A DNA stretch of 64,000 nucleotides. Origin: Haladaptatus cibarius D43. Lineage in GTDB: Archaea > Halobacteriota > Halobacteria > Halobacteriales > Haladaptataceae. The notes beneath the pieces were generated by a model that saw nothing but the letters and a program-made list of their open reading frames with translations, was not told the DNA's origin and ran no database searches. This document shows, in pieces, positions 1 through 64,000 of the stretch (positions are counted from its first letter, which is position 1; every line of letters starts with the position of its first letter). The DNA lies in contig NZ_JDTH01000001.1 of NCBI RefSeq assembly GCF_000710615.1, positions 248,001 through 312,000 of the forward strand. Direction: 5' to 3'. The translations under genes were made by a program, and so were the position numbers.

Positions 1-47
1 GTCCGCGCGACCCGCCGAAAGGCTGTCCGTTCAGTACGCGCTGTCCG

Positions 48-467
48 ATGAAAATTCGCCCGGAGGAGTTCCAGCACATCGACGACGACCTGTGGGTCGC
101 CGTCGAAGTGTTCCGCGAAGTCGTGCGCGAACGCTCGCGGGCAGAGCGGTCGATGACCGACCAAGTGAAAGAAATCCTCGGAATGGAGACGCGCTTTTCG
201 GACATCGGCGAGATTCGTCAGGAACTGTTCGCCGAGTTCGACGTGCCGCGAGAGGTGGAAAAACACATCGACGAGGCCGCGGGGTACATCGAAAACAACA
301 GCGACAAGCAGGCTCGTAACTACCTCCGCGACGTGTTCGGAAGCGTTTGTGACGCCGAAAACCCGGACGACAATGTCGTGAGCAACACCGGTCGCTTCAG
401 TCATTGTCACCGACATCTGGACGACTACGAAGAGCCGGACGAGTTCACGCCCTACACGATGCGGTAA
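48..467 (+). CDS. Acidic haloarchaeal hypothetical protein
   Basis: A 139-residue soluble, acidic protein with no membrane segment and no motif I can place. It is helical in character, with Glu/Asp/Arg-rich heptad-like stretches at about residues 15-95 and a charged C-terminus. Two Cys and several His lie near residues 100-125 but do not form a standard zinc motif. Its TAA stop overlaps the ATG of the next gene (TAATG), so the two are probably co-translated. The first visible in-frame ATG is 48 nt into the window. I saw no better upstream start, but the promoter is off the edge. Function unknown. Confidence 0.65.
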   Translation: MKIRPEEFQHIDDDLWVAVEVFREVVRERSRAERSMTDQVKEILGMETRFSDIGEIRQELFAEFDVPREVEKHIDEAAGYIENNSDKQARNYLRDVFGSVCDAENPDDNVVSNTGRFSHCHRHLDDYEEPDEFTPYTMR

Positions 468-919
468 TGGTCGATGCGAACCAGTCCCCACGGCGGTTTC
501 GACAGCTGCTTGACGCGCTCGTCTACGCAGTCGCGGTGGCTGGCTTCGCGTTCGTCGTCGGCGTCGTGGTGAGCTTTTTGTTCGGTTCCGACCTCGTCGG
601 AGTGAAATACTCCCTCTTTCTCATCGGATTCTTGCTTTTCGGCTACGCGACATTGTTGATGCTTCCGTCCGCACCGTGGGACGTCAATAAAACCGACGAC
701 GGTGGCGTCGAAATCGTACGAAACAAAGAGCGAAGCGAAGTTATCGGGTCGCGCGAGGAGACGCGATTCCAAGCGACGGTACAGCGAATTCCGCCGCTGT
801 CCCACTATTCGATTCCACCAGAAGAACGACTTTCGTCCTCGACGAAGCTATTCGTCGCCAGTATCGCGGTGCTCGCCACGTCCTACATCATGGAAGCTGT
901 GTTCGGCGTAGGGTTGTAA
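467..919 (+). CDS. Small haloarchaeal membrane protein
   Basis: A 150-residue protein starting at the ATG that overlaps the upstream stop (TAATG). An earlier in-frame ATG at 404 would lie inside the upstream gene, so I rejected it. There are two adjacent hydrophobic helices at about residues 18-40 and 48-66, then a charged cytoplasmic-looking stretch, then a third helix at about 128-148. It resembles widespread haloarchaeal membrane proteins of unknown function. The stop-start overlap suggests a two-gene operon with the preceding soluble protein. No catalytic motif is visible. Confidence 0.7.
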   Translation: MVDANQSPRRFRQLLDALVYAVAVAGFAFVVGVVVSFLFGSDLVGVKYSLFLIGFLLFGYATLLMLPSAPWDVNKTDDGGVEIVRNKERSEVIGSREETRFQATVQRIPPLSHYSIPPEERLSSSTKLFVASIAVLATSYIMEAVFGVGL

Positions 920-956
920 CAACAGTTTTTACCGCTTCGACGCCTGACATGGCTGT

Positions 957-1529
957 ATGCCAGAAATCGGTGACGAGGATGTAAACTACGCCGACCGTAT
1001 TGCGGCCAATGCAGATGTCGAGAAGGGGGCGTGGAAGCGGACGCTTGACGATATGGAAGCGATGGCTGAAGAACTCGAAGAGGAGGGATGGAATGTCATC
1101 GACATTCCGGCCAGTCATACCGCGCCCGAAAATCCGGATGCGGGACGAACCGACCGGTTCGGATTCGTGTACGTCATTCCGGACAACTACGCCGACGAGT
1201 TCAGCGAGGCAGTCGAAGCGGGAACCTTCCCGTCCTATCAGGTGTTCCGTCAGGAGATGTCCTCCCGCGTGTTCATGCTGACGCAGTATCTCGACCCTGA
1301 CACGGAAACCGCGATTCTCATCGCCGGAACGTACGAGATGATGCACGCGCCAGCACTCGTCAAAGCCGCAATGCGGGAAGAGGAGATGTTCAGCCACGTC
1401 CAAACCATCGATGGCACGGTTCTCGGGTCATTCCGCCACGACGATTACACGAAATTCTTCCCGAATCCGGAGAAGTACGAAAACTACGTCGTCGAACCGA
1501 ACGTTGGCGATCACCACGACGAGGAGTAA
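957..1529 (+). CDS. Conserved haloarchaeal soluble protein of unknown function
   Basis: A 190-residue acidic protein (ATG 957) with no membrane segment and no cysteine. The middle part (about residues 45-165) reads as a compact alpha/beta domain, with 'GFVYVIPDN' and 'ETAILIAGTYE' strands, followed by a charged tail ending DHHDEE. It looks like a single-domain family restricted to haloarchaea (annotated as a DUF elsewhere). The preceding 37-nt gap contains a T-rich TATA-like stretch (about 925-932), consistent with its own promoter. Function unknown. Confidence 0.75.
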   Translation: MPEIGDEDVNYADRIAANADVEKGAWKRTLDDMEAMAEELEEEGWNVIDIPASHTAPENPDAGRTDRFGFVYVIPDNYADEFSEAVEAGTFPSYQVFRQEMSSRVFMLTQYLDPDTETAILIAGTYEMMHAPALVKAAMREEEMFSHVQTIDGTVLGSFRHDDYTKFFPNPEKYENYVVEPNVGDHHDEE

Positions 1530-1612
1530 CTTCTCGCTCGCCGATTTCTGTTCGGTCGCTTATTCCTTGTTTGTCCGTTCTGCTGGTTGATTTCGATTCA
1601 ACCGTTCTTCTA

Positions 1613-1622
1613 GTATATAAAC
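1613..1622 (+). promoter_or_regulatory. TATA box upstream of the CBS-glyS operon
   Basis: A TATATAAA-type element lies about 65-70 nt before the ATG at 1687, implying a transcript start near 1645 and a short leader. It is the only strong TATA in the 157-nt gap. Confidence 0.5.
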
Positions 1623-1686
1623 TCTGACGCCAGAAGCACTGCATGCTTCGCAGGGTACAAGAAGGGTGAAACCGTATCCGGCGCGT

Positions 1687-2535
1687 ATGAACGTTGCCGA
1701 AGCGATGACGCCCCGGTCAGACGTGGTTACCGTCGAGCTTCCGGGCACGCGCGATGACGTGCTCGAATATCTCCAAGAACGCTCGTTTTCCTCCGTTCCG
1801 GTCGTCAAACAGACTGACGACGGCGAGCAGTACCGTGGCCTCATCTCCCGTGACGACCTCATCGAAAACCCCGACGAAGACCAACTCGCGCTGTTGATGC
1901 GCGAGGTAGCGACGACGACGCAGGACGCAACCATCGAGGAAGTCGCCAACCTGATGCTGGACGAAGGCACGCGCCGCGTCCCAGTCGTGGACGGCGAACT
2001 CGAAGGAATCGTCACCGTCACCGACGTGGTTCGAGCGATTGCCGAAGGCGAAGCCGACGGCGACACCGAAGTCGGAACGCTGGCCAACAAGGACGTGAAC
2101 ACCTGTTACGTCGATTCACCGCTGACGGTCGCAGAACGCGAGATTTTCTATGCGAACGTCCCCTACGCAGTCGTTCTCGACGCGGACGGTGAGATGGACG
2201 GTATCATCACCGAAGTCGATATTATCGAAGTCGCTCGCGTTGTCGAGGGCGAAGACGACACCGGCGGAAGCATCGCTAACGAGGACGACGACTGGATGTG
2301 GGAAGGAATCAAATCGGTCGGCAACAGCTACATCCCGACGCGGAACGTCGAGATTCCGTCTACGCCCGTCCGAGAGTTCATGACCGAAAACGTCGTGAAC
2401 GTCACGAAACGCAAAACCGCGCGTGAGGTGTCCCAGATGATGCTGAACAACGACATCGAACAGGTTCCGCTCGTCAGCGGCGACAAACTCGTCGGCATCG
2501 TCCGGGACGTGAACCTGCTGGAGGCACTGAAATGA
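1687..2535 (+). CDS. CBS-domain protein (four CBS motifs)
   Basis: A 282-residue cytosolic protein made of two Bateman modules, that is four CBS repeats (about residues 4-58, 65-118, 125-180 and 225-280). Each repeat has the typical 'hVxVxDxDGxhxGhhT' beta-alpha-beta signature, for example 'RVPVVDGELEGIVTVTD' and 'QVPLVSGDKLVGIVRDV'. Such proteins bind adenine nucleotides and act as sensors. No attached effector domain is visible. I chose ATG 1687 over the GTG at 1666 because the CBS fold starts directly there. Its stop overlaps the glyS start (ATGA), so the two are translationally coupled. The partner regulated by it is unknown. Confidence 0.85.
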   Translation: MNVAEAMTPRSDVVTVELPGTRDDVLEYLQERSFSSVPVVKQTDDGEQYRGLISRDDLIENPDEDQLALLMREVATTTQDATIEEVANLMLDEGTRRVPVVDGELEGIVTVTDVVRAIAEGEADGDTEVGTLANKDVNTCYVDSPLTVAEREIFYANVPYAVVLDADGEMDGIITEVDIIEVARVVEGEDDTGGSIANEDDDWMWEGIKSVGNSYIPTRNVEIPSTPVREFMTENVVNVTKRKTAREVSQMMLNNDIEQVPLVSGDKLVGIVRDVNLLEALK

Positions 2536-4262
2536 GCGACGAACTGGTCGAACTCGCCAAACGGCGCGGCTTTTTCTTCCAAGCCGCAGAGCCGTACGGC
2601 GGCGTTTCGGGCTTCTACGTCTACGGCCCGCAGGGTGCGGCGCTAAAACGCAATATCGAGGACTCGTGGCGCGACCGATTCCAAGTGCAAGAAGGCCACC
2701 GCGAAATCGAAGCCCCGACCATCATGCCGGAACCCGTATTCGAAGCCTCGGGTCACCTCGACACCTTCGACGACATGCTGGTCGAATGCCCGGAATGCGG
2801 CGAGAGCCACCGTGCCGACCACCTCATCGAGGACAACACGGATATCGAGGACGCGGAAAGCTACCCACTGGACGAAGTCGGCGACCTCATCGCAGACCAC
2901 GACCTGCATTGCCCGGACTGCGACACTCCGCTTGCAGGCGAACCTGTCGAGGATTTCAACCTCATGTTCGAGACGGACATCGGCCCCGGTTCGGGCCAAC
3001 CCGGCTACCTCCGCCCGGAGACGGCACAGGGAATTTTTGTGGAGTTCCCGCGACTCAAAGAGTACGCGCGCAACAGCCTTCCGTTCGGTACTACGCAAAT
3101 CGGCAAAGCTTACCGGAACGAAATCAGTCCGCGAAAATCCATCGTTCGCGTCCGCGAGTTCACGCAGGCGGAACTGGAACATTTCATCGACCCCGAGGAG
3201 GACGAACCGCCACTCGAACGCGTCGAAGACGTGGAAGTGCGACTGTACTCGGCACCCGAACAGAACGCGGACGACGGCGACTATCTCGACACGACGATTG
3301 GCGAAGCGGTCGAAGAAGGCATCATCGCAAGCGACTGGGTCGCTTACTACGTCGGCGTCGCCCAAGAGTGGTACGAGCGAATTGGCATCGACATGAACCG
3401 GTTCCGATTCCGCCAGCACCTCGCGGGCGAACGCTCGCACTACGCGAGTGACTGCTGGGACGCTGAGGGTGAAATCGGCGGCGACTGGATTGAACTCGCC
3501 GGTATCTCCGACCGAAGCGATTACGACCTCTCGAAACACGGCGAGTATTCCGACGACGACTTCACCGTCTTCCGACAGTACGACGAACCGAAGGTGGTCG
3601 AACGAGCGACGGTCGAACCGGATATGAGCTATCTCGGGCCGGAATTCGGCGGCGCGGCGGGCGACATCACCGACGCGCTCCAGCGTCTCGCGGAGCGCAA
3701 CCGCTCGGCGTTCGACAGCGACGAAGTCACTGTCGAAGCAGGTGGCGAATCCTACACGATTCCGGTCGGGAAAACCGGCTTCAGCGTCGATGAGGTCAAA
3801 GAATCCGGCGAACACATCACGCCGCACGTCATCGAACCCTCCATCGGTGTGGGTCGCGCACTCTACACCGTCCTCGTTCACTCCTACGAACAGGACGACG
3901 TTGAGGGCGAGACGAGAACCCGACTCGCGCTCGAACCCGAACTCGCGCCGACTACAGTGGGTGTTTTCCCACTGATGGATAAAGACGACATGGGCGAAAC
4001 AGCGCGCGACATCGCCACCGAACTGCGTACCAGCGGTTTCGACGTGACCTACGACGACTCGGGTAACATCGGTCGGCGCTACCGACGCCAAGACGAAGTC
4101 GGCACGCCGTTCTGTGTCACCGTGGACTACGAAGGCCTCGAAGACGACAGCGTGACGCTCCGCGAACGCGATTCGACCGAACAGGTTCGAGTCCCCGTTT
4201 CTGACCTCGCCGACATTCTCACCGACCTTCGGAGTGGCGACCGCGAATTTAGCGACCTGTAA
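2532..4262 (+). CDS. glyS: Glycyl-tRNA synthetase
   Basis: A 576-residue class II aminoacyl-tRNA synthetase of the archaeal/eukaryotic alpha2 type, which charges tRNA-Gly with glycine using ATP. Visible features are the class II core with motif 2 region 'FREFTQAELEHFI' and 'RPETAQGIFVEF', two CxxC pairs (CPECGES at about 84, CPDCDTP at about 125) forming an inserted zinc site, and motif 3 with 'PSIGVGRALYTVL' near residue 440. A C-terminal anticodon-binding domain runs from about 475 to 570. The length is normal for the family. It starts 4 nt inside the preceding CBS gene. Confidence 0.97.
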   Translation: MSDELVELAKRRGFFFQAAEPYGGVSGFYVYGPQGAALKRNIEDSWRDRFQVQEGHREIEAPTIMPEPVFEASGHLDTFDDMLVECPECGESHRADHLIEDNTDIEDAESYPLDEVGDLIADHDLHCPDCDTPLAGEPVEDFNLMFETDIGPGSGQPGYLRPETAQGIFVEFPRLKEYARNSLPFGTTQIGKAYRNEISPRKSIVRVREFTQAELEHFIDPEEDEPPLERVEDVEVRLYSAPEQNADDGDYLDTTIGEAVEEGIIASDWVAYYVGVAQEWYERIGIDMNRFRFRQHLAGERSHYASDCWDAEGEIGGDWIELAGISDRSDYDLSKHGEYSDDDFTVFRQYDEPKVVERATVEPDMSYLGPEFGGAAGDITDALQRLAERNRSAFDSDEVTVEAGGESYTIPVGKTGFSVDEVKESGEHITPHVIEPSIGVGRALYTVLVHSYEQDDVEGETRTRLALEPELAPTTVGVFPLMDKDDMGETARDIATELRTSGFDVTYDDSGNIGRRYRRQDEVGTPFCVTVDYEGLEDDSVTLRERDSTEQVRVPVSDLADILTDLRSGDREFSDL

Positions 4263-4264
4263 CC

Positions 4265-4840
4265 GTGTCGGGCGAAATCAAGCGCCGACTGGTGCACGTC
4301 AGCGGAACCGGCTTTCCGGCGCTCTACCTGCTGGACTTGGTGACGTGGCACGAACTGCGCTTGTTGCTCGTCCTCGGGTCGCTCGTCGCGCTCGTCCTCG
4401 AAATAATTCGCCTGTACATCGGACTGGATTGGAATATTTACGACGAACTCACGCGTGAGTACGAACAGGACAACCTCGCGGGCTACGCTCTGTACTTCTT
4501 CGGAATGACCGTCACCGCGTGGGCGTTCCAACCGGAAATTGCGATTCCGGCGATGCTCATGCTGACCATCGCCGACCCCATCAGCGGTCTGCTCGGATCG
4601 GGCGAACTGGGCGTCAAGGCGACTCACACTCTGCTTGCGACGTTCGCGGTCTGTGTCGCCATCGCCTCGATTTTCGGCCTGCCCGTTCCGGCGGCGATTC
4701 TCGGTGCAATCGCCGCAACCCTCGCGGACGGCGTGAAACCGGTCATCGCGGGTTACGTCATCGACGACAATCTCACGATTCCAATCGGTGCGGGAGTGGC
4801 GATTTTCGTGGGATTGCAGTATGTTCCGGCAATCGTCTGA
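4265..4840 (+). CDS. Dolichol kinase-like integral membrane protein
   Basis: A 191-residue protein with about six hydrophobic helices and the 'KRRLVHVSG' N-terminus and 'ADPISGLLG...KATHTL' motif typical of the SEC59/phosphatidate cytidylyltransferase-like dolichol kinase family. Members phosphorylate polyprenols or process lipid intermediates for N-glycosylation or phospholipid synthesis; which substrate applies here cannot be told. The start is GTG, two bases after the glyS stop, so it is probably the third gene of the CBS-glyS operon. No ATG is available near the conserved N-terminus. Confidence 0.75.
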   Translation: MSGEIKRRLVHVSGTGFPALYLLDLVTWHELRLLLVLGSLVALVLEIIRLYIGLDWNIYDELTREYEQDNLAGYALYFFGMTVTAWAFQPEIAIPAMLMLTIADPISGLLGSGELGVKATHTLLATFAVCVAIASIFGLPVPAAILGAIAATLADGVKPVIAGYVIDDNLTIPIGAGVAIFVGLQYVPAIV

Positions 4841-4959
4841 ATTTCCCTCTCATTCTCTCATTCATCGTGTTTGGTTTCGCTTTCTCGTATAAACCTTCAC
4901 CCTTCACTTTCTCCCCCACACGAACCCTTTAACCGAATGACGACGAAACCATACGACGA

Positions 4960-7329
4960 ATGGCGACCACGGACGCTGAAACGAACTACGTGGAACATCC
5001 CTATCTCACCCAGACGTTCATCGAGCGGCGACTCTACCAGATTCAACTCGCGGGCACGGCACGCAACGACCACACGCTGGTCTGTCTGCCGACCGGACTG
5101 GGAAAAACGACCGTCAGTCTGCTCGTTACGGCGGAACGACTGAACGAGGTCGGCGGAAAGTCGCTCCTGCTCGCACCGACGAAACCGCTGGTCAACCAGC
5201 ACGCCGATTTTTATCGGCAGGCGCTTTCCGTGCCGGACGAGGAAATCGTCGTGTTCACTGGCGAGGTGCGACCCGACGAACGCTCGAAGCTGTGGGACTC
5301 CTCGACGGTCATCATCGCAACGCCGCAGGTCGTGGAAAACGATTTGGTGGGTGGACGAATCGACCTCGGGCCGGTGACCCACATCACCTTTGACGAGTGC
5401 CATCGGGCGACCGGCGATTACGCGTACAACTACATCGCCGAGCGATACCACGCGGACGCTCACGACCCCCTCGTCACCGGAATGAGTGCGTCACCGGGTG
5501 GGGACAAGGAGTCGATTATGGAAGTCTGTGAGAACCTCGGCCTTCACGAAGTCGAGGTGATGACCGAGGAGGACAGCGACGTTTCCACCTACACGCACGA
5601 CACCGAAGTCGAGTGGGTTCGCGTCCAACTCCCTGACGAAATTCTGGAGATTCGGGACGCGCTGAACGAAGTGATTTCCGACCGACTGGAGCGGCTGAAA
5701 CAACTCGGCGTCGTCAACACGACGCGCCCGGACATCTCTCAGAAGGATTTGAACAAGGTTCGCGGACAGTTACAGAAACTCATCGACAACGACCAGTCGG
5801 AGGGGTACAAGGGCATGTCCGCGCACGCAGAAGTGATGAAACTCCGGCGTGCGGTCGAACTCGCCGAAACCCAGAGCGTCGAATCCCTGCGCCGATATTT
5901 CGAACGCCAGCGAAATTCGGCCCGGTCGTCGGGGGCGTCGAAAGCGAGTCAGCGCATGGTTTCGGAACCGAAAGTGCAGGAGGCGATGCGGAAGGCGGTG
6001 CAGTTCGATGACCGCCATCCCAAATTCCGCAAAGCACACACCTTCGTCGCACAGACGCTCGTGGACGGCGGCCAGCGAATCATCGTGTTCACCGAATCGC
6101 GCGACACGGCGGAAACGCTGACGGAATTTTTCGGTCAGCATTTCGACGCCCGGCGATTCGTCGGGCAAGGGGACAAGGACGGAAGCGACGGCATGACCCA
6201 GAAAGAACAGCAGGAAGCGCTCGACAACTTCCGTGCTGGCGAGTTCGAAGTGCTGGTTTCCACGTCCGTCGCGGAGGAAGGACTGGACGTTCCGGAAGTC
6301 GATTTGGTGCTATTTTACGAACCGGTTCCGACCGCGGTTCGCTCGATTCAGCGCAAGGGGCGAACCGGACGACAGGCCCAAGGGCAGGTCATGGTTCTCC
6401 TCGCGGAAGACACCCGCGACGAGGCATACTTCTGGATTTCGAAGCGACGAGAGGACGAAATGGAGTCGGAACTGCGGAAACTGAAAGGCGTCGCCGTGGA
6501 AGTCGAGGAGGAACTCGACAAATCACAGCAAACGTTGGGCGATTTCGACGCGGATTCTCCCGACGAAGTCAGCCACGGGTTACAGGAGTTCGACACCGAA
6601 GATGGCGATACCGAAGAAAAGAACGCCGACGAACCGGACGGCATCGTGGCGACTGCCAGAAAACGCGACAACGGCGAGAGCGTCGAAATCGTCGCCGACC
6701 AGCGCGAACTCGACGCGAATATCGCCCGTGACCTCTCCGCCCGCGAAGGCGTGGACGTTCGCCTCGAAACGCTCGCAGTCGGCGATTACGTCCTCAGCGA
6801 CCGGGTCGCCGTGGAACGAAAATCCGTGGGTGACTTCCTCGACACGTTGGTCGGCGGCGACCGCTCCGTATTTGAGCAGGTGGGCGATATGAACCGCCAC
6901 TACGCCCGACCCATCGTCATCATCGAGGGTGACGGCCTGTACGAACAGCGAAACGTTCACCCCAACGCGATTCGCGGTGCACTGTCGTCGTTGGCGGTCG
7001 ATTTCGGTGCGAGCATCCTTCGGACGGAAGACGAGAAAGATACCACGGATTTGCTCGAAGTTATCGCCACGCGCGAACAGGAAGTGAGCGACCGCGAAGT
7101 TTCGGTTCACGGCGACAAACACGCGAAGACACTTTCGGAGCAACAGGAGTACGTCGTCGGGTCTATTGCGGACATCGGCCCTGTCACCGCTCGTTCCTTG
7201 TTGGAGACGTTCGAGACGGTTCAAGCAGTGATGACCGCGGAGAAAGACGAACTTATGGAAGCACAGGGAGTCGGCGAAGTCACTGCCGACCGAATCCGCG
7301 AAGTCGTCGCCGAGGAGTACGACCCGTAA
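4960..7329 (+). CDS. hef: Hef-type helicase-nuclease (XPF/FANCM family)
   Basis: A 789-residue protein for replication-fork repair. The N-terminal SF2 helicase half has Walker A 'PTGLGKTTV' (about residue 45), a DECH box (about 145) and helicase motifs V/VI 'TSVAEEGLDVPEVDLV' and 'QRKGRTGR' (about 430-465). A Glu/Asp-rich linker leads to an XPF/ERCC4 nuclease domain with GDYVLSDR and the catalytic VERKSVGDF motif (about 608-625). Tandem helix-hairpin-helix repeats at the end (about 720-785) include 'IADIGPVTARSLLETF'. This order is that of archaeal Hef, which acts on branched and flap DNA. The nuclease residues look intact. The gene has its own promoter region (a TATAAAC at about 4889). Confidence 0.96.
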   Translation: MATTDAETNYVEHPYLTQTFIERRLYQIQLAGTARNDHTLVCLPTGLGKTTVSLLVTAERLNEVGGKSLLLAPTKPLVNQHADFYRQALSVPDEEIVVFTGEVRPDERSKLWDSSTVIIATPQVVENDLVGGRIDLGPVTHITFDECHRATGDYAYNYIAERYHADAHDPLVTGMSASPGGDKESIMEVCENLGLHEVEVMTEEDSDVSTYTHDTEVEWVRVQLPDEILEIRDALNEVISDRLERLKQLGVVNTTRPDISQKDLNKVRGQLQKLIDNDQSEGYKGMSAHAEVMKLRRAVELAETQSVESLRRYFERQRNSARSSGASKASQRMVSEPKVQEAMRKAVQFDDRHPKFRKAHTFVAQTLVDGGQRIIVFTESRDTAETLTEFFGQHFDARRFVGQGDKDGSDGMTQKEQQEALDNFRAGEFEVLVSTSVAEEGLDVPEVDLVLFYEPVPTAVRSIQRKGRTGRQAQGQVMVLLAEDTRDEAYFWISKRREDEMESELRKLKGVAVEVEEELDKSQQTLGDFDADSPDEVSHGLQEFDTEDGDTEEKNADEPDGIVATARKRDNGESVEIVADQRELDANIARDLSAREGVDVRLETLAVGDYVLSDRVAVERKSVGDFLDTLVGGDRSVFEQVGDMNRHYARPIVIIEGDGLYEQRNVHPNAIRGALSSLAVDFGASILRTEDEKDTTDLLEVIATREQEVSDREVSVHGDKHAKTLSEQQEYVVGSIADIGPVTARSLLETFETVQAVMTAEKDELMEAQGVGEVTADRIREVVAEEYDP

Positions 7330-7505
7330 GCAGTGCTTACCGGGGGACGACAACCGGGTTCGTTTTCGACAGCACCGTGCAAAGTTATTTTAGCCTAACA
7401 GGGCTTCGTTCTCCGAAGTATGGGTAGGATGAACCAGCGTAAACGACCTGAACGGTCAATCCACATTAAATCCTCCGCGGTGATTCACCCGATGGAGAGT
7501 AAACC

Positions 7506-7754
7506 ATGTTACCCCGGCCCACCACGCAGGACGATGATGACGGGTTGGCTGTAGAAGAGTTATACGGAAAGCCACAGCACGAAATTTCCGCAGAGGCAAG
7601 CGAACAGGAGTTGTACGGCGACCCACAGCACGACACTCCAGACCGCTTTTCAACGGGTTTTAACCCGGATTTCGGGCACGCGATGAACTGGTTTGATTAT
7701 CCGAAAGAAACGGCATCCCGTCTTCGCCGAGGGTTGTTCCCCACGGAACGATAG
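7506..7754 (+). CDS. Small acidic haloarchaeal protein with internal ELYG-PQH repeat
   Basis: A possible 82-residue protein. Residues 17-26 (EELYGKPQHE) and 35-44 (QELYGDPQHD) are near-identical copies separated by eight residues, and the C-terminus is basic. There is no membrane segment or known domain. A TATA-like element around 7387-7394 and the gap after hef allow an independent transcript. It shares no frame with a better minus-strand candidate. The internal repeat argues that the frame is translated, but the function is unknown and the gene is less certain than its neighbours. Confidence 0.55.
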   Translation: MLPRPTTQDDDDGLAVEELYGKPQHEISAEASEQELYGDPQHDTPDRFSTGFNPDFGHAMNWFDYPKETASRLRRGLFPTER

Positions 7755-7832
7755 CTACTGACGCATTTTAACTCGAACACTGTCGTCGTATCGAGATTCG
7801 ACGCATTTGACGTTTCGGCGAAATCGGTGAGC

Positions 7833-8471
7833 CTACCGCTTCGCTCGGTCTAACGCGTCCAAGGCTTCCGCCCCTTCTCGTGTTGCGGCCAGCAGTTCGC
7901 GGACACGTCCGACGTCGTCGGTCTGCTCCGCCTCCCTCGTCAGTTGCGTCAGCTTTCGAACCAGCGCGTTTCGGGCCTCCGTGAGGCCGCCCGTACCAGG
8001 TTCGTCCTGTCCAACCGCCGTTCGCGGTTCCGGACTTCGACCGTGTGGTGTCCCCGTCTGACTCGGTGGTGCGCGCCGAGGCTGATTCGATGGGGCCGTG
8101 GATTGGCCGGATTGTGGCGACTGGCCGGTCGTTTCTGCATTCGATTGTTCGACTTCGATATTCGTCGCATCCGTAGAAGTTCCTTCCGCAGATGTGGTTT
8201 CCGACTGCGCTTCCTGATTCTCCGCATTCTGCGCCGATTCCGATTCAGCAGGCGCGTTACTTGCTGGTTGTTGCTGTTGACAGGTCGGACAGAATTCCGT
8301 TCCGTTCTGGCGGAAAATAGGGTCGCCACAGGTGTCGCAGTGTTTTCCCGTCATCGTCGCGCCCTGCAACAGCAGTTCGCTCATTCGCTGTGTCGCCTTT
8401 CTTTCCTCTTTTTCGGCTTCGTACTGCTGGCGGAGTTTCTCCCGCTCTGCTTCCTTATCGAAGTCGCTCAT
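7833..8471 (-). CDS. SSSCA1/p27-like zinc protein
   Basis: A 212-residue protein (start at the ATG ending at 8471; 49 further upstream codons read out of the divergent gene and were dropped). The N-terminal part (residues 1-60) matches the Sjogren's syndrome/scleroderma autoantigen 1 family: a charged helix, 'LLLQGATMTGKHCDTCGDPIF', then 'CPTC', giving a CxxC-x13-CxxC zinc ribbon. The middle (about 62-155) is a low-complexity Ser/Thr/Glu/Gln linker. The C-terminus is a short helical domain rich in Leu, Arg and Glu. The family is found across archaea with no settled function. It is divergent from the Cas4-like gene. Confidence 0.75.
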   Translation of the reverse strand: MSDFDKEAEREKLRQQYEAEKEERKATQRMSELLLQGATMTGKHCDTCGDPIFRQNGTEFCPTCQQQQPASNAPAESESAQNAENQEAQSETTSAEGTSTDATNIEVEQSNAETTGQSPQSGQSTAPSNQPRRAPPSQTGTPHGRSPEPRTAVGQDEPGTGGLTEARNALVRKLTQLTREAEQTDDVGRVRELLAATREGAEALDALDRAKR

Positions 8472-8536
8472 GTGCGAACAGAGTCCGTCCAGACTCTTGC
8501 CCCTTTTGCTGTTTTCCCCTGCTTCCGCCCGGAACT

Positions 8537-8544
8537 TTATATAC
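8537..8544 (+). promoter_or_regulatory. TATA box for the Cas4-like gene
   Basis: TTTATATA is centred about 26 nt before the GTG at 8566, the spacing expected for a leaderless haloarchaeal transcript. It therefore supports that GTG as the true start rather than the longer upstream reading. Confidence 0.6.
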
Positions 8545-8565
8545 GATACCGCGGCCAAAACCGCC

Positions 8566-9234
8566 GTGTCGAAAATTCCGTTCAGCGAACTCGCAACCGC
8601 CGCGTACTGTCCGCGCAAACTGTACTACCAGCGTCAGGACGACATCGAAATTCCCGACCTCGTCGCCGAACGACGAGCACTCGCATTCGAATACGAATCG
8701 CTTCTCGCCGCCGACCCCTCCGACCTGAGCGACTGCCCGATTGCCGTCTCGCCGGAGCAGTTTCGGTCGAATCTCGAACACGCAAGCGAACTCGATGCGT
8801 GGCCCGAACTCGCCTCTCCCTCCGACCGCGAACGACTCACCGAGGGGAAAGACTGTCGCGGAATCGTCCACAAAGTCCTCGACTTAGAAACGCCCGTTCC
8901 GTCGATGGTGTTCACCGGAACGCCTCCTGAACACGGCGTCTGGGAGGCACAAACCGTCCGCACCGTCGCCGCGGCGAAGGCGCTCTCGTGGGAACATGAG
9001 CGGATGGTAGAGCGCGCGTTTGTCGAATATCCTGCCTACGGAATCGTCCGCGAAATTCGGCTCGGAACCCGTCGAAAAGCCGCGTATCGCCGCGCCGTTC
9101 GCACTACCCAAGCCATCGACGGGCCGCCACCGCGGTTGAAAAATCAGTCGAAATGCGAGGCGTGTGAGTACCGCGCCGAATGCGGCGTCAAAACCCGTTC
9201 GCTTCGCTCACTCCTCGGCCGTCTCGGCGGTTAG
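8566..9234 (+). CDS. Solo Cas4-like PD-(D/E)XK nuclease family protein
   Basis: A 222-residue protein that resembles Cas4/RecB-like nucleases. It has an N-terminal cysteine in 'TAAYCPRKLYYQ' and a C-terminal cluster 'CEACEYRAEC', together the four cysteines that in Cas4 hold an Fe-S cluster. In between are an acidic/PD-(D/E)XK-like region and conserved aromatic residues. Cas4 proteins are 5'-3' exonucleases used in CRISPR spacer acquisition, but no cas1, cas2 or repeat array lies in the window. This looks like one of the CRISPR-independent archaeal Cas4 homologues, possibly for repair. I cannot identify the active-site Lys/Asp set with certainty. The 3' end overlaps the convergent Sua5 gene by 27 nt. 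Confidence 0.65.
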   Translation: MSKIPFSELATAAYCPRKLYYQRQDDIEIPDLVAERRALAFEYESLLAADPSDLSDCPIAVSPEQFRSNLEHASELDAWPELASPSDRERLTEGKDCRGIVHKVLDLETPVPSMVFTGTPPEHGVWEAQTVRTVAAAKALSWEHERMVERAFVEYPAYGIVREIRLGTRRKAAYRRAVRTTQAIDGPPPRLKNQSKCEACEYRAECGVKTRSLRSLLGRLGG

Positions 9235-9801
9235 CCACGCCTCTATTTCGTCGGCGAGTTCGCCGCGTCGAACGATTTCGCCCCGTTCGACGTTGACGAC
9301 GGTGCTCCCGGTTCCGCCGGTTTCCCCGCCGTCGATAATAATCGCTGCGGCGTCCTCGATTTCTGTATCGAGGTCGGCAACGCGCGTCACACTCGTGTGG
9401 CCACTCACGTTCGCGCTCGTGCTGGTAATCGGCGCGACGTGTTCGAGTAGCTCCAGTGCTCGTTCGTGATCTGGAATCCGAACGCCGACGCGGGGTTTGC
9501 CAGCGGTGAGCACGTCCGGAACGACATCTCGTTTCTCGCAGAGAACAGTAACTGGCCCGGGTAAAAATTCTCTCATGAACTTCCGTTCACGCTCCGTCGG
9601 GCGAACGTAGGAAAGGGCGGACTCCACGTCTGGAACTGCGAGCGAAACCGGTTTCTCTCGCGCCCGCCGTTTCGCGTCGAACACTGCGTCGATGGCGTTC
9701 GGGTCGAGGGCGTCCGCTCCAAGCCCGTACACCGTTTCGGTTGGATAGACGACGAGGTTTCCGTCTCGAATAGCACGCGCCGCTTGTTCTATCTCGTCCA
9801 T
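9208..9801 (-). CDS. L-threonylcarbamoyladenylate synthase (Sua5/YrdC/YciO family)
   Basis: A 197-residue enzyme that makes threonylcarbamoyl-AMP from threonine, bicarbonate and ATP, the first step of t6A modification of ANN-decoding tRNAs. Signatures are the N-terminal 'GNLVVYPTETVYGLGADA', 'KRRAREKPVSLAVPD', 'LPGPVTVL', 'VGVRIPDH' and 'TSTSANVSGH'. It is the short YrdC/YciO form without the extra Sua5 C-terminal domain. I chose the ATG ending at 9801 (MDEIEQAARAI) because the fold starts there; an upstream ATG at 9834 adds 11 residues. Confidence 0.9.
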   Translation of the reverse strand: MDEIEQAARAIRDGNLVVYPTETVYGLGADALDPNAIDAVFDAKRRAREKPVSLAVPDVESALSYVRPTERERKFMREFLPGPVTVLCEKRDVVPDVLTAGKPRVGVRIPDHERALELLEHVAPITSTSANVSGHTSVTRVADLDTEIEDAAAIIIDGGETGGTGSTVVNVERGEIVRRGELADEIEAWLTAETAEE

Positions 9802-9853
9802 ACTCGGGTTTCGACCGTCGGGCGAAAAAAGCATAGCGTCGTAGTTGTCGGTG

Positions 9854-10366
9854 CTATTGCTCTTCGATGGCTGCTTCGACGTCGTCGTACTCCGGGAACT
9901 CCGGCCATTCGGTTGCGACCCACGCGTATTCGACCGTTCTCTCCTCATCCAGCAGGAACATTGCGGGTCGCGGTTCGCTGATTCCGGCCATCCCGTCCAT
10001 CTCGAAGTCGATGCCGTACTCCTTTGCGACTTCGTTCGCCGGGTCGCTGAACAGTCGGAAATCCATCTCGCGCTCCTCGATGAGGGTCTTGTGTTCGTAG
10101 GGCGTCGAAATGGACAGGCCGACGATTTGCACGTCGTTGTTCTCTCCCCACGCGCGTTCGCGCAGTTCGTTCCAGACGTAGGTCGCAGGGAATCCGCCGT
10201 CCATGGTGTAGAAGACGAGCAGTGTCGGCCCGTCTTTGGTTATGTCCGAGAGCGAAACGTCCTCCCAAAACTCCTCGTTGACGAGTGGCCGCGTGAAGTC
10301 GGGCGCAGTTTCACCGACTTCGGGATTCGCCGCTTCGCCGAGTTCCACGACGTCGAAATCGACCAT
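9854..10366 (-). CDS. Redoxin-domain protein without any cysteine
   Basis: A 170-residue AhpC/TSA-fold protein with 'GETAPDFTRPL', 'TLLVFYTMDGGFPATYVW', 'IVGLSIS' and 'FRLFSDP', the standard peroxiredoxin elements. The peroxidatic cysteine position holds Ala61, and the whole protein contains no Cys, so it cannot be a thiol peroxidase by the known mechanism. It overlaps the upstream glutaredoxin-like gene by one base (TGATG), so the two are certainly co-translated. A chaperone-like, sensor or structural role is possible. Loss of catalytic Cys in a full-length domain is the odd feature here. Confidence 0.85.
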   Translation of the reverse strand: MVDFDVVELGEAANPEVGETAPDFTRPLVNEEFWEDVSLSDITKDGPTLLVFYTMDGGFPATYVWNELRERAWGENNDVQIVGLSISTPYEHKTLIEEREMDFRLFSDPANEVAKEYGIDFEMDGMAGISEPRPAMFLLDEERTVEYAWVATEWPEFPEYDDVEAAIEEQ

Positions 10367-10635
10367 CAGTTCTCCCCTCCGTAGGTGTTTTCGATGTATT
10401 CGACGATGTTTGCACTCTCGCTCATCGTCACACCTGTATCTTCGTCTACGACGGCCGGAACGGTTCGCTTCCCGCTGATTCGCTTGACGACGTTTCGGTC
10501 AGAATGCATCGGTTCGACGAACCGTGACTGGTATGGCAGGTCGTACTCGTGTAATTTCCGAACGACGCGCTCGCAGTAGGGACACGCTTGCAGTCGATAC
10601 AGCGTGATTGCCGGGTCTGCGCTCTTGGCACTCAT
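10366..10635 (-). CDS. Glutaredoxin / GST N-terminal-like thioredoxin-fold protein
   Basis: An 89-residue thioredoxin-fold protein with an intact CPYC active site (Cys18, Cys21) in 'LYRLQACPYCERV', the cis-Pro motif 'KRTVPAVVD' and a final helix 'ESANIVEYIENTYG'. It would reduce disulfides or bind a low-molecular thiol such as gamma-glutamylcysteine, the usual haloarchaeal thiol. I chose the ATG ending at 10635; longer in-frame readings add a nonconserved 24 residues. The stop overlaps the start of the cysteine-free redoxin, which makes that protein its likely partner. Confidence 0.88.
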   Translation of the reverse strand: MSAKSADPAITLYRLQACPYCERVVRKLHEYDLPYQSRFVEPMHSDRNVVKRISGKRTVPAVVDEDTGVTMSESANIVEYIENTYGGEN

Positions 10636-10752
10636 AGAGGATGTTTGGGACGAAATACCCGTAAGGGCTTCGCTCGCGGCAGTTTCACCCGTGACATCAG
10701 TCAGCAAAAGAATAAAGAGTTAATCCCACCGACGCTCAAGGTGGGTTATTGA

Positions 10753-12141
10753 ATGACACTCTCTCCGAAACTGGTCATCCTCGCGCAGACTGCCCCGCCC
10801 GATAGCATGCTTGGAATTCCAATCTCCGATGCGGTTATCCAGTGGGGTGGATTCGGGGCTATCGTCGTCCTGCTCATCCTGTCTGCGTTCTTTTCCTCGT
10901 CCGAAATTGCGATGTTCTCGGTCGCAAAGCATCGAGTCGAGGCATTGGTCGAGGATGGCGTCAAAGGCGCAAAAACGGTCGATTCGTTGAAAAACGACCC
11001 GCACCGTCTGCTCGTTACGATTCTCGTCGGTAACAACATCGTCAACATTGCGATGACTTCGCTTTCGACGGCTATCGTCGGAATCTATTTCGCCCCCGGC
11101 CCAGCAGTGCTCATCTCGACGTTCGGTATCACGTCGCTCGTCCTGCTGTTCGGCGAGAGCGCGCCGAAATCCTATGCAGTCGAAAACACGGAGTCGTGGG
11201 CGCTTCGAATTGCAAAACCGTTGAAATACTCCGAATACATCCTCCTCCCACTCGTCATCACGTTCGACTACCTCACGCGCGCCATCAATCGCGTAACCGG
11301 CGGTCGCTCGGCAATCGAGACGTCCTACGTCACGCGCGACGAGATTCAGGACATGATTCAGACGGGCGAGCGCGAGGGCGTCATCGAGGAGGACGAACGC
11401 GAGATGTTAGACCGCATCTTCCGGTTTAACAACACCATCGCCAAGGAGGTCATGACGCCGCGACTCGATATGACCGCCGTGCCGCAGGACGCCGAAGTTG
11501 ACGAAGCAATCGAAACGCTCGTTCAGGCGGGCCACGAGCGCGTGCCGGTGTACGAGGGCAGTCTGGACAACGTCATCGGCATCGTCACGGTTCGTGACCT
11601 CGTGCGCGAGAAATCCTACGGCGAGTCTGGTGATAGTCTCAAACTCAACAACCTGATTCAGCCGACGCTTCACGTCCCGGAGAGCAAGAACGTGGACGAA
11701 CTGCTGACCGAAATGCGCGAAAACCGGATGCAGATGGTCATCGTCATCGACGAGTTCGGGACGACGGAGGGCCTCGTGACCATGGAGGACATGGTCGAGG
11801 AAATCGTCGGGGAAATCCTCGATGGCGAGGAAGAAGAGCCAATCGAGTACATCGACGACGACACGGTCATCGTCCGCGGCGAGGTCAACATCGACGAAGT
11901 GAACGATGCGATGGAAATCGAATTGCCGGAAGGAGAAGAGTTCGAGACGATTGCCGGGTTCATCTTCAACCGCGCAGGACGGCTTGTCGAAGAGGGCGAA
12001 GACATCGACTACGAAGGTGTTCGTCTCCACGTCGAACAGGTCGAAAACACGCGCATCATGAAGGCCAGAATTACGCGTCTCGATGATGCAGGGGTCGAAA
12101 CCAACACCGTCGAAGAGGGTGTCGAGTCGGGCGCAGAGTAA
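10753..12141 (+). CDS. CorC/HlyC-type CNNM transporter with CBS pair
   Basis: A 462-residue integral membrane protein. An N-terminal CNNM (DUF21) domain has about four helices (residues 30-190) with 'LSAFFSSSEIAMFS'. It is followed by a CBS pair (about 225-345; 'VPVYEGSLDNVIGIVTVRD', 'MQMVIVIDEFGTTEGLVT') and a C-terminal CorC_HlyC domain (about 360-440). Family members export Mg2+ or Co2+, with the CBS pair sensing ATP-Mg; older annotations call them hemolysins. The length and domain order are complete. It has its own promoter region after the glutaredoxin gene (divergent). Confidence 0.9.
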   Translation: MTLSPKLVILAQTAPPDSMLGIPISDAVIQWGGFGAIVVLLILSAFFSSSEIAMFSVAKHRVEALVEDGVKGAKTVDSLKNDPHRLLVTILVGNNIVNIAMTSLSTAIVGIYFAPGPAVLISTFGITSLVLLFGESAPKSYAVENTESWALRIAKPLKYSEYILLPLVITFDYLTRAINRVTGGRSAIETSYVTRDEIQDMIQTGEREGVIEEDEREMLDRIFRFNNTIAKEVMTPRLDMTAVPQDAEVDEAIETLVQAGHERVPVYEGSLDNVIGIVTVRDLVREKSYGESGDSLKLNNLIQPTLHVPESKNVDELLTEMRENRMQMVIVIDEFGTTEGLVTMEDMVEEIVGEILDGEEEEPIEYIDDDTVIVRGEVNIDEVNDAMEIELPEGEEFETIAGFIFNRAGRLVEEGEDIDYEGVRLHVEQVENTRIMKARITRLDDAGVETNTVEEGVESGAE

Positions 12142-12294
12142 CCCCCGGATTCTCCTGTCACAAATTTCCAGTTTCGTGAGAACGCGATTTGTGCGACCCA
12201 GTGAACCACCATTTCAACAATGGCTAGATATCTCTCCAACGATTTGCCAGCATGGTGGTGGAACCCCGTGCAACAGCGGACGACACAACCACAG

Positions 12295-12396
12295 GAAATC
12301 GGCAGATGAATCAATTTTAGAAATCGGCCGACTGACCAACCGCCAGAAATCAGCATTTGACACAGCCACCGAAATCAGCATTCGACGCAACCGCCA
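12295..12396. repeat. Four degenerate 25-26 bp tandem repeats
   Basis: Units begin at 12295, 12320, 12346 and 12371, each opening with GAAATCRGC and spaced 25, 26 and 25 bp. The last two units share GAAATCAGCATTYGACRCA; the last and second end in CAACCGCCA. No frame-preserving protein repeat explains them. They could be protein-binding iterons or a decayed repeat array. Confidence 0.6.
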
Positions 12397-12497
12397 GCGG
12401 CCAGCACACTCACCGCGAATGAGGAGCGATAGCGACGGATGAGCGGGCCGACGAATCCCCCGGAGGGGGTGAGGAGGCTTTTGGTCCAGATTTTTAT

Positions 12498-12524
12498 CGA
12501 GGGTCGCGCGGTTTGCGACCCTCG
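12498..12524. terminator. Perfect 10-bp hairpin at convergent gene ends
   Basis: CGAGGGTCGC and GCGACCCTCG are separated by 7 nt and flanked outside by near-symmetric TTTTTAT and AATAAAAA runs, so the palindrome extends further at lower fidelity. It sits 30 bp after the stop of the minus-strand gene and could serve transcript ends from both sides. Factor-independent archaeal terminators are mainly T-runs, so the terminator role is inferred. Confidence 0.45.
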
Positions 12525-12553
12525 CAATAAAAAGGTGGTAGCGAAAAGGTGGC

Positions 12554-13156
12554 TTAGAAGGAAACGTTCGACTCCATTCCGTCAGTCGCATCCTCTAGCC
12601 CGTCCTGTTGCATATCTTGTGTCATCTGGTCGGATAGCTCGCGGTCTTGAAGGATGTTCTCGAACTCGTTGATGTACTGCTGGTTGACCGACCGCGCTTC
12701 GTCTTTCGCTTCGATGACGCGCTGGTAGCGTCGAATCATCGATTCGCTCGTGTCGAGTTGGTCGGCGCAGTCGGCGGCCGACATTTCAGAAACAAGACAG
12801 TCCTTCAAGTCTGTAATGTCGAACGGTGCGTCGGTGTCTGCCTCCCGGAAGAGATGGAGGTCGATTCGCGCGTGGAAGACGGTTTCGACGGGCGATGTAT
12901 CACCGAGTTCGTCCGCGATTTCGTCGTCCTCTTTGCCTGCCGAGAACTGTCGCACGACGGAGGAAAGTTCCTCGTTAGAAAGCGATGTACCGAAATCGTA
13001 GCGTTCGCGCATCTCTTCGATGACGTCGCGCAGTTGCTCGTCCACCTTCTCTTCGGAGCTTAGAGAGCCGTGCGTCTCCGCTTGTTTCTCCGTAACTGTC
13101 TCTTCGTCGGTCACATCCATGAAGATGTCACGAAGTTCCTCGGTTTTCTCATCCAT
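12554..13156 (-). CDS. Haloarchaeal conserved protein (resembles 'conditioned medium-induced protein 4')
   Basis: A 200-residue acidic soluble protein starting MDEKTEELRDIF. Residues 5-95 are charged helices. A region at about 100-165 contains 'MSAADCADQLDTSESMIRRYQRVIEA', which reads like a helix-turn-helix recognition segment. The tail is Gln/Asp/Met-rich. From memory it matches the haloarchaeal family named after a protein induced by conditioned medium, whose function is unsettled; a DNA-binding or regulatory role is an inference from the HTH-like segment. Start chosen at the ATG ending 13156; upstream codons overlap the bioY control region. Confidence 0.75.
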   Translation of the reverse strand: MDEKTEELRDIFMDVTDEETVTEKQAETHGSLSSEEKVDEQLRDVIEEMRERYDFGTSLSNEELSSVVRQFSAGKEDDEIADELGDTSPVETVFHARIDLHLFREADTDAPFDITDLKDCLVSEMSAADCADQLDTSESMIRRYQRVIEAKDEARSVNQQYINEFENILQDRELSDQMTQDMQQDGLEDATDGMESNVSF

Positions 13157-13263
13157 GGCGCGTAGCTGATGCTGTGATAATATAAAAACCTGTTGGGCGA
13201 TTGGTGGAATTTTTGTCCAATTATCCAAGTCCGCATATATTTCAACAGAATTAACCGCCCCTC

Positions 13264-13293
13264 CGTCAACCGAAGCTATCTTATTGGTTGACG
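13264..13293. promoter_or_regulatory. Biotin-operator-like palindrome (candidate BirA site) of bioY
   Basis: CGTCAACC and GGTTGACG are perfect 8-bp arms separated by exactly 14 nt, ending 15 nt before the bioY ATG. The arm sequence (xTCAACC-N14-GGTTGAx) and spacing parallel the TTGTAAACC-N14/15-GGTTTACAA operator of helix-turn-helix BirA repressors. A TATA-like CATATATT at about 13232-13239 puts the transcript start inside the palindrome. Binding by BirA is inferred; no birA gene is in the window. Confidence 0.7.
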
Positions 13294-13307
13294 AGCGACG
13301 ATTGGCC

Positions 13308-13892
13308 ATGTCAACTGAAACCGGTTCGGTCGAACTCGTCGGCGAGCAGACGGTCGGCAACATCGCACGCACGGCGCTGTTCGCGGCGGTCATCGGCGCG
13401 TTTGCACAAGTTTCGTTCCCTAACCCACTCGCACCAGCAATTCCCGTCACACTGCAAGTGCTGGGCGTTTTCCTCGCTGGAATCTTCCTTGGGCCGCTTT
13501 GGGGGTCTGCTTCCATGGTTCTCTACCTCGTCGCGGGATCTGTCGGCGCTCCGATTTTCGCCAATGGCTCTGCCGGATTGGGCGAACTCGTCCAACTCAC
13601 TGGCGGTTACCTGCTTTCGTACCCTCTCGCCGCCTTCGTCATCGGCGTCATCGTCCACGGCGGGTTGACGCTCCGCGACCCGAAACAGGCCGGAGTCATT
13701 CGACTCGTGGCCGGGATGGTCGCCGGAACCGCCGTCATCTACGCCTTCGGAACGGTCGGCTTCTCGTACTTCGGCAACTACGGACTGACCGAGGCGTTCA
13801 CGCTTTCGGCAGTCGCGTTCATTCCCTTCGAAGCGTTCAAAATCGCCGCCGCGGTCGGTATCATCCGTAGCGACCGCGTTACTGCCGAATGA
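13308..13892 (+). CDS. bioY: Biotin ECF transporter S component BioY
   Basis: A 194-residue membrane protein with about six helices that binds biotin in the membrane for the ECF importer. The family hallmarks 'NPLAPAIPVTLQVLGVFLAGIFLGPLWGSASMVLYLVAGSVGAPIFANG' region (residues 38-85), 'TGGYLLSYPLAAFVIG' and 'FIPFEAFKIAAAV' are all present. ATG 13308 was chosen; an in-frame GTG at 13284 lies inside the operator-like palindrome. The stop overlaps the ATPase gene (ATGA). The palindrome immediately upstream suggests repression by biotin-loaded BirA. Confidence 0.94.
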   Translation: MSTETGSVELVGEQTVGNIARTALFAAVIGAFAQVSFPNPLAPAIPVTLQVLGVFLAGIFLGPLWGSASMVLYLVAGSVGAPIFANGSAGLGELVQLTGGYLLSYPLAAFVIGVIVHGGLTLRDPKQAGVIRLVAGMVAGTAVIYAFGTVGFSYFGNYGLTEAFTLSAVAFIPFEAFKIAAAVGIIRSDRVTAE

Positions 13893-14587
13893 TAACGACG
13901 CAAAATCTCGTCCACCGATTCGGCGGTGCGACCGCGCTCGACAGAATCTCACTCACGATTCCCGACGGCCAGTTCGTCGTCCTTGCCGGGTCGAACGGAA
14001 GTGGAAAAACGACGCTCGTCCGGCATTTCAACGGCTTGCTTACGCCCGATGAGGGCGACGTACTGGTCGATGAGACGCCCGTCGAAGACGACCTCGTCGC
14101 CGCGAGAACGCGTGTTGGCATGGTGTTTCAACATCCGCGGGATACGTTCGTCTCGGCAACCGTCGGCGCGGACGTGTCGTTCGGCCCTGAAAACCTCGGC
14201 CTGTCCCACGAGGAAATCGACCGCCGGGTACAAACGTCTTTATCCGCGGTCGGAATGGCAGACCGGAAAAACGACCGAATCGACTCCCTCTCCGGCGGCG
14301 AGTGCCAGCGCGTCGCTATCGCGGGCGCGCTGGCGATGGAACCGAACCACCTCGTGTTAGACGAACCGTTCACCGGACTTGACGCTCCGGCGCGCGATTC
14401 CGTGACTTCCCACCTCGAACGCTGTTCCGACGACGGAACCGGGTTCGTCGTCGTCACGCACGACCTTCGGGACGTTTGGTCGCTCGCCGACAGAATCGTC
14501 GCGCTCCAAGACGGACGAATTGCAGTCGATGGCAAACCCAACGAAGTCGCATCGAAAATCGCCGATTTCGGCATTCAGGTGCCATGA
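13889..14587 (+). CDS. ecfA: ECF transporter ATPase (EcfA/BioM)
   Basis: A 232-residue ABC ATPase that energises biotin uptake together with BioY and EcfT. It has Walker A 'GSNGSGKTT' (about residue 33), a Q-loop in 'GMVFQHPRDTF', the ABC signature 'LSGGECQRVAIAGAL' (about 133), Walker B 'HLVLDEPFTGLD' and the switch His in 'VVVTHDL'. It starts inside the bioY stop codon. Haloarchaeal biotin systems carry one ATPase gene, so it probably works as a homodimer. Confidence 0.92.
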   Translation: MITTQNLVHRFGGATALDRISLTIPDGQFVVLAGSNGSGKTTLVRHFNGLLTPDEGDVLVDETPVEDDLVAARTRVGMVFQHPRDTFVSATVGADVSFGPENLGLSHEEIDRRVQTSLSAVGMADRKNDRIDSLSGGECQRVAIAGALAMEPNHLVLDEPFTGLDAPARDSVTSHLERCSDDGTGFVVVTHDLRDVWSLADRIVALQDGRIAVDGKPNEVASKIADFGIQVP

Positions 14588-14597
14588 TAGAGGTACG

Positions 14598-15305
14598 ATG
14601 ACGCTTGCATATCGCGCGACGGGGGCGTTTTCCGAACACCTCGACCCGCGGGTGAAACTGCTCTTTCAGGCCGTCTTTGCTTTCGCCGCGCTTGCGCGCA
14701 CGACGCCGCGCGGTCTTGCACTGCTAAGCCTGCTCGTCGGAGCGGTTCTCGTTTCGGCGAATACGTCGCCGTTCTGGGTGCTCGGCGAGTTTCGCTACGT
14801 CTTTCCGTTCCTGCTCGGCGGCCCGCTGTTTGCGTCTCTGACGCTCGGTTCGCCGTGGTTCGTTCCCGCGGACGCGGTTCCGCCCGCCTTGGCCAGCTAT
14901 CGCGTGCTTCTCGTTCTCTGTGTCAGCGCAGCGTACATCCGAACGACCCCGGTTCGGGAGTCGCGCGCGGCGATTCAGTGGCTCGTTCCCGGCCGTCCCG
15001 GTCAGTTTCTGGGGATGGGTGTTGCGTTCGTCTTTCGCTTCCTCCCGGTCTTACAGGCCGATTTGCGGGCGATTCGGGATGCAGTCGCCGCCCGGCTTGG
15101 TACGGAGCGGTCGCTCGCGGAGCGAATGCAACTCGTCGGGGCGGCGGGAGTGGCGCGCGCATTCTCGCGCGCAGATACGTTTTCGCTCGCGCTCCGCGCT
15201 CGCTGTTTCGCGTGGAATCCAACCCTTCCCCCGCTGGTGATTTCGCGTCGAGATGCGCCCGTGATTTGTCTCGTCTGCGTGCTCTCCGCTTGGTCATTCG
15301 TATAA
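14598..15305 (+). CDS. ecfT: ECF transporter transmembrane coupling protein (EcfT/BioN)
   Basis: A 235-residue membrane protein linking the ATPase to BioY. It starts 'YRATGAFSEHLDPRVKLLFQ', the typical EcfT opening, has four to six hydrophobic helices, and carries two Ala-Arg coupling motifs of the ArgGly/AlaArg type in 'ARAFSRADTFSLALRARCF' (about residues 195-215). ATG 14598 is 10 nt after the ecfA stop; the upstream reading overlaps ecfA in another frame. It completes a three-gene bioY-ecfA-ecfT operon. Confidence 0.88.
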   Translation: MTLAYRATGAFSEHLDPRVKLLFQAVFAFAALARTTPRGLALLSLLVGAVLVSANTSPFWVLGEFRYVFPFLLGGPLFASLTLGSPWFVPADAVPPALASYRVLLVLCVSAAYIRTTPVRESRAAIQWLVPGRPGQFLGMGVAFVFRFLPVLQADLRAIRDAVAARLGTERSLAERMQLVGAAGVARAFSRADTFSLALRARCFAWNPTLPPLVISRRDAPVICLVCVLSAWSFV

Positions 15306-15392
15306 ATTACAAATTTGTTTTTCATTCTCGCAAGACGGCGGTGGGATGGACGGGAAGCAAGATTTAAGCAATTCGTCTCCACCTGATAGAAC

Positions 15393-17513
15393 ATGGAAAT
15401 CTTCGCGCTTGCACAGGCGTCGGATACGACGCGCCCGACGTTCTGGAGAATCGGGCTTATCGGCGAGGCGATATTCTATTTCCTCGCCGCAGTTGCCGTT
15501 TTCTTCTTCCTGTTCGGCGTTTACAACCGCTTCGCGCGGTACGCAGACGGGGAAGACGACTGGTTCGAACGATTGAACGACCTTCCGGGTCGAATCACGA
15601 ATGCGGCGAAAATCGTCCTCTCGAACGAGAAGCAGTTCAACCGCGACCTGTACGGCGGATTGATGCACTCGTTCATTTTGTGGGGATTCCTGACTCTCCT
15701 CATTGGAACGACGATTCTCGCCATCGACATGGACATTTACCAAAAGTTCACCCACTACGTCCTCGGCAGTGAGAACTCGTTCTTCACTGGCAACTTCTAC
15801 CTCGCCTACTCGCTCGTGATGGATGCGATGGGCCTGTTGTTCGTCGTCGGTGTCGGCATGGCTATCTACCGACGCTACTGGGTTCGTAACCACCGACTCT
15901 GGGGTAAACACACCAGTAGAGAGGACGACCTATTCATTTGGACGCTGTTCGTGCTCGGCGTCGGTGGCTACATCACGGAAGGGTTCCGAATCCTCGGAAC
16001 CGGCTTTCCGGACTTCGAAACGGTCAGTTTCGTCGGTTGGTTCGTTGCCGACGTGCTGCAAATCGCTGGCGTCTCCGAAAGTGCCGCAGTGGCATGGTAT
16101 CCGGTCGTCTGGTGGGCGCACGCGATTCCGGCACTCGTCTTCGTCGCGGCGATTCCCTACGCAAAACCGTTCCACATGCTGTCGTCGTTCGCCAACGTCG
16201 TCACGCGCGACGAGAAAGCGGGCAAGCGACTTCCGGGCGTTCCGTCGGACGCCAGCCCCGACGAAATCGGTGCGACCAGCATCGAGGACTTCTCGTGGCG
16301 ACAACTGCTCGACCAGGACGCCTGTACGAAATGTGGCCGATGTTCGTCCGTCTGTCCTGCGAAAGCGTCCGGTCGCCCACTTGACCCGCGCGACGTGATT
16401 CTCGACCTGAAACAGTACCGCGAGAATCTAGACGCGGGAACGACCGACGAAAAGCCAATCATCGCGGACGGCGGTTCCAGCGTTATCGACAGCAGAACGA
16501 TGGAATCCTGCATGTCCTGTATGGCTTGCATGGACGCCTGTCCGGTTGACATCGAACACCTCACGTCCTTTACGGACATGAACCGCAGGTTGACCGAATC
16601 CGGTCAGATGGACGCAAACGTGCAGGACGCGATGATGAACGTCTTCCAGAACGGGAACGCCTTCGGCGACCCGGAGCGCAGGCGCCCCGAGTGGACGGAG
16701 GAACTCGACTTTGAGATTCCCGACGCCCGCGACGAGGACGTGGAGTTCCTCTGGTACGTCGGCGACTACCCGTCCTACGACGAGCGCAACCGCCGCGTTG
16801 CACGCTCCTTGGCCACCATCTTCCACGAAACTGGTGTCTCCTACGGCATCCTCTACGAGGAGGAGCGAAACGACGGCAACGACGTTCGTCGCGTCGGTGA
16901 GGAAGGACTCTACGAGATGCTGGTCGAAGACAACGTTGCCGCCTTCGAGAAATGCGACTTCGACAAACTCGTCTGTACCGACCCGCACAGCTACAACACG
17001 TTCAAAAACGAGTATCCGGAAATGGCAGAAGAGTTCGACGCGCCAGTCTACCACTACACGCAGGTTGTGGAAGAACTGTTCCGCTCGGGCCGCACGGGTC
17101 TGTCCGGAAACGAACTCGACTACACTGTCACCTACCACGACCCGTGCCACCTCGGACGCTACAACGACGAATACGAGGCTCCCCGAGAAATCGTCACAGG
17201 CACCGGCTGTACGCTGGACGAGATGCCGCGCAACCGTGCCAACTCGTTCTGCTGTGGCGGCGGCGGTGGCGGCCTCTGGATGGATTTCGAGGAAGACCCC
17301 AAACCGAGCGAGGAGCGCATTCGAGAAGCCTTGGAGGACACTGACGCCGCCTCCGGCGTCGAGAAGTTCGTCGTCGCCTGTCCGATGTGCATGACGATGT
17401 ACGAGGACGGGCGGAAAACTGGCGGCTACGAGGAGGACATCGAAGTCGTGGACGTTGCCGAGTTAGTCGTGGAAGCGTTGGGCGCTGAAGATCGAATCGA
17501 AATTTCGGCGTGA
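15393..17513 (+). CDS. HdrD-like membrane Fe-S oxidoreductase
   Basis: A 706-residue fusion of a NarI/HdrE-like membrane domain and an HdrD-like catalytic domain. Five to six helices occupy residues 20-260. Two [4Fe-4S] motifs follow, CTKCGRCSSVCP at about 309 and CMSCMACMDACP at about 373. Two CCG-type domains include 'YHDPCHLGRYN' (about 587) and 'FCCGGGGGG' (about 619) plus 'CPMC' (about 664). Such proteins pass electrons between the quinone pool and a soluble donor or acceptor; a methanogen-type heterodisulfide substrate is not expected in a haloarchaeon. Possible partners are an electron-transfer flavoprotein or acyl-CoA dehydrogenase, neither of which is adjacent. Confidence 0.88.
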   Translation: MEIFALAQASDTTRPTFWRIGLIGEAIFYFLAAVAVFFFLFGVYNRFARYADGEDDWFERLNDLPGRITNAAKIVLSNEKQFNRDLYGGLMHSFILWGFLTLLIGTTILAIDMDIYQKFTHYVLGSENSFFTGNFYLAYSLVMDAMGLLFVVGVGMAIYRRYWVRNHRLWGKHTSREDDLFIWTLFVLGVGGYITEGFRILGTGFPDFETVSFVGWFVADVLQIAGVSESAAVAWYPVVWWAHAIPALVFVAAIPYAKPFHMLSSFANVVTRDEKAGKRLPGVPSDASPDEIGATSIEDFSWRQLLDQDACTKCGRCSSVCPAKASGRPLDPRDVILDLKQYRENLDAGTTDEKPIIADGGSSVIDSRTMESCMSCMACMDACPVDIEHLTSFTDMNRRLTESGQMDANVQDAMMNVFQNGNAFGDPERRRPEWTEELDFEIPDARDEDVEFLWYVGDYPSYDERNRRVARSLATIFHETGVSYGILYEEERNDGNDVRRVGEEGLYEMLVEDNVAAFEKCDFDKLVCTDPHSYNTFKNEYPEMAEEFDAPVYHYTQVVEELFRSGRTGLSGNELDYTVTYHDPCHLGRYNDEYEAPREIVTGTGCTLDEMPRNRANSFCCGGGGGGLWMDFEEDPKPSEERIREALEDTDAASGVEKFVVACPMCMTMYEDGRKTGGYEEDIEVVDVAELVVEALGAEDRIEISA

Positions 17514-17615
17514 CCATTCGCTGATTTTCGTCTCCTGCGCGATTCCAACGGCTACTCGTCCGATGAATCTATTCATATCAAAATGATTACGTATGTGGGA
17601 AATAAAATATATGCC

Positions 17616-17882
17616 ATGAACTCTCCCCTCGTTGCCCTCGGGGTGGTGTGTTTCGTCGCTCAAATTGTCACGCTCTACGGTCGGTACATCCAGGATAAAT
17701 CGCGAATCGTTCTCATCACCGATGCCGGATACGCACTCTTCTGGGCATACCTCGCCCTCGTTGAGTTCTTCGAACTGCACTTCGCTACCATCGGCATCGC
17801 CGTTCTGCTTGCGATTCTTCTCCTGCTTACGGTGGTCAGTTTCCGCCGCCAACGGCGGGACAATCAAACGCAGTTCGTCTGA
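17616..17882 (+). CDS. Small haloarchaeal membrane protein
   Basis: An 88-residue protein with hydrophobic helices at about residues 3-22, 32-52 and 54-76, and a basic C-terminus 'FRRQRRDNQTQF'. I chose ATG 17616 (MNSPLVALG), which begins the first helix; the ATG at 17583 adds eleven polar residues. An AT-rich ATAAAATATA stretch just ahead (about 17602-17611) may be the promoter or leader. No family recognised. Confidence 0.65.
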   Translation: MNSPLVALGVVCFVAQIVTLYGRYIQDKSRIVLITDAGYALFWAYLALVEFFELHFATIGIAVLLAILLLLTVVSFRRQRRDNQTQFV

Positions 17883-17918
17883 ATGACACCCATTACTCTC
17901 GACTTTTTGCTCCCATCC

Positions 17919-18683
17919 TTATTCCTTCGCCGAATCTATCGCCTGCGCTATCAACCCCGCCTGCGCGCCAGCCACGAATCCGGCGTCGATGTTCACCGTG
18001 GAAAGCACGGTACAGGACTGCAGCATCCCCATGAGCGCGGATTTACCCTGTCCGGCGTGGCCGTAGCCGTTCGAAACCGGCAGGCCGATGACGGGCGTAT
18101 TGACCAACCCCGCGATGACGGTCGGAAGCGCGCCCTCGCGTCCGGCAGCGACGATGAGCACGTCTGCGCCGCGGAGCGTATCGACTTCGTCCAACACGCG
18201 CACGAGGGAGGCGACGCCCACGTCGTGAATCTCCTCGGTGGTTGCACCCATCTCCTCCGCGACGGTGACTGCCTCTCCGGCGGGAATCGCGTCGCTCGTG
18301 CCCGCGCTGACGACGCCCACTGTGGCGTCAAGGTCTGGTTTGCTGAAGCCGACTGCGTGCGCGACCAAGATGTTCGCTCGCTCACGCACCTGCACGTTCG
18401 CGTCCGGGTGTTCCTCCGCGAGTCGCGCGCGGACTGCCTGTATCTGCTCGTCGTCGCCCCGCGTGACCAGCGCCCGGCCTGCCGTTTCCACCGCGGTTGT
18501 GGCGAGGGTCGCCACCTCGTCGGGGATTTTCCCGTCGCAAAGAATCGCCTCAGGAACGCCTCTACGCGTCTCTCTGGCGGCGTCGAAGCGTCCGGCCTCG
18601 GTCGTCGCGTAGCCCGACAGTCTCGACTCGGCTTCGGTGACGCTCAGTTCTCCTGCCGCGACCGCTTCGAGTAATTCCCGCAT
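17919..18683 (-). CDS. larB: LarB-like AIR-carboxylase-fold protein
   Basis: A 254-residue protein related to the PurE fold. In the lactate racemase pathway LarB carboxylates and hydrolyses nicotinic acid adenine dinucleotide to start the nickel-pincer cofactor. The N-terminal helical part (1-80) is followed by the AIR-carboxylase-like core with 'VVSAGTSDAIPAGEA', 'DVGVASLVRVL', 'IVAAGREGALPTVIAGL' and 'PVSNGYGHAGQGKSALMGMLQSC', all LarB hallmarks. Start at the ATG ending 18683, preferred over one three codons earlier. No larC, larE or racemase lies nearby, so the cofactor pathway must be completed elsewhere. Confidence 0.88.
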   Translation of the reverse strand: MRELLEAVAAGELSVTEAESRLSGYATTEAGRFDAARETRRGVPEAILCDGKIPDEVATLATTAVETAGRALVTRGDDEQIQAVRARLAEEHPDANVQVRERANILVAHAVGFSKPDLDATVGVVSAGTSDAIPAGEAVTVAEEMGATTEEIHDVGVASLVRVLDEVDTLRGADVLIVAAGREGALPTVIAGLVNTPVIGLPVSNGYGHAGQGKSALMGMLQSCTVLSTVNIDAGFVAGAQAGLIAQAIDSAKE

Positions 18684-18821
18684 ACACGCCACTCTGTGTT
18701 CCTCCTACTCCCGTCTATCGTCCCACGCCACTCTACTTTTCTCAACTTAAAAGTTTTGGCCCGGTGGACAGAGTCGGTCGGATTCTTCTACTCGTGGGGG
18801 TTAACCGTATAATTTGGGAAG

Positions 18822-18830
18822 CTTTATTAA
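18822..18830 (+). promoter_or_regulatory. TATA box for the histone-fold protein
   Basis: CTTTATTAA is centred 30 nt before the ATG at 18856, consistent with a leaderless or nearly leaderless transcript and supporting that start over the GTG/ATG further upstream. Confidence 0.55.
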
Positions 18831-18855
18831 CTGGGCTACGGAACGTCAATCCTGT

Positions 18856-19023
18856 ATGGCAGACCTTATTGTCAAAGCCGCTGTGAAGGAAGCGCTCGAC
18901 GACAAAAACGTTGCGTCGGATTTCTACGACGCACTCGACGAAGAAGTCGCAGCGCTCCTCGACGACGCCGCCCGACGCGCAGAGGCAAACGACCGGAAGA
19001 CGGTCCAGCCTCGCGACCTGTAA
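18856..19023 (+). CDS. Mini histone-fold (DUF1931-like) protein
   Basis: A 55-residue acidic protein that reads as a single histone-fold half: helix 'VKAAVKEALDDKNV', central helix 'DFYDALDEEVAALLDDAARRAEAN' and the terminal 'RKTVQPRDL', like the conserved loop 2-helix 3 of archaeal histones. It is strongly acidic, unlike DNA-packing histones of other archaea. Highly similar small proteins occur throughout haloarchaea (recalled, not searched). Whether it binds DNA or a partner protein is open. Confidence 0.8.
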   Translation: MADLIVKAAVKEALDDKNVASDFYDALDEEVAALLDDAARRAEANDRKTVQPRDL

Positions 19024-19093
19024 AACACGAAACTTCCTTCCATTTATTTTCCGATTGGATAGCGACTGCTGAGTACCCTTCTTGTAACTCCGA

Positions 19094-19774
19094 CTACCGA
19101 ATCTCCACGCCGTCGTCGGTACCGACGTGAATCTCGTCGGCCATTCCGATGAACAGGCCGTGTTCTACCACGCCCGGTATCGACGCGAGATTTCCCGCGA
19201 GTTCGCCGGGTGAGCGAATCTCGCCGAATGCACAATCGAGGACGAGATTCCCGTTGTCGGTCACGACCGGCCCGTCTTTTCGCTCTGCTTCGCGCAGGTC
19301 GGGTTGCCCGCCCAACTTCCGCACGTCCTCGGCAACCGTCGTCCGCGCCGAGGGGAGCACTTCGACCGGAACCGGGTGGTTCAGTCGCTCCGCTTCCTTG
19401 CTCGGGTCTGCTACGACGAGAAACCGATTCGCCGCGTTGTCTACTACTTTTTCGCGGGCGTGGGCCGCCCCGCCGCCCTTGATGAGATGTTCTCCCGCAA
19501 ACTGGTCTGCTCCGTCGATTGCGAGGTCGATTGCCGACACCGAACCGAGGCCGGTTAGCGGGATGCCCGCCTCGCGGGCCAACTGGCGCGACTGGAACGA
19601 GGTCGGGATTCCCTGCACGTCCGCCCCGGCATCCACCGTGCGCCCAATCGCGCGAATCGCGTGGGCTGCCGTGCTTCCCGTGCCCAGTCCGACGACCATT
19701 CCGTCTTCGACTACCTCTGCCGCGCTCTCGCCCGCGTTTCGCTTCGCCTCGTCGCTTCCTCCCGTCGATTTCAT
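19094..19774 (-). CDS. rpiA: Ribose-5-phosphate isomerase A
   Basis: A 226-residue enzyme interconverting ribose-5-phosphate and ribulose-5-phosphate for nucleotide synthesis. Signatures are 'GMVVGLGTGSTAAHAIRAI' (phosphate loop, about residues 25-43), 'IPTSFQSRQLA', 'AIDGADQ' (about 87) and 'LIKGGGAAHAREK' with the catalytic Glu/Lys region, then 'IPGVVEHGLFIGMAD'. It is the usual length. The ATG ending at 19774 begins directly before the conserved N-terminal helix. Confidence 0.95.
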   Translation of the reverse strand: MKSTGGSDEAKRNAGESAAEVVEDGMVVGLGTGSTAAHAIRAIGRTVDAGADVQGIPTSFQSRQLAREAGIPLTGLGSVSAIDLAIDGADQFAGEHLIKGGGAAHAREKVVDNAANRFLVVADPSKEAERLNHPVPVEVLPSARTTVAEDVRKLGGQPDLREAERKDGPVVTDNGNLVLDCAFGEIRSPGELAGNLASIPGVVEHGLFIGMADEIHVGTDDGVEIR

Positions 19775-19865
19775 GTGTGAAGTGGATTTTGGTGTGTCTC
19801 TGAAAAAGGTTTGCTAGCGTGGTGTTTGGGATGTGGGTGCTGTCGTGAACCTCGTCCATCTTTTT

Positions 19866-19990
19866 GTGGCACGTGCTGGCGTGACTTCGAGGACCGTGTG
19901 TCCGAGAAGCCACGGCCAAGTCGCGCGAAGGAATCGGCTGGGGAGGTCTGTGGGCGGTTGCGGTTTTCAGTGGAGTCGTGATTTGCGACA
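19866..19990 (+). repeat. Dispersed structured element, copy A
   Basis: Order on the plus strand: GTGGCACGTGC (19866-19876), a hairpin with tandem GA mismatch (arms 19877-19894 and 19900-19918), the core TCGGCTGGGGAGG (19934-19946), then a 3' block 'CAGTGGAGTCGTGATTTG' (19968-19985). It shares this order with copies at 20.1, 35.9 and 57.6 kb. Confidence 0.7.
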
Positions 19991-20009
19991 ACATAATAGT
20001 ATCAAACGA

Positions 20010-20213
20010 ATGGGGGGAAATCACGACAACGAATAACCGCACCGCCACTAACCACACCCTCCCCAACCGATCCCCTTCGTTCGCACGGGAAAAGACACGC
20101 TCTTCCCTGCACTCGTTTGCTTCGCTCACGAGAACTCCACTCACTTCGGTCATCCCTCGCGGTAATCGGCGGGTCTTCGGACGTATCCTCAGACCCACCG
20201 ATGCGCGCGCCAC
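20010..20213 (-). repeat. Dispersed structured element, copy A-prime
   Basis: Reading the minus strand: GTGGCGCGCGC (20213-20203), a perfect hairpin GGGTCT-GA-GGA / TCC-GA-AGACCC (20196-20171, loop 4 nt), then core TCGGTTGGGGAGG (20070-20058) and a diverged 3' block. It faces copy A tail to tail. Confidence 0.7.
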
Positions 20214-20359
20214 CGTGATTTGTGACGTTTTCTGTGAACTGTTTCCTCGCTTCTCTTCGTGAACCCTCTCTGTGTCGGCGGTAGGATTTTGAGGATCTAC
20301 TCCGTTCACGTTCCTATGACGCTGGCGCGCACGCTGGAAAACAAAGGAGAAGCCGACTG

Positions 20360-21595
20360 ATGGACGCGCGCGAAGTGTTTCGAATGAGTTGGCGCTCCAT
20401 CCGCGGCCACAAACTCCGCTCGTCGCTGACGACGCTCGGCGTGATAATCGGCGTGGCGGCGGTCATCGCGCTCGCAACCCTCGGCGCGAGCGTGCAGGCG
20501 TCAATCATCGGCGACGTGGGCGGTGAAGAAGCCCAACAAATCTACGTTTGGGCTGGCCCCGAAGGACAACAGGGCGCGCCCGGGGCGGGCGCACAGCCAG
20601 TTTTCTCCGAGCGCGATATCGACCGAATCGAGCGGATTGAGGGCGTCGAAAGCGTCATCCCGCGCGGGAGCGTCCCAACCTCGGGCCTCAGATACGGCAA
20701 CGACACGGTGGCCAGAAGCGACGTGGTCGCCATCACGCCCGCCTACTTCGATGGCGCGGAGTTCGACTCGGGCGGCGCGTTCTCGAACGGTGCGAACGAA
20801 GTCGTCCTGAACACCGCCGCGGCGACCCAGTTCGACCAAAACGTTTCGGTCGGCGACTCGATTTCCATCCTCCGCGCGAACGGGACAGGGGTCAACGCCA
20901 CCGTGGTTGGCGTTCTGAACGGCTCTGCAAGCCAGGGGCCGTTCGAGGGCTTCGCCTCCCAACCGCGAGTCTACACGCCGATTGACCCGTTCTACGAGAC
21001 GAGCGTGGAGATAGACGGCGAGAACAGGCGCGTGTATCCACTGTTGACCGTCGTGGCGACTGGCCCGGACGCAGTCGAACCCGCCCGGGACGAAATGCTC
21101 CAGTATCTCGAAGACGATTCGGATGCCGTTTCGCTCGTGCCGACCGACTACGGCTTTTCCGCCCGGACGAACGAAGAACTCCTTCAGCAGGTTCAAGACC
21201 TGCTCAACACGCTCACGGGATTCGTGACGGGCATTGCCGTCATCTCGCTGGTCGTCGGCTCTATCGGAATTGCGAACATCATGCTCGTCAGCGTCACGGA
21301 GCGAACCAAAGAAATCGGTATCATGAAAGCCGTCGGGGCACAGCGCCGCGACGTGATTCAGTTGTTCCTCGTGGAGGCCGTCATGCTCGGCCTGCTCGGT
21401 GCACTATTGGGCACGCCGCTCGGCGTCGGCGCAGCGTATATCGTCGCGGGCTACATCGACGTGTCGCTCACCTTCCCGCTGGAGTGGTTCGCCATCGCAA
21501 TCGCCGTCGGCGTCCTCGTCGGTGTCGTCGCCGGACTGTATCCGGCGTGGAGCGCGGCCCGAACCGACCCCATCGACGCGCTCAGGTACGAATAA
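20360..21595 (+). CDS. MacB/FtsX-type ABC transporter permease
   Basis: A 411-residue permease: helix 1 at about residues 22-45, an extracytoplasmic MacB periplasmic-core domain (about 46-275), then three helices (about 290-315, 335-365 and 375-400) with the FtsX-family motif 'TERTKEIGIMKAVGAQRRDVIQLFL'. The C-terminus 'PAWSAARTDPIDALRYE' is typical. Such permeases work with a LolD-like ATPase in lipoprotein or peptide export or in mechanical signalling; that ATPase is not adjacent. A GGAG lies 12 nt upstream inside a 14-codon frame whose stop overlaps the ATG. Confidence 0.9.
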   Translation: MDAREVFRMSWRSIRGHKLRSSLTTLGVIIGVAAVIALATLGASVQASIIGDVGGEEAQQIYVWAGPEGQQGAPGAGAQPVFSERDIDRIERIEGVESVIPRGSVPTSGLRYGNDTVARSDVVAITPAYFDGAEFDSGGAFSNGANEVVLNTAAATQFDQNVSVGDSISILRANGTGVNATVVGVLNGSASQGPFEGFASQPRVYTPIDPFYETSVEIDGENRRVYPLLTVVATGPDAVEPARDEMLQYLEDDSDAVSLVPTDYGFSARTNEELLQQVQDLLNTLTGFVTGIAVISLVVGSIGIANIMLVSVTERTKEIGIMKAVGAQRRDVIQLFLVEAVMLGLLGALLGTPLGVGAAYIVAGYIDVSLTFPLEWFAIAIAVGVLVGVVAGLYPAWSAARTDPIDALRYE

Positions 21596-21746
21596 AAAGG
21601 CTGGACGCTCGAAGCGACATTTACACCTCGGCACGCCGGTAACTACAATTCGGATGCGGGGTGGCCGCATTCTGGGAGGATGGGGGATTCCTGCTCACCC
21701 CTGCTGTTTGCATCTCGCAACCTTGCTGTGACACGCGATACCCGAG

Positions 21747-21902
21747 TCAGTTTTCGAATGGGAGGTCGTTGGGGTCTTCCACGACTGCCCACCAGTGATA
21801 GTCCGCTTTCGGATGTCTTCGTTCGACGTGCGTCCGTAGCTCTCGCTCTTCGCCGAAATCACGACCACAGAGGTTACATCGGTGATGTCGTTTTCGAGCC
21901 AT
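21747..21902 (-). CDS. 51-residue C2H2 zinc-finger protein
   Basis: A small protein built around one classic C2H2 finger: CNLCGRDF...HVERRH (C-x2-C-x12-H-x4-H) at residues 9-30, followed by 'PKADYHWWAVVEDPNDLPFEN'. The basic N-terminus MARKRHHR precedes it. I chose the ATG ending at 21902; longer readings upstream carry stray cysteines and no conservation signal. Single-finger proteins of this size are common in haloarchaea and are thought to act in regulation or protein contacts; the target is unknown. Confidence 0.78.
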   Translation of the reverse strand: MARKRHHRCNLCGRDFGEERELRTHVERRHPKADYHWWAVVEDPNDLPFEN

Positions 21903-22007
21903 AGCGCTAGAACGCTCGCAGAGAGATAAAACTCGTCGCTCGTCGCATTGTCCCTCATTTTTGCACCCGCCCATAGCACTATTTTCCTTCCTGTCGTAGC
22001 CCTGCCC

Positions 22008-22277
22008 ATGCCACGAGAAGAACTCGTCCAAGCGGCAGAGGAACTGAAACACGCCAGCGCCGACACTTCCGGCGACGTAAAAGACCAACTCGAATCGCAG
22101 GCCGAGACGCTAAGCGACCTCGCGGAGGCAGACCACGGGCCTGACCACGGCCGACTTGACCGAATCATGCACTCGCTGTCGGAACTCGAATCCGACGTGG
22201 ACGACGAAACGGCGGAGCGAATCCAAAGCGCATACGACCACGTCAAGGCACACCGCGAAACCGTCAGCGGCGTCTGA
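22008..22277 (+). CDS. Small helical acidic haloarchaeal protein
   Basis: An 89-residue protein predicted to be almost all helix, with heptad-like Leu/Ala spacing and Glu/Asp/Lys on the outside, so a short helical bundle or coiled coil is likely. It starts MPREELVQAAEEL. No Cys and no membrane segment. It belongs by appearance to a haloarchaeal DUF family of this length. It is divergent from the C2H2 mini protein, with about 105 bp between starts. Function unknown. Confidence 0.72.
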   Translation: MPREELVQAAEELKHASADTSGDVKDQLESQAETLSDLAEADHGPDHGRLDRIMHSLSELESDVDDETAERIQSAYDHVKAHRETVSGV

Positions 22278-22306
22278 ACCCTCTTTTATTAGCTCTGTTT
22301 CCGTAA

Positions 22307-22933
22307 TCAGCAGACCGGTTTCGGATTGACGCCCATCGACTCTAGCGATTCCGTGTACTCATCGTAGGCCGCGGTAATCGCGCCGCTTGCGGCCTCTTTT
22401 GCGTTCTCCCACTTTTCGTCGGACTCACAGCGTTCGGCGAGCAGGGAGACTGCTCCGTCCAACTGCGATTCGAGGTCACCTTTCAAATCGCGGAACAGAC
22501 TCGCCGATTGGGGGTCTGCCTGCCCCGTGAAAAAGCCGGTCAACTGCGTCTTCGATTTCTCGCTCGCCAGCGTGCGCCCGACGAATCCACCGAGGCGTTC
22601 GTGGGTGTCGTCCAAATCACGCAGATACTCGTGCAGTGCGGGAATTTCGCCCGGTTCGTGGTCGTCCACGTTTCCGGATACCGTCTCGTAATGCTCCGTC
22701 TCCGTTTCGGCGATGCTCGCAAACAGGTCGCTCGCATCCTCGTCCGCTTCCGACTCGGCCCACGAAGCGAACGTCTCGGAAGCGGCGTGTTCGGAATCGG
22801 CGGCGGCACGAAACACTTCGTCGGGTTCCAGTTCGCCGCCGGTCGCCGCGTACAGCGACTTCGACGACCCGAGACGAGAGAGGGCAGTTTCGTTTTCCTT
22901 GCGGACTGCTTCGACAAATTCGTCCGAATCCAT
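22307..22933 (-). CDS. Ferritin-like/rubrerythrin-like helical haloarchaeal protein
   Basis: A 208-residue acidic helical protein. Two E-x2-H-type pairs, 'DSEHAASETF' (about residue 47) and 'ETETEHYETV' (about 76), sit at positions resembling a diiron four-helix bundle. The C-terminal half is a second helical region ending in KPVC. Homologues in haloarchaea are variously named rubrerythrin-family or given older unrelated labels. Metal binding is inferred from the Glu/His spacing only; rubredoxin cysteines are absent, so it is not a full rubrerythrin. Confidence 0.6.
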   Translation of the reverse strand: MDSDEFVEAVRKENETALSRLGSSKSLYAATGGELEPDEVFRAAADSEHAASETFASWAESEADEDASDLFASIAETETEHYETVSGNVDDHEPGEIPALHEYLRDLDDTHERLGGFVGRTLASEKSKTQLTGFFTGQADPQSASLFRDLKGDLESQLDGAVSLLAERCESDEKWENAKEAASGAITAAYDEYTESLESMGVNPKPVC

Positions 22934-23020
22934 GCGCCACGGTACGGAGGCAACCCGCTTGTATTCACCGACGGCGGAAAGAAAGCGGGCGGATGAGGAG
23001 AGAACGGAAGGAAAAACGAA

Positions 23021-23242
23021 CTAACACATCTCGTCCAGCGGGACAAACGTATCTGCATCAGCAGTTATCCAGCTCGCCATTCGCTGCAGGCGGGTCGCCT
23101 CGTTCGGATAAATCGTACATCTGTTTGGTTTGCCGTCGTACTCGACCACGACGGATGACAACTCGAACGATTCTTCGTTGGTAGCGCTCGGTTTGGGTTT
23201 CGGTTCGGCCGATTTGTCGATTGTATCGAAACTGCCGGACAT
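23021..23242 (-). CDS. Small haloarchaeal protein of unknown function
   Basis: A 73-residue protein starting MSGSFDTIDKSAEPKPK. A Pro/Lys/Ser-rich first third is followed by a beta-rich part 'FELSSVVVEYDGKPNRCTIYP' and a C-terminal 'ATRLQRMASWITADADTFVPLDEMC'. This layout matches a compact haloarchaeal DUF family. The ATG ending at 23242 was chosen; upstream codons run through the neighbouring gene's 3' flank. It lies 130 nt downstream of a rhodanese gene on the same strand. Function unknown. Confidence 0.68.
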   Translation of the reverse strand: MSGSFDTIDKSAEPKPKPSATNEESFELSSVVVEYDGKPNRCTIYPNEATRLQRMASWITADADTFVPLDEMC

Positions 23243-23375
23243 GGATGGTCTCGTGAAGCGTCGGGAAGATCCGACAATATTGAGATTCGGCCGCTTCTCT
23301 ATAACCCCTGCTAGTAGTTCTCTGTAGGCGTATCTATCGTTGAATAGAAAAGATTGACTTGCCGGTGTTTCGCGG

Positions 23376-24242
23376 TTAGTTTCCGCTTCCGGTTTCGATT
23401 GGGGCGTCAACGAGGTTGCCCCATTCCGTCCACGACCCGTCGTAGTTGACGACGTTGTCGTAGCCCAGGAGTTCCGACAGCGCGAACCATGCAATCGAGG
23501 AGCGCTCGCCGATTCGGCAGTAGGCGACGACCTCTTGGTCGTTCGTTACGCCTTCGCTCTCGTAGAGTTCGCTAAGTTCCTCCGCGCTCTTGAACGTCCC
23601 ATCTGGGTTGACTGTGGCCGCCCACGAGACGTTCGATGCGCCGGGGATGTGGCCGCCGCGCTGTGCGGTTTCTTGCAGTCCTGGCGGGGCGAGCACTTCG
23701 CCGCTGAACTCTTCCGGCGAGCGAACGTCCACGAGGGGAACGCCGCGGTCGATTGCTTTCTGCACGTCGTCGCGGTAGGCACGAATGCCCTCGAACGGGC
23801 CACGGGCGTCGTATTCGACTTCGGAGAACTCGGGTTCCTCGTCCGTCGTCGGATAGTCGTTGTCGAGCCAGTAATCACGTCCACCGTCGAGCAGACGAAC
23901 GTCGCGGTGGCCGTAGTATTTGAACTGCCAGTAGGTGTAGGCCGCGAACCAGTTGGAGTTGTCACCGTAGAGGACGACGGTGGAATCCTCGGTGATGCCG
24001 TGGCTTCCGAGCAGGTCTGCGAAGTCCTCTTTTTCGAGGATGTCTCGCTGCGTCTGGTCTTGTAGTTGGGTTTCCCAGTTGAACCCGATTGCGCCGGGGA
24101 CGTGGGCGTCGTCGTATGCTTCGGTGTCCACGTCCACCTCTACGAGGCGATACTCGGGGTCGTCGCTCTCGAACTTGTCCAAGTTGTCCTCGACCCAGTC
24201 CGCGGTGACGAGAACGTCTTTCGCGTAATCACTGTTACTCAT
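23376..24242 (-). CDS. Thiosulfate/3-mercaptopyruvate sulfurtransferase (rhodanese)
   Basis: A 288-residue two-domain rhodanese. The N-terminal inactive domain (about 10-130) contains 'VDTEAYDDAHVPGAIGFNW', and the C-terminal active domain (about 155-285) has 'LVDVRSPEEFSGE' and the persulfide Cys in 'VVAYCRIGERSS' (about 240). It moves sulfane sulfur from thiosulfate or mercaptopyruvate to an acceptor such as cyanide or a thiol. It is divergent from a second rhodanese gene with a 242-bp control region between. Confidence 0.93.
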   Translation of the reverse strand: MSNSDYAKDVLVTADWVEDNLDKFESDDPEYRLVEVDVDTEAYDDAHVPGAIGFNWETQLQDQTQRDILEKEDFADLLGSHGITEDSTVVLYGDNSNWFAAYTYWQFKYYGHRDVRLLDGGRDYWLDNDYPTTDEEPEFSEVEYDARGPFEGIRAYRDDVQKAIDRGVPLVDVRSPEEFSGEVLAPPGLQETAQRGGHIPGASNVSWAATVNPDGTFKSAEELSELYESEGVTNDQEVVAYCRIGERSSIAWFALSELLGYDNVVNYDGSWTEWGNLVDAPIETGSGN

Positions 24243-24339
24243 GCACGTCTATATTTCTGCGCCCGGATTATATCGTTGTTACTGCCGGAAGGTTCCGCCT
24301 TCTGTCGAGTGTTCCGGAATATGTTGCCGCAAAATATGG

Positions 24340-24368
24340 CCGGGAGAGGCGAAAAACGCCTCTTCCGG
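24340..24368. promoter_or_regulatory. 12-bp hairpin in the divergent rhodanese promoter region
   Basis: CCGGGAGAGGCG and CGCCTCTTCCGG pair over 12 positions (one G-T) around an AAAAA loop, roughly midway between the two divergent start codons at 24242 and 24485. It could be an operator for a dimeric regulator of both genes or a leader hairpin. Function inferred from position. Confidence 0.45.
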
Positions 24369-24484
24369 TCGTTCTGGTAGCGGTCACTCCCAAAAAACCA
24401 GAGATATTTTCCGGATTCTCCGCTACCCTGCTCCATTCGACGGAACCCGGACGGCTAAGACGCTGGCCTCGATACGTTGACCCA

Positions 24485-25264
24485 ATGCAGGACACCGCCG
24501 TCGTTTCCGCGGACTGGCTCTCAGAGCGACTGGACGAGGTACATATCGTCGATGTGCGAGACGGCTGGGAGTACGAAGGAATCGGCCACCTTCCGGGTGC
24601 GGTCAACATCCCGTTCGATGAGTTCCGCTCCGCGGACGCCGATGACGCGGGAATGCTTCCCGGGGCCGAAACGTGGGCCGAACTTCTCGGGAACGCCGGA
24701 ATCAGCGAGAACGATACCATCGTTGCCTACGACGACATGCACGGCGTATTCGCCGCGCGATTCCTCGTCACCGCCGAACTGTACGGCCACGAAAACCTCC
24801 ACCTTCTTGACGGAGATTTCAGTTCGTGGCAGGGAACGCACGAAACGACGACAAACGCATCTGAACCGGAGACAGTAACGTATCGGGTTCGGGAACCCGA
24901 AGAAACGCCGCTCGTCTCCCGCGAGGAAGTCGAATCGGCAATCGGCGACTCGGATGCCGTGCTGGTCGATACCCGCGACCCCGAGGAGTTCGCCGACGGC
25001 CATCTGCCGAACGCGGTCAACGTCGATTGGCTCGACCTCGTGGACGACGAAACTCGCGGTCTCAAACCCCAGGACGAACTCCGCGATGTCCTCGAATCGA
25101 ACGGCGTGACGCCCGACAAGCGGGTAGTTCTCTACTGTAACACTGCCCGACGAATCAGTCACTCCTACGTCGTTCTCTCTCACCTCGGCTACGATGACAT
25201 CGGTTTTTACGAGGGTAGTCTCACCGAATGGATTGACTCCGATGGCGAACTCGAAACTGCGTAG
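24485..25264 (+). CDS. Second thiosulfate/3-mercaptopyruvate sulfurtransferase (rhodanese)
   Basis: A 259-residue two-domain rhodanese, a paralogue of the divergent neighbour. The N-terminal domain has 'VDVRDGWEYEGIGHLPGAVNIPF' (about 20-40), and the C-terminal domain has 'LVDTRDPEEFADGHLPNAVNVDW' and the active Cys in 'VVLYCNTARRISHS' (about 218). The catalytic loop differs from the neighbour (CNTARR versus CRIGER), so the two probably prefer different donors or acceptors. No conserved residue appears lost. Confidence 0.92.
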   Translation: MQDTAVVSADWLSERLDEVHIVDVRDGWEYEGIGHLPGAVNIPFDEFRSADADDAGMLPGAETWAELLGNAGISENDTIVAYDDMHGVFAARFLVTAELYGHENLHLLDGDFSSWQGTHETTTNASEPETVTYRVREPEETPLVSREEVESAIGDSDAVLVDTRDPEEFADGHLPNAVNVDWLDLVDDETRGLKPQDELRDVLESNGVTPDKRVVLYCNTARRISHSYVVLSHLGYDDIGFYEGSLTEWIDSDGELETA

Positions 25265-25569
25265 TCGGCGGGAAACCACATATGTTGTGCTCGTAACGGC
25301 TCTTTTCGGTTCGTTTTTCTCAATACGCTGTCAGCCGATTCGGTGCACTCGTTGAAATCGCCTGACGACGGTAGCGTGGTTTTCGTCGTTACTGCCCGGA
25401 AACGCCCCGAACCACCCCGGTAACGAAACCGGCGATTCGACGCTCGACTGCTAGCGTCGATTGCTGGTGTGAACCTAACGAGGATAGTTTTACATTGGCC
25501 AGCAAAACGGTGGAAGCCCTTTATCGTCGGTTCCGGCCTATAGCCTGTCACCCCGGGAGGGGAAAAGGG
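25265..25569. other. 305-bp gap before a Tat-secreted protein
   Basis: No credible gene. It contains an 8-bp perfect hairpin TCGACGCT / AGCGTCGA (25437-25460, 8-nt loop), a looser GTTAC...GTAAC pair just before it (about 25389-25426), and a purine-rich GGGAGGGG ribosome-binding stretch about 10 nt before the next ATG. Confidence 0.5.
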
Positions 25570-26028
25570 ATGACTGAGAAGAAACAACCAGACACAGAAA
25601 ACGTCGAATCGGCAGAACGACGCTCGTTTATGAAGAAGGGCGCGCTCGCAACGGGTGCGCTCGCGTTGGGTCTTGGTAGTGCCGGAACCGCCGCCGCACA
25701 GGATAATGAGGTGTTGGTCTACACGTATGACTACCACCCGAACGTCCCGTTCCGCGTCACGAACGCCTTAGAGCAGTCAACGACGGTTCGACTGCTCCAA
25801 CGACCCGGTGGCGGTGACGTGCCCGAAATTAGCCAGCCCGACGAATACAGCGGATGGATCATCCGCTACAACCTTGGGGGCCAAAACGCGGCGATAACGA
25901 CGGTCATGTTCTCGAGGACTGCGAGTCTCAGTTCGGGCGACCGACGCCGGTTCTCCGGTGACGCCACCATCTTCAGCAGTGAACTCAACCTGCTTAGCAC
26001 CACTCTCCGAGGCGGAGGCGGGAACTAA
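25570..26028 (+). CDS. Tat-exported haloarchaeal protein of unknown function
   Basis: A 152-residue protein with a Tat signal 'ERRSFMKKGALATGALALGLG' (about residues 16-36) and cleavage likely after 'TAAAQ' (about 44). The mature part (about 105 residues) is beta-rich, with 'VLVYTYDYHPNVPFRVTN', and ends in Gly-rich 'LRGGGGN'. No lipobox, no Cys, no domain I recognise. ATG 25570 is preferred over 25495 because it gives a normal Tat N-region and has a strong purine-rich ribosome-binding site. Confidence 0.75.
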   Translation: MTEKKQPDTENVESAERRSFMKKGALATGALALGLGSAGTAAAQDNEVLVYTYDYHPNVPFRVTNALEQSTTVRLLQRPGGGDVPEISQPDEYSGWIIRYNLGGQNAAITTVMFSRTASLSSGDRRRFSGDATIFSSELNLLSTTLRGGGGN

Positions 26029-26299
26029 GTAACTGCTGTTGTGTTGGTTGAAGTACAACGAAATTTACGTTCATTTTTCGAATGAAACAGAGAAGTGTGA
26101 GTAGCCAGTCGCCCGAAGTTCCGTTTCGTGTCCTCGAACCTCCTTACCACGATAACCGTCGCCATCCTCGACGAACCACTTGGCGGCGAACAAGTACTAT
26201 TTGTTATAGCGGTATCCAATTTATCACCGTGCTACGTTAGCTTCTACGACAAGTCGAACATCATGCTGGTTAAGTATCACCGACTATAACCACTGGGTA

Positions 26300-27421
26300 A
26301 TGAAACGTCGAACCTTCCTTACAATGGGGAGTGCCGCCCTCGCAGGGCTTGCCGGTTGTCTCGATAGTTCCAGTTCCGACTCGACCACGGAACCGACCGA
26401 CTCTGGCGGGGCGGGAACCGCAAAAACGACTGCTCAAGCCGAACTCGGCGGTACGCTGAAAGTCGCAACCTACAGCGCGCTCGTGGATTCGCCGAGTTCC
26501 TCGCCCGGAAAATGGCTCAAACAGGAGTTCGAAAAAGAGTACCCGCAGGCCACGCTCGAATGGCAGACGCCCGAAAGCGAGGTGAACTACTTCATCCAGC
26601 GAAAGGCACAGGGCGTCAGTATCGACACCGACGTCTACGTCGGCTTGAATGTAGACCATCTCATCACCATCGACAACAAAATCGGCGGGAAGCAGTTGTT
26701 CACGCCGATTGCGGATTCGCTGTCGAACTACGGCCACGTCAAAGACGGGCTGAAATTCGACCCGGAACAAAGAGCGGTTCCGTACGATACGGGCTACATC
26801 AGCCTCGTCTACAACGCAAACGAAGTTGATGAACCAACTTCTTTCGACGCGCTGACGAAATCGAAGTTCGATAGCACGCTCATCACACAAAACGCCCAGC
26901 AAGCGGCTACCGGACGCGCGTTTTTACTCTGGTCGATTCACGAGAAAGGGCCGGACGCGTATCTCGACTACTGGGAGCAGTTGATGCAAAACGACGCCCA
27001 AATCCTCGGCTCGTGGGACGCGGCCTACACGGCCTACTCCAACGGCGAACGGCCAATCGTCGTTTCGTATTCGACCGACCAAGTGTACGCGAACCGCTCC
27101 GACGCCGACATGCAAAAACACCAAATCGGCTTCCTGAACGGGCAGGGCTACGCGAACCCCGAGGGAATGGCGAAGTTCGCCGACACGGACAATCCGCAGT
27201 TGGCCGACGCGTTCCTCGACTTTATGCTCTCGAAGAAAGCCCAGTCGGAAATTCCGACGCTCAACGTCCAGTTCCCGGCGACTGACTGGGCCGAACCCGG
27301 AAATGAGTTCGACAAGTACGCCAAAGCGCCCGACCAACCGGTGACCTACTCCTACGACGAATTGAAGGGCAACGTCGAAGGATGGGTTGACAAGTGGGCA
27401 CGACAAATCGCAACCAACTGA
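26300..27421 (+). CDS. thiB: Thiamine ABC transporter substrate-binding lipoprotein
   Basis: A 373-residue solute-binding protein of the ThiB/TbpA family. It has a Tat-type signal 'MKRRTFLTMGSAALAG' with lipobox 'LAGC' (Cys about 20), a Ser/Thr/Asp-rich tether (to about 50), then the type 2 periplasmic fold starting 'GGTLKVATYSALVD'. Family-typical segments are 'VPYDTGYISLVYN', 'GSWDAAYTAYSNGERPIVVSYSTDQ' and 'PATDWAEPG'. It captures thiamine or a phosphate ester outside the cell and hands it to the permease encoded directly after it (TGA-ATG abutting). Gene context makes thiamine the best substrate guess. Confidence 0.88.
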   Translation: MKRRTFLTMGSAALAGLAGCLDSSSSDSTTEPTDSGGAGTAKTTAQAELGGTLKVATYSALVDSPSSSPGKWLKQEFEKEYPQATLEWQTPESEVNYFIQRKAQGVSIDTDVYVGLNVDHLITIDNKIGGKQLFTPIADSLSNYGHVKDGLKFDPEQRAVPYDTGYISLVYNANEVDEPTSFDALTKSKFDSTLITQNAQQAATGRAFLLWSIHEKGPDAYLDYWEQLMQNDAQILGSWDAAYTAYSNGERPIVVSYSTDQVYANRSDADMQKHQIGFLNGQGYANPEGMAKFADTDNPQLADAFLDFMLSKKAQSEIPTLNVQFPATDWAEPGNEFDKYAKAPDQPVTYSYDELKGNVEGWVDKWARQIATN

Positions 27422-29101
27422 ATGGGTGTCCGGCGCTGGCTGGAACGACACGCGCTCTCCCTCCTCGGAGTCGCAACTACTGCCGTTCTCGCCGTGTTGT
27501 TTTACTTTCCGGTGGCCATCGTTTTCGCGGATGCAGGGAGTCCGGACGCCGTTCTCGACGTTCTGACCGACCAGTTCTACATCAACGAAATCTTCCGGTT
27601 CACGGCGTGGCAAGCGTTCCTTTCCACGATTGCCAGCGTCGTTATCGGCTTGCCGGGTGCCTACGTCCTCTCGCGCTACGAGTTCCCCGGCAGACGAACG
27701 ATTCGGTCGCTGACCATCATCCCGTTCGTCATGCCGTCGATTCTCGTGGCGATTGGCTTCGTAGCCATGTTCGGCCAGAACGGAGTGCTCAACGACGCGC
27801 TTGGAATCGTCGGACTCGGGCCGTACTCTCTGCTGTACAACCTCCCTGCCATCATCGTTGCACACGCATTTTACAACGCGCCGCTGGTCGCCAGAATCAC
27901 GAACGCGGCGTGGGAGAGCGTGGACGCCCGCGAAGTCGAAACCGCCCGAAGCCTCGGCGCAGGGCGGTTTCGCGCGTTCCGCGACGTGCTCGTTCCGCAA
28001 CTGCTCCCGGCGATTATGACGGGCGCGCTCCTTACGTTCATCTTCACGTTCATGTCCTTCCCAATCGTGCTGGCGCTGGGCGGCTTCGAGTTCCAAACCG
28101 TCGAGGTGTGGATTTACGCACTCGTCCGCGATTTGGACTACTCGGAGGCCGCCGTTCTCGCGGTTCTCGAAACGACCCTGTCGCTGGTACTGACCTACGC
28201 CTACCTCAGGTACGAAGCGCGACAGACAGCGGCAACCCGAGCGAGTCGCCCACTTGCCCGAAAACGGCTGTTTTCGGGCGTTCGCGGGCTCTCGGAATCC
28301 CTCGAACGGGCAGGAATACTGGCCTATTTTTTGGCCGTCGGAATCCTCTTCGCTGGCCCCCTCGTCAGCACCGTCCTCGAAAGCGTGACCGGGCCGAACG
28401 GATTCACACTGCGATACTACGAATTTCTCATCACCCGGCAGGTTTCGGGGGCCTCCTTTCAGACGAAACCCGGCGTTGCGGTGCAAAATTCGCTGCTTTT
28501 CGGCGTCGGAACCTTGCTCATCGCGCTTCCGATGGGCGTCGTCATCGCAGTGCTTTCCAGAGCGCGAGGCAGTGGCGGGCGACTCGTGGAAGCGATTGCG
28601 ATGGCTCCCTTCGCAGTGAGTGGCGTGATGGTCGGCCTCGGCATGCTTCGCGGCCTCGTCTTCGGCGTGCCAATCGCCGGAACCAGAATCCAAGTCGGCG
28701 GTGCGGTCGCCATCGTCGCGGCCCACGCAGTCGCGGCGTATCCCTTCGTCACGCGAAACGTCGCCCCGATGCTCGCCGGAATCGACCCGCGAATGGTCGA
28801 ATCGGCGCGGGCGCTCGGTGCAAGCCGGTTTCGGTCGCTGATGGACATCGAACTCCCGTTGGTTGCGGCCGGACTCGCCGCCGGGGCCGCCTTCGCCTTC
28901 GCAATCAGTATCGGCGAGTTCGACTCGACAGTTATTCTTGCAACCGGCAGTAGCAGTTATACGATGCCAGTGGCCGTCGAACGCTATCTCGGCAACCGAA
29001 CGCTCGGCCCAGCGACCGCGATGGGAACCGTTCTCCTCGCGGTCACTGCGGTCAGTTTCGTCGTCATCGACCGCCTCGGCGGGAGGTGGGAGAATGGATA
29101 G
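27422..29101 (+). CDS. thiP: Thiamine ABC transporter permease (fused two-domain)
   Basis: A 559-residue permease with two BPD_transp_1 units fused in one chain (about 60-265 and 335-550), twelve or so helices, and two EAA loops ('ESVDAREVETARSLGAGRFRAFRDVLVP' near 165 and 'MVESARALGASRFRSLMDIELP' near 460). This fused layout is that of ThiP and iron/sulfate-type permeases. It directly follows thiB and precedes the ATPase gene, making a complete importer. The ATG abuts the thiB stop. Confidence 0.9.
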   Translation: MGVRRWLERHALSLLGVATTAVLAVLFYFPVAIVFADAGSPDAVLDVLTDQFYINEIFRFTAWQAFLSTIASVVIGLPGAYVLSRYEFPGRRTIRSLTIIPFVMPSILVAIGFVAMFGQNGVLNDALGIVGLGPYSLLYNLPAIIVAHAFYNAPLVARITNAAWESVDAREVETARSLGAGRFRAFRDVLVPQLLPAIMTGALLTFIFTFMSFPIVLALGGFEFQTVEVWIYALVRDLDYSEAAVLAVLETTLSLVLTYAYLRYEARQTAATRASRPLARKRLFSGVRGLSESLERAGILAYFLAVGILFAGPLVSTVLESVTGPNGFTLRYYEFLITRQVSGASFQTKPGVAVQNSLLFGVGTLLIALPMGVVIAVLSRARGSGGRLVEAIAMAPFAVSGVMVGLGMLRGLVFGVPIAGTRIQVGGAVAIVAAHAVAAYPFVTRNVAPMLAGIDPRMVESARALGASRFRSLMDIELPLVAAGLAAGAAFAFAISIGEFDSTVILATGSSSYTMPVAVERYLGNRTLGPATAMGTVLLAVTAVSFVVIDRLGGRWENG

Positions 29102-29145
29102 ACTGTTCTCCAGCGCTGTGAGGACGAACTCCGCGAGGTGGTTCC

Positions 29146-30201
29146 GTGGTTGACGTTCGCCTCTCCGGCGTGCGAAAGGAGTACGACGGTGTGACCGCCT
29201 TAGAAGAAATCTCTGCTCATATCGAAGATGGGGAGTTCTTCACCCTCGTCGGGCCGTCCGGCTGCGGAAAAACCACCACCCTCCGCGCAGTCGCGGGATT
29301 CGAGGAACCGACCGCCGGAACGGTGCAGTTCGGAACGCGCGAGATGACCGGCGTTCCGCCGGAAGACCGCGACGTGGGAATCGTCTTCCAGAACTACGCG
29401 CTGTTCCCGCACATGTCTGTCGCGGAAAACGTCGGCTACGGCCTCCGTTTCCGCGACCCGCCCGGAGCGACGACGTGCGACGAACGCGTCGAATCGCTCC
29501 TCGAACTGGTCGATTTGGCCGACTTCGGAAATCGCAAGCCCGACGAGCTGTCCGGCGGCCAGCAACAGCGCGTTGCTCTCGCCCGTGCCCTCGCACCCGG
29601 CCCGGACGTGCTTCTCTTGGACGAACCGATGAGCGCTCTCGACGCTCGTCTCCGCGACGACCTTCGCACGCAAGTTTCCCGAATCCAGTCCAACCTCGGA
29701 ATTACGACAATCTACGTCACCCACGACCAAGAGGAAGCGCTGGCGATAAGCGACCGCGTGGCGGTCATGCACGACGGTCGAATCGAGCAAATCGGTCGCC
29801 CCGAGGACGTGTACCGCCGACCTGAATCCCGGTTCGTCGCGGAGTTCGTCGGCGAGAACAACGTCTTCTCGGGTGAAAGTGTTGCACACGAAACAGGGGG
29901 GTCGCTGGTCGCGGTCGGCGACCACGAGTTCCGAATCGCGGACGCGGCGGACGACCGCGTGACGTTCTGTGTCCGGCCCGAGGCACTGAGCTTGGGCGGC
30001 GGCGAAAATTCGTTCTCAGCGACAGTCGAAGCCACCGAATTTCTCGGCGAAGCGTTCCGCGTCCATCTGGATTGGGACGGCAGACCGATCACACTTCGAG
30101 TCCCTGATGCTCCGGAAAGTGAACGGGTTCGCGTCGGATTCGACGCTGACGACGCTCACGTAATTGAGGGCAGAGCGTCTGAACTGGTCGAACAGCGATA
30201 A
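29146..30201 (+). CDS. thiQ: Thiamine ABC transporter ATPase
   Basis: A 351-residue ABC ATPase with Walker A 'GPSGCGKTTT' (about residue 37), Q-loop 'VFQNYALFPHM', signature 'LSGGQQQRVALARAL' (about 133), Walker B 'VLLLDEPMSALD' and 'VTHDQEEAL'. A C-terminal TOBE-like regulatory domain (about 240-345) makes it longer than E. coli ThiQ and closer to PotA/FbpC-type ATPases. The start is GTG at 29146, 44 nt after the permease stop, with no in-frame ATG that keeps the N-terminus. Confidence 0.9.
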   Translation: MVDVRLSGVRKEYDGVTALEEISAHIEDGEFFTLVGPSGCGKTTTLRAVAGFEEPTAGTVQFGTREMTGVPPEDRDVGIVFQNYALFPHMSVAENVGYGLRFRDPPGATTCDERVESLLELVDLADFGNRKPDELSGGQQQRVALARALAPGPDVLLLDEPMSALDARLRDDLRTQVSRIQSNLGITTIYVTHDQEEALAISDRVAVMHDGRIEQIGRPEDVYRRPESRFVAEFVGENNVFSGESVAHETGGSLVAVGDHEFRIADAADDRVTFCVRPEALSLGGGENSFSATVEATEFLGEAFRVHLDWDGRPITLRVPDAPESERVRVGFDADDAHVIEGRASELVEQR

Positions 30202-30216
30202 AAATAATCGAGATGG

Positions 30217-31860
30217 TTACTGCGCTCGCAGTTCGGCGCTACCGGTGCTGACGCCGCCGTCGTCATCCGTGACGCGCAGGTTGACCGTGACGGTCTCACA
30301 TTCTGGAACCGTTACCTCGGCAGTCGTACCGGACGTTTCGTATTCGCCATCGCCGTCAACGTCCCATTCGTAGGAGACGATTTCTCCGTCTGAATCGCTC
30401 GATTCGGTGGCAGAAAGCACGACAGTCTGGCCACCTTCGTACTGCCCATCTTCGTCGTCCGTCGTTATCGTCGCAGTTGGGTCTGCATTCTGCTCGTAGA
30501 GCGAGTCATCAGCCAACTGCTCGTTCTTCTCGGGTTCGTCGTCGCTCGTTTTGATGACGAACATGTCGCCACGAGGTGTGGACGGTGCATCGTCGTCCGT
30601 CCATTCGTACAGGTAGCCGTTCGCAACCGCGAGTCCGCGAACGCGATCGTCGCCGTAGGAACGTGGTACGGCGTAGCTCCACTGCTCGTCACCGGACTCC
30701 GCGTTCAGCGCGTAGACCACTTTTCGCTCGTACACTGTGTCGAGCAAGTCCGAGGGGTGGTCTGCGTACTCGGATTCGTCTTCCCACGAATCCTGATTGG
30801 TGTACTCGCCGCCGATGTAGAGTTGCCCGTCAGTGACTATCGGCGGGCCTTGGATGTCCGCGGCGGTTTCAAAGCGCCAGACCTGTTCGCCAGTCTGTGC
30901 ACCGAACGCGTGCACTGCGCCCATCTCTTCGCCTTCTTTCTGCGAGTACCCGGTGTCGTCCAAGTCGTCGTCCGTCCCGACATACACGACGCCGTCAGCG
31001 ATTGCTGGCGCACTGATTTCGTCAATCGAACTGTCGGGCAGACTGTGTTCTGCGGTTTTCGTCCACAGCACACCGCCATCGTCAGCCGACAGGGCGTACA
31101 CCGTATTTGGGTTTGCGGTCAGGTAGATGACGCCGTTCGAGACTGTGTATCCCGAAACATCATCTTCACTAACTGGAAGCGAGGCACTCCACTGCTCCGT
31201 GCCTGTCTGCGCGTCCAGCGCGCTCATGCTGTCGCCGGTGTCGTTGAGCACGTAGACGGTTCCGTCCGAAACGCTCATCGACCCTCTGACGTCGGTGTTC
31301 GTCCAGACCGTCGTGCCGCTCTGCGGGTTGACCGCCTCGGTTCCGTCGCCAGTTGCGACGTAGAGGACGCCATCCGCGTACATCGGTCTGTTGCCGTCTC
31401 GGTTCCACTTCGTTTCGCCCGTCTCTGCATCGAGCGCGAACAATCCGGCTTTGCCGGTACTCGGTGCCGGTCTATCGTGCGACGGGGCGAGTGCGCTGAC
31501 GAACACCGTGTCGCCAACGACGACGGGTGAGGTCTCTACCGCCGCAAGGTCGGTTCGTTGCCACAGCACGCCGCCGGTCGTCGCGTTGTACGCGATGACC
31601 TGACCGTTATGTCGGTTGTATTCGCTGTACGTCGTGGAACCGACGTACACCGTGTCGTCGGAGATGACCGCTCCGCCGACGCCGCCGGTGTTGATGTCTT
31701 CGTCGTTCGTGTTCCACACTTCGTCAGCGTATGGCCCGCTCGGGCCGCTGTTGTCGGTTGCACCAGTTCGCGCAGCGTCAGCGCGAGTAGTCGCCCAGTC
31801 GTCGTCAGTTACCTCGTCCGACGTTTGGGCGACGCCGCTGAACGCGCCAGCGAAGGCCAC
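30217..31860 (-). CDS. Secreted PQQ-type beta-propeller protein with PKD domain
   Basis: At least 547 residues. Six or more propeller blades (about residues 30-420) each have the 'ALDAETGETKW'/'VYVGTDD' repeat of PQQ-like (PQQ_2/BamB-type) propellers. A PKD domain at the C-terminus (about 450-540) has 'YEWDVDGDGEYETSGTTAEVTVPECETVTVNLRVTDDDG'-like strands. It is extracellular, probably a structural or binding protein rather than a quinoprotein. The only standard start is the GTG at 31860, but a perfect signal peptide lies in frame just before it (31932-31861) with no ATG, GTG or TTG (see Part 2), so the annotated start is doubtful. Confidence 0.82.
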   Translation of the reverse strand: MAFAGAFSGVAQTSDEVTDDDWATTRADAARTGATDNSGPSGPYADEVWNTNDEDINTGGVGGAVISDDTVYVGSTTYSEYNRHNGQVIAYNATTGGVLWQRTDLAAVETSPVVVGDTVFVSALAPSHDRPAPSTGKAGLFALDAETGETKWNRDGNRPMYADGVLYVATGDGTEAVNPQSGTTVWTNTDVRGSMSVSDGTVYVLNDTGDSMSALDAQTGTEQWSASLPVSEDDVSGYTVSNGVIYLTANPNTVYALSADDGGVLWTKTAEHSLPDSSIDEISAPAIADGVVYVGTDDDLDDTGYSQKEGEEMGAVHAFGAQTGEQVWRFETAADIQGPPIVTDGQLYIGGEYTNQDSWEDESEYADHPSDLLDTVYERKVVYALNAESGDEQWSYAVPRSYGDDRVRGLAVANGYLYEWTDDDAPSTPRGDMFVIKTSDDEPEKNEQLADDSLYEQNADPTATITTDDEDGQYEGGQTVVLSATESSDSDGEIVSYEWDVDGDGEYETSGTTAEVTVPECETVTVNLRVTDDDGGVSTGSAELRAQ

Positions 31861-32225
31861 TGTGGAGACGGCTAGCAGCCCCGTCAGGAGGAGGCCTAGA
31901 TACTTTTGTCGCCGTTGCTTCTCCTTTTTTATGTTTTATATGCTTCCTTCAATATCGTGTTCACAACAATCTCATCACAGTCCAACTGTTTCGACAACGA
32001 ACGTGAGGAGTTGCCAAGGTGTTATTATAATTTGAATAAAATCAGATGCTGTTGTTTACAAACCTGTTAACTTATTTCTGATTCGCATTTAGAAAACATA
32101 TTCTGGTCGTTGGCTGGCAATGGGTTGAACGATAAAATGACATGTTGATAGTATATCATTAAGGAGTTTGCTCCTCTCCTTCCAAAAAGGCGATTTTGAG
32201 AAATACGGTTCCGATAGAAGACAGC
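31861..32225. other. 365-bp AT-rich gap with in-frame signal peptide remnant
   Basis: Upstream of the propeller gene. 31861-31932 encodes, in frame on the minus strand, a typical signal peptide that lacks a standard start codon. A TATA-like ATATAAAAC lies at about 31934-31942 and a second TTATAATAA at about 32020-32030 (minus strand). 32035-32225 is AT-rich with nothing else I can name. Confidence 0.55.
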
Positions 32226-32960
32226 TTAGTTGTTCGTGGTATCTGTAGTGTAGGTTCGTTCAGTTGTGTCGGTGAAATCGTCCGTCGTCTCAGTCGTGAA
32301 CGTTCCGTCTGTAGTGTCGGTGAAATCACCGTTCGTCGTCTCAGTCGTGAACGTTCCGTCCGTTGTATCTGTGAAGTCGTCGGCCGTGGTTTGAGTCGTT
32401 TCTTCCGTCGTGAACGTTCCTTCTGTACCGGTTCCGAAGTCACCCGACCGGACGACGTTTCCTCGCATGCTATCGGGATGATACCGACAGCGATAGCGCC
32501 GCACGCGGTCAGTCGCGCGGAACGATATCGAACGTGTCGCGCCTCTACGGGATGTCGTTTCGGTTTCTCTCAGTACGTTCCCTGACTCCCCGTTCTCCTC
32601 GCCGAGTATCTGTAACTGATGTCGTGCACCGTCCAAATTCACCCAGACGATTCGATAGCGGTCGCCCGGAACCAACCCTATCGTCGGATTATCTGCGCGC
32701 TCGATAACACCCGGTGCTAACCCGAGCCATGCCTCGGTTCGACCACCGAGGACAATAACCCGTTCGTCTCCAGTGGTCGTTTCGGTACCACCATCAGTCG
32801 TCTCGGTAGTTTCGGTCGTATTCGTGCCTCCATTCGTCGTGTCCGTCGTCTCAGTCTGGTTGTTCTGTGCCATCGCAATGCGCCCGAGTATTCCGACTCC
32901 GGCCACACCTCCCGCCGTCTTCAGAAATGCTCGACGCTGTGATTTTGGTGACCCCGTCAT
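32226..32960 (-). CDS. Tat-exported cupredoxin with Thr-rich repeat tail
   Basis: A 244-residue protein. It has a Tat signal 'QRRAFLKTAGGVAGVGILG' (residues 8-26), a Thr/Asn/Gly linker (32-66), a cupredoxin domain (about 68-175), then a Thr/Asp-rich repeat tail (about 178-244) built from a 17-residue unit beginning DFTDTTDGTFTTET. Type 1 copper ligands are visible as His in 'GARHQLQIL' and Cys-x2-His-x3-Met in 'CRYHPDSM'. It resembles halocyanin-like electron carriers on the cell surface. The tail is likely a glycosylated stalk; at the DNA level it is a 51-bp repeat. Confidence 0.82.
   Translation of the reverse strand: MTGSPKSQRRAFLKTAGGVAGVGILGRIAMAQNNQTETTDTTNGGTNTTETTETTDGGTETTTGDERVIVLGGRTEAWLGLAPGVIERADNPTIGLVPGDRYRIVWVNLDGARHQLQILGEENGESGNVLRETETTSRRGATRSISFRATDRVRRYRCRYHPDSMRGNVVRSGDFGTGTEGTFTTEETTQTTADDFTDTTDGTFTTETTNGDFTDTTDGTFTTETTDDFTDTTERTYTTDTTNN
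32270..32400 (-). repeat. 51-bp in-frame coding repeat in the cupredoxin tail
   Basis: Two and a half copies of a 51-bp unit (17 codons), the first two over 85 percent identical by eye, encode the FTDTTDGTFTTET tail. The phase is kept, and copies differ mainly at third positions. Confidence 0.65.
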
Positions 32961-33225
32961 TGTTGTTCCTCTGGACGGGGGACGACTGCACCGAGTAAAA
33001 ACCGGTCACACCGTTCGGTTCCGTAACCACGAATTATGTGCTGGATGTCCGCGTTGTCCTCGTTTCGCTCGGCGGAAACAATCCACTAGTCGTCACACCC
33101 CCTCACGCCGAAACACCGTGTGCTCTGGACAGACCCGCTGATTCGCCAATTAAGCTAGCAGTTCGTGTCGTCCTCCTGCCGCCTCTGTGTGTCTGTTAAC
33201 TGTCTTAGCTCGTCCACCAATCGTT

Positions 33226-35571
33226 TCAGTGGCTCTGCCAAAACCGTTCTAATCCGAGCGAGAGCATATCGGGACTCACCGGTCGAAACTCCTCCCGTTC
33301 GGTTTCGGGGAAGAACTCCCGAACTCCGTCCCACGATTCACGGGCGTATCTGCTGTCAACCAGCACTCGGATTCCCGTCTCGTCCGACCCGCGAATCACT
33401 CGCCCGAGGGCCTGCCGTGCCTTCCTGACCGCAGGAACAGTGAGCGCGTAGGTGAACCCGTCGCCGAACTTCCGTTCGTAGGCGGTTCGAACCGCACGTG
33501 TTCGCGGACTCGCCGTGTTGATGATTGGAACCCCGCAGACGACTGCGGCTTTGAGTCGGTCGCCCCGATAATCGACGCCCTCGGTGAGCGTTCCCCGGAG
33601 ACTCGTCACGAGGACTTTCTCCTCGCCGTCGAAGAACTCGTCTTTCAAGTCCTCCGTCGCGTCGTCCGCACTGCTCTCGTCCAACAGAACCGGTTTATCC
33701 ACCACATTCCGCAGATGCTCCGCGGCCCATGTCGCTTCCGCGTAGTTCGGCATCCCGACGAGGACGTTGCCGGGCGAGCGCGCCACGTCCCGAATTGCGT
33801 CGGCGTACACCTGTCGCTCCATCGTCTCGTCGCCCGGCGCGCCGCGATTGTCGTAGGTGAACTTCGGTGCATCCACCGCGAAACTCTCGCGGTTCGATTC
33901 GAGGAAGTTCAGGCCGAAGGTTCGCTCAACGACTGGCCGACCATCGTTTTCTAGATGCACCAGTCCCGACACCTCCTGAAAGATTTCCAGCGGTTCGAGC
34001 GTTGCACTCATCAAAATCCCGCCGCCGAACTCGCCGAGTTGCTCCCCGATGGCGTCACTCGGAACGCAGTTCTGCATGGCGAGCTGGGCGTTGTACGCCC
34101 GCCGCCACGAATCGCCGGGTTCGCGGTCGTTCCACGTCCGTTCGAGGACGATTTCGCGGAAATACTCTTCGTGGTCGTTGCGATACCACTCGCCGAGTGC
34201 CCTGCCCGCGGGCAGGGCACTCCGCTCTCTGTCCTCTTCGTCTGCTTCGTTGAGGATTTTTGCGACGACTGCACCGACCTTCTCGGCGCGTGCCCACGTT
34301 CCGCCGTCGTAGCCCTCTTTCTCGGCCCACTTCGAAATCTTGTCCGGTTGCGGCACTGTTGGGTCCCGAAGTGGAATTTCCTCGTCCGGCAGGTCGGTGA
34401 GGTTCGCCTTCCACCCGCGATGTTCACGTTCGAGATGTGCCGTCACCCGTCGGTCGAGTTCCTCGCGCAAATCACGGACGAAGTCGCGCGTTTGCTCTAA
34501 CTCCCGCAACGTGACGCCCGCATCCTCCAATTCCGACCGAACGAGGTCTGCGTCGGCGGTCGTGTGTTTCGAATCCTTGTCGTCGAACTTCACCGGTTGG
34601 ATGACCCGAGTCAGTTCGGATTCCGCATCGCGAAGGGTTTTGTCGCCCACTGACTGACTCACGAGGTCGCGGACTCGCGGTTCCAGCATGTGCGCCTCGT
34701 CGCAGACGAGGAACGTCGAATCGTCCACGAGCGCGCCCGTAAACGTCGCCGTCGTCACTTCGTCGAAGGCGTGGTAGTAGTTGCCGACGACGACTTCGAC
34801 GTGGTTCAACAGCGCACCCATCATCGAGTGCGGGCAGGTGCCCCACTGAACGGAATGTGCCACGAGGTCACTCGGTTCGATGAGTCCCATGCTATCGAAA
34901 TCGAACGGAACCGCCTCGATTGGGTCGCCGTCTTCGGGCATGTCCTCCAAAAACTGCGCGTAGAAGGGACAGTACTCTACGTCGCCGTACTCCGGCATTT
35001 CGGGCGGATAGGGCGACGGTTCGCTCGCCGTTTCGAGGTAGGACGCGGCGCTTTCGCCACCGCCCGACTGACTTCCGCTGTCCGCCAAGCCCATCTGCTG
35101 ACTTCTTGCTCGGGAGGCGAGGTTTTGCGCTGTTGTCGCGCCGCTCTCGCCGGTTATATCGCGGGTTCGCTCCCGCAGGCCTTCACAGCGGTCGTACACG
35201 TTCGAGTCGTCGATGCCACCCGAATTTTCGCGGTTGTACGGACACACGTCGGCTTTCCCGACCAGTGTAAGGGCCGAAATCGGATTCCAGTCGTCGGGGA
35301 GGTTCGAATTCATCGTCTTCAGATCGGTTTCGAACTGGCGGAGTTGCTGTTTCACGCTGGTCAGGACGAACACGCGCTCGTACTGGCTGTCGGGGTCGCG
35401 GACGAGGTGCAATCCCGCCGTCAGCGCCAGCATGGTCTTACCAGTTCCGCAGGCCCCTTCGATGACGGAAAAGCCGTCGTCGCGGGCGGTTTCGATGGCC
35501 GTCTCGATGCCATCTTCCTGCTCCTCGTAGGGTTCGTCGTGACCGAATATGGGCCGCCAATCCGACATCAT
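33226..35571 (-). CDS. XPD/DinG-like Fe-S DNA helicase
   Basis: A 781-residue SF2 helicase of the Rad3/XPD/DinG group. It has Walker A 'GACGTGKTML' (about residue 41), DEAH box 'VCDEAHML' (about 290) and a C-terminal motif VI 'RQALGRVIRGSDETG' (about 725). Four cysteines between motifs Ia and II ('DVCPYN', 'DRCEGL', 'EYCPFY', 'GTCPHS'; about residues 108-255) match the [4Fe-4S] site of this family, which couples cluster integrity to 5'-3' unwinding. It is haloarchaeal in length. Start is one of two adjacent ATGs (35571 or 35568). The 5' flank is the structured 834-bp gap. Confidence 0.9.
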   Translation of the reverse strand: MMSDWRPIFGHDEPYEEQEDGIETAIETARDDGFSVIEGACGTGKTMLALTAGLHLVRDPDSQYERVFVLTSVKQQLRQFETDLKTMNSNLPDDWNPISALTLVGKADVCPYNRENSGGIDDSNVYDRCEGLRERTRDITGESGATTAQNLASRARSQQMGLADSGSQSGGGESAASYLETASEPSPYPPEMPEYGDVEYCPFYAQFLEDMPEDGDPIEAVPFDFDSMGLIEPSDLVAHSVQWGTCPHSMMGALLNHVEVVVGNYYHAFDEVTTATFTGALVDDSTFLVCDEAHMLEPRVRDLVSQSVGDKTLRDAESELTRVIQPVKFDDKDSKHTTADADLVRSELEDAGVTLRELEQTRDFVRDLREELDRRVTAHLEREHRGWKANLTDLPDEEIPLRDPTVPQPDKISKWAEKEGYDGGTWARAEKVGAVVAKILNEADEEDRERSALPAGRALGEWYRNDHEEYFREIVLERTWNDREPGDSWRRAYNAQLAMQNCVPSDAIGEQLGEFGGGILMSATLEPLEIFQEVSGLVHLENDGRPVVERTFGLNFLESNRESFAVDAPKFTYDNRGAPGDETMERQVYADAIRDVARSPGNVLVGMPNYAEATWAAEHLRNVVDKPVLLDESSADDATEDLKDEFFDGEEKVLVTSLRGTLTEGVDYRGDRLKAAVVCGVPIINTASPRTRAVRTAYERKFGDGFTYALTVPAVRKARQALGRVIRGSDETGIRVLVDSRYARESWDGVREFFPETEREEFRPVSPDMLSLGLERFWQSH

Positions 35572-35711
35572 AGTTTCTCTGTTTGCCCCGTGCTTAGGGC
35601 TGTTGAACTGGAATGGTTCCGTTTTGGTATTTAAACCTGTGTACGTAGTGGAAGTGCTAAGTGAGTTGTCTGCAAGCGTGTTGTGACGAGGGTTCGATTT
35701 GAATCGTGTCC

Positions 35712-35860
35712 TCTCACTTTTTCGGTGACTGTTGTCTGCAATTTCCGACTCCAAATACCGCACCGCCTCAGTCTCCCCCTTCCCTCCCGCCAGCGCAGGA
35801 GTGTGCTCGCGCCTCACTTCGTTCGTCGCTTGCGCGATCCGCGCTGGCGCTACCTTACAA
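35712..35860 (-). repeat. Dispersed structured element, diverged copy E
   Basis: Minus strand: 9-10 bp hairpin arms GCGCCAGCG / CGCTGGCGC (about 35791-35801 and 35849-35860), a degenerate GGGAGGAAGGGGGA core (about 35772-35786), then 'GGCGGTGCGG' and 'TTGGAGTCGGAAATTG' (about 35735-35768), matching the 3' block of the other copies. Confidence 0.5.
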
Positions 35861-35877
35861 CTGAGTAACCAAGCTAC

Positions 35878-36110
35878 GTGGCGCGCGCTGACGAGACTTC
35901 GAGGATACGGTCATCCGAGAAGTCGAGCAGAAGCGTGCGAGGGACGACCGAAGGGAGTCGGTTGGGGAGGCGTGTGGCAGGCGAGATTTCTCCGAAATCT
36001 CGAACGCGAGTAGCGCGGAACACAGTTCCGCGGACAGTCGAGCGGCGAAGCCGCGAGACGACGGTGTAGCCGCGAGCAAGCGGCGCGGAGGCGGTTATTT
36101 GTTGTCGGCA
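35878..36110 (+). repeat. Dispersed structured element, copy B, with extra hairpins
   Basis: GTGGCGCGCGC (35878-35888); hairpin GACTTC-GA-GGA / TCC-GA-GAAGTC (35895-35924); core TCGGTTGGGGAGG (35958-35970). It is expanded downstream by a run of perfect hairpins: CGAGATTTC/GAAATCTCG (about 35981-36002), GCGGAAC/GTTCCGC (about 36016-36034) and GCGGC/GCCGC pairs (about 36045-36090). It ends in 'GGCGGTTATTTGTTGTCG'. Confidence 0.7.
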
Positions 36111-36405
36111 ACTGCAAACAGCATCCCGACCAAACAAATATAGTGTGATAAAATAAATAAATGGTCTATCTCATACTGAATGTGTTCACTCTCTAAAACA
36201 GAGAAAACAGCAACAAGATGCCCCGAAAGCCATTTCTACCCGGTTCAAAATTCAAATTCAACGAAAAGTCATAAACCCGATATTGCGATATAAAATCCAC
36301 AACACTCCACCAAAACCGCTCTCAAAACCACTTTCTGCGTCCACGCTTCCTAACCGAAAATCCGGATGTTTTAGGCCCTCTCACCAAAATTTCGACACCA
36401 ATCAG

Positions 36406-37569
36406 ATGCAGGCTATCAAAGACAGCGTCCACGATTACGTGGAACTCCCGCCGGTTGCGGCGGCGTTGCTGGATACGGCTCCGGTTCAACGACTCCGGCA
36501 TATCAAGCAGTTGAGTACGGTTCGGTTGGTCTACCCCTCTGCGAATCACACGCGATTCGAACACAGCATCGGAGTTGCTCATCTCGCTGGACAGGCACTC
36601 TCCCGCCTCGGAATCGACGGCCACCGAGCAAAAGCGGTGCAGGCCGCGGCCCTCCTCCACGACGTGGGCCACGGCCCCTACGGCCACCAAACCGAGGGCA
36701 TCATCGAGCGCCGAGTGGGGCGGCATCACGACGAGGTTACTGACTTGCTCTCCAATGGTGAACTCGCCGCCACTCTCGAACACCACGACCTGAACCCCGA
36801 CGAAATCGCGGAACTGGTGGCCGGAAACGGCGAACTCGGCCAACTCGTCGCGGGCGAACTCGACGTGGACAGGATGGATTACTTGGTTCGGGACGCCCAC
36901 CACACCGGGGTTCCCTACGGCACCGTCGATTACGGACGACTGCTCGGCGCGCTCCGGTTTGTGGACGGAAATCTCGTGTTAGCCGAGGGTAACGTCCCGA
37001 CTGCCGAAAGCCTGCTCGTCGCTCGCGCGCTGATGAACGCGACGGTGTACCGCCATCACGTTTCCCGAATCGCGGGGGCGATGCTGGAACGAACCAGCGA
37101 ACGACTGCTCGATTCGACCAACCTCACGCCCGAGGAGTTCCAGCGATTCACCGACGCGGAACTGCTTGCGGCGCTCCAAGGGTGCGAGGAAACCGCCGAA
37201 ATGGCCGACAGAATCGTCAATCGAAATCTGTTCAAGCGGGCGGTGTGGGCCGAGTGGGGGGGAGTTCCGTCGGACGTGGTCGCAGTAGACCACGACGAGA
37301 AACGCGAATTCGAACGCGAGATCGCGGCGAAAGCGGACGTGCCGCCGGAAGCAGTTCTGGTGGACAATCCCGGCGAACCGAGCATGCCGGAATCTTCCAG
37401 TCGCGTCGTCGTCAACGGCGAGGTTCGTCGGCTTGCGGAGCAGTCGCCGCTGGTGCAGGGATTGCAGGCATCGCAGCGAACCCAGTGGCGATTGGGTGTG
37501 TACGCTCCCGAAGACCGAACTGACGAGGTCGAAAAAGCGGCGAATGCGATTTTGGGCCTCACTCTTTGA
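36406..37569 (+). CDS. HD-domain phosphohydrolase
   Basis: A 387-residue metal-dependent phosphohydrolase of the HD superfamily close to dNTPase/SAMHD1-like proteins. 'HTRFEHSIGVAHLAG' (about residue 45), 'AALLHDVGHGPYGH' (the HD pair, about 80) and 'DVDRMDYLVRDAHHTGV' (about 155) complete the H...HD...D site, and a helical C-terminal region follows. The substrate may be a dNTP or a nucleotide messenger. The ATG at 36406 was chosen because the conserved 'IKDSVHDYVELP' starts there; 41 upstream codons are AT-rich flank. The stop overlaps the convergent permease gene by 11 nt. Confidence 0.9.
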   Translation: MQAIKDSVHDYVELPPVAAALLDTAPVQRLRHIKQLSTVRLVYPSANHTRFEHSIGVAHLAGQALSRLGIDGHRAKAVQAAALLHDVGHGPYGHQTEGIIERRVGRHHDEVTDLLSNGELAATLEHHDLNPDEIAELVAGNGELGQLVAGELDVDRMDYLVRDAHHTGVPYGTVDYGRLLGALRFVDGNLVLAEGNVPTAESLLVARALMNATVYRHHVSRIAGAMLERTSERLLDSTNLTPEEFQRFTDAELLAALQGCEETAEMADRIVNRNLFKRAVWAEWGGVPSDVVAVDHDEKREFEREIAAKADVPPEAVLVDNPGEPSMPESSSRVVVNGEVRRLAEQSPLVQGLQASQRTQWRLGVYAPEDRTDEVEKAANAILGLTL

Positions 37570-38476
37570 GCGCGCCTGCGGTGAGTCCACTGACGATTTT
37601 TTCCTGTGCGACGACGACGAGGATGGCAACCGGGAGCACGCCGACGATGCTCGCGGCGGCCATCAGGTTGTAGAACGCCTGAAACTGGCCCTGATAGTTG
37701 AGAATTCCCCAGACGATTGGTGCCCAATGCTGCGGTTGCCCGTCGGTCATCAGGAACGAGAAGAAAAACTCGTTGTACACCTGAATGAACGTGAGAACCC
37801 CCGCAGTTGCCACGCCGGGTGCCGAAAGCGGCATGATGACGCGAAACAGCGCGCCGATTCGTGTCGCACCCTCGACGCGGGCGGCGTCCTCTAACCCATC
37901 CGGAATCTGGCCGTAAAACGTCGTCAGAATGAACACCGTGAGTGGCATGTATAGCCCGCCAAATGGTGTCACGAGCGCCCCCGGCGTGTTGAACCAACTC
38001 GGACTCGACACTCCCAGCACCGACACGTTGCCCGTGAAGAAATTGAACAGAGGGAGGATAAACGCCGCCGGAGGGAAGTACGAGATTGCGAGCAGAAGGA
38101 GCAACAATCCAGTTCTGCCGCGGAACCGCAACCGCCCGAAGGCGTATCCTGCGAAGCTTCCGATGAGGAGGACAATCGCGGTCGTCACCAGCGCGATGAA
38201 GATGCTGTTGAACATGTAGCGATGGAACGGGATGAGCTGAAACATCTCGACGAACGCGCCGGGGTTGAACCCCTTCGGGACGACTCCCATGTTGACGATT
38301 CTGTCGAGCGGCGTCAACGCGAGGACGAGCAGCCAGTAAAACGGGAACAGCGTCGTGATGATGAAAAATACGGCGGCGACGTAGAACATCGCGCGGTATG
38401 CCTTTCGCGGATTTTGGATGGAACTCTGCACCCATCGCGTGTACGGGCCGTCTTCCGGTTGCTGTTCCTGCGACAC
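37559..38476 (-). CDS. Sugar ABC transporter permease (MalG-like)
   Basis: A 305-residue CUT1-family permease with six helices and the EAA loop 'LEDAARVEGATRIGALFRVIMPLSAPG' (about residue 200). It is the second of two permeases in a three-gene import operon read from 40839 to 37559. It follows the MalF-like gene with 1 nt between the reading frames. Likely substrates are oligosaccharides, trehalose/maltose or glycerol phosphate; the sequence does not decide. Confidence 0.9.
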   Translation of the reverse strand: MSQEQQPEDGPYTRWVQSSIQNPRKAYRAMFYVAAVFFIITTLFPFYWLLVLALTPLDRIVNMGVVPKGFNPGAFVEMFQLIPFHRYMFNSIFIALVTTAIVLLIGSFAGYAFGRLRFRGRTGLLLLLLAISYFPPAAFILPLFNFFTGNVSVLGVSSPSWFNTPGALVTPFGGLYMPLTVFILTTFYGQIPDGLEDAARVEGATRIGALFRVIMPLSAPGVATAGVLTFIQVYNEFFFSFLMTDGQPQHWAPIVWGILNYQGQFQAFYNLMAAASIVGVLPVAILVVVAQEKIVSGLTAGALKE

Positions 38477-38477
38477 G

Positions 38478-39428
38478 TTAGCTCACATCCGAGAACCAGA
38501 CGATGTACACCGTCGCCACCAATCCGACGATAACTGCGGTGATGAACGCCACCGCCGCCGACGTTCCGTACCGACCCGAACTGAACGTGTCCACGACCAA
38601 GCAGGTAAGCGTCGGCACCGTGCTACAACTCGTTATCGTCTCGACGGTTCCGAACACCCGCATCGCCTGAATCGTCCGGAACAGCATCGCCACCATCAGC
38701 GTCGGAAGCACGAGCGGGAACGTTATCATCCAGAACATCTGCCAGCGTGAAGCCCCCGACACCCGCCCGACTTTGTACAGCGTCCTGTCAACGCTCTGGA
38801 GTCCAGCCAGAATCAGGAGCGCCATGAACGCCGATGCTTTCCAGATGTCCGCGACGATGAGGATTATCATCGAATCGACGCTGTTGATGAGCGGCGTGGC
38901 CGTGAACACGCCGAGGTCTTGCATCAGACTCGTCCCGAACCCGATTCCCGGTTGAAACAGGAGGTAGAATATCATCCCCTGAATGGCGATGGGAACCGCC
39001 CACGGGATGATGATGGCGACTCGAACCCACCGCCGACCGCGGAAATCTTGGTCTAAGACGAGCGCCTGTCCGAATCCGATGATAGTTTCGAACCCCACTG
39101 AAACCACCGTGAAGATGAGCGTCACGATAATCGCGCTCGAAAACGGCTGACTCAGGCTCAAGAACGGATTGCCGAGAATGCTGTCCCGCTCGCCGGTCAG
39201 CAGTTCGACGTAGTTTTCGACTCCGACGAACTCGCCGACGTAGCCGCCGCCGAAGAGGTTGTCCGCGTGCAGTGATAGCTCGAAGGTTCGAACCAGCGGC
39301 CAGAACGCCATCGCGCCGACCAGCAAGAATGCGGGAAGGATGAGAAGGTAGGCGAACTGCTCTTCGTCCAACCGTTCCGTCCAACTCGCGGAGTACCGAA
39401 TCGCCCTTCGCACGCTGTATTCGCTCAT
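38478..39428 (-). CDS. Sugar ABC transporter permease (MalF-like)
   Basis: A 316-residue CUT1-family permease with about six helices, the large extracytoplasmic loop after helix 1 (about residues 60-90) and the EAA loop 'VDRTLYKVGRVSGASRWQMFWMITFPL' (about 215-240). Its N-terminus 'SWTERLDEEQFAYLLILPAFLLVGAMAFWPL' is typical. It lies 4 nt after the binding-protein gene and 1 nt before the MalG-like gene, so all three are co-transcribed. Confidence 0.9.
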   Translation of the reverse strand: MSEYSVRRAIRYSASWTERLDEEQFAYLLILPAFLLVGAMAFWPLVRTFELSLHADNLFGGGYVGEFVGVENYVELLTGERDSILGNPFLSLSQPFSSAIIVTLIFTVVSVGFETIIGFGQALVLDQDFRGRRWVRVAIIIPWAVPIAIQGMIFYLLFQPGIGFGTSLMQDLGVFTATPLINSVDSMIILIVADIWKASAFMALLILAGLQSVDRTLYKVGRVSGASRWQMFWMITFPLVLPTLMVAMLFRTIQAMRVFGTVETITSCSTVPTLTCLVVDTFSSGRYGTSAAVAFITAVIVGLVATVYIVWFSDVS

Positions 39429-39432
39429 TCAG

Positions 39433-40839
39433 TCAGACGCTCCCCTCAATGTCCTGTAGCGTACTCTGAAGTGCGGACATCGCCTGTTGCGGTGGCTGCT
39501 GTTGGGCGAGTACGGCGTTCACGCGGTCGGCGATGGCGCTCGACTCGTCCGGCCAAACAACGGTAACGGGTCGCGGAATCGCCGTCTCGCCAGCCAGACG
39601 AAGGGTTTCGAGGTAGTCGCCCCAAATATCGATCTGCTGGGCGCGCTGAGTTTGTAAGTAGGTGTTGTCGGGCGGTAGGTACCCTAGTTGTCGAAACGTG
39701 AACTCGCGGAACGGAACTTTGGCGACTGCGTTGAGCACCTCCACGGCGGCTTGTCTGTTCTGGGAATTCGGGTTGAGCGCGAGGTGCCAACCGCCGAGCG
39801 CGGCCGCGGTTCCGCCGGTTCCTTGGTATTCCGCCTGATTCGGTCTGACTCCGTATGGAATCGGCATCACTCCCAATCGGTTGCCGTATTCCTGTGCCGC
39901 ATCGTAGAGGCCGGATGGCCACCACCGCATCGCCACGGCGTTTCCGTTCATGAACGCCGATTGGGACGGCCCTTCCGTCCACTGCAACACTGCCTGTGGG
40001 GAGATTTGCTGGTAGCCCTGCAGCGAGAATTGGTCGTTTTGTCCGTTGATGAACGTCCGGCCCATCCGGAGAGCTTGGATAACCGGCTGTTCGTTGACCG
40101 TGATTGGCCGCTCACCGATCGGTCCGAAGAGGTTGTCTCGACCGCCGAAATAGGCCCCACCCCACGTCGTCATCAGTTCGTTGAATGTACAGCACGAAAG
40201 CCCCTCGTAGGCATTCGCCTGCCACGAATACCCGTACTGGGTGTTCTGTTGTTGTTGGGTTTGGTTGATGACTTCCGAAAAGCGTTGCCACGAAATCGGT
40301 TCGGTCGCCCAGTTTTCGCCGTCCGGGTCGAAGCCCGCGTTGGTTACCCAATCTCTGCGATACTGAATCGTTGGCAGGTCGGTGAAATAGGGTACCGCGT
40401 ACAGGTCGCCGTTCGGTGCCGATGCTGTGTTGACGCTGGCGGTGAAGTTGTTGTTCTCTATCCGGTTCAACGAACTCTGTGATAGTTCCTGACTCAGGTT
40501 CGCTATCTGCCCCCGGGCGATGAACGGAATCGTCCACCCGCTGTCCATTCGAAGGATGTCCGGTTGGTTCCGTCCGGCTTGCAACCACTGCCGATACTGT
40601 TGTTGAACGTCGTCTGAAATGTTCGACGTGACGATGACGCTTATTTCGATGTCGTCCGGCAAGCCCGCATCGTGGAGTGCCTGATTTATCGCCCCGACGT
40701 TCTGGTTATCGACGGGATTGCCTGCCCACTGAATTGTCGTCGTTCCTTGTTGTGCCGATGCAGTGAGCCCACCCAGTCCGGACAGCGCGCCGGTTGCGCC
40801 GACAGTTCGAATGAACCGTCGCCGAGTCGATTGTGCCAT
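39433..40839 (-). CDS. Tat-exported sugar-binding protein (family 1 extracellular)
   Basis: A 468-residue solute-binding protein with a Tat signal 'STRRRFIRTVGATGALSGLGGLTASAQQ' region (residues 4-31, signal about 1-29). The mature part is a Gln/Asn-rich type 1 sugar-binding fold with 'IQWAGNP', 'QQYRQWLQAGRNQPDILRMDSGW', 'VPYFTDLPTIQYRRDW' and 'GNAVAMRWWPSGLYD'. There is no lipobox cysteine, so it may stay attached another way or be free outside. It is the first gene of the importer operon. The unusually high Gln content is notable but consistent through the chain. Confidence 0.88.
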   Translation of the reverse strand: MAQSTRRRFIRTVGATGALSGLGGLTASAQQGTTTIQWAGNPVDNQNVGAINQALHDAGLPDDIEISVIVTSNISDDVQQQYRQWLQAGRNQPDILRMDSGWTIPFIARGQIANLSQELSQSSLNRIENNNFTASVNTASAPNGDLYAVPYFTDLPTIQYRRDWVTNAGFDPDGENWATEPISWQRFSEVINQTQQQQNTQYGYSWQANAYEGLSCCTFNELMTTWGGAYFGGRDNLFGPIGERPITVNEQPVIQALRMGRTFINGQNDQFSLQGYQQISPQAVLQWTEGPSQSAFMNGNAVAMRWWPSGLYDAAQEYGNRLGVMPIPYGVRPNQAEYQGTGGTAAALGGWHLALNPNSQNRQAAVEVLNAVAKVPFREFTFRQLGYLPPDNTYLQTQRAQQIDIWGDYLETLRLAGETAIPRPVTVVWPDESSAIADRVNAVLAQQQPPQQAMSALQSTLQDIEGSV

Positions 40840-41067
40840 CTGTTTTCAACCCCCACATCACTACCACTGAACTCTGCAAAGGTATTCCCCATGAGTAGAC
40901 ACTGAACGTAACATAATCGTACAATGTTTGGCAGTTGACTGAACGAGATAATAATCAGTGTCGATGCGCCATCTGGTGCAAATAAACGGGACATTCGCAC
41001 AATTATATTCTCGCTAACTCCGTTTATGTGATGAATAGTATTCAGTAAATACGTTGTAAATGTAGAT

Positions 41068-41328
41068 ATGTCCATGATGGAACTGGTCAGTACGCTCGTC
41101 GCACAGGTCGTCGTTTTCCCGCTTCAGTTCGTCAGCTTTTGGGCTTCCGTGTCACTTCCACTGCTCTACATTCCCCTTCTCTTCGCCGGATTCAAACCGG
41201 GCGTCAGCATCTTCCTCGCCTTACTTGCGATACACGTCGTCTCACTGATAATCGGTCACGGATACGGCCGCGAAGACGCGACGTTGGAAACGGAGTCAAC
41301 TACTCACGAACGCTCAATCGACGCCTAG
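41068..41328 (+). CDS. Small two-helix membrane protein
   Basis: An 86-residue protein with hydrophobic helices at about residues 9-40 and 45-64, and an acidic/Thr-rich C-terminal tail. Starts at 41068 and 41074 are both possible (MSMMEL or MMEL). The 228-nt gap upstream is AT-rich, consistent with a promoter. I recognise no family; similar short haloarchaeal membrane proteins are common. Confidence 0.6.
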   Translation: MSMMELVSTLVAQVVVFPLQFVSFWASVSLPLLYIPLLFAGFKPGVSIFLALLAIHVVSLIIGHGYGREDATLETESTTHERSIDA

Positions 41329-41496
41329 ATGGGTCGAAAGCTGGCTTTGGCGAAGACATCGATTTCTCACCACTGTCCGAAATAAACTATATTTTGATAT
41401 ACCAAATCCATCCTTCCGGTTTTCGTCTTCCGATTCGGCGTTCCGTGCTGACGGCGTCAGCGTCATAGTACTCGCTGTTGAACAATTTCGTATCTG

Positions 41497-42291
41497 ATGT
41501 CACCCGTCTCGCTCTACATCACCGATTTCGAGGACGAACGCTGTCGGTTCGACTATTACTGGCCTCGTCTTCGGAACCTCGACGTTCCCGTTCCGAAGAC
41601 GACCTTCGTATCGCTCGAACCGGATGGTGACTCGTTCCGCTGGGAAACCGACGAAATTCTGGCGTTTATGGAGCGAAACGGGTACGACCGGGCGTTCGTG
41701 AGAACGCAGGTCAAGGCCGCCACAGTCCGCCTGCGTGAGGGGTCGTTTATCTACCGACCCGACGAGGCGGTAGTCGATAGAACGGTGACATCCCTACTCA
41801 ACCAGAACGACCAGCAGTCGTGGCCCCACGGCGGCGGATTGGTCGTGCGCGAGTGGGTCGATTTCGATTTCTGTCCTCATCCGACGCACACCTGTCACCC
41901 TTCGGTTCGCTTTTTCATCGACGACGGCGAGATTCTCGGGCACACGCCGACAACCGCTGAAAAAGCATCGCGCGTCTGTTCGGATGGATACGACTACCTC
42001 GAATCGCGGGTTGCAGACGTAGACCTCTCGGTTCCGCGCCGCTACGCCGAACACGTTGCAAACGAACTTTCGGAGGCGACGTGGGGCGTCGATTTCATTA
42101 TGAGCACGAACGGGGAGTGGTACTGCGTCGAATGTAACTTCAACGGCGTCTACTGGAATCGAAAAGAAAAGCGGTGGTGGAACATGTGCGGGCAGGGGGA
42201 GTTCGAACCGTGGAGTCCGGTCGAACTCCATTCGGCGGCGCTTCGGGGCGTGAAACCTTCCGAGGATACCAGAGTGAGAAGATGGTGGTGA
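41497..42291 (+). CDS. Putative ATP-grasp protein (R2K-like)
   Basis: A 264-residue soluble protein. 'DRAFVRTQVKAATVRL' (about residues 66-80), 'GGLVVREWVDFDF' (about 112-124) and 'GEWYCVECNFNGVYWN' (about 206-221) fit the arginine, lysine and metal-binding acidic motifs of ATP-grasp ligases, in particular the R2K clade. Such enzymes join a carboxylate to an amine using ATP, often in peptide tagging or natural-product pathways. No ligase substrate or peptide gene is next to it. The family call is by motif reading and uncertain. It appears monocistronic. Confidence 0.55.
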   Translation: MSPVSLYITDFEDERCRFDYYWPRLRNLDVPVPKTTFVSLEPDGDSFRWETDEILAFMERNGYDRAFVRTQVKAATVRLREGSFIYRPDEAVVDRTVTSLLNQNDQQSWPHGGGLVVREWVDFDFCPHPTHTCHPSVRFFIDDGEILGHTPTTAEKASRVCSDGYDYLESRVADVDLSVPRRYAEHVANELSEATWGVDFIMSTNGEWYCVECNFNGVYWNRKEKRWWNMCGQGEFEPWSPVELHSAALRGVKPSEDTRVRRWW

Positions 42292-42351
42292 GGGCGTACT
42301 CACACCCTTCTTTACCACTGATTCACGTGGCGCGACGGCCCGTGAATCACA

Positions 42352-43569
42352 TCAGGCGTTTCCGTTGATTACGTCGGAAAGCTTCTGTCGGTCGAACAGT
42401 TGTTCTCCTTTCGGAATTTCCGGATACGGTTCGCCCGTCACATAGCCCGGCCACTCGCCGAACTGCTCGGGGTACAACTGCTTCGCCGTCATCTCCAACT
42501 GGAACAGATTCATAATCGGACCTTGATACCGCATTCCCGCGGCGTAGAATCGGTCGTTCTGAATCGCGGAGAGTTGCTGTCCGGCGGCGTGGTCTTCGAT
42601 TTGTTGTTGAATCTCGTCGAGGTAGTATCCCGGCGAGATTCCCCAGAGATGCAGGATAACGTCCGGGTCGGCTTCGAGCATCGTCTCGAAATCGACCGTT
42701 CCCCACAGGCTTCCCCAGTCTTCCTCTGCGAAGGCGTCCGTCGCACCCAGCGGGCGGGTGTCCGCCAGCCAGTAGCCGGGTTTGTTGAGGTGGTAGGTGA
42801 AAAACGACCCGTCGCTGTAGGTGACGCGCACTGCCGTCGGTCGCTCGCTTTCCGGCGGCAGGTTGTCCTCAATCGTCGTGAGCACGCCGCCGTAAATTTC
42901 CTTGAGCGCTTGATAACGTTCCTGTTCTTGGAACACCTCGGCGACTTTGCCGAACATCTCCCACAGTCCGTAGTACTGATACCCGTCGCGGTAGCCTTCC
43001 GGTGGGTTGTCGTGGGTTCCGCTGTAGAAGTTCCCGAACCACGGGCCGATGTTGTTTTGGATGTCCTCGATATCGGACTGCGACCAGTTGTTCTGCGTGG
43101 TGGCGTAGGCCGGATCGAGGAGATGAACGTCGCTGTCGAGTTGGTAGAGCAGTTCCTTGCTCAGTCCGTTTTCGAGTGGGTCGGGAAGCCCCTTCCATTC
43201 GAAGGAGACGCCGTCAAGTCGCTCGTAGTAGGTGTTCATCGTCTTGCCGGACATTTCGGGGACGTAAATCGAGTTTATCGAGTCTCCGTGCCCGAGTGCG
43301 ACGGCCATATCCGCGTACTGCGGAAAGAGGGAAAAGACATTCTCCGGAGCGCCGTCGAACTCGACTTCGCCCATCGGTGACATCGTCACCGAGTACGAAC
43401 CATTCGAATCCGTCGTTCCGCTCGTGGTACCGTCTCCTCCCGTTTCTTCGTCCGCTATCGGCTCCGAACCGTTGCTCGCACAGCCAGCCAGCAGGCTGCC
43501 GCCGATGAGGGCACCACTGCCCTTGATGTACTCACGGCGGGTCGGTATCTTCGGCGGTGTTCCAGACAT
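42352..43569 (-). CDS. Iron-siderophore-type ABC substrate-binding lipoprotein
   Basis: A 405-residue FepB/BtuF-type binding protein. It has a Tat signal 'PTRREYIKGSGALIGGSLLAGC' (RR at 11-12, lipobox Cys at about 30), an acidic/Gly/Ser tether (to about 58), then the cluster A-2 (type 3) fold with 'ENVFSLFPQYADMAVALGHGDSI' and 'DFETMLEADPDVILHLWG'. It would bind a ferric siderophore or haem/cobalamin-like chelate at the cell surface. Two TTTAGG-N4-CCTAAA boxes directly upstream indicate iron-dependent repression, which favours iron. No permease or ATPase is adjacent. Confidence 0.88.
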   Translation of the reverse strand: MSGTPPKIPTRREYIKGSGALIGGSLLAGCASNGSEPIADEETGGDGTTSGTTDSNGSYSVTMSPMGEVEFDGAPENVFSLFPQYADMAVALGHGDSINSIYVPEMSGKTMNTYYERLDGVSFEWKGLPDPLENGLSKELLYQLDSDVHLLDPAYATTQNNWSQSDIEDIQNNIGPWFGNFYSGTHDNPPEGYRDGYQYYGLWEMFGKVAEVFQEQERYQALKEIYGGVLTTIEDNLPPESERPTAVRVTYSDGSFFTYHLNKPGYWLADTRPLGATDAFAEEDWGSLWGTVDFETMLEADPDVILHLWGISPGYYLDEIQQQIEDHAAGQQLSAIQNDRFYAAGMRYQGPIMNLFQLEMTAKQLYPEQFGEWPGYVTGEPYPEIPKGEQLFDRQKLSDVINGNA

Positions 43570-43573
43570 ATGC

Positions 43574-43589
43574 TTTAGGCTTACCTAAA
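43574..43589. promoter_or_regulatory. Iron-box palindrome, proximal
   Basis: TTTAGG-CTTA-CCTAAA is a perfect 6-bp-arm palindrome, 5 nt upstream of the lipoprotein start codon. It matches the TTAGG...CCTAA type of DtxR-family iron regulators (Idr in halophiles). Confidence 0.75.
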
Positions 43590-43603
43590 CACAGACTTAT
43601 GAT

Positions 43604-43619
43604 TTTTGGTCTGCCTAAA
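43604..43619. promoter_or_regulatory. Iron-box palindrome, distal
   Basis: TTTTGG-TCTG-CCTAAA has one mismatch to the proximal box and is exactly 30 bp from it (centre to centre), about three helical turns. A TATA-like CATAAG (minus strand, about 43594-43601) lies between the boxes. Confidence 0.7.
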
Positions 43620-43708
43620 AACACTCAGATACGCTTCAGTTCCGATCTTTGAAACGGGTTCAAAACAGAGTATAGCCCTTTTTGCGGTCAAAATCCACAA
43701 CTTGCCGT

Positions 43709-44326
43709 TCACCCCATGAGATTGCTGATATTCATTCCAACGAAGAACAAGATTACAACTTCGTTGACAACCCACGAATTTTCGTTCATCCAATCCCGTG
43801 CCTTCGGCAGAAATTTTTCAGCACGATGACCAAACGCAAGTACCGTGAGCGACGGCAACGACAGAAACAGGAGCGTGAGTAAAACGAACGGAATGGAGTC
43901 CGACAGCGGACGATTATGTCCTGCGAGGTACGAGCCAACGGCGGACGACGTGAGGATGTCCGTCGGGAAAAACCCCAACAGAAGGAAGCCGAGTCTGAAC
44001 GAGAACCGTGGACTCGCTTTTTCTAGCTTTCCCATCCACTTCGGCGGCTCCGACTCCTCCCGATTCAGATACACGTAAACCATGGCAACGAGAAGGAGAA
44101 CGAGAACGATGACGTGAAGTGTGTCGTTCGACGCTCCTTCGGAGGTTGCGCCGTCACCGAGCAGGTATGCGACTGCGGTGACGAGTGAAATCGAGATGAA
44201 CGCCCCGAACACGTATGCGGCGGAGTTCCGCCGCCAGTTTTCACTCGTGGCGAGGAAGATAGTGCTGAGGATTTGTGGTCCTGCGACCATCACGAACGCT
44301 AACGGAAGGATTTCCAAAACGGTCAT
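43709..44326 (-). CDS. GAP/LysE-superfamily-like membrane exporter
   Basis: A 205-residue protein with six hydrophobic helices (about 5-25, 38-58, 70-88, 108-128, 145-165 and 182-202). The N-terminus 'VLEILPLAFVMVAGPQILSTIFLATSENW' and the 'PTDILTSSAVGSYL' motif resemble the GAP (sulfolipid-addressing/peptidoglycolipid exporter) branch of the LysE superfamily. Possible cargo is a lipid or amino acid. It is alone; the 139-bp flank to the iron lipoprotein gene contains that gene's promoter. Confidence 0.7.
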   Translation of the reverse strand: MTVLEILPLAFVMVAGPQILSTIFLATSENWRRNSAAYVFGAFISISLVTAVAYLLGDGATSEGASNDTLHVIVLVLLLVAMVYVYLNREESEPPKWMGKLEKASPRFSFRLGFLLLGFFPTDILTSSAVGSYLAGHNRPLSDSIPFVLLTLLFLSLPSLTVLAFGHRAEKFLPKARDWMNENSWVVNEVVILFFVGMNISNLMG

Positions 44327-44663
44327 GCTGTGACCTGTACTCCTGTGACTCTGCTTGTTTGTCTGCTATCCCACACTCTTGCTGGCTCATTACTGTCAGC
44401 TTCCCCCATAACTCCACTACGCTACGCCAGCGAACCCTATCAGCCTACCGTCCAACTCGGCTCACACCGATTTGATATAGCGACCAAGAATTTATTGAGT
44501 AGAAAGCGAGAAACACTGCTGGAATCGTCATTCCCTGAAAAACGCCGTTTTCCCGGTTTCTCGGTGGGGTTTGAGAAATAGACGACGGAACAACAGTCGC
44601 CGCTACCAAGTCCAGCATCCGAAAAATCACATCTCGTTGCCGCCGAATCGTTCGCCCGACGGA
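44327..44663. other. 337-bp intergenic gap
   Basis: Between the GAP-like gene (reading away) and the end of alaS. I see no convincing gene; a 61-codon minus frame (44445-44630) lacks conservation signs. A short AAAACGCCGTTTT palindrome lies at about 44538-44550 and may mark the alaS transcript end. Confidence 0.5.
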
Positions 44664-47435
44664 TTATGCGTTTTTGGCCTGCTGAAGCACGTCCGGAGCG
44701 TCCTCCAGCGCGTCGTCTAACTTGTCGGCGTCGGGACCGCCGCCCTGCGCGAAGTCGGCCGGGCCGCCCCCGCCACCGCCGACGCGGGAGGCGAGTTCGC
44801 CGACGACCTCCCCGGCGTTCAGCGAGACGCCGTCCGGCACTGCAACGACGAACTGCGCGCCGTCGGCACCGCTTCCGATGACCGCGATTCTGCCGTCCTC
44901 GGCCATCGCGTTCGCGGTTGCACGGAGCTCGTCCATGTCGGCGTCGATTCGCTGAATTACGGCAGTCGTGTCGCCGACTTCGACTTCCTCGCCGCCGCCG
45001 GAACCACTGGCACGGGCCTCGGCGAGTTGCTCTTTTAGGTTCTCGATTTGCTTGCCGCGAGCCTTCCACTCCTCGAAGAATCGCTCCGCAGTCTCCGGAA
45101 CGGCAGGCGGCGCAACGTCGAGGACGTCCGCGGCGGACTGGAGGTAGTCGTCGGTCTGTTGGGTCGCCTCGATAGCGGCGTCACCGGCGGCGAAGGTGAG
45201 TCGTTCGACCCCGTCCTGCACGCGCTCGGTGTTCAGCAGTTTAATACAGCCGACATCGCCGGTTCGACGGACGTGAGTCCCACCGCAGGCCTGCACGTCC
45301 TCCGCGACGTGAATGAGTCGGATGTTCGTGCCGGCGGGAATACCTCCTTGATAGAGGTCGAAACCGAACTCCTCTTCGGCTTCGTGGCGGTTCGGCCACT
45401 CCTGTTGTACCGTCGTGTTCTCCATGACGATTTCGTTGGCCAGCAGTTCGATTCGCTTCGCTGTTTCGCCGTCGATTCGCTCGTAGTGACGAACGTCGAT
45501 GCGCGAACTGTCGGTTCCCTTCTGCGCACCAGCCTGCCGGATGTGGTCGCCGAGCACCTGCCGAGCCGCGTGGACGACGATGTGCGTCGCCGTGTGGTGG
45601 CGCATGAGTCGGCGACGGCGCTTGGGGTCGATTTTTCCGCGAACGATTTCGCCCTTATCGACCGGTTCGTCGGTGCAGTGAAGCACGACGCCGTTTTCGA
45701 TTTGCGTGCCGGTGACGGACACCGTCTTCTCGTCCGTCGAAAGCGACCCGTGGTCGCCCGGTTGGCCACCGCCTTCGGGGTAGAACATCGTCTGGTCGAG
45801 GACGACATCGTAGCCGTCCTCGCGCTCGAACACGTCCAAGACGACGGCTTCGAAGTCGGTTCGGTACTGGTCTTCGTAGTACAGCCGCTCCGTTTTCGGA
45901 AGGTCGTTGAGTCTCTCGTCCGTCGATTGCTCCTCCTCGAATGCCTGCCCGCCGTCGTGACGGTCGGCGACGAGGCTGTAGAAGTCGTCCGGAACCTCGA
46001 CGGCAACGCCGAACTCGTCGGCGATTTCCTCGACCATGTCCGGTTGAAGGCCGTGAGAATCGTACAATTCCACGAGGGTCGATGTTGGGATGGACTTGTC
46101 TTCCTCGGCGTGCTGTTTGGCGATTCGTCGAACGCGGCGACCGCCCTGTTCGAGCGTCTCGCGGTATTTCTCGACTTCCGTCCGGACGATGTCGCGGATG
46201 GTGTCGCGGTTGTCGTAATCGAGTCGCTCGGCCTGCATATCCACGAGTTCGTCCAGCGGGGCATCGACGCCGACATTGTCACAGAGGCGCTTCGTTCGGC
46301 GGAGCACCATTCTGGCGAGATAGCCCGTCGAGACGTTGCTCGGGACGATTCCGTCGCCGAACATGTAGGCCATCGTCCTGCTGTGGTCGGCGATGGCGTA
46401 GATGGTTTCGAGCGGTTCCACCAGCGTTTCGAGTTCGCCCGTGGTGACGCCGAGTTTGTCCGCGATGTTGTCGCGGGCGGCCTCCATATCTTCGGCCTCG
46501 TCAATGTCCATGTGGCCCGCGAGTTTCGCGGCGCGGTGGACGATTTCTTCTTCCGATTCTGTGTGCTCGATACCGGCGTTCTCTTTGAGGAACGCAATCA
46601 TGTCGGGGTAGACCGCTTCGTAGACGGTCGGGGTTCCCTGACTCATCCACGTCCAGCGTTCGAGTCCGTACCCGGTGTCCACGATGTACGTGTCCATCGG
46701 CGAGTAGCGGTTGCCGTCCTTGAGTTCGTACTCGCCTTCAGGGTCTTGTTCCATCGACATGAAGACCAGCGTGGCGAGTTCCGCACCCTTGTAGATGACT
46801 TCGATTGCGGGGCCTGCGTTGCCGCCGCCGACCCACGGGTCTTCGATGTAGGTGATTTCCTCCAAATCCGCGCCGACCGATTCGAACAGTTCGTCGCAGT
46901 AGGCGACGGTTTGGTCTTTCCAGTAGACTTCTCCCTCGTAGGCGTACTCCTTCTCGGCATCGTCGCGGACGTTGAAGGCGTGATGGGCCATCATCTCGAA
47001 GGCCATCGTGTGCCGTCCCGTCTTACCGACGTTGTCGATGTCCTGCATCCGGATGCAGGGCTGACTGATGGTCAGCGGGTTGGCTGGTGGCGGCGTTTCG
47101 CCGCTCGTGACCAGCGGTTGGAAGTCGTAAATCGACGCTTGGGTCAGCAGTACGTCGTCGCGCCAGCGGTTTGCGGCGACTGGATAGGGGTCGATTCGTT
47201 CGTGGTCGCGCTCTTCGAAAAAGGAGAGGAACACCTCTCGCATCTCCGACAGCGTGTACTCCTCGTCGAAACCGGGGTCGTCGATGAATCCGTACTCCTC
47301 ACACGGCGGTTCACCGCAGGTTTCTTGGTCGTGGTCGCGCGTCCAGAAGTGCACTCCGCACTCGGTGCATTCCTTTCGCACAAAATCGTTTTCCTCGAAA
47401 TAATCGAGGCGGTACTCCTCCTCGAGTTCACTCAT
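44664..47435 (-). CDS. alaS: Alanyl-tRNA synthetase
   Basis: A 923-residue class II synthetase charging tRNA-Ala. It has an archaeal N-terminal extension with CTECG...CGEPPC zinc-type cysteines (about residues 23-45), the catalytic core (about 60-450), an editing domain with '[17 protein letters not shown]' (about 610) and '[13 protein letters not shown]' (about 710), and a C-terminal DHHA1 domain with '[15 protein letters not shown]' (about 890). All editing zinc ligands are visible. I chose the ATG ending at 47435; longer readings run into the end of the upstream ABC permease gene. Confidence 0.96.
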
Positions 47436-47487
47436 TCTTGGTAGTTTGTCGCCCATCGGTGCGTAAAACAGTTCCGCAAGGGCGCGA

Positions 47488-49140
47488 TCAGCCGAGAACG
47501 TACCTATCGAACTTTCGCACCGTGTAGCGGTATGCGAGGGGTGGTACGACCACGCCGAGGAAGACGGCGACCACACCGCCGACGATTCGAATGGTCGGCG
47601 GCGGGAGCACAATCGGTTGCCAAAGGAGGGACGACCAGAACGAAATGACGTTCGAAACCATCGCGGCACCTGCTGGAACCGCTGCAACCGCCGTCCCGGC
47701 GAATCCCGCCAATAGCAAAATCGTGTAGAACGCGAACGCCGATTTGCTCGGGACGACCACGCGCCTGCTCCGCGTCACGCGAACCGAACTGAACCGCGGA
47801 AACACGGTGCCGATTGCGAGCGCGACCACGGTTCCAGCGACGCCGAGCAGGGCGCTTCCCACCGTCAACCCGACCCAGTTTTCGAGCGCGAGCGGACTCA
47901 GTACGCCCGCAACCGCGGTTGCGACGACTACGAACGGAAGCCCAATCAGCGTCACCGCGAGGACGTGTCCACGGACGAACTCCCCGCCGCGAATCGTGGA
48001 CGTGATGGTCACCGGGAGCATTGCACCCTCGTCACCCAGTGGATTGAGCGCCGTCGCCCCGATTGCCCACGCGCCGTACAGCGCGATTGAGATGGCCAGA
48101 AAATCCGAGACGGTTCCCGTTTGAACCGCCCCCTGAAGCGGCGCGGTCATAAAGAACACGGGGTAGACGACGTAGAGCAGTCGAAGGGGGGCGCGTTTCG
48201 TCCGCCGCCAGACGTTCGCCGTGACGGTTCGGGTCGGGCGCGAAACGAATCCGGCGAGGAAGTCGGCGCTCGACTCGTCGGAATCGTATTTTTTGTTCTC
48301 CACTTGGACTTGGTCACCGTACCAGAGCCACGTCGCAGTTCGAATGTCGAGCGACACCAACACCGGAATCGTCACTGCGACGAACGCAACCGCACCGCCG
48401 ACGCGAGGAAGTGAGACGGAGATTCCCGGAATCCCGAGCATGAACACGTCACCGAGCCACGCGGTCGGCACGTCTTGCAACAGGCCTCCCAGCATTGTCA
48501 TCACGCGACCGAGCGCGTTCGACAGGATGGCCGCCATGTACACTGCGAACCCGGCAACCGCGATGACGGATTTGTACTGCGTGAGCAGTTCAGACCGCGC
48601 GAACGCGACTTTGAGAAGTACCCCCACGATGTGGCCCGCCAGAATCGCAGTCGTGAACAGACCCAGCATTGCGAGGACGATTGTTATAAAGGCAGTTGGC
48701 GTCCCGAGCGCCACGCTCCACGCCGCGCTTATCGAGAGCAGTGGCAGCGCCACGACCGAACCGATTCGGGCAACCTCCGCGAGAACGAGGCCACCAACTG
48801 CATCCCGTGCAGGAACCGTGGTTAGCATTCCTGCCTCGTTGTCGATGCGACCGGTTTTTCCGACTGCCCTCGCCACCACGAGTGCCGTGATGGAAAGCCA
48901 CGCGACGGCGAGGCCGCTGCGTGCGAAATCGAGGAGCGGAAGCGAATCCGGAAGTTGGTCGATTTGGCCACCGAACCGGTACGCGACGTAGGAACCGCCC
49001 AGCGTCGGGCCGCCGACGAAGACGAGCAGGAAGAAGGCGAATCCCAACAACTGCACCGGATTTTTCAGCATAGCGCGGATGCTCCGCCGGTACTCTATTT
49101 TGGCGATGCTGGCGCTCCGCCGAAGGTTCGGCCAGTTCAT
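47488..49140 (-). CDS. ABC transporter membrane protein (ABC-2-like)
   Basis: A 550-residue integral membrane protein with about twelve hydrophobic helices in two halves, the layout of haloarchaeal ABC-2-type exporter membrane subunits. A cytoplasmic N-terminal amphipathic stretch '[25 protein letters not shown]' (about 8-32) and a long cytoplasmic loop (about 255-320) are visible. It overlaps the ATPase gene upstream by 4 nt (ATGA), so the two form an export pair. Substrate unknown. Confidence 0.82.
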
Positions 49141-49874
49141 TGGGACACCGCTTTTTCTTCCTCGCTCGTCACGTCGAGGAACACGTCTTCGAGCGACTGC
49201 TCTTGCTCCGCGCGGTGGGTAAGTCGCTCCGGCGAATCTTCCGCGACGAGAGTTCCGTCGTGAAGCACGCCGACGGTGTCGGCGAGTTCCTCCACCACGG
49301 GAAGGATGTGCGTCGAGAGGAAAACCGTCATTCCGTCATCGGTGAGTTCCGAGATGAGCTCGCGCACGGTTCGCGCGGCGCGGGGGTCAAGTCCAGATGT
49401 CGGTTCGTCCAAGAAGACGAGTTCGGGTTCGTGGAGGATGGCCTGAATCAGCGCCGTCTTCTGTTTCATCCCTTTCGAGTAGGTGCTGACGCGCTCGTCC
49501 GCATCGTCGGCGAGGTCGAAGCGGTCGAGCAGGGTGGTGATTCGTTCCTCCGCATCCACGTCGCGCAGTCCGGCGACGTATCGCAACTGTTCACGAGCGG
49601 TGAGTTCGTCGTACAGCGGTGGTTCCTCTGGCAGAAACCCGATGCGGGAAACAACGTCGTCGCGGTTTTCGATGGACTGTCCGGCGATTCGCGCGGTGCC
49701 GCTCGTCGGCCGGGTGAGCGTCGTCAGCATTCGCATGGTGGTCGTTTTCCCTGCCCCGTTCGGGCCGAGAAATCCATACACGGATTTCTCGGGAACGGTG
49801 AGCCGGAGGTCGGAAACGACGGTCGTATCGTCGAATCGTTTGGTCAACCCGTCGGTTTCGATGGCGGGCGTCAT
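49137..49874 (-). CDS. ABC exporter ATPase
   Basis: A 245-residue ATPase of the CcmA/NatA type with Walker A 'GPNGAGKTTTM' (about residue 38), signature 'YSKGMKQKTALIQAIL' (about 133), Walker B 'LVFLDEPTSGLD' and 'STHILPVVEEL'. The signature is SKGMKQK instead of SGGQ, normal for this export subfamily. Start at the ATG ending 49874; one six codons earlier is also possible. It is coupled to the membrane subunit downstream. Confidence 0.9.
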   Translation of the reverse strand: MTPAIETDGLTKRFDDTTVVSDLRLTVPEKSVYGFLGPNGAGKTTTMRMLTTLTRPTSGTARIAGQSIENRDDVVSRIGFLPEEPPLYDELTAREQLRYVAGLRDVDAEERITTLLDRFDLADDADERVSTYSKGMKQKTALIQAILHEPELVFLDEPTSGLDPRAARTVRELISELTDDGMTVFLSTHILPVVEELADTVGVLHDGTLVAEDSPERLTHRAEQEQSLEDVFLDVTSEEEKAVSQ

Positions 49875-49990
49875 CGGCTCGCCTCCGAGCACGGATGTTC
49901 GATAATGTAGAGGGTCGCAGTGTTGGGGACTGTTCGAGCCATGCTTCTGTGACTAGAGCGAACGGTAAAAAGTTCGACTGAAACTAATAT

Positions 49991-50185
49991 TCAGTTTACA
50001 ACTGTGTTTGATTTCTGTGTGTCGGATTCCCCGTCGAAATCGCGCTGGCTAGTGACTCTTTCGTTAACCGGTGATTCGCCACAACCCACACAGACGAAGG
50101 CATTTTCGACGGTCTGAACGACCGGGGCGTTACAGGTGATACATTTTATCTGTGCGTCTCTGACAGTTCTCGGATACCTGCCCAT
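49991..50185 (-). CDS. Small zinc-ribbon protein
   Basis: A 64-residue protein with two CxxC knuckles, CITC (about residue 15) and CVGC (about 32), spaced as in a zinc ribbon. A short basic N-terminus 'MGRYPRTVRDAQIK' precedes and an acidic/polar tail follows. A 106-codon reading from 50311 is open, but its extra 42 residues show no zinc-ribbon relation. Such mini ribbons are frequent in haloarchaea; function unknown. Confidence 0.58.
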   Translation of the reverse strand: MGRYPRTVRDAQIKCITCNAPVVQTVENAFVCVGCGESPVNERVTSQRDFDGESDTQKSNTVVN

Positions 50186-50318
50186 AACTCGTGGTTCGAG
50201 AGCACGAATCGTCAACCCCGCCGACCGTTTTCGCACTAATCCGTCGTTATTTACGTGAACGATTCGGAATTTGCCCGTTAGCGCGACCCTATCACGATTC
50301 GTCAGCTCCATCTTTCGG

Positions 50319-51293
50319 TTAGTTCAGCGCCAACGACGCCAACATCGCTTCGAGCTGGACTCGCTCGTTCGCGCCTTCCGTGATTCGGTAGTCCGCCTCG
50401 CCGACTCGTTCGAGGACGCGAACCGCATCTTCGTCGTCCAAGCCGAACTCCCAGACTGACCGGTGAAGTTGGTCGATGATGTCGCCGCCAGCCATCCCGC
50501 GTTCCGTAACCAACTCGTCCAGTTTGGAGCGTGCGCGGGTGAAATCGCCTTCGAGTGCGTCTTTCACCATCTCCTTGATGTCCTCCGGGCGGGCCGTGCT
50601 GGTGATGACGAAGACGCTCTCTTCGTCCACCGTTTCGCCCATGACCGCCGCGGCTTGGAGGGCGTTGATGGCTTTTCGCATGTCGCCGTCAGCGGCGTAA
50701 ACGAGCGCATTAACGCCATCTTCGGTCGTCTCAATTCCTTCTTCGTCGGCGATGTAGCGGATTCGCTCCGCCACCGCCTCGTCCGGAATCGGGCCGAACC
50801 GGAAGACTGCACAGCGGGACTGAATCGGGTCGATGATTTTCGAGGAGTAGTTACACGACATGATAAAGCGCGTCTTGTCGGAGAACTGCTCCATCGTCCG
50901 GCGGAGGGCGGCCTGCGCGTCGTTCGTCAGAGAGTCGGCCTCGTCCAAGAAGATGATTTGAAAATCCACCGCGCCGGGGTCGTGACGGGCGAAATTCTTG
51001 ATTTGGTCGCGCACCACGTCGATACCGCGCTCGTCGGAGGCGTTCAGTTCGAGAAAGTGCGTCTGCCAGTCGTCGCCGTACAGTTCCTTCGCGATGGCGA
51101 CCGCGCTGGTCGTCTTCCCGATTCCTGCCTGTCCGGAAAACAGCAGGTTCGGCAGGTCGTTTTTCTCGATGTAGCTCTGCAGTCGCGCCGTGATATCGTC
51201 GTGCCCAGCGACCTCGTCCAAGGTCTGTGGCCGGTACTTTTCGACCCAGATGGTGCCCCGCCCGGGAACGCTTTCCGTGTCGGCCTCGCTCAT
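50319..51293 (-). CDS. rfcS: Replication factor C small subunit
   Basis: A 324-residue AAA+ clamp-loader subunit that opens the PCNA ring with RfcL and ATP. It starts near '[19 protein letters not shown]', has Walker A 'GQAGIGKTT' (about residue 52), Walker B '[10 protein letters not shown]' (about 113), sensor 1 '[11 protein letters not shown]' and the arginine finger 'SRCAVFRF' (about 157). The C-terminal collar domain is complete. The ATG ending at 51293 begins directly before the conserved N-terminus; 35 upstream codons are rejected. No intein is present, unlike some halophile rfc genes. Confidence 0.95.
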
Positions 51294-51430
51294 GTTCCAG
51301 CAGAGGCACCTATCGTTCTTAAAGTCCCCGAGACTCCGCGCCGCGGTAGCGAGTCGATTTCTGAAATCAATCCACGATTCCCGTGAACAACGAGCCAATT
51401 ACTTTCCCACCGGACAGCGACCGTTTCGCC

Positions 51431-52531
51431 ATGCGAGCGAAAGCGACACTCTTCGTCGTCTTCTTGCTCATCGTGACCCTTCCTGCCACCGCGGCGGCGG
51501 AACAGACGCGAACCGCTGGCACCGTCGTCGTCGCGGAAGGCGAAACCATCGACGACGACCTCTCGGCCACCGCCGGGAGCGTCGTCGTCCGCGGTACAGT
51601 AAACGGCGACCTCGAAGCCTTGTCCGGAAACGTCCTCATCGCCGAAACCGGAACCGTCTCCGGGGACGTGTCGGCGCTCGCCGGAAACGTCCGTATCGAG
51701 GGTACCGTCACTGGAAACGTCGAATCCGGCGGCGGGAACTTCGTCCTTGCGCAGACGGGCACGATTGGCGGGTCGCTCGAAGGAGCGGCAGGATACAGCC
51801 AACTGGCGGGAACTGTCGGAGGTGATGTCCAAATCGCTAGCGAGACGCTGGCAGTCACCGAGACTGCGACTATCGACGGTAATCTCGTCTACGACGCAGA
51901 GACGTTCGAGCGCGCACCAGGTGCAACCATCGGCGGAACGGTTCGACAGGACGAGTCGCTGGCCGACGTTGGCCCGACGCCCGTTTCTCAAATTCCCGAC
52001 TGGGTCGGCACGCTCTATGGGTTCTTCGTGAATCTCCTCTTGGGCGTTCTCCTGCTGGCGATATTCCCGAGGTTTTCGGACGGAGTCGCGGAACGGGCGC
52101 GAGGTGAACCCCTGTTCTCGGCAGGTGTTGGCCTGCTCCTGCTCATTCTGGTGCCAATCGCACTCGTTCTCTTCGCCATCACCATCATCGGCATCCCGAT
52201 TTCGCTCCTCGGAGCGTTGCTGTTTGGCATCGTGCTGTGGATAGGGGCCGTCTACGGTTCTCTCACGGTCGGCGTTTGGTTGTTATCGCTCGCCGATAGA
52301 GAAAATCGGTGGCTCGCACTGCTCGTGGGTCTGCTGGGCGTTGCGATTTTCACTCAAATTCCCATATTCGGCGGACTCGTCCAGTTCCTCGTCCTGTTGC
52401 TCGGTTTGGGCGCGCTGGCGATAGCAGTCCGGGTACGCTACGGGGGCCGACGAACCACGCCGGAGTACGCGGGCCCAGAGGATACAGAACCAGCAGACAC
52501 GGGCGCTGACGACGAATCGACCGTCGCGTGA
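51431..52531 (+). CDS. Exported bactofilin-like (polymer-forming) membrane protein
   Basis: A 366-residue protein. It has a Sec signal peptide (residues 1-22, ending 'TAAAEQ'), then about 150 residues of 'GxVxGxVxxxSGxVxI' repeats typical of bactofilin right-handed beta-helices, for example 'SATAGSVVVRGTVNGDLEALSGNVLIAETGTVSGDV'. About four membrane helices (about 200-340) and an acidic tail follow. Bacterial bactofilins are cytoplasmic; here the signal peptide puts the beta-helix outside, so it may form an external scaffold. Start: ATG 51431; an in-frame GTG at 51383 would add 16 residues before the signal. Confidence 0.85.
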   Translation: MRAKATLFVVFLLIVTLPATAAAEQTRTAGTVVVAEGETIDDDLSATAGSVVVRGTVNGDLEALSGNVLIAETGTVSGDVSALAGNVRIEGTVTGNVESGGGNFVLAQTGTIGGSLEGAAGYSQLAGTVGGDVQIASETLAVTETATIDGNLVYDAETFERAPGATIGGTVRQDESLADVGPTPVSQIPDWVGTLYGFFVNLLLGVLLLAIFPRFSDGVAERARGEPLFSAGVGLLLLILVPIALVLFAITIIGIPISLLGALLFGIVLWIGAVYGSLTVGVWLLSLADRENRWLALLVGLLGVAIFTQIPIFGGLVQFLVLLLGLGALAIAVRVRYGGRRTTPEYAGPEDTEPADTGADDESTVA

Positions 52532-52597
52532 TGTGAAATCTTCTCTCTCACCATCGAACCCCGACACGCTGAAGGCGCGACGCTGGCAACAAAGGCC

Positions 52598-52795
52598 ATG
52601 AACGTAACCGTCGAGGTGGTCGGCGAGGATTCCCACGAGTTCGACGTGGACGACGAAACCTACGCCGACCTCCTCTCGGAAGTCGGCCTCAGTCCTCACG
52701 AGGTGTCGGTGATGGTCGATGGCCGTCCCGTCCCCGAAGACCAACCGGTCGAAGCAGAACACGTCAAAGTCCTTAGGCTCATCAAAGGTGGATGA
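52598..52795 (+). CDS. samp2: Ubiquitin-like small archaeal modifier SAMP2
   Basis: A 65-residue beta-grasp protein ending in the diglycine 'LRLIKGG', needed for adenylation by UbaA and attachment to protein lysines or for sulfur relay to tRNA. The sequence 'MNVTVEVVGEDSHEF...ADLLSEVGLSPHEVSVMVDGRPVPEDQ' closely follows my memory of Haloferax SAMP2. There is no C-terminal extension after GG, so no protease is needed. It overlaps the GNAT gene by 4 nt (ATGA). Confidence 0.9.
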   Translation: MNVTVEVVGEDSHEFDVDDETYADLLSEVGLSPHEVSVMVDGRPVPEDQPVEAEHVKVLRLIKGG

Positions 52796-53184
52796 CCGTC
52801 CGCCCTGCGACTCCCGACGAGCATCTTTCGGTCATGCGAATCGTGGACGCCGCGATGCTGGAAACCGATGCGAGCGACGTAAAAGAGCGAATCGAGAAGG
52901 GAACCGTCCTCGTCGCGGAAGAAGAAAGCAGAATCCTCGGAACTGTGGTGCTGGAATCTCGCAATCGTGGCGCGCACATCGACGCAATCGCGGTTCTGCG
53001 CGCTCGGCGAGGGCAGGGAATCGGCCGCGAATTGGTCGAAGCTGCGCGGGAACAGTACGGCAGATTGACTGCCGAGTTCGACCCGAAGATTCGCCCGTTT
53101 TACGAGTCGTTGGGATTCGAGATTGAATCGGTGGAAAACGGTACAAACGAGCGATTTCGCGGAACCCTCGAACGTGAACACTGA
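52792..53184 (+). CDS. GNAT acetyltransferase coupled to SAMP2
   Basis: A 130-residue N-acetyltransferase of the GNAT fold with the acetyl-CoA-binding motif 'RRGQGIGRELVEAA' (about residues 64-77) and 'GTVVLESRNRGAHIDAIAV' strand before it. The C-terminus 'FYESLGFEIE' is the usual GNAT end. It starts inside the SAMP2 stop codon, so the two proteins are made together. Acetylation of a SAMP-pathway component is a possible role but not shown. Confidence 0.88.
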   Translation: MTVRPATPDEHLSVMRIVDAAMLETDASDVKERIEKGTVLVAEEESRILGTVVLESRNRGAHIDAIAVLRARRGQGIGRELVEAAREQYGRLTAEFDPKIRPFYESLGFEIESVENGTNERFRGTLEREH

Positions 53185-53209
53185 TGGTTCGAGTTCACCA
53201 ACACCAAAT

Positions 53210-53401
53210 ATGAACGAGTCGAAACGCCGCCGTCTCTCGCTCATCTGGATAGTGTTTGCACTGCTGATGGCAATATACGCGTTTCAGGACGGCTTTGAAA
53301 CATCGACAGGTGACCTTCTCGGCCTGTTTACGGTCGCCTTCGGGATTGGTCTCGCGGCGCTCTACTACCTGAATCCCCGCAATGTGTTGTCGTTTAAGTA
53401 G
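53210..53401 (+). CDS. Small two-helix membrane protein
   Basis: A 63-residue protein starting MNESKRRRLSLIW, with two hydrophobic helices (about 9-27 and 38-56), a basic N-terminus (inside) and 'NPRNVLSFK' at the end. It begins 25 nt after the GNAT stop on the same strand and may belong to the same transcript. Reading from 53123 would start inside the GNAT gene. Function unknown. Confidence 0.65.
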   Translation: MNESKRRRLSLIWIVFALLMAIYAFQDGFETSTGDLLGLFTVAFGIGLAALYYLNPRNVLSFK

Positions 53402-53656
53402 ATTCTTCTGTTCAACCGTCCTGTTCTTCTGACCCGAGTTTTAACGCCAATCCGCACCTATTTCGGCCATTTGATATAGCATATTTCTGTTTATGTCTGC
53501 AATCACGCATTCTACACAAAATGCCTCTCTCAACTGAAATCGGTAGAAAGAGCGACTAGAAAAGTGCTTTACTACTATGATAACTATCTGTATAAATCGC
53601 GGTCACCAAGCGACGGTTCGTCACCACAAAACTGCGTCCGATACTCTCTCAGTCGG

Positions 53657-55039
53657 TTAAATCAGCGGTTCGACCAATTTTTCGCCCGCAGTGAGCAGTT
53701 CGCTGACGCGCGTTTCGCCGTCCCCTTCGGCGTACACGCGCATTTTTGGCTCCGTCCCGCTCGGTCGGACGAGCAACCACGACCCGTCTTCGAGCAGGAT
53801 TTTGAAGCCGTCCTTCGTGACAACATCTTCGACGTCCTTTCCCGCGACTTCGTCGGGGAGTTCTGTTTCGAGGTCGGAGAGGACGCGCTGTTTTTCGGCG
53901 TCCGGGCAGTCTACGCTGATTTTGTTCTGATGAATCTCGCCGAACTCGGCGAGCAGGTCGTCCACACGCTCGTCGAATGGACGTTCTTCGGCGATTGCGG
54001 CGGCGAATAGCGCCATCAAAACACCGTCTTTCTCGCGGATGTGCCCGCGAATCGTGAATCCGCCGCTCTCTTCGCCGCCGACGAGGGCGTCGTGCTTTTC
54101 GATGGCCTGCGCGACCCATTTGAATCCGACCGGGGTTTCGTGGACTTCCTCGCCGTGTGCCTCCGCGATGCGGTCGATGAGGAAAGTGGTCGAGACGGTT
54201 CGAATCGCTGGCCCGGAATCGTCTTCGAGGAGGTAGTCGTACAGCGCGGCGAAAAAGAGATTTTCGTCCAGATAGCCGCGTTCCGGCGTCACGATTGCGA
54301 GTCTGTCGGCGTCGCCGTCGTTGGCGATTCCGAGGTCTGCGTCACCGTCTTCGACCGCCGAGATGAGTTCCTGCAAATGGTCAGGGTCGGGTTCCGGCGA
54401 GGTACCGCCGAACTCGGCGTCCTGTTCGCAGTGGAGTCGTTCGACGCTCGCACCGGCATCTTCGAGCAGTTTGTCAGTGACGCCCCGACCGCTTCCATGC
54501 ATTGCGTCGTAGACCACCGAAAGGTCGGAGAGGTCGCTTTTCACGAGGTCGAAGGCGTGGTCTTCGTAGGGTGCGACGAAATCCTCCTCGCGGACGACTC
54601 CGTGTTCGTCTTCTGAGAGGGGGTCGGGTTCGGCGAGGCGGGACATGATTTCGTCGGTAACCTCGGGGAGTGCGGGGGCACCATCCGACGGAATGAACTT
54701 CACGCCGTTGTACTCCGGCGGGTTGTGGCTTGCAGTTATCATCAATCCGCCCGCGAGGTCGCGGTCGGTAATCGTCCACGCGAGAATCGGTGTCGGGGTA
54801 TCTCGCTCTGGAATGAGTACGTCGAAGCCGTTTGCGGCGAGTACTCGACAGAGGTCTTCCGCGAACCCGCGAGACGTTTCGCGGGCGTCGTAGCTCACTG
54901 CGACGGTGTCACCCGCTCGGTCTTCGATCTCGCGGAGGTAGTCCGCAACCGCCTGTCCGACTATCTGTACGCGCGGGGAAGTGAACTCATCGAGTGTGGC
55001 CCGCCAGCCGTCGGTTCCGAACGAAATCGGCGTCTCCAT
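53657..55039 (-). CDS. Phosphoglucomutase/phosphomannomutase
   Basis: A 460-residue alpha-D-phosphohexomutase with all four domains. The phosphoserine loop 'TASHNPPEYNGVKF' (about residue 95) and the Mg loop 'DGDADRLAI' (about 230) are visible, along with the sugar-binding 'GEESGGF' (about 325) and phosphate-binding 'RPSGTEPKMRVYAE' (about 425). It moves phosphate between C1 and C6 of glucose or mannose for polysaccharide or glycan synthesis. The ATG ending at 55039 gives the standard 'ISFGTDGWR' start. Confidence 0.93.
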   Translation of the reverse strand: METPISFGTDGWRATLDEFTSPRVQIVGQAVADYLREIEDRAGDTVAVSYDARETSRGFAEDLCRVLAANGFDVLIPERDTPTPILAWTITDRDLAGGLMITASHNPPEYNGVKFIPSDGAPALPEVTDEIMSRLAEPDPLSEDEHGVVREEDFVAPYEDHAFDLVKSDLSDLSVVYDAMHGSGRGVTDKLLEDAGASVERLHCEQDAEFGGTSPEPDPDHLQELISAVEDGDADLGIANDGDADRLAIVTPERGYLDENLFFAALYDYLLEDDSGPAIRTVSTTFLIDRIAEAHGEEVHETPVGFKWVAQAIEKHDALVGGEESGGFTIRGHIREKDGVLMALFAAAIAEERPFDERVDDLLAEFGEIHQNKISVDCPDAEKQRVLSDLETELPDEVAGKDVEDVVTKDGFKILLEDGSWLLVRPSGTEPKMRVYAEGDGETRVSELLTAGEKLVEPLI

Positions 55040-55271
55040 GTGTCGTTCGACAGCGTCCCAGTCGAAAAAACCACCGCGTTCCACGGTCACATACTGCTGA
55101 TGGAAATACTACAAAAGATGGCTTCTGGGAGCTGTTTTTGTTTGTCGGGAAGTGGTCGCCGCTGTGGGCACAAAAATTCGGAAACCGACCCTTTCCGTAG
55201 AAACCAGTCGAAAATCGAACCGTGCTAGCCGGAGCGTGCAGGTTAAACGTTCGTACCCCAGAGTGAGATTA

Positions 55272-55850
55272 ATGCAAGCAACACCGAAAGTCGTCGCGGT
55301 CTGTGGTAGTATGCGCGACGAGAGCCATACGCGAACCGCTCTGACACACGTACTGGATGCCGCCGAAGAAGCGGGTGCAGACACTGAACTCATCGACGTT
55401 CGGAAGTACGACCTCTCGATTTTTGACCCGGACGAAGACGAACCGGAGAGTGCAGTCGAAATCAAGCGCAAGATTCGAGAGGCCGATTCGGTGATTCTCG
55501 GTAGTCCGGTCTATCACGGGTCGTACACCTCCGCGTTCCGGAACGTCCACGACTACTGTAGCTTCGACGAGTTCGAAGACACCACGGTCGGTCTACTCGC
55601 CGTGGCTGGCGGCGGTTCCTACGCGAGCACGTTAGACCACATGCGAATCACAGTTCGCGGGGTTCACGGCTGGGTGCTTCCGCATCAGGTCGGTATCCGA
55701 AACGCCTACAATCAGTTCGAAGACGGCGAATTTGTCGATGAGGATTTGGAAGACCGTACTCGAAAACTCGGCCAGCAGGCCGCCGAGTACGCGTTCATCA
55801 CGCCCGACGTGACTTCCGCCGAGGCGGACGAGGCGGCGGCCGACGACTGA
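55272..55850 (+). CDS. NADPH-dependent FMN reductase family protein
   Basis: A 192-residue flavodoxin-fold flavoprotein. 'VVAVCGSMRDESHTRTAL' (residues 7-24) is the FMN phosphate loop, and 'VILGSPVYHGSYTSAFRNVHDY' (about 75-96) and 'AGGGSYASTLDHMRITVRGVHGWVLP' (about 115-140) fit the NADPH_FMN_red family. It reduces FMN, quinones or azo/chromate compounds. Start ATG 55272; the upstream GTG reading adds a basic nonconserved stretch. It is divergent from the mutase gene. Confidence 0.88.
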   Translation: MQATPKVVAVCGSMRDESHTRTALTHVLDAAEEAGADTELIDVRKYDLSIFDPDEDEPESAVEIKRKIREADSVILGSPVYHGSYTSAFRNVHDYCSFDEFEDTTVGLLAVAGGGSYASTLDHMRITVRGVHGWVLPHQVGIRNAYNQFEDGEFVDEDLEDRTRKLGQQAAEYAFITPDVTSAEADEAAADD

Positions 55851-55859
55851 TACTCTGTC

Positions 55860-56105
55860 TTAGTAATCGACCAGTTTCTCTTTTTGCGCGCGACTCAACT
55901 GTTTGATTTCGTATTCGCGGGACATAGCCGCGGATTTCGAATCGAACTGTTCCGTATGAATGAGTTCGACGGGGGTTCTGCCGCGAGTGTATTTCGCACC
56001 CTCGTCAGCGTCGTGTTCCGCGACGCGGCGTTCTACGTCGGTCGTGTAACCGGTATAAAAACTGCCGTCGTCACATTCGATGACGTAGACCCAGTGGGTA
56101 GTCAC
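55860..56105 (-). CDS. GIY-YIG nuclease-domain protein (UPF0213-like)
   Basis: An 81-residue single-domain protein starting GTG (ending at 56105): '[43 protein letters not shown]' region with WVY/YTGYT as the GIY-YIG pair, Arg at about 29, His at about 33, and '[16 protein letters not shown]' after it. The catalytic Glu seems to be in '[18 protein letters not shown]'. Proteins of this type are YhbQ/UPF0213 family, suspected of DNA repair roles. Longer upstream codons read through the mini zinc gene and were rejected. Confidence 0.85.
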
Positions 56106-56166
56106 ACCTGACAGGCTTCGCGTGGTTCGATTTGTTCCTGTCGATTCCGCCCTTCGCCACAGTGGG

Positions 56167-56316
56167 CTATACTCTTTGCGCACGTTGTCGCGCCACTTCG
56201 GCGATTCCAGCGTTCGCCGAGCAGGCAGGACAAGCACGGATGTGGCCGTGTTCGTCAGCGAAGACGCGCGCAAATCTTTCGGAGACGTGCGCGTTGCAGT
56301 GGTCACAGTTTGGCAT
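56167..56316 (-). CDS. 49-residue double-CxxC mini zinc-ribbon protein
   Basis: Too short for routine ORF calling. Minus-strand ATG ending at 56316, TAG at 56167. It reads [19 protein letters not shown], then acidic/His residues, then [25 protein letters not shown] (4-7) and CPAC (29-32) form a zinc ribbon, and the [13 protein letters not shown] tail matches a very common haloarchaeal DUF family from memory. A TATA-like element lies 25-32 nt upstream (about 56341-56349). It is followed on the same strand by the GIY-YIG gene. Confidence 0.85.
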
Positions 56317-56619
56317 GCTGTCAGCCGACGACTACGCCGTCGGCATTCGTTGCTTGGTGGTGAAGCACTAAATATCCTTTCCAAATTCTCACCCAAATCC
56401 GTCAATCGACAAAATTCATTTTTCGAACTTGGAAATAGGTCTTTTGCCAACATAGTTCGGGAGTGTATGGGTAGCCAACGTTTCTGAACGGACAATCGAA
56501 AGCGAAGCCCTTCGTTTCCGGTGGAAATGGATTGTACGGTGCGAGCAGAAAACGGTCGAACGGAGCGAATTAGACGAGGGTATTTACCGAATCGAAAATC
56601 TGCGACCGGGAAGAAGAAC
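56317..56619. other. 303-bp intergenic gap
   Basis: Between two minus-strand genes. It includes the mini zinc protein's promoter near 56341-56349 and otherwise AT-mixed sequence with no frame, hairpin or repeat that stands out. Confidence 0.5.
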
Positions 56620-57207
56620 TCACTCGGCGTCCCATTTTCGCTCGCCAGCGCGAATTTCTACGTCGAGCCAATTTTCTTCGGGCGGCAATGGACACGCGAA
56701 GGTTTCGCTGAAGGCGCAGAACGGCGAGTATGCGAGGTTGAAATCCAGCGTGATTTCGTCGCCATCGCTTAGTTCCCGGTCGGGATGTAGTTCGAGATAG
56801 CGCCCGTTTTCGTAGCTCTGCTGGCCCGTCGTTTTGTCGCGGAAGGGAACGAACAGCGATTCTTGGCCGTCCTGCTGATACACCGCGAGGGACTGTTCTT
56901 TTCCGTTCACCTCGAAATTGAGCGTCATCGTCCGGAGGTATCGCTGTGGATTCGCAGCGGTCATTTCGAGGTCGATGGGTTCCGGGTCGTCGTGGGTTTC
57001 GACCGTCGCCGTGAGTTGGTATTCCGGATCCGGGTCGAAGTACGAAAGCCCATCGAACTCGTCGCGTTTTCCCGGCGGAATCGGCGACTGGGGATGGTCG
57101 CCGAAAAACTCGTCTTTCTCTTCTCGCGTGTTTTGGAGTTCCTCGCGCCACTCTTCCTCGCTGAGTTCGTTTTCGTTGTGTTCGTCTTCGTCGTTCGCGT
57201 CAGCCAT
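56620..57207 (-). CDS. DUF1684 family protein
   Basis: A 195-residue soluble protein with an acidic N-terminal helix (1-40, '[25 protein letters not shown]') then a beta-rich DUF1684 domain: '[15 protein letters not shown]', '[22 protein letters not shown]', '[23 protein letters not shown]', '[36 protein letters not shown]'. The '[19 protein letters not shown]' motif is diagnostic. Function is unknown in the family. The start at the ATG ending 57207 is preferred; the upstream reading passes through repeat DNA. Confidence 0.88.
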
Positions 57208-57385
57208 GGACTGGTGTTCGGGTTCGACGCGGGTAAAAACTCCGTCCGCGAACGGGATGGATTTCTTGGAGGGATATTTGACAGGATGGTTTCTCGGAAG
57301 AGGTGCTTGAGAATTGTCGAGTTCAATGAGACCACGACCAGCGGTACTCGACAGCGAGTCCCCGAAATCTGTCTTAAGCTGTTGC

Positions 57386-57490
57386 TTACAAGTCACGACT
57401 CCACTGAAACCGCCACCGCACCACGTCCTCCCCACCCGACTCCCTTCGGTCGTCCCTCGCACGGGCGAACCTCTGGTTCGCCTTCGCGCG
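57386..57490 (-). repeat. Dispersed structured element, copy C
   Basis: Minus strand: GTGGCGCGCG (about 57493-57484), perfect hairpin GGCGAACC-AGA-GGTTCGCC (57482-57464), core TCGGGTGGGGAGG (57439-57427), then the 3' block TTTCAGTGGAGTCGTGACTTG-like (about 57414-57394). It lacks the tandem-GA form of the hairpin. Confidence 0.65.
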
Positions 57491-57501
57491 CCACATTGCC
57501 A

Positions 57502-57549
57502 AATTTGGATACTGTGAATCTTTACAATTTGGATACTGTGAATCTTCAC
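57502..57549. repeat. 24-bp tandem duplication
   Basis: AATTTGGATACTGTGAATCT plus four more bases occurs at 57502-57525 and again at 57526-57549 with one change, lying between element copies C and D. It could be a slipped-strand duplication or a pair of protein sites. Confidence 0.75.
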
Positions 57550-57557
57550 AAATTCTA

Positions 57558-57750
57558 TAGCGCGTGCGCCAACAGACTCGAGGACTCGTCGTCCGAGGGT
57601 CTGTATGGGTTCGCGCGAGGTCTTCGTGAGTAGAGCGAACGAATGGCGCGTCGGAGCTTGTCACCGACGGTGGATGAGTGAACGAGCGCCAGCGAGTGAG
57701 CGAATCGGTTGGGAAGGCATGCAGTGCTGTCTCATTGGAGTCGGAAGTAG
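57558..57750 (+). repeat. Dispersed structured element, copy D
   Basis: Hairpin ACAGACTC-GA-GGAC / GTCC-GA-GGGTCTGT (57572-57604), with one T-G wobble, is preceded by GCGCGTGCG. A further CGTCGG/CCGACG hairpin follows (about 57643-57665). The core TCGGTTGGGAAGG is at 57705-57717, then a 3' block 'CATTGGAGTCGGAAGTAG'. It faces copy C head to head. Confidence 0.65.
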
Positions 57751-57807
57751 CTAGCGTCACAAACGAACACAAAAAATCCCAAACACGACACAAAAAGCGA
57801 ACGGGCA

Positions 57808-57874
57808 CGATGGGATTCGAACCACCCGAGAACCTGCGTTTCATGCAGAACCTCGGTCTACTTCGAACCCATCG
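57808..57874. other. 67-nt near-perfect hairpin carrying a tRNA-Arg 3' fragment
   Basis: Nested pairing: CGATGGG (57808-57814) with CCCATCG (57868-57874); TTCGAA with TTCGAA; CCGAG with CTCGG; CTGC with GCAG, around a 7-nt loop (57838-57844). Its first 16 nt, plus six bases before, repeat exactly the 3' end of the adjacent tRNA-Arg. It is not a cloverleaf. Confidence 0.7.
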
Positions 57875-57969
57875 CTTGTGCTGATTTGCTCCTCACGTTC
57901 GTTCACCGTGGTTTCGCTTCGCTCACCACGAGATTTCACTCATACTTCGTGAAATCGTCACAAAATCAG

Positions 57970-58044
57970 CGGGCACGATGGGATTCGAACCCACGGCCGT
58001 CGGATTAGAAGTCCGACGCTCTATCCAGACTGAGCTACGTGCCC
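57970..58044 (-). tRNA. tRNA-Arg (anticodon TCT)
   Basis: Minus-strand cloverleaf of 75 nt. Acceptor GGGCACG pairs with CGTGCCC, with discriminator G. The D arm begins TAGCTCAG, and the anticodon arm TCGGA-CTTCTAA-TCCGA gives anticodon TCT (decodes AGA). The T arm is GTGGGTTCGAATCCCAT. CCA is not encoded and no intron is present. The last 22 bases (including the discriminator side) are repeated 168 bp downstream in the hairpin at 57802. Confidence 0.95.
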
Positions 58045-58153
58045 TCACCGTCTCGTTCTCGGTCAGTCATCATAAGGGATTGGGATTTCAGCCGAGCGAG
58101 GCGGTCACTCCAGAGCACAGCCCTTAAGCACGGCTCACGAGAAAATCAGCACA

Positions 58154-58735
58154 ATGCGAGTAATCGGAACGGTCGGCCTACCGGGAAGCGGCAAGGGCGA
58201 AGCCGCAACCGTCGCGGAGGAGGTAGGCGTCCCCGTCGTCACGATGGGCGATGTCATCCGCGAAGCATGCCGAGCGCGCGGCCTCGACCCGGCGGAACAC
58301 CACGGCGAGATTGCGAAAGCCCTCCGCGAGGAAAACGGTCCGGACGCCATCGCGCAGGAATCTCTGCCGCAAATCGAGGATGCGCTGGAGGAGTCGGACA
58401 CCGTCCTCGTGGACGGAATCCGCTCGGGCGTGGAAGTCGAACGGTTCGACTCGGCCTTCGGCGACGACTTCGTGCTGGTGAGCATCGAAGCGCCGTTCGA
58501 GGTTCGCGCCGAGCGACTCGGCGAGCGAGGCAGGGACAAAACCGACGAGGACGAAGAAGGATTGAAACAGCGCGACGAACGCGAACTCGGCTTCGGACTC
58601 GGTGAAGCCATGGCACGCTCCGACGCCGTTATCGACAACACGGATACGCTCGATTCGTTCCGAACACAGATTCGAGCCCTGTTCGAAGACGGACTTTCGG
58701 GGCTAGAGCGCGTACAAACAGCCGAACAATCATGA
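58154..58735 (+). CDS. UPF0200 P-loop kinase-like protein
   Basis: A 193-residue protein with a P-loop 'GLPGSGKGE' (residues 8-16) and a nucleoside-monophosphate-kinase fold: 'VVTMGDVIREACRARGL' follows like the AMP-binding region of adenylate and dephospho-CoA kinases. Lid-type Arg-rich 'RAERLGERGRDKTDEDEE' (about 118-135) and 'VIDNTDTLDSFRTQI' complete it. The archaeal UPF0200 family has no proven substrate; dephospho-CoA kinase-like activity is one suggestion. Its stop overlaps the next gene's ATG (ATGA). Confidence 0.9.
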   Translation: MRVIGTVGLPGSGKGEAATVAEEVGVPVVTMGDVIREACRARGLDPAEHHGEIAKALREENGPDAIAQESLPQIEDALEESDTVLVDGIRSGVEVERFDSAFGDDFVLVSIEAPFEVRAERLGERGRDKTDEDEEGLKQRDERELGFGLGEAMARSDAVIDNTDTLDSFRTQIRALFEDGLSGLERVQTAEQS

Positions 58736-59145
58736 TTTACAGCGTCGATATTCAGCTTACGGCACCGGTACAGGACACGGAAATCGAAGCGCGAGTCGCG
58801 GACGCAATCGAGAACATCTTCCCCGGTGCGGAGGTCGAATCGGGCCACGGCGAACTCATTGCGGAAGCCCACAGCGTCGAGGAGTTTTCGGAATCACTCC
58901 ACAGACAGGAAATCCTCGACACGGCGAGAGGGGAGTTTTTCGGGGGACGAGAGGGCGACACGCTTTCGTTCTCGCTGAAAAAGCAGGCCGCGTTTCAGGG
59001 CGTCATCAACTTCGCCGTCGGCAACCCCGACGAACTCGGCGACATTCACGTCCGAATGAAAGTGAACGACCCGACGGCCGAGGAGTTCATCGACTACGTC
59101 GCGCCGCCGACGGAAGACGGCAAGCCGATTATGGACGACAACTGA
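58732..59145 (+). CDS. UPF0201 RNA-binding-domain protein
   Basis: A 137-residue protein of the archaeal UPF0201/COG1325 family, structurally a ribosomal-L5-like fold often labelled RNA-binding or exosome-associated. It begins 'MIYSVDIQLTAPVQDTEIEARVADAIENIFP', has 'LDTARGEFFGGREGDTLSFSLKKQAAFQGVINFA' (about 62-96) and 'IHVRMKVNDPTAEEFIDYVAPPT'. It overlaps UPF0200 by 4 nt; this gene pair is conserved in archaea as far as I recall. Confidence 0.9.
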   Translation: MIYSVDIQLTAPVQDTEIEARVADAIENIFPGAEVESGHGELIAEAHSVEEFSESLHRQEILDTARGEFFGGREGDTLSFSLKKQAAFQGVINFAVGNPDELGDIHVRMKVNDPTAEEFIDYVAPPTEDGKPIMDDN

Positions 59146-59196
59146 TACCGACAACAACTGGTACGGACGACGACTGATTTTGGCTGGTAGTTTTGT

Positions 59197-59754
59197 TCAC
59201 AGCACGATTCGCACAACCACGAACAGCACGATAACGCCCAGTACGTCGCAGGCGTTCGTGACGACCGGAATGACCACGTCGTCCGGGTCGAGTTCAAACC
59301 GATAGGCAACGTAGGTGGCGACGAGCGTGACTAGCACTGCGATGAACGCCAATGCGATTCCACTCATCAGCGAGATGAACACAACGGTCAGCAGGCCGAG
59401 TTCGGTGCCACCGATGAGCCACGTCAGCGACCACGCGCCGACTCCGACGACCGGGAAAACTGTGATAGCGAGTGCGACGGTCGCAACGGCATTTCCTGCG
59501 AGCAGTTCGTCTCCTCGGTCGAACGAGAGCGTTCCGAGGTGGAACGCGGTTGAAAGTCTGGCCGCAAGGATGCTTCCAAGGTTGCCCGCCGTCCCGATGG
59601 TGACCGGCACGAGCGCGAGGAGCGTCGGATACCGAAGGAGCGTGCTCTCGAACGACCCGAGAACAAGCCCGCTCCCGATTTCCACGATTGTCAATGTGAG
59701 CAACACCGGAAGCATGGCCCGCATGATGGCGCGAACCGTCCACTCTGTTGGCAT
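59197..59754 (-). CDS. MgtE/SLC41-type divalent cation channel half (second half)
   Basis: A 185-residue membrane protein with five helices forming one MgtE integral-membrane domain. It has 'RYPTLLALVPVTIGTAGNLGSILAARLSTAFHLG' (about 38-72), the GNxGS-type Mg-binding loop, and 'LDPDDVVIPVVTNACDVLGVIVLF' near the end. It lacks the N and CBS cytoplasmic domains of bacterial MgtE. It abuts the partner half gene (ATG directly after the partner's TAG), so the two halves likely form a heterodimer. Confidence 0.85.
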   Translation of the reverse strand: MPTEWTVRAIMRAMLPVLLTLTIVEIGSGLVLGSFESTLLRYPTLLALVPVTIGTAGNLGSILAARLSTAFHLGTLSFDRGDELLAGNAVATVALAITVFPVVGVGAWSLTWLIGGTELGLLTVVFISLMSGIALAFIAVLVTLVATYVAYRFELDPDDVVIPVVTNACDVLGVIVLFVVVRIVL

Positions 59755-60339
59755 CTATCCGCCCCCGAATCCGAGTCCGAGGACGATTCGAACGGCGAGC
59801 AAGAGAAACGAAATTCCGAACACGTCGCCAGTCGTCGTCACTAACGGCCCGACGAGCGTATCCGGATTTTGCCCCCGACGATAGCCCGCGAACACCACGA
59901 TGACCACGGCGACGGTTAGCGCAGTACCCGAAAGCAGACCCGCGATGAGTGCGATAGCGACCAAGGTGGGCAGGGGCGCAACCGGGTCGGAAAGTAGTCG
60001 GAGGACGGAAAACGCGACCACCGACGCGAACAGACTGGCGAGGATTCCGTTCGCCAGCGAGGCCGCAATGGCGGCCCACACCCGCCTGTCGTCCGGGACG
60101 AACGACGGTTCGACGAGGCCTTGGTGGAGTCCGGATGCGAGACGCGCACCGAGCGACCCGTAGACGTTTCCGCGAGTGGCTAGCAGGGCAGGGACGAGGA
60201 CGAGCAAACCCTGTACTTCGCGGAGTTCGGTGCGCATTCCACCGAGGACGACGCCCGCGAACAGGCCGCCGACCACGCTCGCGGCCAGCGCAGGGAGGGC
60301 CTCGCGGTACGCCTCGGCGGCGACTTCCCGGACGGACAT
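59755..60339 (-). CDS. MgtE/SLC41-type divalent cation channel half (first half)
   Basis: A 194-residue membrane protein paralogous to the adjacent downstream gene. 'VQGLLVLVPALLATRGNVYGSLGARLASGLHQG' (about 42-75) and 'QNPDTLVGPLVTTTGDVFGISFLL' (about 158-181) match the same positions in the partner. Five helices, no cytoplasmic sensor domain. The pair represents a split SLC41-like magnesium transporter, with no visible Mg riboswitch. Confidence 0.85.
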   Translation of the reverse strand: MSVREVAAEAYREALPALAASVVGGLFAGVVLGGMRTELREVQGLLVLVPALLATRGNVYGSLGARLASGLHQGLVEPSFVPDDRRVWAAIAASLANGILASLFASVVAFSVLRLLSDPVAPLPTLVAIALIAGLLSGTALTVAVVIVVFAGYRRGQNPDTLVGPLVTTTGDVFGISFLLLAVRIVLGLGFGGG

Positions 60340-60458
60340 CTATCCCCGTTGACGGGGGCGCAGGACAAAAAAGCGGTGTGTTATGGTGGCGGTACGGAGA
60401 CTGTTAGTGAACGGTACTACACGAAGAAAACGGAAAACCGGCGTCGGGATAGTCGCGC

Positions 60459-61838
60459 TTATCCAAACGGCCCGAGTCCGCCACCGCCTCCGCCGCCCTG
60501 CATTTTCTTCATCATGCGCTCCATATCGCCGCCCTGTCCCATGCCTTGGAACTGTTTGAGCGTCTGGGACATCATCTTGTGTTGCTGGAGCAGTTCGCGG
60601 ATGCGCTCTTCGTCCTTGCCGCTTCCGCGCGAAATACGCCGAATTTGGCTCGCGCCGACCGACCGCGGGTTTTCGAGTTCGTTCTCGGTCATCGAATCCA
60701 TGATGACCTCGAAGGCGCGCATTCGGTCTTTCGTCACGTCCATCGCGTCGTCCGGCAGTTCGTCCATGAGTCCGCCACCCATCCCCGGAATCATGTCCAT
60801 CACTTGGTCGAGCGGCCCCATCTTGTTCATCGCGTTCATCTGGTGGCGCATGTCTTTGAGGGTGAACTGGCCTTTCAGCATGTCCTCCGGATCCCAGTCT
60901 TCCTCTTCTTCTTGCGTCTCCTCCATCGCGCGCTGGACGCGCTCGGTGAGTTGGCCGAGGTCGCCCATGCCGAGCAGACGCGAGATGAAACTGTTCGGTT
61001 CGAATCGTTCTACGTCCTGTACGGTCTCACCGGAACCGAGGAACGCAATCGAGGAATCAGTCTCGTTGACGGCGGTCAGGGCACCACCACCTTTTGCGGT
61101 ACCGTCGAGTTTCGTGATGACGACGCCGTTGATGCCGATGGATTTGTCGAACTGCTTCGCTTGGTCTTTCGCTCCCTGTCCGATTGCGGCGTCCAGAACG
61201 AGCAGATTTCTGTCGGGGTTGACCGCCGATTCGATTTCCTCGATTTCGGCGATGAGGTCGTCTTCCAGCGCGTGCCGACCGGCGGTGTCCACGATGTGGA
61301 TGTCCGCATCGGCGGTTTCTTCCAATCCCTTGCGGGCGATTTCGACCGGGTCGTCGTTGTCGGGATTGCCGTAGAAATCCACCTCGGCGCGGGAACACAT
61401 CTCCTTAGCTTGATCGTAGGCACCGGGGCGGAACGTGTCTGTCTGGATGACAGCGGGCCGAAGTCCTTTCTTCGAGAACCACCACGCCATTTTCGCGGAG
61501 GTGGTCGTCTTACCGGAACCCTGCAAACCGGCGAGGAGAATGGTCTGATTTTCGAGCGGGATATCCGTGCTTTCGCCGACGAGGTCTACCAGCTCCTCGT
61601 AGACGATGCTCAGGACGTGGTCGCGGGCCGTGGTTCCGCCCGGCGGTTCTTCTTCCAGCGCTCGGGTTTTGATGGAGTCAGAAAGCTCCATCACGAGGCT
61701 CACGTCAACGTCAGCCTGCAAGAGCGAGCGCTGAATTTCTTTTACGATTTCCTCGATGTCGTCCTCACCGACGCGGGATTTCCCACTCAACTTGTCGAGG
61801 GAACCGCGAAGAGAACTACCGAGATTGTCGAGCACCAT
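60459..61838 (-). CDS. srp54: Signal recognition particle protein SRP54
   Basis: A 459-residue GTPase of co-translational targeting. N domain (1-85); G domain with G1 '[12 protein letters not shown]' (about 107), '[12 protein letters not shown]' (about 190), '[11 protein letters not shown]' (about 248). M domain (about 300-450) has Met-rich helices '[36 protein letters not shown]' that hold signal peptides and 7S RNA, and the tail is Gly-rich. Length and motifs are complete. The 7S RNA gene and ftsY are not in the window. Confidence 0.97.
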
Positions 61839-62023
61839 TGTTACCGAGTGTTTGGTTTTCTGGCGGTTTAAATGCTTTCAGGTGTCAATTTCCTCCCTAC
61901 TCAACACCCTCGGCGGTTTCTTGACGAGCGTTTCTCGCCATGGTACTCTGTCTATACTGTCTCTACCGCCGCCACCAACACCTCGGCCAACCGTAAGCAG
62001 AAAAATCGAGCGAGGTTTCGAAC

Positions 62024-62668
62024 TCAGTCGTCGGAAGACGCCTGTCCGAACTGCTGTGGCGGCAATCGAAGTTCGTCCAGTCCGGGCAGATGTTTGACGT
62101 TATAGATGACCTGCATATCGTCAGTCGCCGGTTCGCAAATGCAGGACAGGCGGAATCCGCGGTCGGTCATCTCCGAGGAGAGGACGTGATTCGAGAACAT
62201 TTCCGTCTCCCCTTCTACGACCGCAACTGCGCAGTTTGCACACGCCCCGCCGCGGCAGGCAAAGGGCCAATCGAATCCGCGATTTTCGGCGGCTTCGAGC
62301 AGTGACTCCTGTTCTTCGACGCGAAACTGGCCGTACTCTTCGGGGTCAAGTCCGGCCGCGGCGGCTTTCCGGAACAGGTTTTCGTCGTCGATTTCCCAGC
62401 CGTAATCGTCGAGAATCTCGTAGTTGAGGAACTCGACCTGTGGCTTTTGTTGGGCGGGATGTTCTTCGACCTCCTCCTGTTTCTCGTCGTATTCTTCGGT
62501 TCCGTATCCGGCTTGAATCCGTTCGTATGCGGATTTGACGCGCTGAAACTCGCGCGCGGAGCCGCCGCCGTCGGGATGGGCCTCCTTCACGCGCTGTCTG
62601 TAGGCTTCAACGATTTCCGCGTCGTCCGCATCCGAATCTATCCCTAAAATATCGAACGGGGATTTCAC
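62024..62668 (-). CDS. DnaJ-ferredoxin fusion protein ([2Fe-2S])
   Basis: A 214-residue fusion. A J-domain (about residues 1-65) starts 'SPFDILGIDSDADDAEIVEAYRQRVKEAHPDGGG', with HPD intact at about 35. A linker leads to a halophilic plant-type [2Fe-2S] ferredoxin (about 82-205) with 'VEFLNYEILDDYGW', cluster ligands Cys-x4-Cys-x2-Cys in CRGGACANC and a fourth Cys in 'RLSCICEP'. The acidic insertion typical of halophilic ferredoxins is present. The start is GTG (ending 62668), directly before the J domain. It may deliver electrons or assist Fe-S assembly; the J domain should recruit DnaK. Confidence 0.92.
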   Translation of the reverse strand: MKSPFDILGIDSDADDAEIVEAYRQRVKEAHPDGGGSAREFQRVKSAYERIQAGYGTEEYDEKQEEVEEHPAQQKPQVEFLNYEILDDYGWEIDDENLFRKAAAAGLDPEEYGQFRVEEQESLLEAAENRGFDWPFACRGGACANCAVAVVEGETEMFSNHVLSSEMTDRGFRLSCICEPATDDMQVIYNVKHLPGLDELRLPPQQFGQASSDD

Positions 62669-62784
62669 ACGTAGTGTTAGGAAATCGAGTTCATAAATCC
62701 TGTCCCCAACCGCGCGAGTGGTCAAACTGGTTTTCGATACTACCAAAACCAATCTTGAAGCCGTCTCATGCCGAAAGGTTCGGT

Positions 62785-63342
62785 ATGCGACTGTTCGTGA
62801 GCATCGACCTGCCGGACTCCCTCGCGGAGGGCGTCGCGGGCGTCCAAGACCGATTTCGGGATGCGGAAGGACTGAGCTTCACCGACCCGCGACAAGCTCA
62901 CGTGACGCTGAAATTCCTCGGCGACGTGGACGAAGACCGGATTCCAGCCATCGAGAAGGCTCTCGAATCGGCAGTCGGGTCCGACGTCGGTTTCGGTTCG
63001 TTTCGGGCATCGGTCGGCGGATTGGGCGTCTTCCCGAGCCTCGACTACATCAGCGTGGTGTGGGTCGGTGTCAATGACGGAACAGAAGAAATGCGACTGC
63101 TCCACGACGCCGTCGAATCGCGCGTCTATGAACTCGGCTTCGAACCGGAAGACAACGATTTCGTCCCGCACATTACCATCGCCAGAATGCAACATGCTGG
63201 CGGGAAGGAACTCGTGCAGGAGAACGTTCGAGAGCTCGATCCCGAAATCGGAGAGATGGAAGTCAAGGAGATTCGACTGACGAAAAGCGAGTTGACGAGC
63301 GAGGGCCCGGAGTATTCGACCGTTTCCGCGTTCGGGCTGTAA
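62785..63342 (+). CDS. thpR: RNA 2',3'-cyclic phosphodiesterase ThpR
   Basis: A 185-residue 2H phosphoesterase that opens 2',3'-cyclic phosphates in RNA, formerly called a 2'-5' RNA ligase. Both catalytic motifs are visible: 'HVTLKFLG' (about residue 43) and 'HITIARMQ' (about 132). It starts '[11 protein letters not shown]', the family signature. ATG 62785 was chosen over the longer reading from 62674, which crosses the divergent gene's promoter. It lies upstream of the L39e operon in the same direction. Confidence 0.93.
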
Positions 63343-63395
63343 CCCCGTTTGAAAGGAACAAGATTTTAAGCCACGGCGGAAAAGTGGCAACCACT

Positions 63396-63548
63396 ATGGG
63401 CAAGAAGTCGAAGGCCAAAAAGAAGCGGCTTTCCAAATTGGAACGGCAGAACAGCCGCGTCCCTGCGTGGGTCATCATGAAGACCGACCGAGACGTGATG
63501 CGAAACCCAAAACGCCGCAACTGGCGGCGTAGCGACACTGACGAATAA
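63396..63548 (+). CDS. rpl39e: Ribosomal protein L39e
   Basis: A 50-residue very basic protein starting [16 protein letters not shown], with '[28 protein letters not shown]', the complete L39e sequence of the 50S subunit's exit tunnel. It is too short for routine ORF calling. A TTTTAA stretch 27-32 nt ahead is the likely TATA. Its stop codon shares one base with the L31e ATG (TAATG), so translation is coupled. Confidence 0.97.
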
Positions 63549-63826
63549 TGAGCGCAAGTGATTTCGAGGAGCGAGTCATCACGGTTCCGCTCCGAGATGT
63601 GAAAGCAGAACCGAAGCAGAAACGCGCCGGAAAGGCGATGAAAGTGGTGCGCGGACACCTCGCCAAACATTTCAAGGTTGACGAGGAAGACGTGCGTCTC
63701 GACCCCTCCATCAACGAAGCGATTTGGTCGCGCGGTCGGAAGAACCCGCCACGAAAAATCCGCGTTCACGCGGCGCGCTTCGACGAAGAGGGCGAAGCCG
63801 TCGTCGAGGCGGAGTACGAAGAGTAG
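63548..63826 (+). CDS. rpl31e: Ribosomal protein L31e
   Basis: A 92-residue 50S protein. It begins '[31 protein letters not shown]' and contains '[36 protein letters not shown]', the L31e core. It overlaps the L39e stop by one base and precedes the aIF6 gene by 4 nt, forming the conserved archaeal rpl39e-rpl31e-aif6 operon. Confidence 0.96.
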
Positions 63827-63830
63827 AGCG

Positions 63831-64000
63831 GTGCTTCGTACCGCGTTTAATGGGTCGTCGTACGTTGGTGTCTTCGCACGAGCCACTGACGAGTACCTCC
63901 TGATTCGACCCGATTTGGACGATGAACTGGTCGAATCTCTCGCACAGGAGTTGGAAGTCGAGAGTATCGAGACGAATCTCGGTGGGTCGTCCACCGTTGG
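63831..64000 (+). CDS. eif6: Translation initiation factor aIF6, 5' part (cut by window end)
   Basis: GTG start at 63831, 4 nt after the L31e stop. The visible 56 codons read [20 protein letters not shown] then '[37 protein letters not shown]', the N-terminal anti-association repeat of IF6 with the GGSSTVG turn. It binds the large ribosomal subunit to block premature joining. The rest lies outside the window. Confidence 0.93.

Follow-up and report, generated by a model that had tools for sequence, protein, structure and literature searches.

We found that the hairpin downstream of a tRNA-Arg(TCT) gene of Haladaptatus cibarius D43 belongs to a large family of short non-coding cassettes, about 90-200 bp in size, which lie singly or in rows behind many haloarchaeal tRNA genes and are apparently undescribed. 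At the level of sequence comparison, the presence or absence of a unit at the tRNA end is precise, units form arrays, their arms are matched to the host tRNA and their cores are exchanged. We tentatively propose, with a confidence that falls somewhat short of an even chance, that these non-coding haloarchaeal cassettes, arranged head to tail behind tRNA genes, may be gained, multiplied, exchanged and lost through a folded mimic of the tRNA end. No annotation, Rfam family or paper covering the units was found, and the literature on the core sequence, on haloarchaeal tRNA-downstream repeats and on tRNA fragments yielded no prior description among open-licence papers, a body of text to which most subscription journals do not belong.

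The window (the whole stretch of 64,000 nt that was analyzed) carries the host tRNA-Arg(TCT) gene at 57970..58044 (ARAGORN; Rfam RF00005, 73.4 bits) on the minus strand, as are all elements of the unit. Nucleotides 54-73 of the tRNA, from the T-loop to the discriminator base, form direct repeat 1 (57970..57989). In tRNA orientation the tRNA end is followed by the hairpin A spacer, a 5' arm, a core and a second nt 54-73 copy; together these make up a complete inserted cassette of 168 bp (57802..57969), composed of spacer/hairpin A plus hairpin B and delimited by the empty site in genome G004. The hairpin A region (57880..57970) was assigned by folding and by equivalent A hairpins in other units. 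Its outer stem pairs GCTGATTT (57963-57970, discriminator base included) with AAATCAGC (57880-57887) and encloses further stem-loops, GATTTCAC..GTGAAATC and CGTGGT..ACCACG. Hairpin B (57802-57874) is long and imperfect. Its 5' arm CGATGGGTTCGAA (57862..57874), supported by the fold and by covariation in the family, is the inverse of the 3' half of the tRNA T-arm; its class-I core GACCGAGGTTCTG-CATGAAACG-CAGGTTCTCGG (57826..57858), placed by family-wide core matches, has inner stems that flank a conserved GTT/GTT internal loop; and its 3' arm is the distal tRNA copy itself, direct repeat 2 (57802..57821). The hairpin at 57802-57874 has a fold energy of -36.0 kcal/mol on the plus strand (z = -5.5) and -39.4 kcal/mol on the minus strand (z = -5.3), and none of 200 dinucleotide shuffles folded as well.

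A preliminary description of this DNA had noted the duplication and the hairpin, and these observations hold: the tRNA-Arg(TCT) 3' end at 57970-57991 recurs without a mismatch as the 22 bases CGGGCACGATGGGATTCGAACC at 57802-57823, so that direct-repeat identity extends to 57991, the spacing between the two copies is exactly 146 bp, and the nested stems CGATGGG/CCCATCG, TTCGAA/TTCGAA, CCGAG/CTCGG and CTGC/GCAG with a 7-nt loop are present. Its coordinates were right and the extent given to the feature was too small, since the whole unit spans 57802-57969 and a second multi-stem structure lies between the copies. A tRNA gene or pseudogene identity for the unit was rejected, as the covariance model calls only the true tRNA-Arg. 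Elsewhere in the window, upstream of the hairpin region, there is a tandem duplication of about 24 bp (AATTTGGATACTGTGAATCTTYAC x2) at 57506-57553, in an intergenic stretch rich in GAGCGAA-type repeats.

The tRNA's original downstream flank (57703..57801), defined by alignment with G004, holds the T-runs that directly trail the tRNA in the empty site. This bears on the idea that the unit is a transcription terminator of the tRNA. A T5 run does stand about 10 nt past the hairpin in the window, but it is part of the original flank and is also found in the empty site; the longest T-run after a unit is mostly 2-4 in 74 loci, and many tRNAs have no unit or several. We consider a terminator role hardly credible.

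The preliminary description had proposed to look for the hairpin near other tRNA genes, and the outcome was strongly positive. When the genome of H. cibarius D43 was searched with the region, hairpins were found behind tRNA-Leu(TAA), tRNA-Lys(TTT) and tRNA-Phe(GAA), each with the common core flanked by the tail of that same tRNA. About 13 of 44 tRNA contexts in this genome have units, in total 15 hairpin units with two types of core, every one lying downstream, as counted by eye from the sequences of the 44 scanned loci; upstream matches in the same scan were rejected as not being hairpin units. The exact class-I core GACCGAGGTTCTG-N-AGGTTCTCGG was found in 90 stretches among 84,980 species genomes, all labelled haloarchaeal. 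In a sample of 391 Halobacteria genomes it is present in 87, representing 39 of 86 genera, and the reversed control of the core gave 0 matches in the same 391 genomes. A pattern independent of the core, GGATTTGAA-N28-58-GTTCAAATCC, matched 21 of 26 Halobacteria, compared with 0 among 132 genomes from the other classes of the phylum. The class-I copies stand behind tRNAs for Arg, Ser, Leu, Val, Lys, Trp, Pro, Phe, Asp, Gly, His, Thr, Ile and Glu, and with Met also among the host tRNAs at least 15 amino acids are represented in all. A flanking tRNA was readable for 97 distinct class-I copies; in these, the distance from a same-strand tRNA to the start of the downstream core ranges over 34-497 bp and is mostly 45-90 bp.

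The arms of the units are specific to their host tRNA. Over 13 tRNA-distinguishing nucleotides (T-stem end and acceptor), the copies match the host tRNA at 11.4 of 13 positions versus 7.1 of 13 for other isotypes. Pairing of the 5' arm with the tRNA-specific T-stem bases (the four outer positions, -12 to -15) exceeds that in all 200 shuffles. Across 33 copies without gaps, 93% of the cells are paired. Two-sided changes number 53, versus 19.5 expected in shuffles; none of 500 shuffles reached 53, and slid registers never reached the real pairing either. The inverted arm, which the preliminary description took for a gain by one copy, is instead a co-varying feature of the whole family, with GTTCRAAT as the conserved stem sequence. 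Past the T-loop the own tRNA is the best match of the 5' arm in only 26 of 95 copies. Core stems change with compensation too (for example CCAAG/CTTGG in G004), and class II cores have T-T and C-A mismatches at fixed places. Between G-T and A-C pairs in the arms, a comparison that bears on which strand folds, G-T is not clearly favored. Ten class-I copies at different tRNAs (L016, L039, L047, L050, L053, L064, L065, L069, L108 and L117) have in common a single inserted base in the copied T-loop, where TTCACAATC mostly replaces TTCAAATC; this amounts to an extrahelical base at a fixed stem position.

The main rival explanation is a functional RNA: the units would be co-transcribed with the tRNA and processed to stable structured RNAs like E. 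coli rtT, with the hairpin and core under RNA selection. The preliminary description had named a small hairpin RNA derived from a tRNA as one of its two readings. Points in favor are the strong covariation in the arms and the inner stem, the conserved internal loops (GUU/GUU in class I, the mismatches in class II) and the location of the unit, which separates the tRNA from its original T-rich flank. On the other hand, presence of the unit is patchy even among close species, core types interchange at a single locus, the apical loops are GNA triloops and not typical RNA tetraloops, and no Rfam family exists; a search of the unit against Rfam at E<=10 returned chance matches only, with no sub-threshold rtT match. 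On balance we regard an RNA function as unlikely, though a serious possibility.

Several features point to folding of the hairpins as DNA. The loop of hairpin A is inverted between G000 and G003 (GAAGTATGA / TCATACTTC) with nearly unchanged arms, and the apical loops GAA and TTC replace one another among units. The simplest account of the loop inversion is a hairpin formed by the DNA itself. GNA accounts for 60 of 87 triloops at the apices, where only 3 tetraloops were found; GNA loops closed by G-C form extraordinarily stable, nuclease-resistant DNA mini-hairpins (PMC4686876). These signs of a hairpin at the DNA level leave room for an RNA function too. As a separate observation, low-complexity haloarchaeal intergenic repeats of the GAGCGAAGCGAG type (e.g., L034, L070, L093) are readable as GNA-triloop hairpins with tandem G-A mismatches, and the same grammar also shapes hairpins A and B.

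Comparison of orthologous loci shows how precisely units come and go. In the empty site of G004 the end of tRNA-Arg is followed directly by TTCGCGTTTTT...GTGTTCGTTTGTGACGCTAGCTACTTCCGACTCCAATG, the sequence which trails the distal copy in the window. Of 28 orthologous tRNA-Arg(TCT) loci from the family, a unit is present at no fewer than 17, and at least 6 are empty (counted by eye). At tRNA-Lys, a 110-bp unit of G000 is precisely missing in G003 and a related unit is found in G004; since the more distant G004 keeps a related unit, loss is the simpler reading in this case. The Arg and Lys empty sites fit loss as well as gain. Units are also multiplied and recombined: tRNA-Lys in one species is followed by an array of three identical 111-bp units, and tRNA-Ser of G034 by five units with three core types; in the sister genome G028 this tRNA-Ser is followed by another combination of units. 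Unequal exchange between the 20-bp repeats is one way in which arrays can grow. In L306 and L308 the same spacer and arm occur with different cores within one array, and spacer similarity is 0.454 for copies at the same tRNA versus 0.336 for copies at different tRNAs. Therefore, spacers and arms tend to stay with the tRNA locus and cores are common to several loci. On secondary, plasmid-like contigs, G002, G004, G006 and G008 have additional tRNA-Leu(TAA) genes of almost the same sequence, which hint at mobile elements bearing this tRNA.

Such exchanges could be purely mutational, in which case ancient tRNA-3' repeats would be maintained through unequal exchange together with repeat-mediated deletion and template switching, with no recombinase and no function. 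Deletion mediated by short direct repeats has been described for haloarchaea (PMC3119063), the loop inversions point to template switching, and the spacers tend to remain with their tRNA. Template switching, however, should erase the fixed core mismatches (GTT/GTT; T-T and C-A in class II), and the units are restricted to Halobacteria and to tRNA 3' ends. We therefore judge a purely mutational origin to be quite improbable.

Another possibility is that the units are attR-type scars of tyrosine-recombinase elements which had integrated in tRNA genes and were later deleted, the core being an old element end. The preliminary description had likewise offered the scar of an excised element as one of two readings. 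The part of that idea that stands is the attachment-site view, in so far as the unit is precisely inserted or deleted where the tRNA ends and G004 has an exact empty site. Archaeal integrases integrate preferentially at tRNA 3' ends (PMC8371274), and the direct repeats run from the T-loop to the discriminator base. The scar of a large excised element, on the other hand, is not what was found, as units of about 90-200 bp recur behind many tRNAs, the units hold no genes, and no integrase or recombinase lies beside the four class-I loci of the H. cibarius genome, where all PF00589 genes are far away. No gene-bearing element or integrase was seen between the repeats among about 97 class-I loci. 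The more than 100 copies of tRNA nt 54-73 fall at 0-200 bp (80) or 200-400 bp (35) behind the tRNA and almost never beyond, and none is associated with a gene-bearing element; because of this clustering within 400 bp, the units are not the ends of gene-bearing islands. The same cores are found at very different tRNAs in 39 genera, and the viral and phage sets are without any element bearing this end. Deleted-element scars thus appear improbable to us.

The viral and plasmid searches behind this last point were as follows. Viral contigs (IMG/VR) gave no match to the exact class-I core, strict or loose, to the class-I/II arm pattern or to the class-II pattern, and blastn of the window hairpin against plasmid and phage records gave none at the threshold used. 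Generic tRNA-arm patterns in viral contigs hit mainly phage tRNA-Ser genes and bacterial sequences. Consensus hairpins compared with plasmids matched three haloarchaeal replicons, two of them relevant. In Natronorubrum bangense the two matches are units behind tRNA-Val and tRNA-Gly, and in Haloarcula halophila plasmid NZ_CP119561 the match lies inside a tRNA gene within a 23-tRNA array; a Halobaculum plasmid match was rejected as an unrelated low-complexity stretch. In the Haloarcula case (L321:3927-4070), 69 bases with a class-II hairpin core split a tRNA of anticodon GCA precisely in front of its T-loop. The array of 23 tRNA genes is virus-like and near a DNA polymerase B gene. This is a unit inserted within a tRNA, which is perhaps broken and perhaps spliced. 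Six bacterial viral contigs of IMG/VR (L153, L155, L157, L158, L161, L162) contain near-perfect inverted repeats which derive from the 3' end of a tRNA, GGATTTGAACC...GGTTCAAATCC (long stems, 51-61 bp); in one of the contigs the repeat was called as tRNA-Gln. They are possibly an analogous tRNA-end hairpin in bacterial proviruses.

The closest known counterpart is the E. coli tyrT/rtT repeat (RttR, RF00391; tyrT and tyrV), in which tandem units likewise stand directly behind a tRNA and each closes with a repeat of the tRNA 3' end. Downstream of tyrV in E. coli K-12 (L319; NC_000913 1285800-1288200) there are three 178-bp rtT units, and every one holds an inverted arm GGGGAAGGAT that pairs with the tRNA-Tyr 3' copy ATCCTTCCCC and closes a long hairpin, the same layout as in the haloarchaeal units. 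In the haloarchaeal family there is one unit in the window, and arrays of 2-5 occur in relatives. In contrast, the E. coli repeat involves one tRNA (Tyr), near-identical units and an included CCA, whereas the haloarchaeal family covers at least 15 isotypes, is class-wide, has interchangeable cores and arms that co-vary per tRNA. The RF00391 model had 0 matches in the H. cibarius genome with a positive E. coli control. We set the haloarchaeal family apart from rtT because of the missing model match, the far wider spread and the many tRNAs. An rtT transcript has been reported and tentatively tied to the stringent response, according to the work cited in PMC2965389.

Other known systems share single traits with the units. 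As in integrons, small units stand in a row at one anchor with an imperfect hairpin at each far end, and as in attC the stem imitates a double-stranded recombination site with unpaired or mismatched bases at fixed places. The attC R'/R'' core consensus is GTTRRRY, which GTTCRAA does not fit; moreover, the anchor here is a tRNA gene, a cassette ORF is absent, IntI is not adjacent and the stem is a tRNA 3' end. The attL/attR sites of archaeal tyrosine-recombinase elements (SNJ2, SSV and pNOB8 types) have the tRNA 3' duplication and the precise empty site in common with the units, but here there is neither element nor integrase, and the inverted arm and common hairpin core are additional. The small mobile repeats, PATEs and MITEs of Haloquadratum (PMC3119063) are also short non-coding palindromes with precise deletion over short repeats; they are dispersed and IS-related, whereas the haloarchaeal units are bound to tRNA 3' ends and tRNA-specific. 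A MITE or IS-derived element was likewise rejected for the units, whose ends are host-tRNA-specific copies and not TIRs with a tRNA-independent target-site duplication. In Methanopyrus kandleri a palindrome follows tRNA genes at a distance of about 10 bp (PMC5217627), again an archaeal palindrome behind many tRNAs, but this motif is short (CGTTA-N9-TAACG) and without tRNA duplication.

Our preferred reading, movement through a folded tRNA-end mimic, would work as follows. Each unit is built as hairpin A followed by hairpin B, in which the 3' strand copies nt 54-73 of the host tRNA and the 5' strand is its inverse. When single-stranded, the tRNA-sense strand is predicted to fold into a stem reproducing the 3' end of the tRNA gene in double-stranded form, and enzymes or replication errors acting on the tRNA end could therefore act on the hairpin. 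In one option, a tyrosine recombinase using tRNA 3' ends might join the single-stranded unit to the tRNA end in the manner of integron attC; this is plausible given the preference of archaeal integrases for tRNA 3' ends, the recombinase being a candidate enzyme only. In another, replication template switching between hairpins may swap cores. Loss could also proceed via repeat-mediated deletion. Points against this reading are the absence of a recombinase gene beside the four class-I loci of the H. cibarius genome, the negative scans of phage records and, for the class-I and class-II patterns, of IMG/VR, and the fact that the Arg and Lys sites and the arrays also fit loss and unequal exchange. 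That the units constitute a tRNA-anchored, integron-like archaeal system, in which a tyrosine recombinase, either of the host or mobile, inserts and exchanges tRNA-3'-mimic cassettes and of which the E. coli tyrT/rtT repeats would be a bacterial relic, is a more far-reaching claim that we consider rather unlikely.

By the looser pattern, units are present in most Halobacteria examined, 21 of 26. In these units the same 20-nt tRNA segment ends the gene, forms the repeat and the hairpin arm, and is the point of exchange. The four roles of one segment make DNA-hairpin recombination, the evolution of tRNA 3' flanks and rtT-like RNAs testable in genetically tractable haloarchaea, and the odd rtT repeats of E. 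coli gain a structural counterpart in another domain of life.
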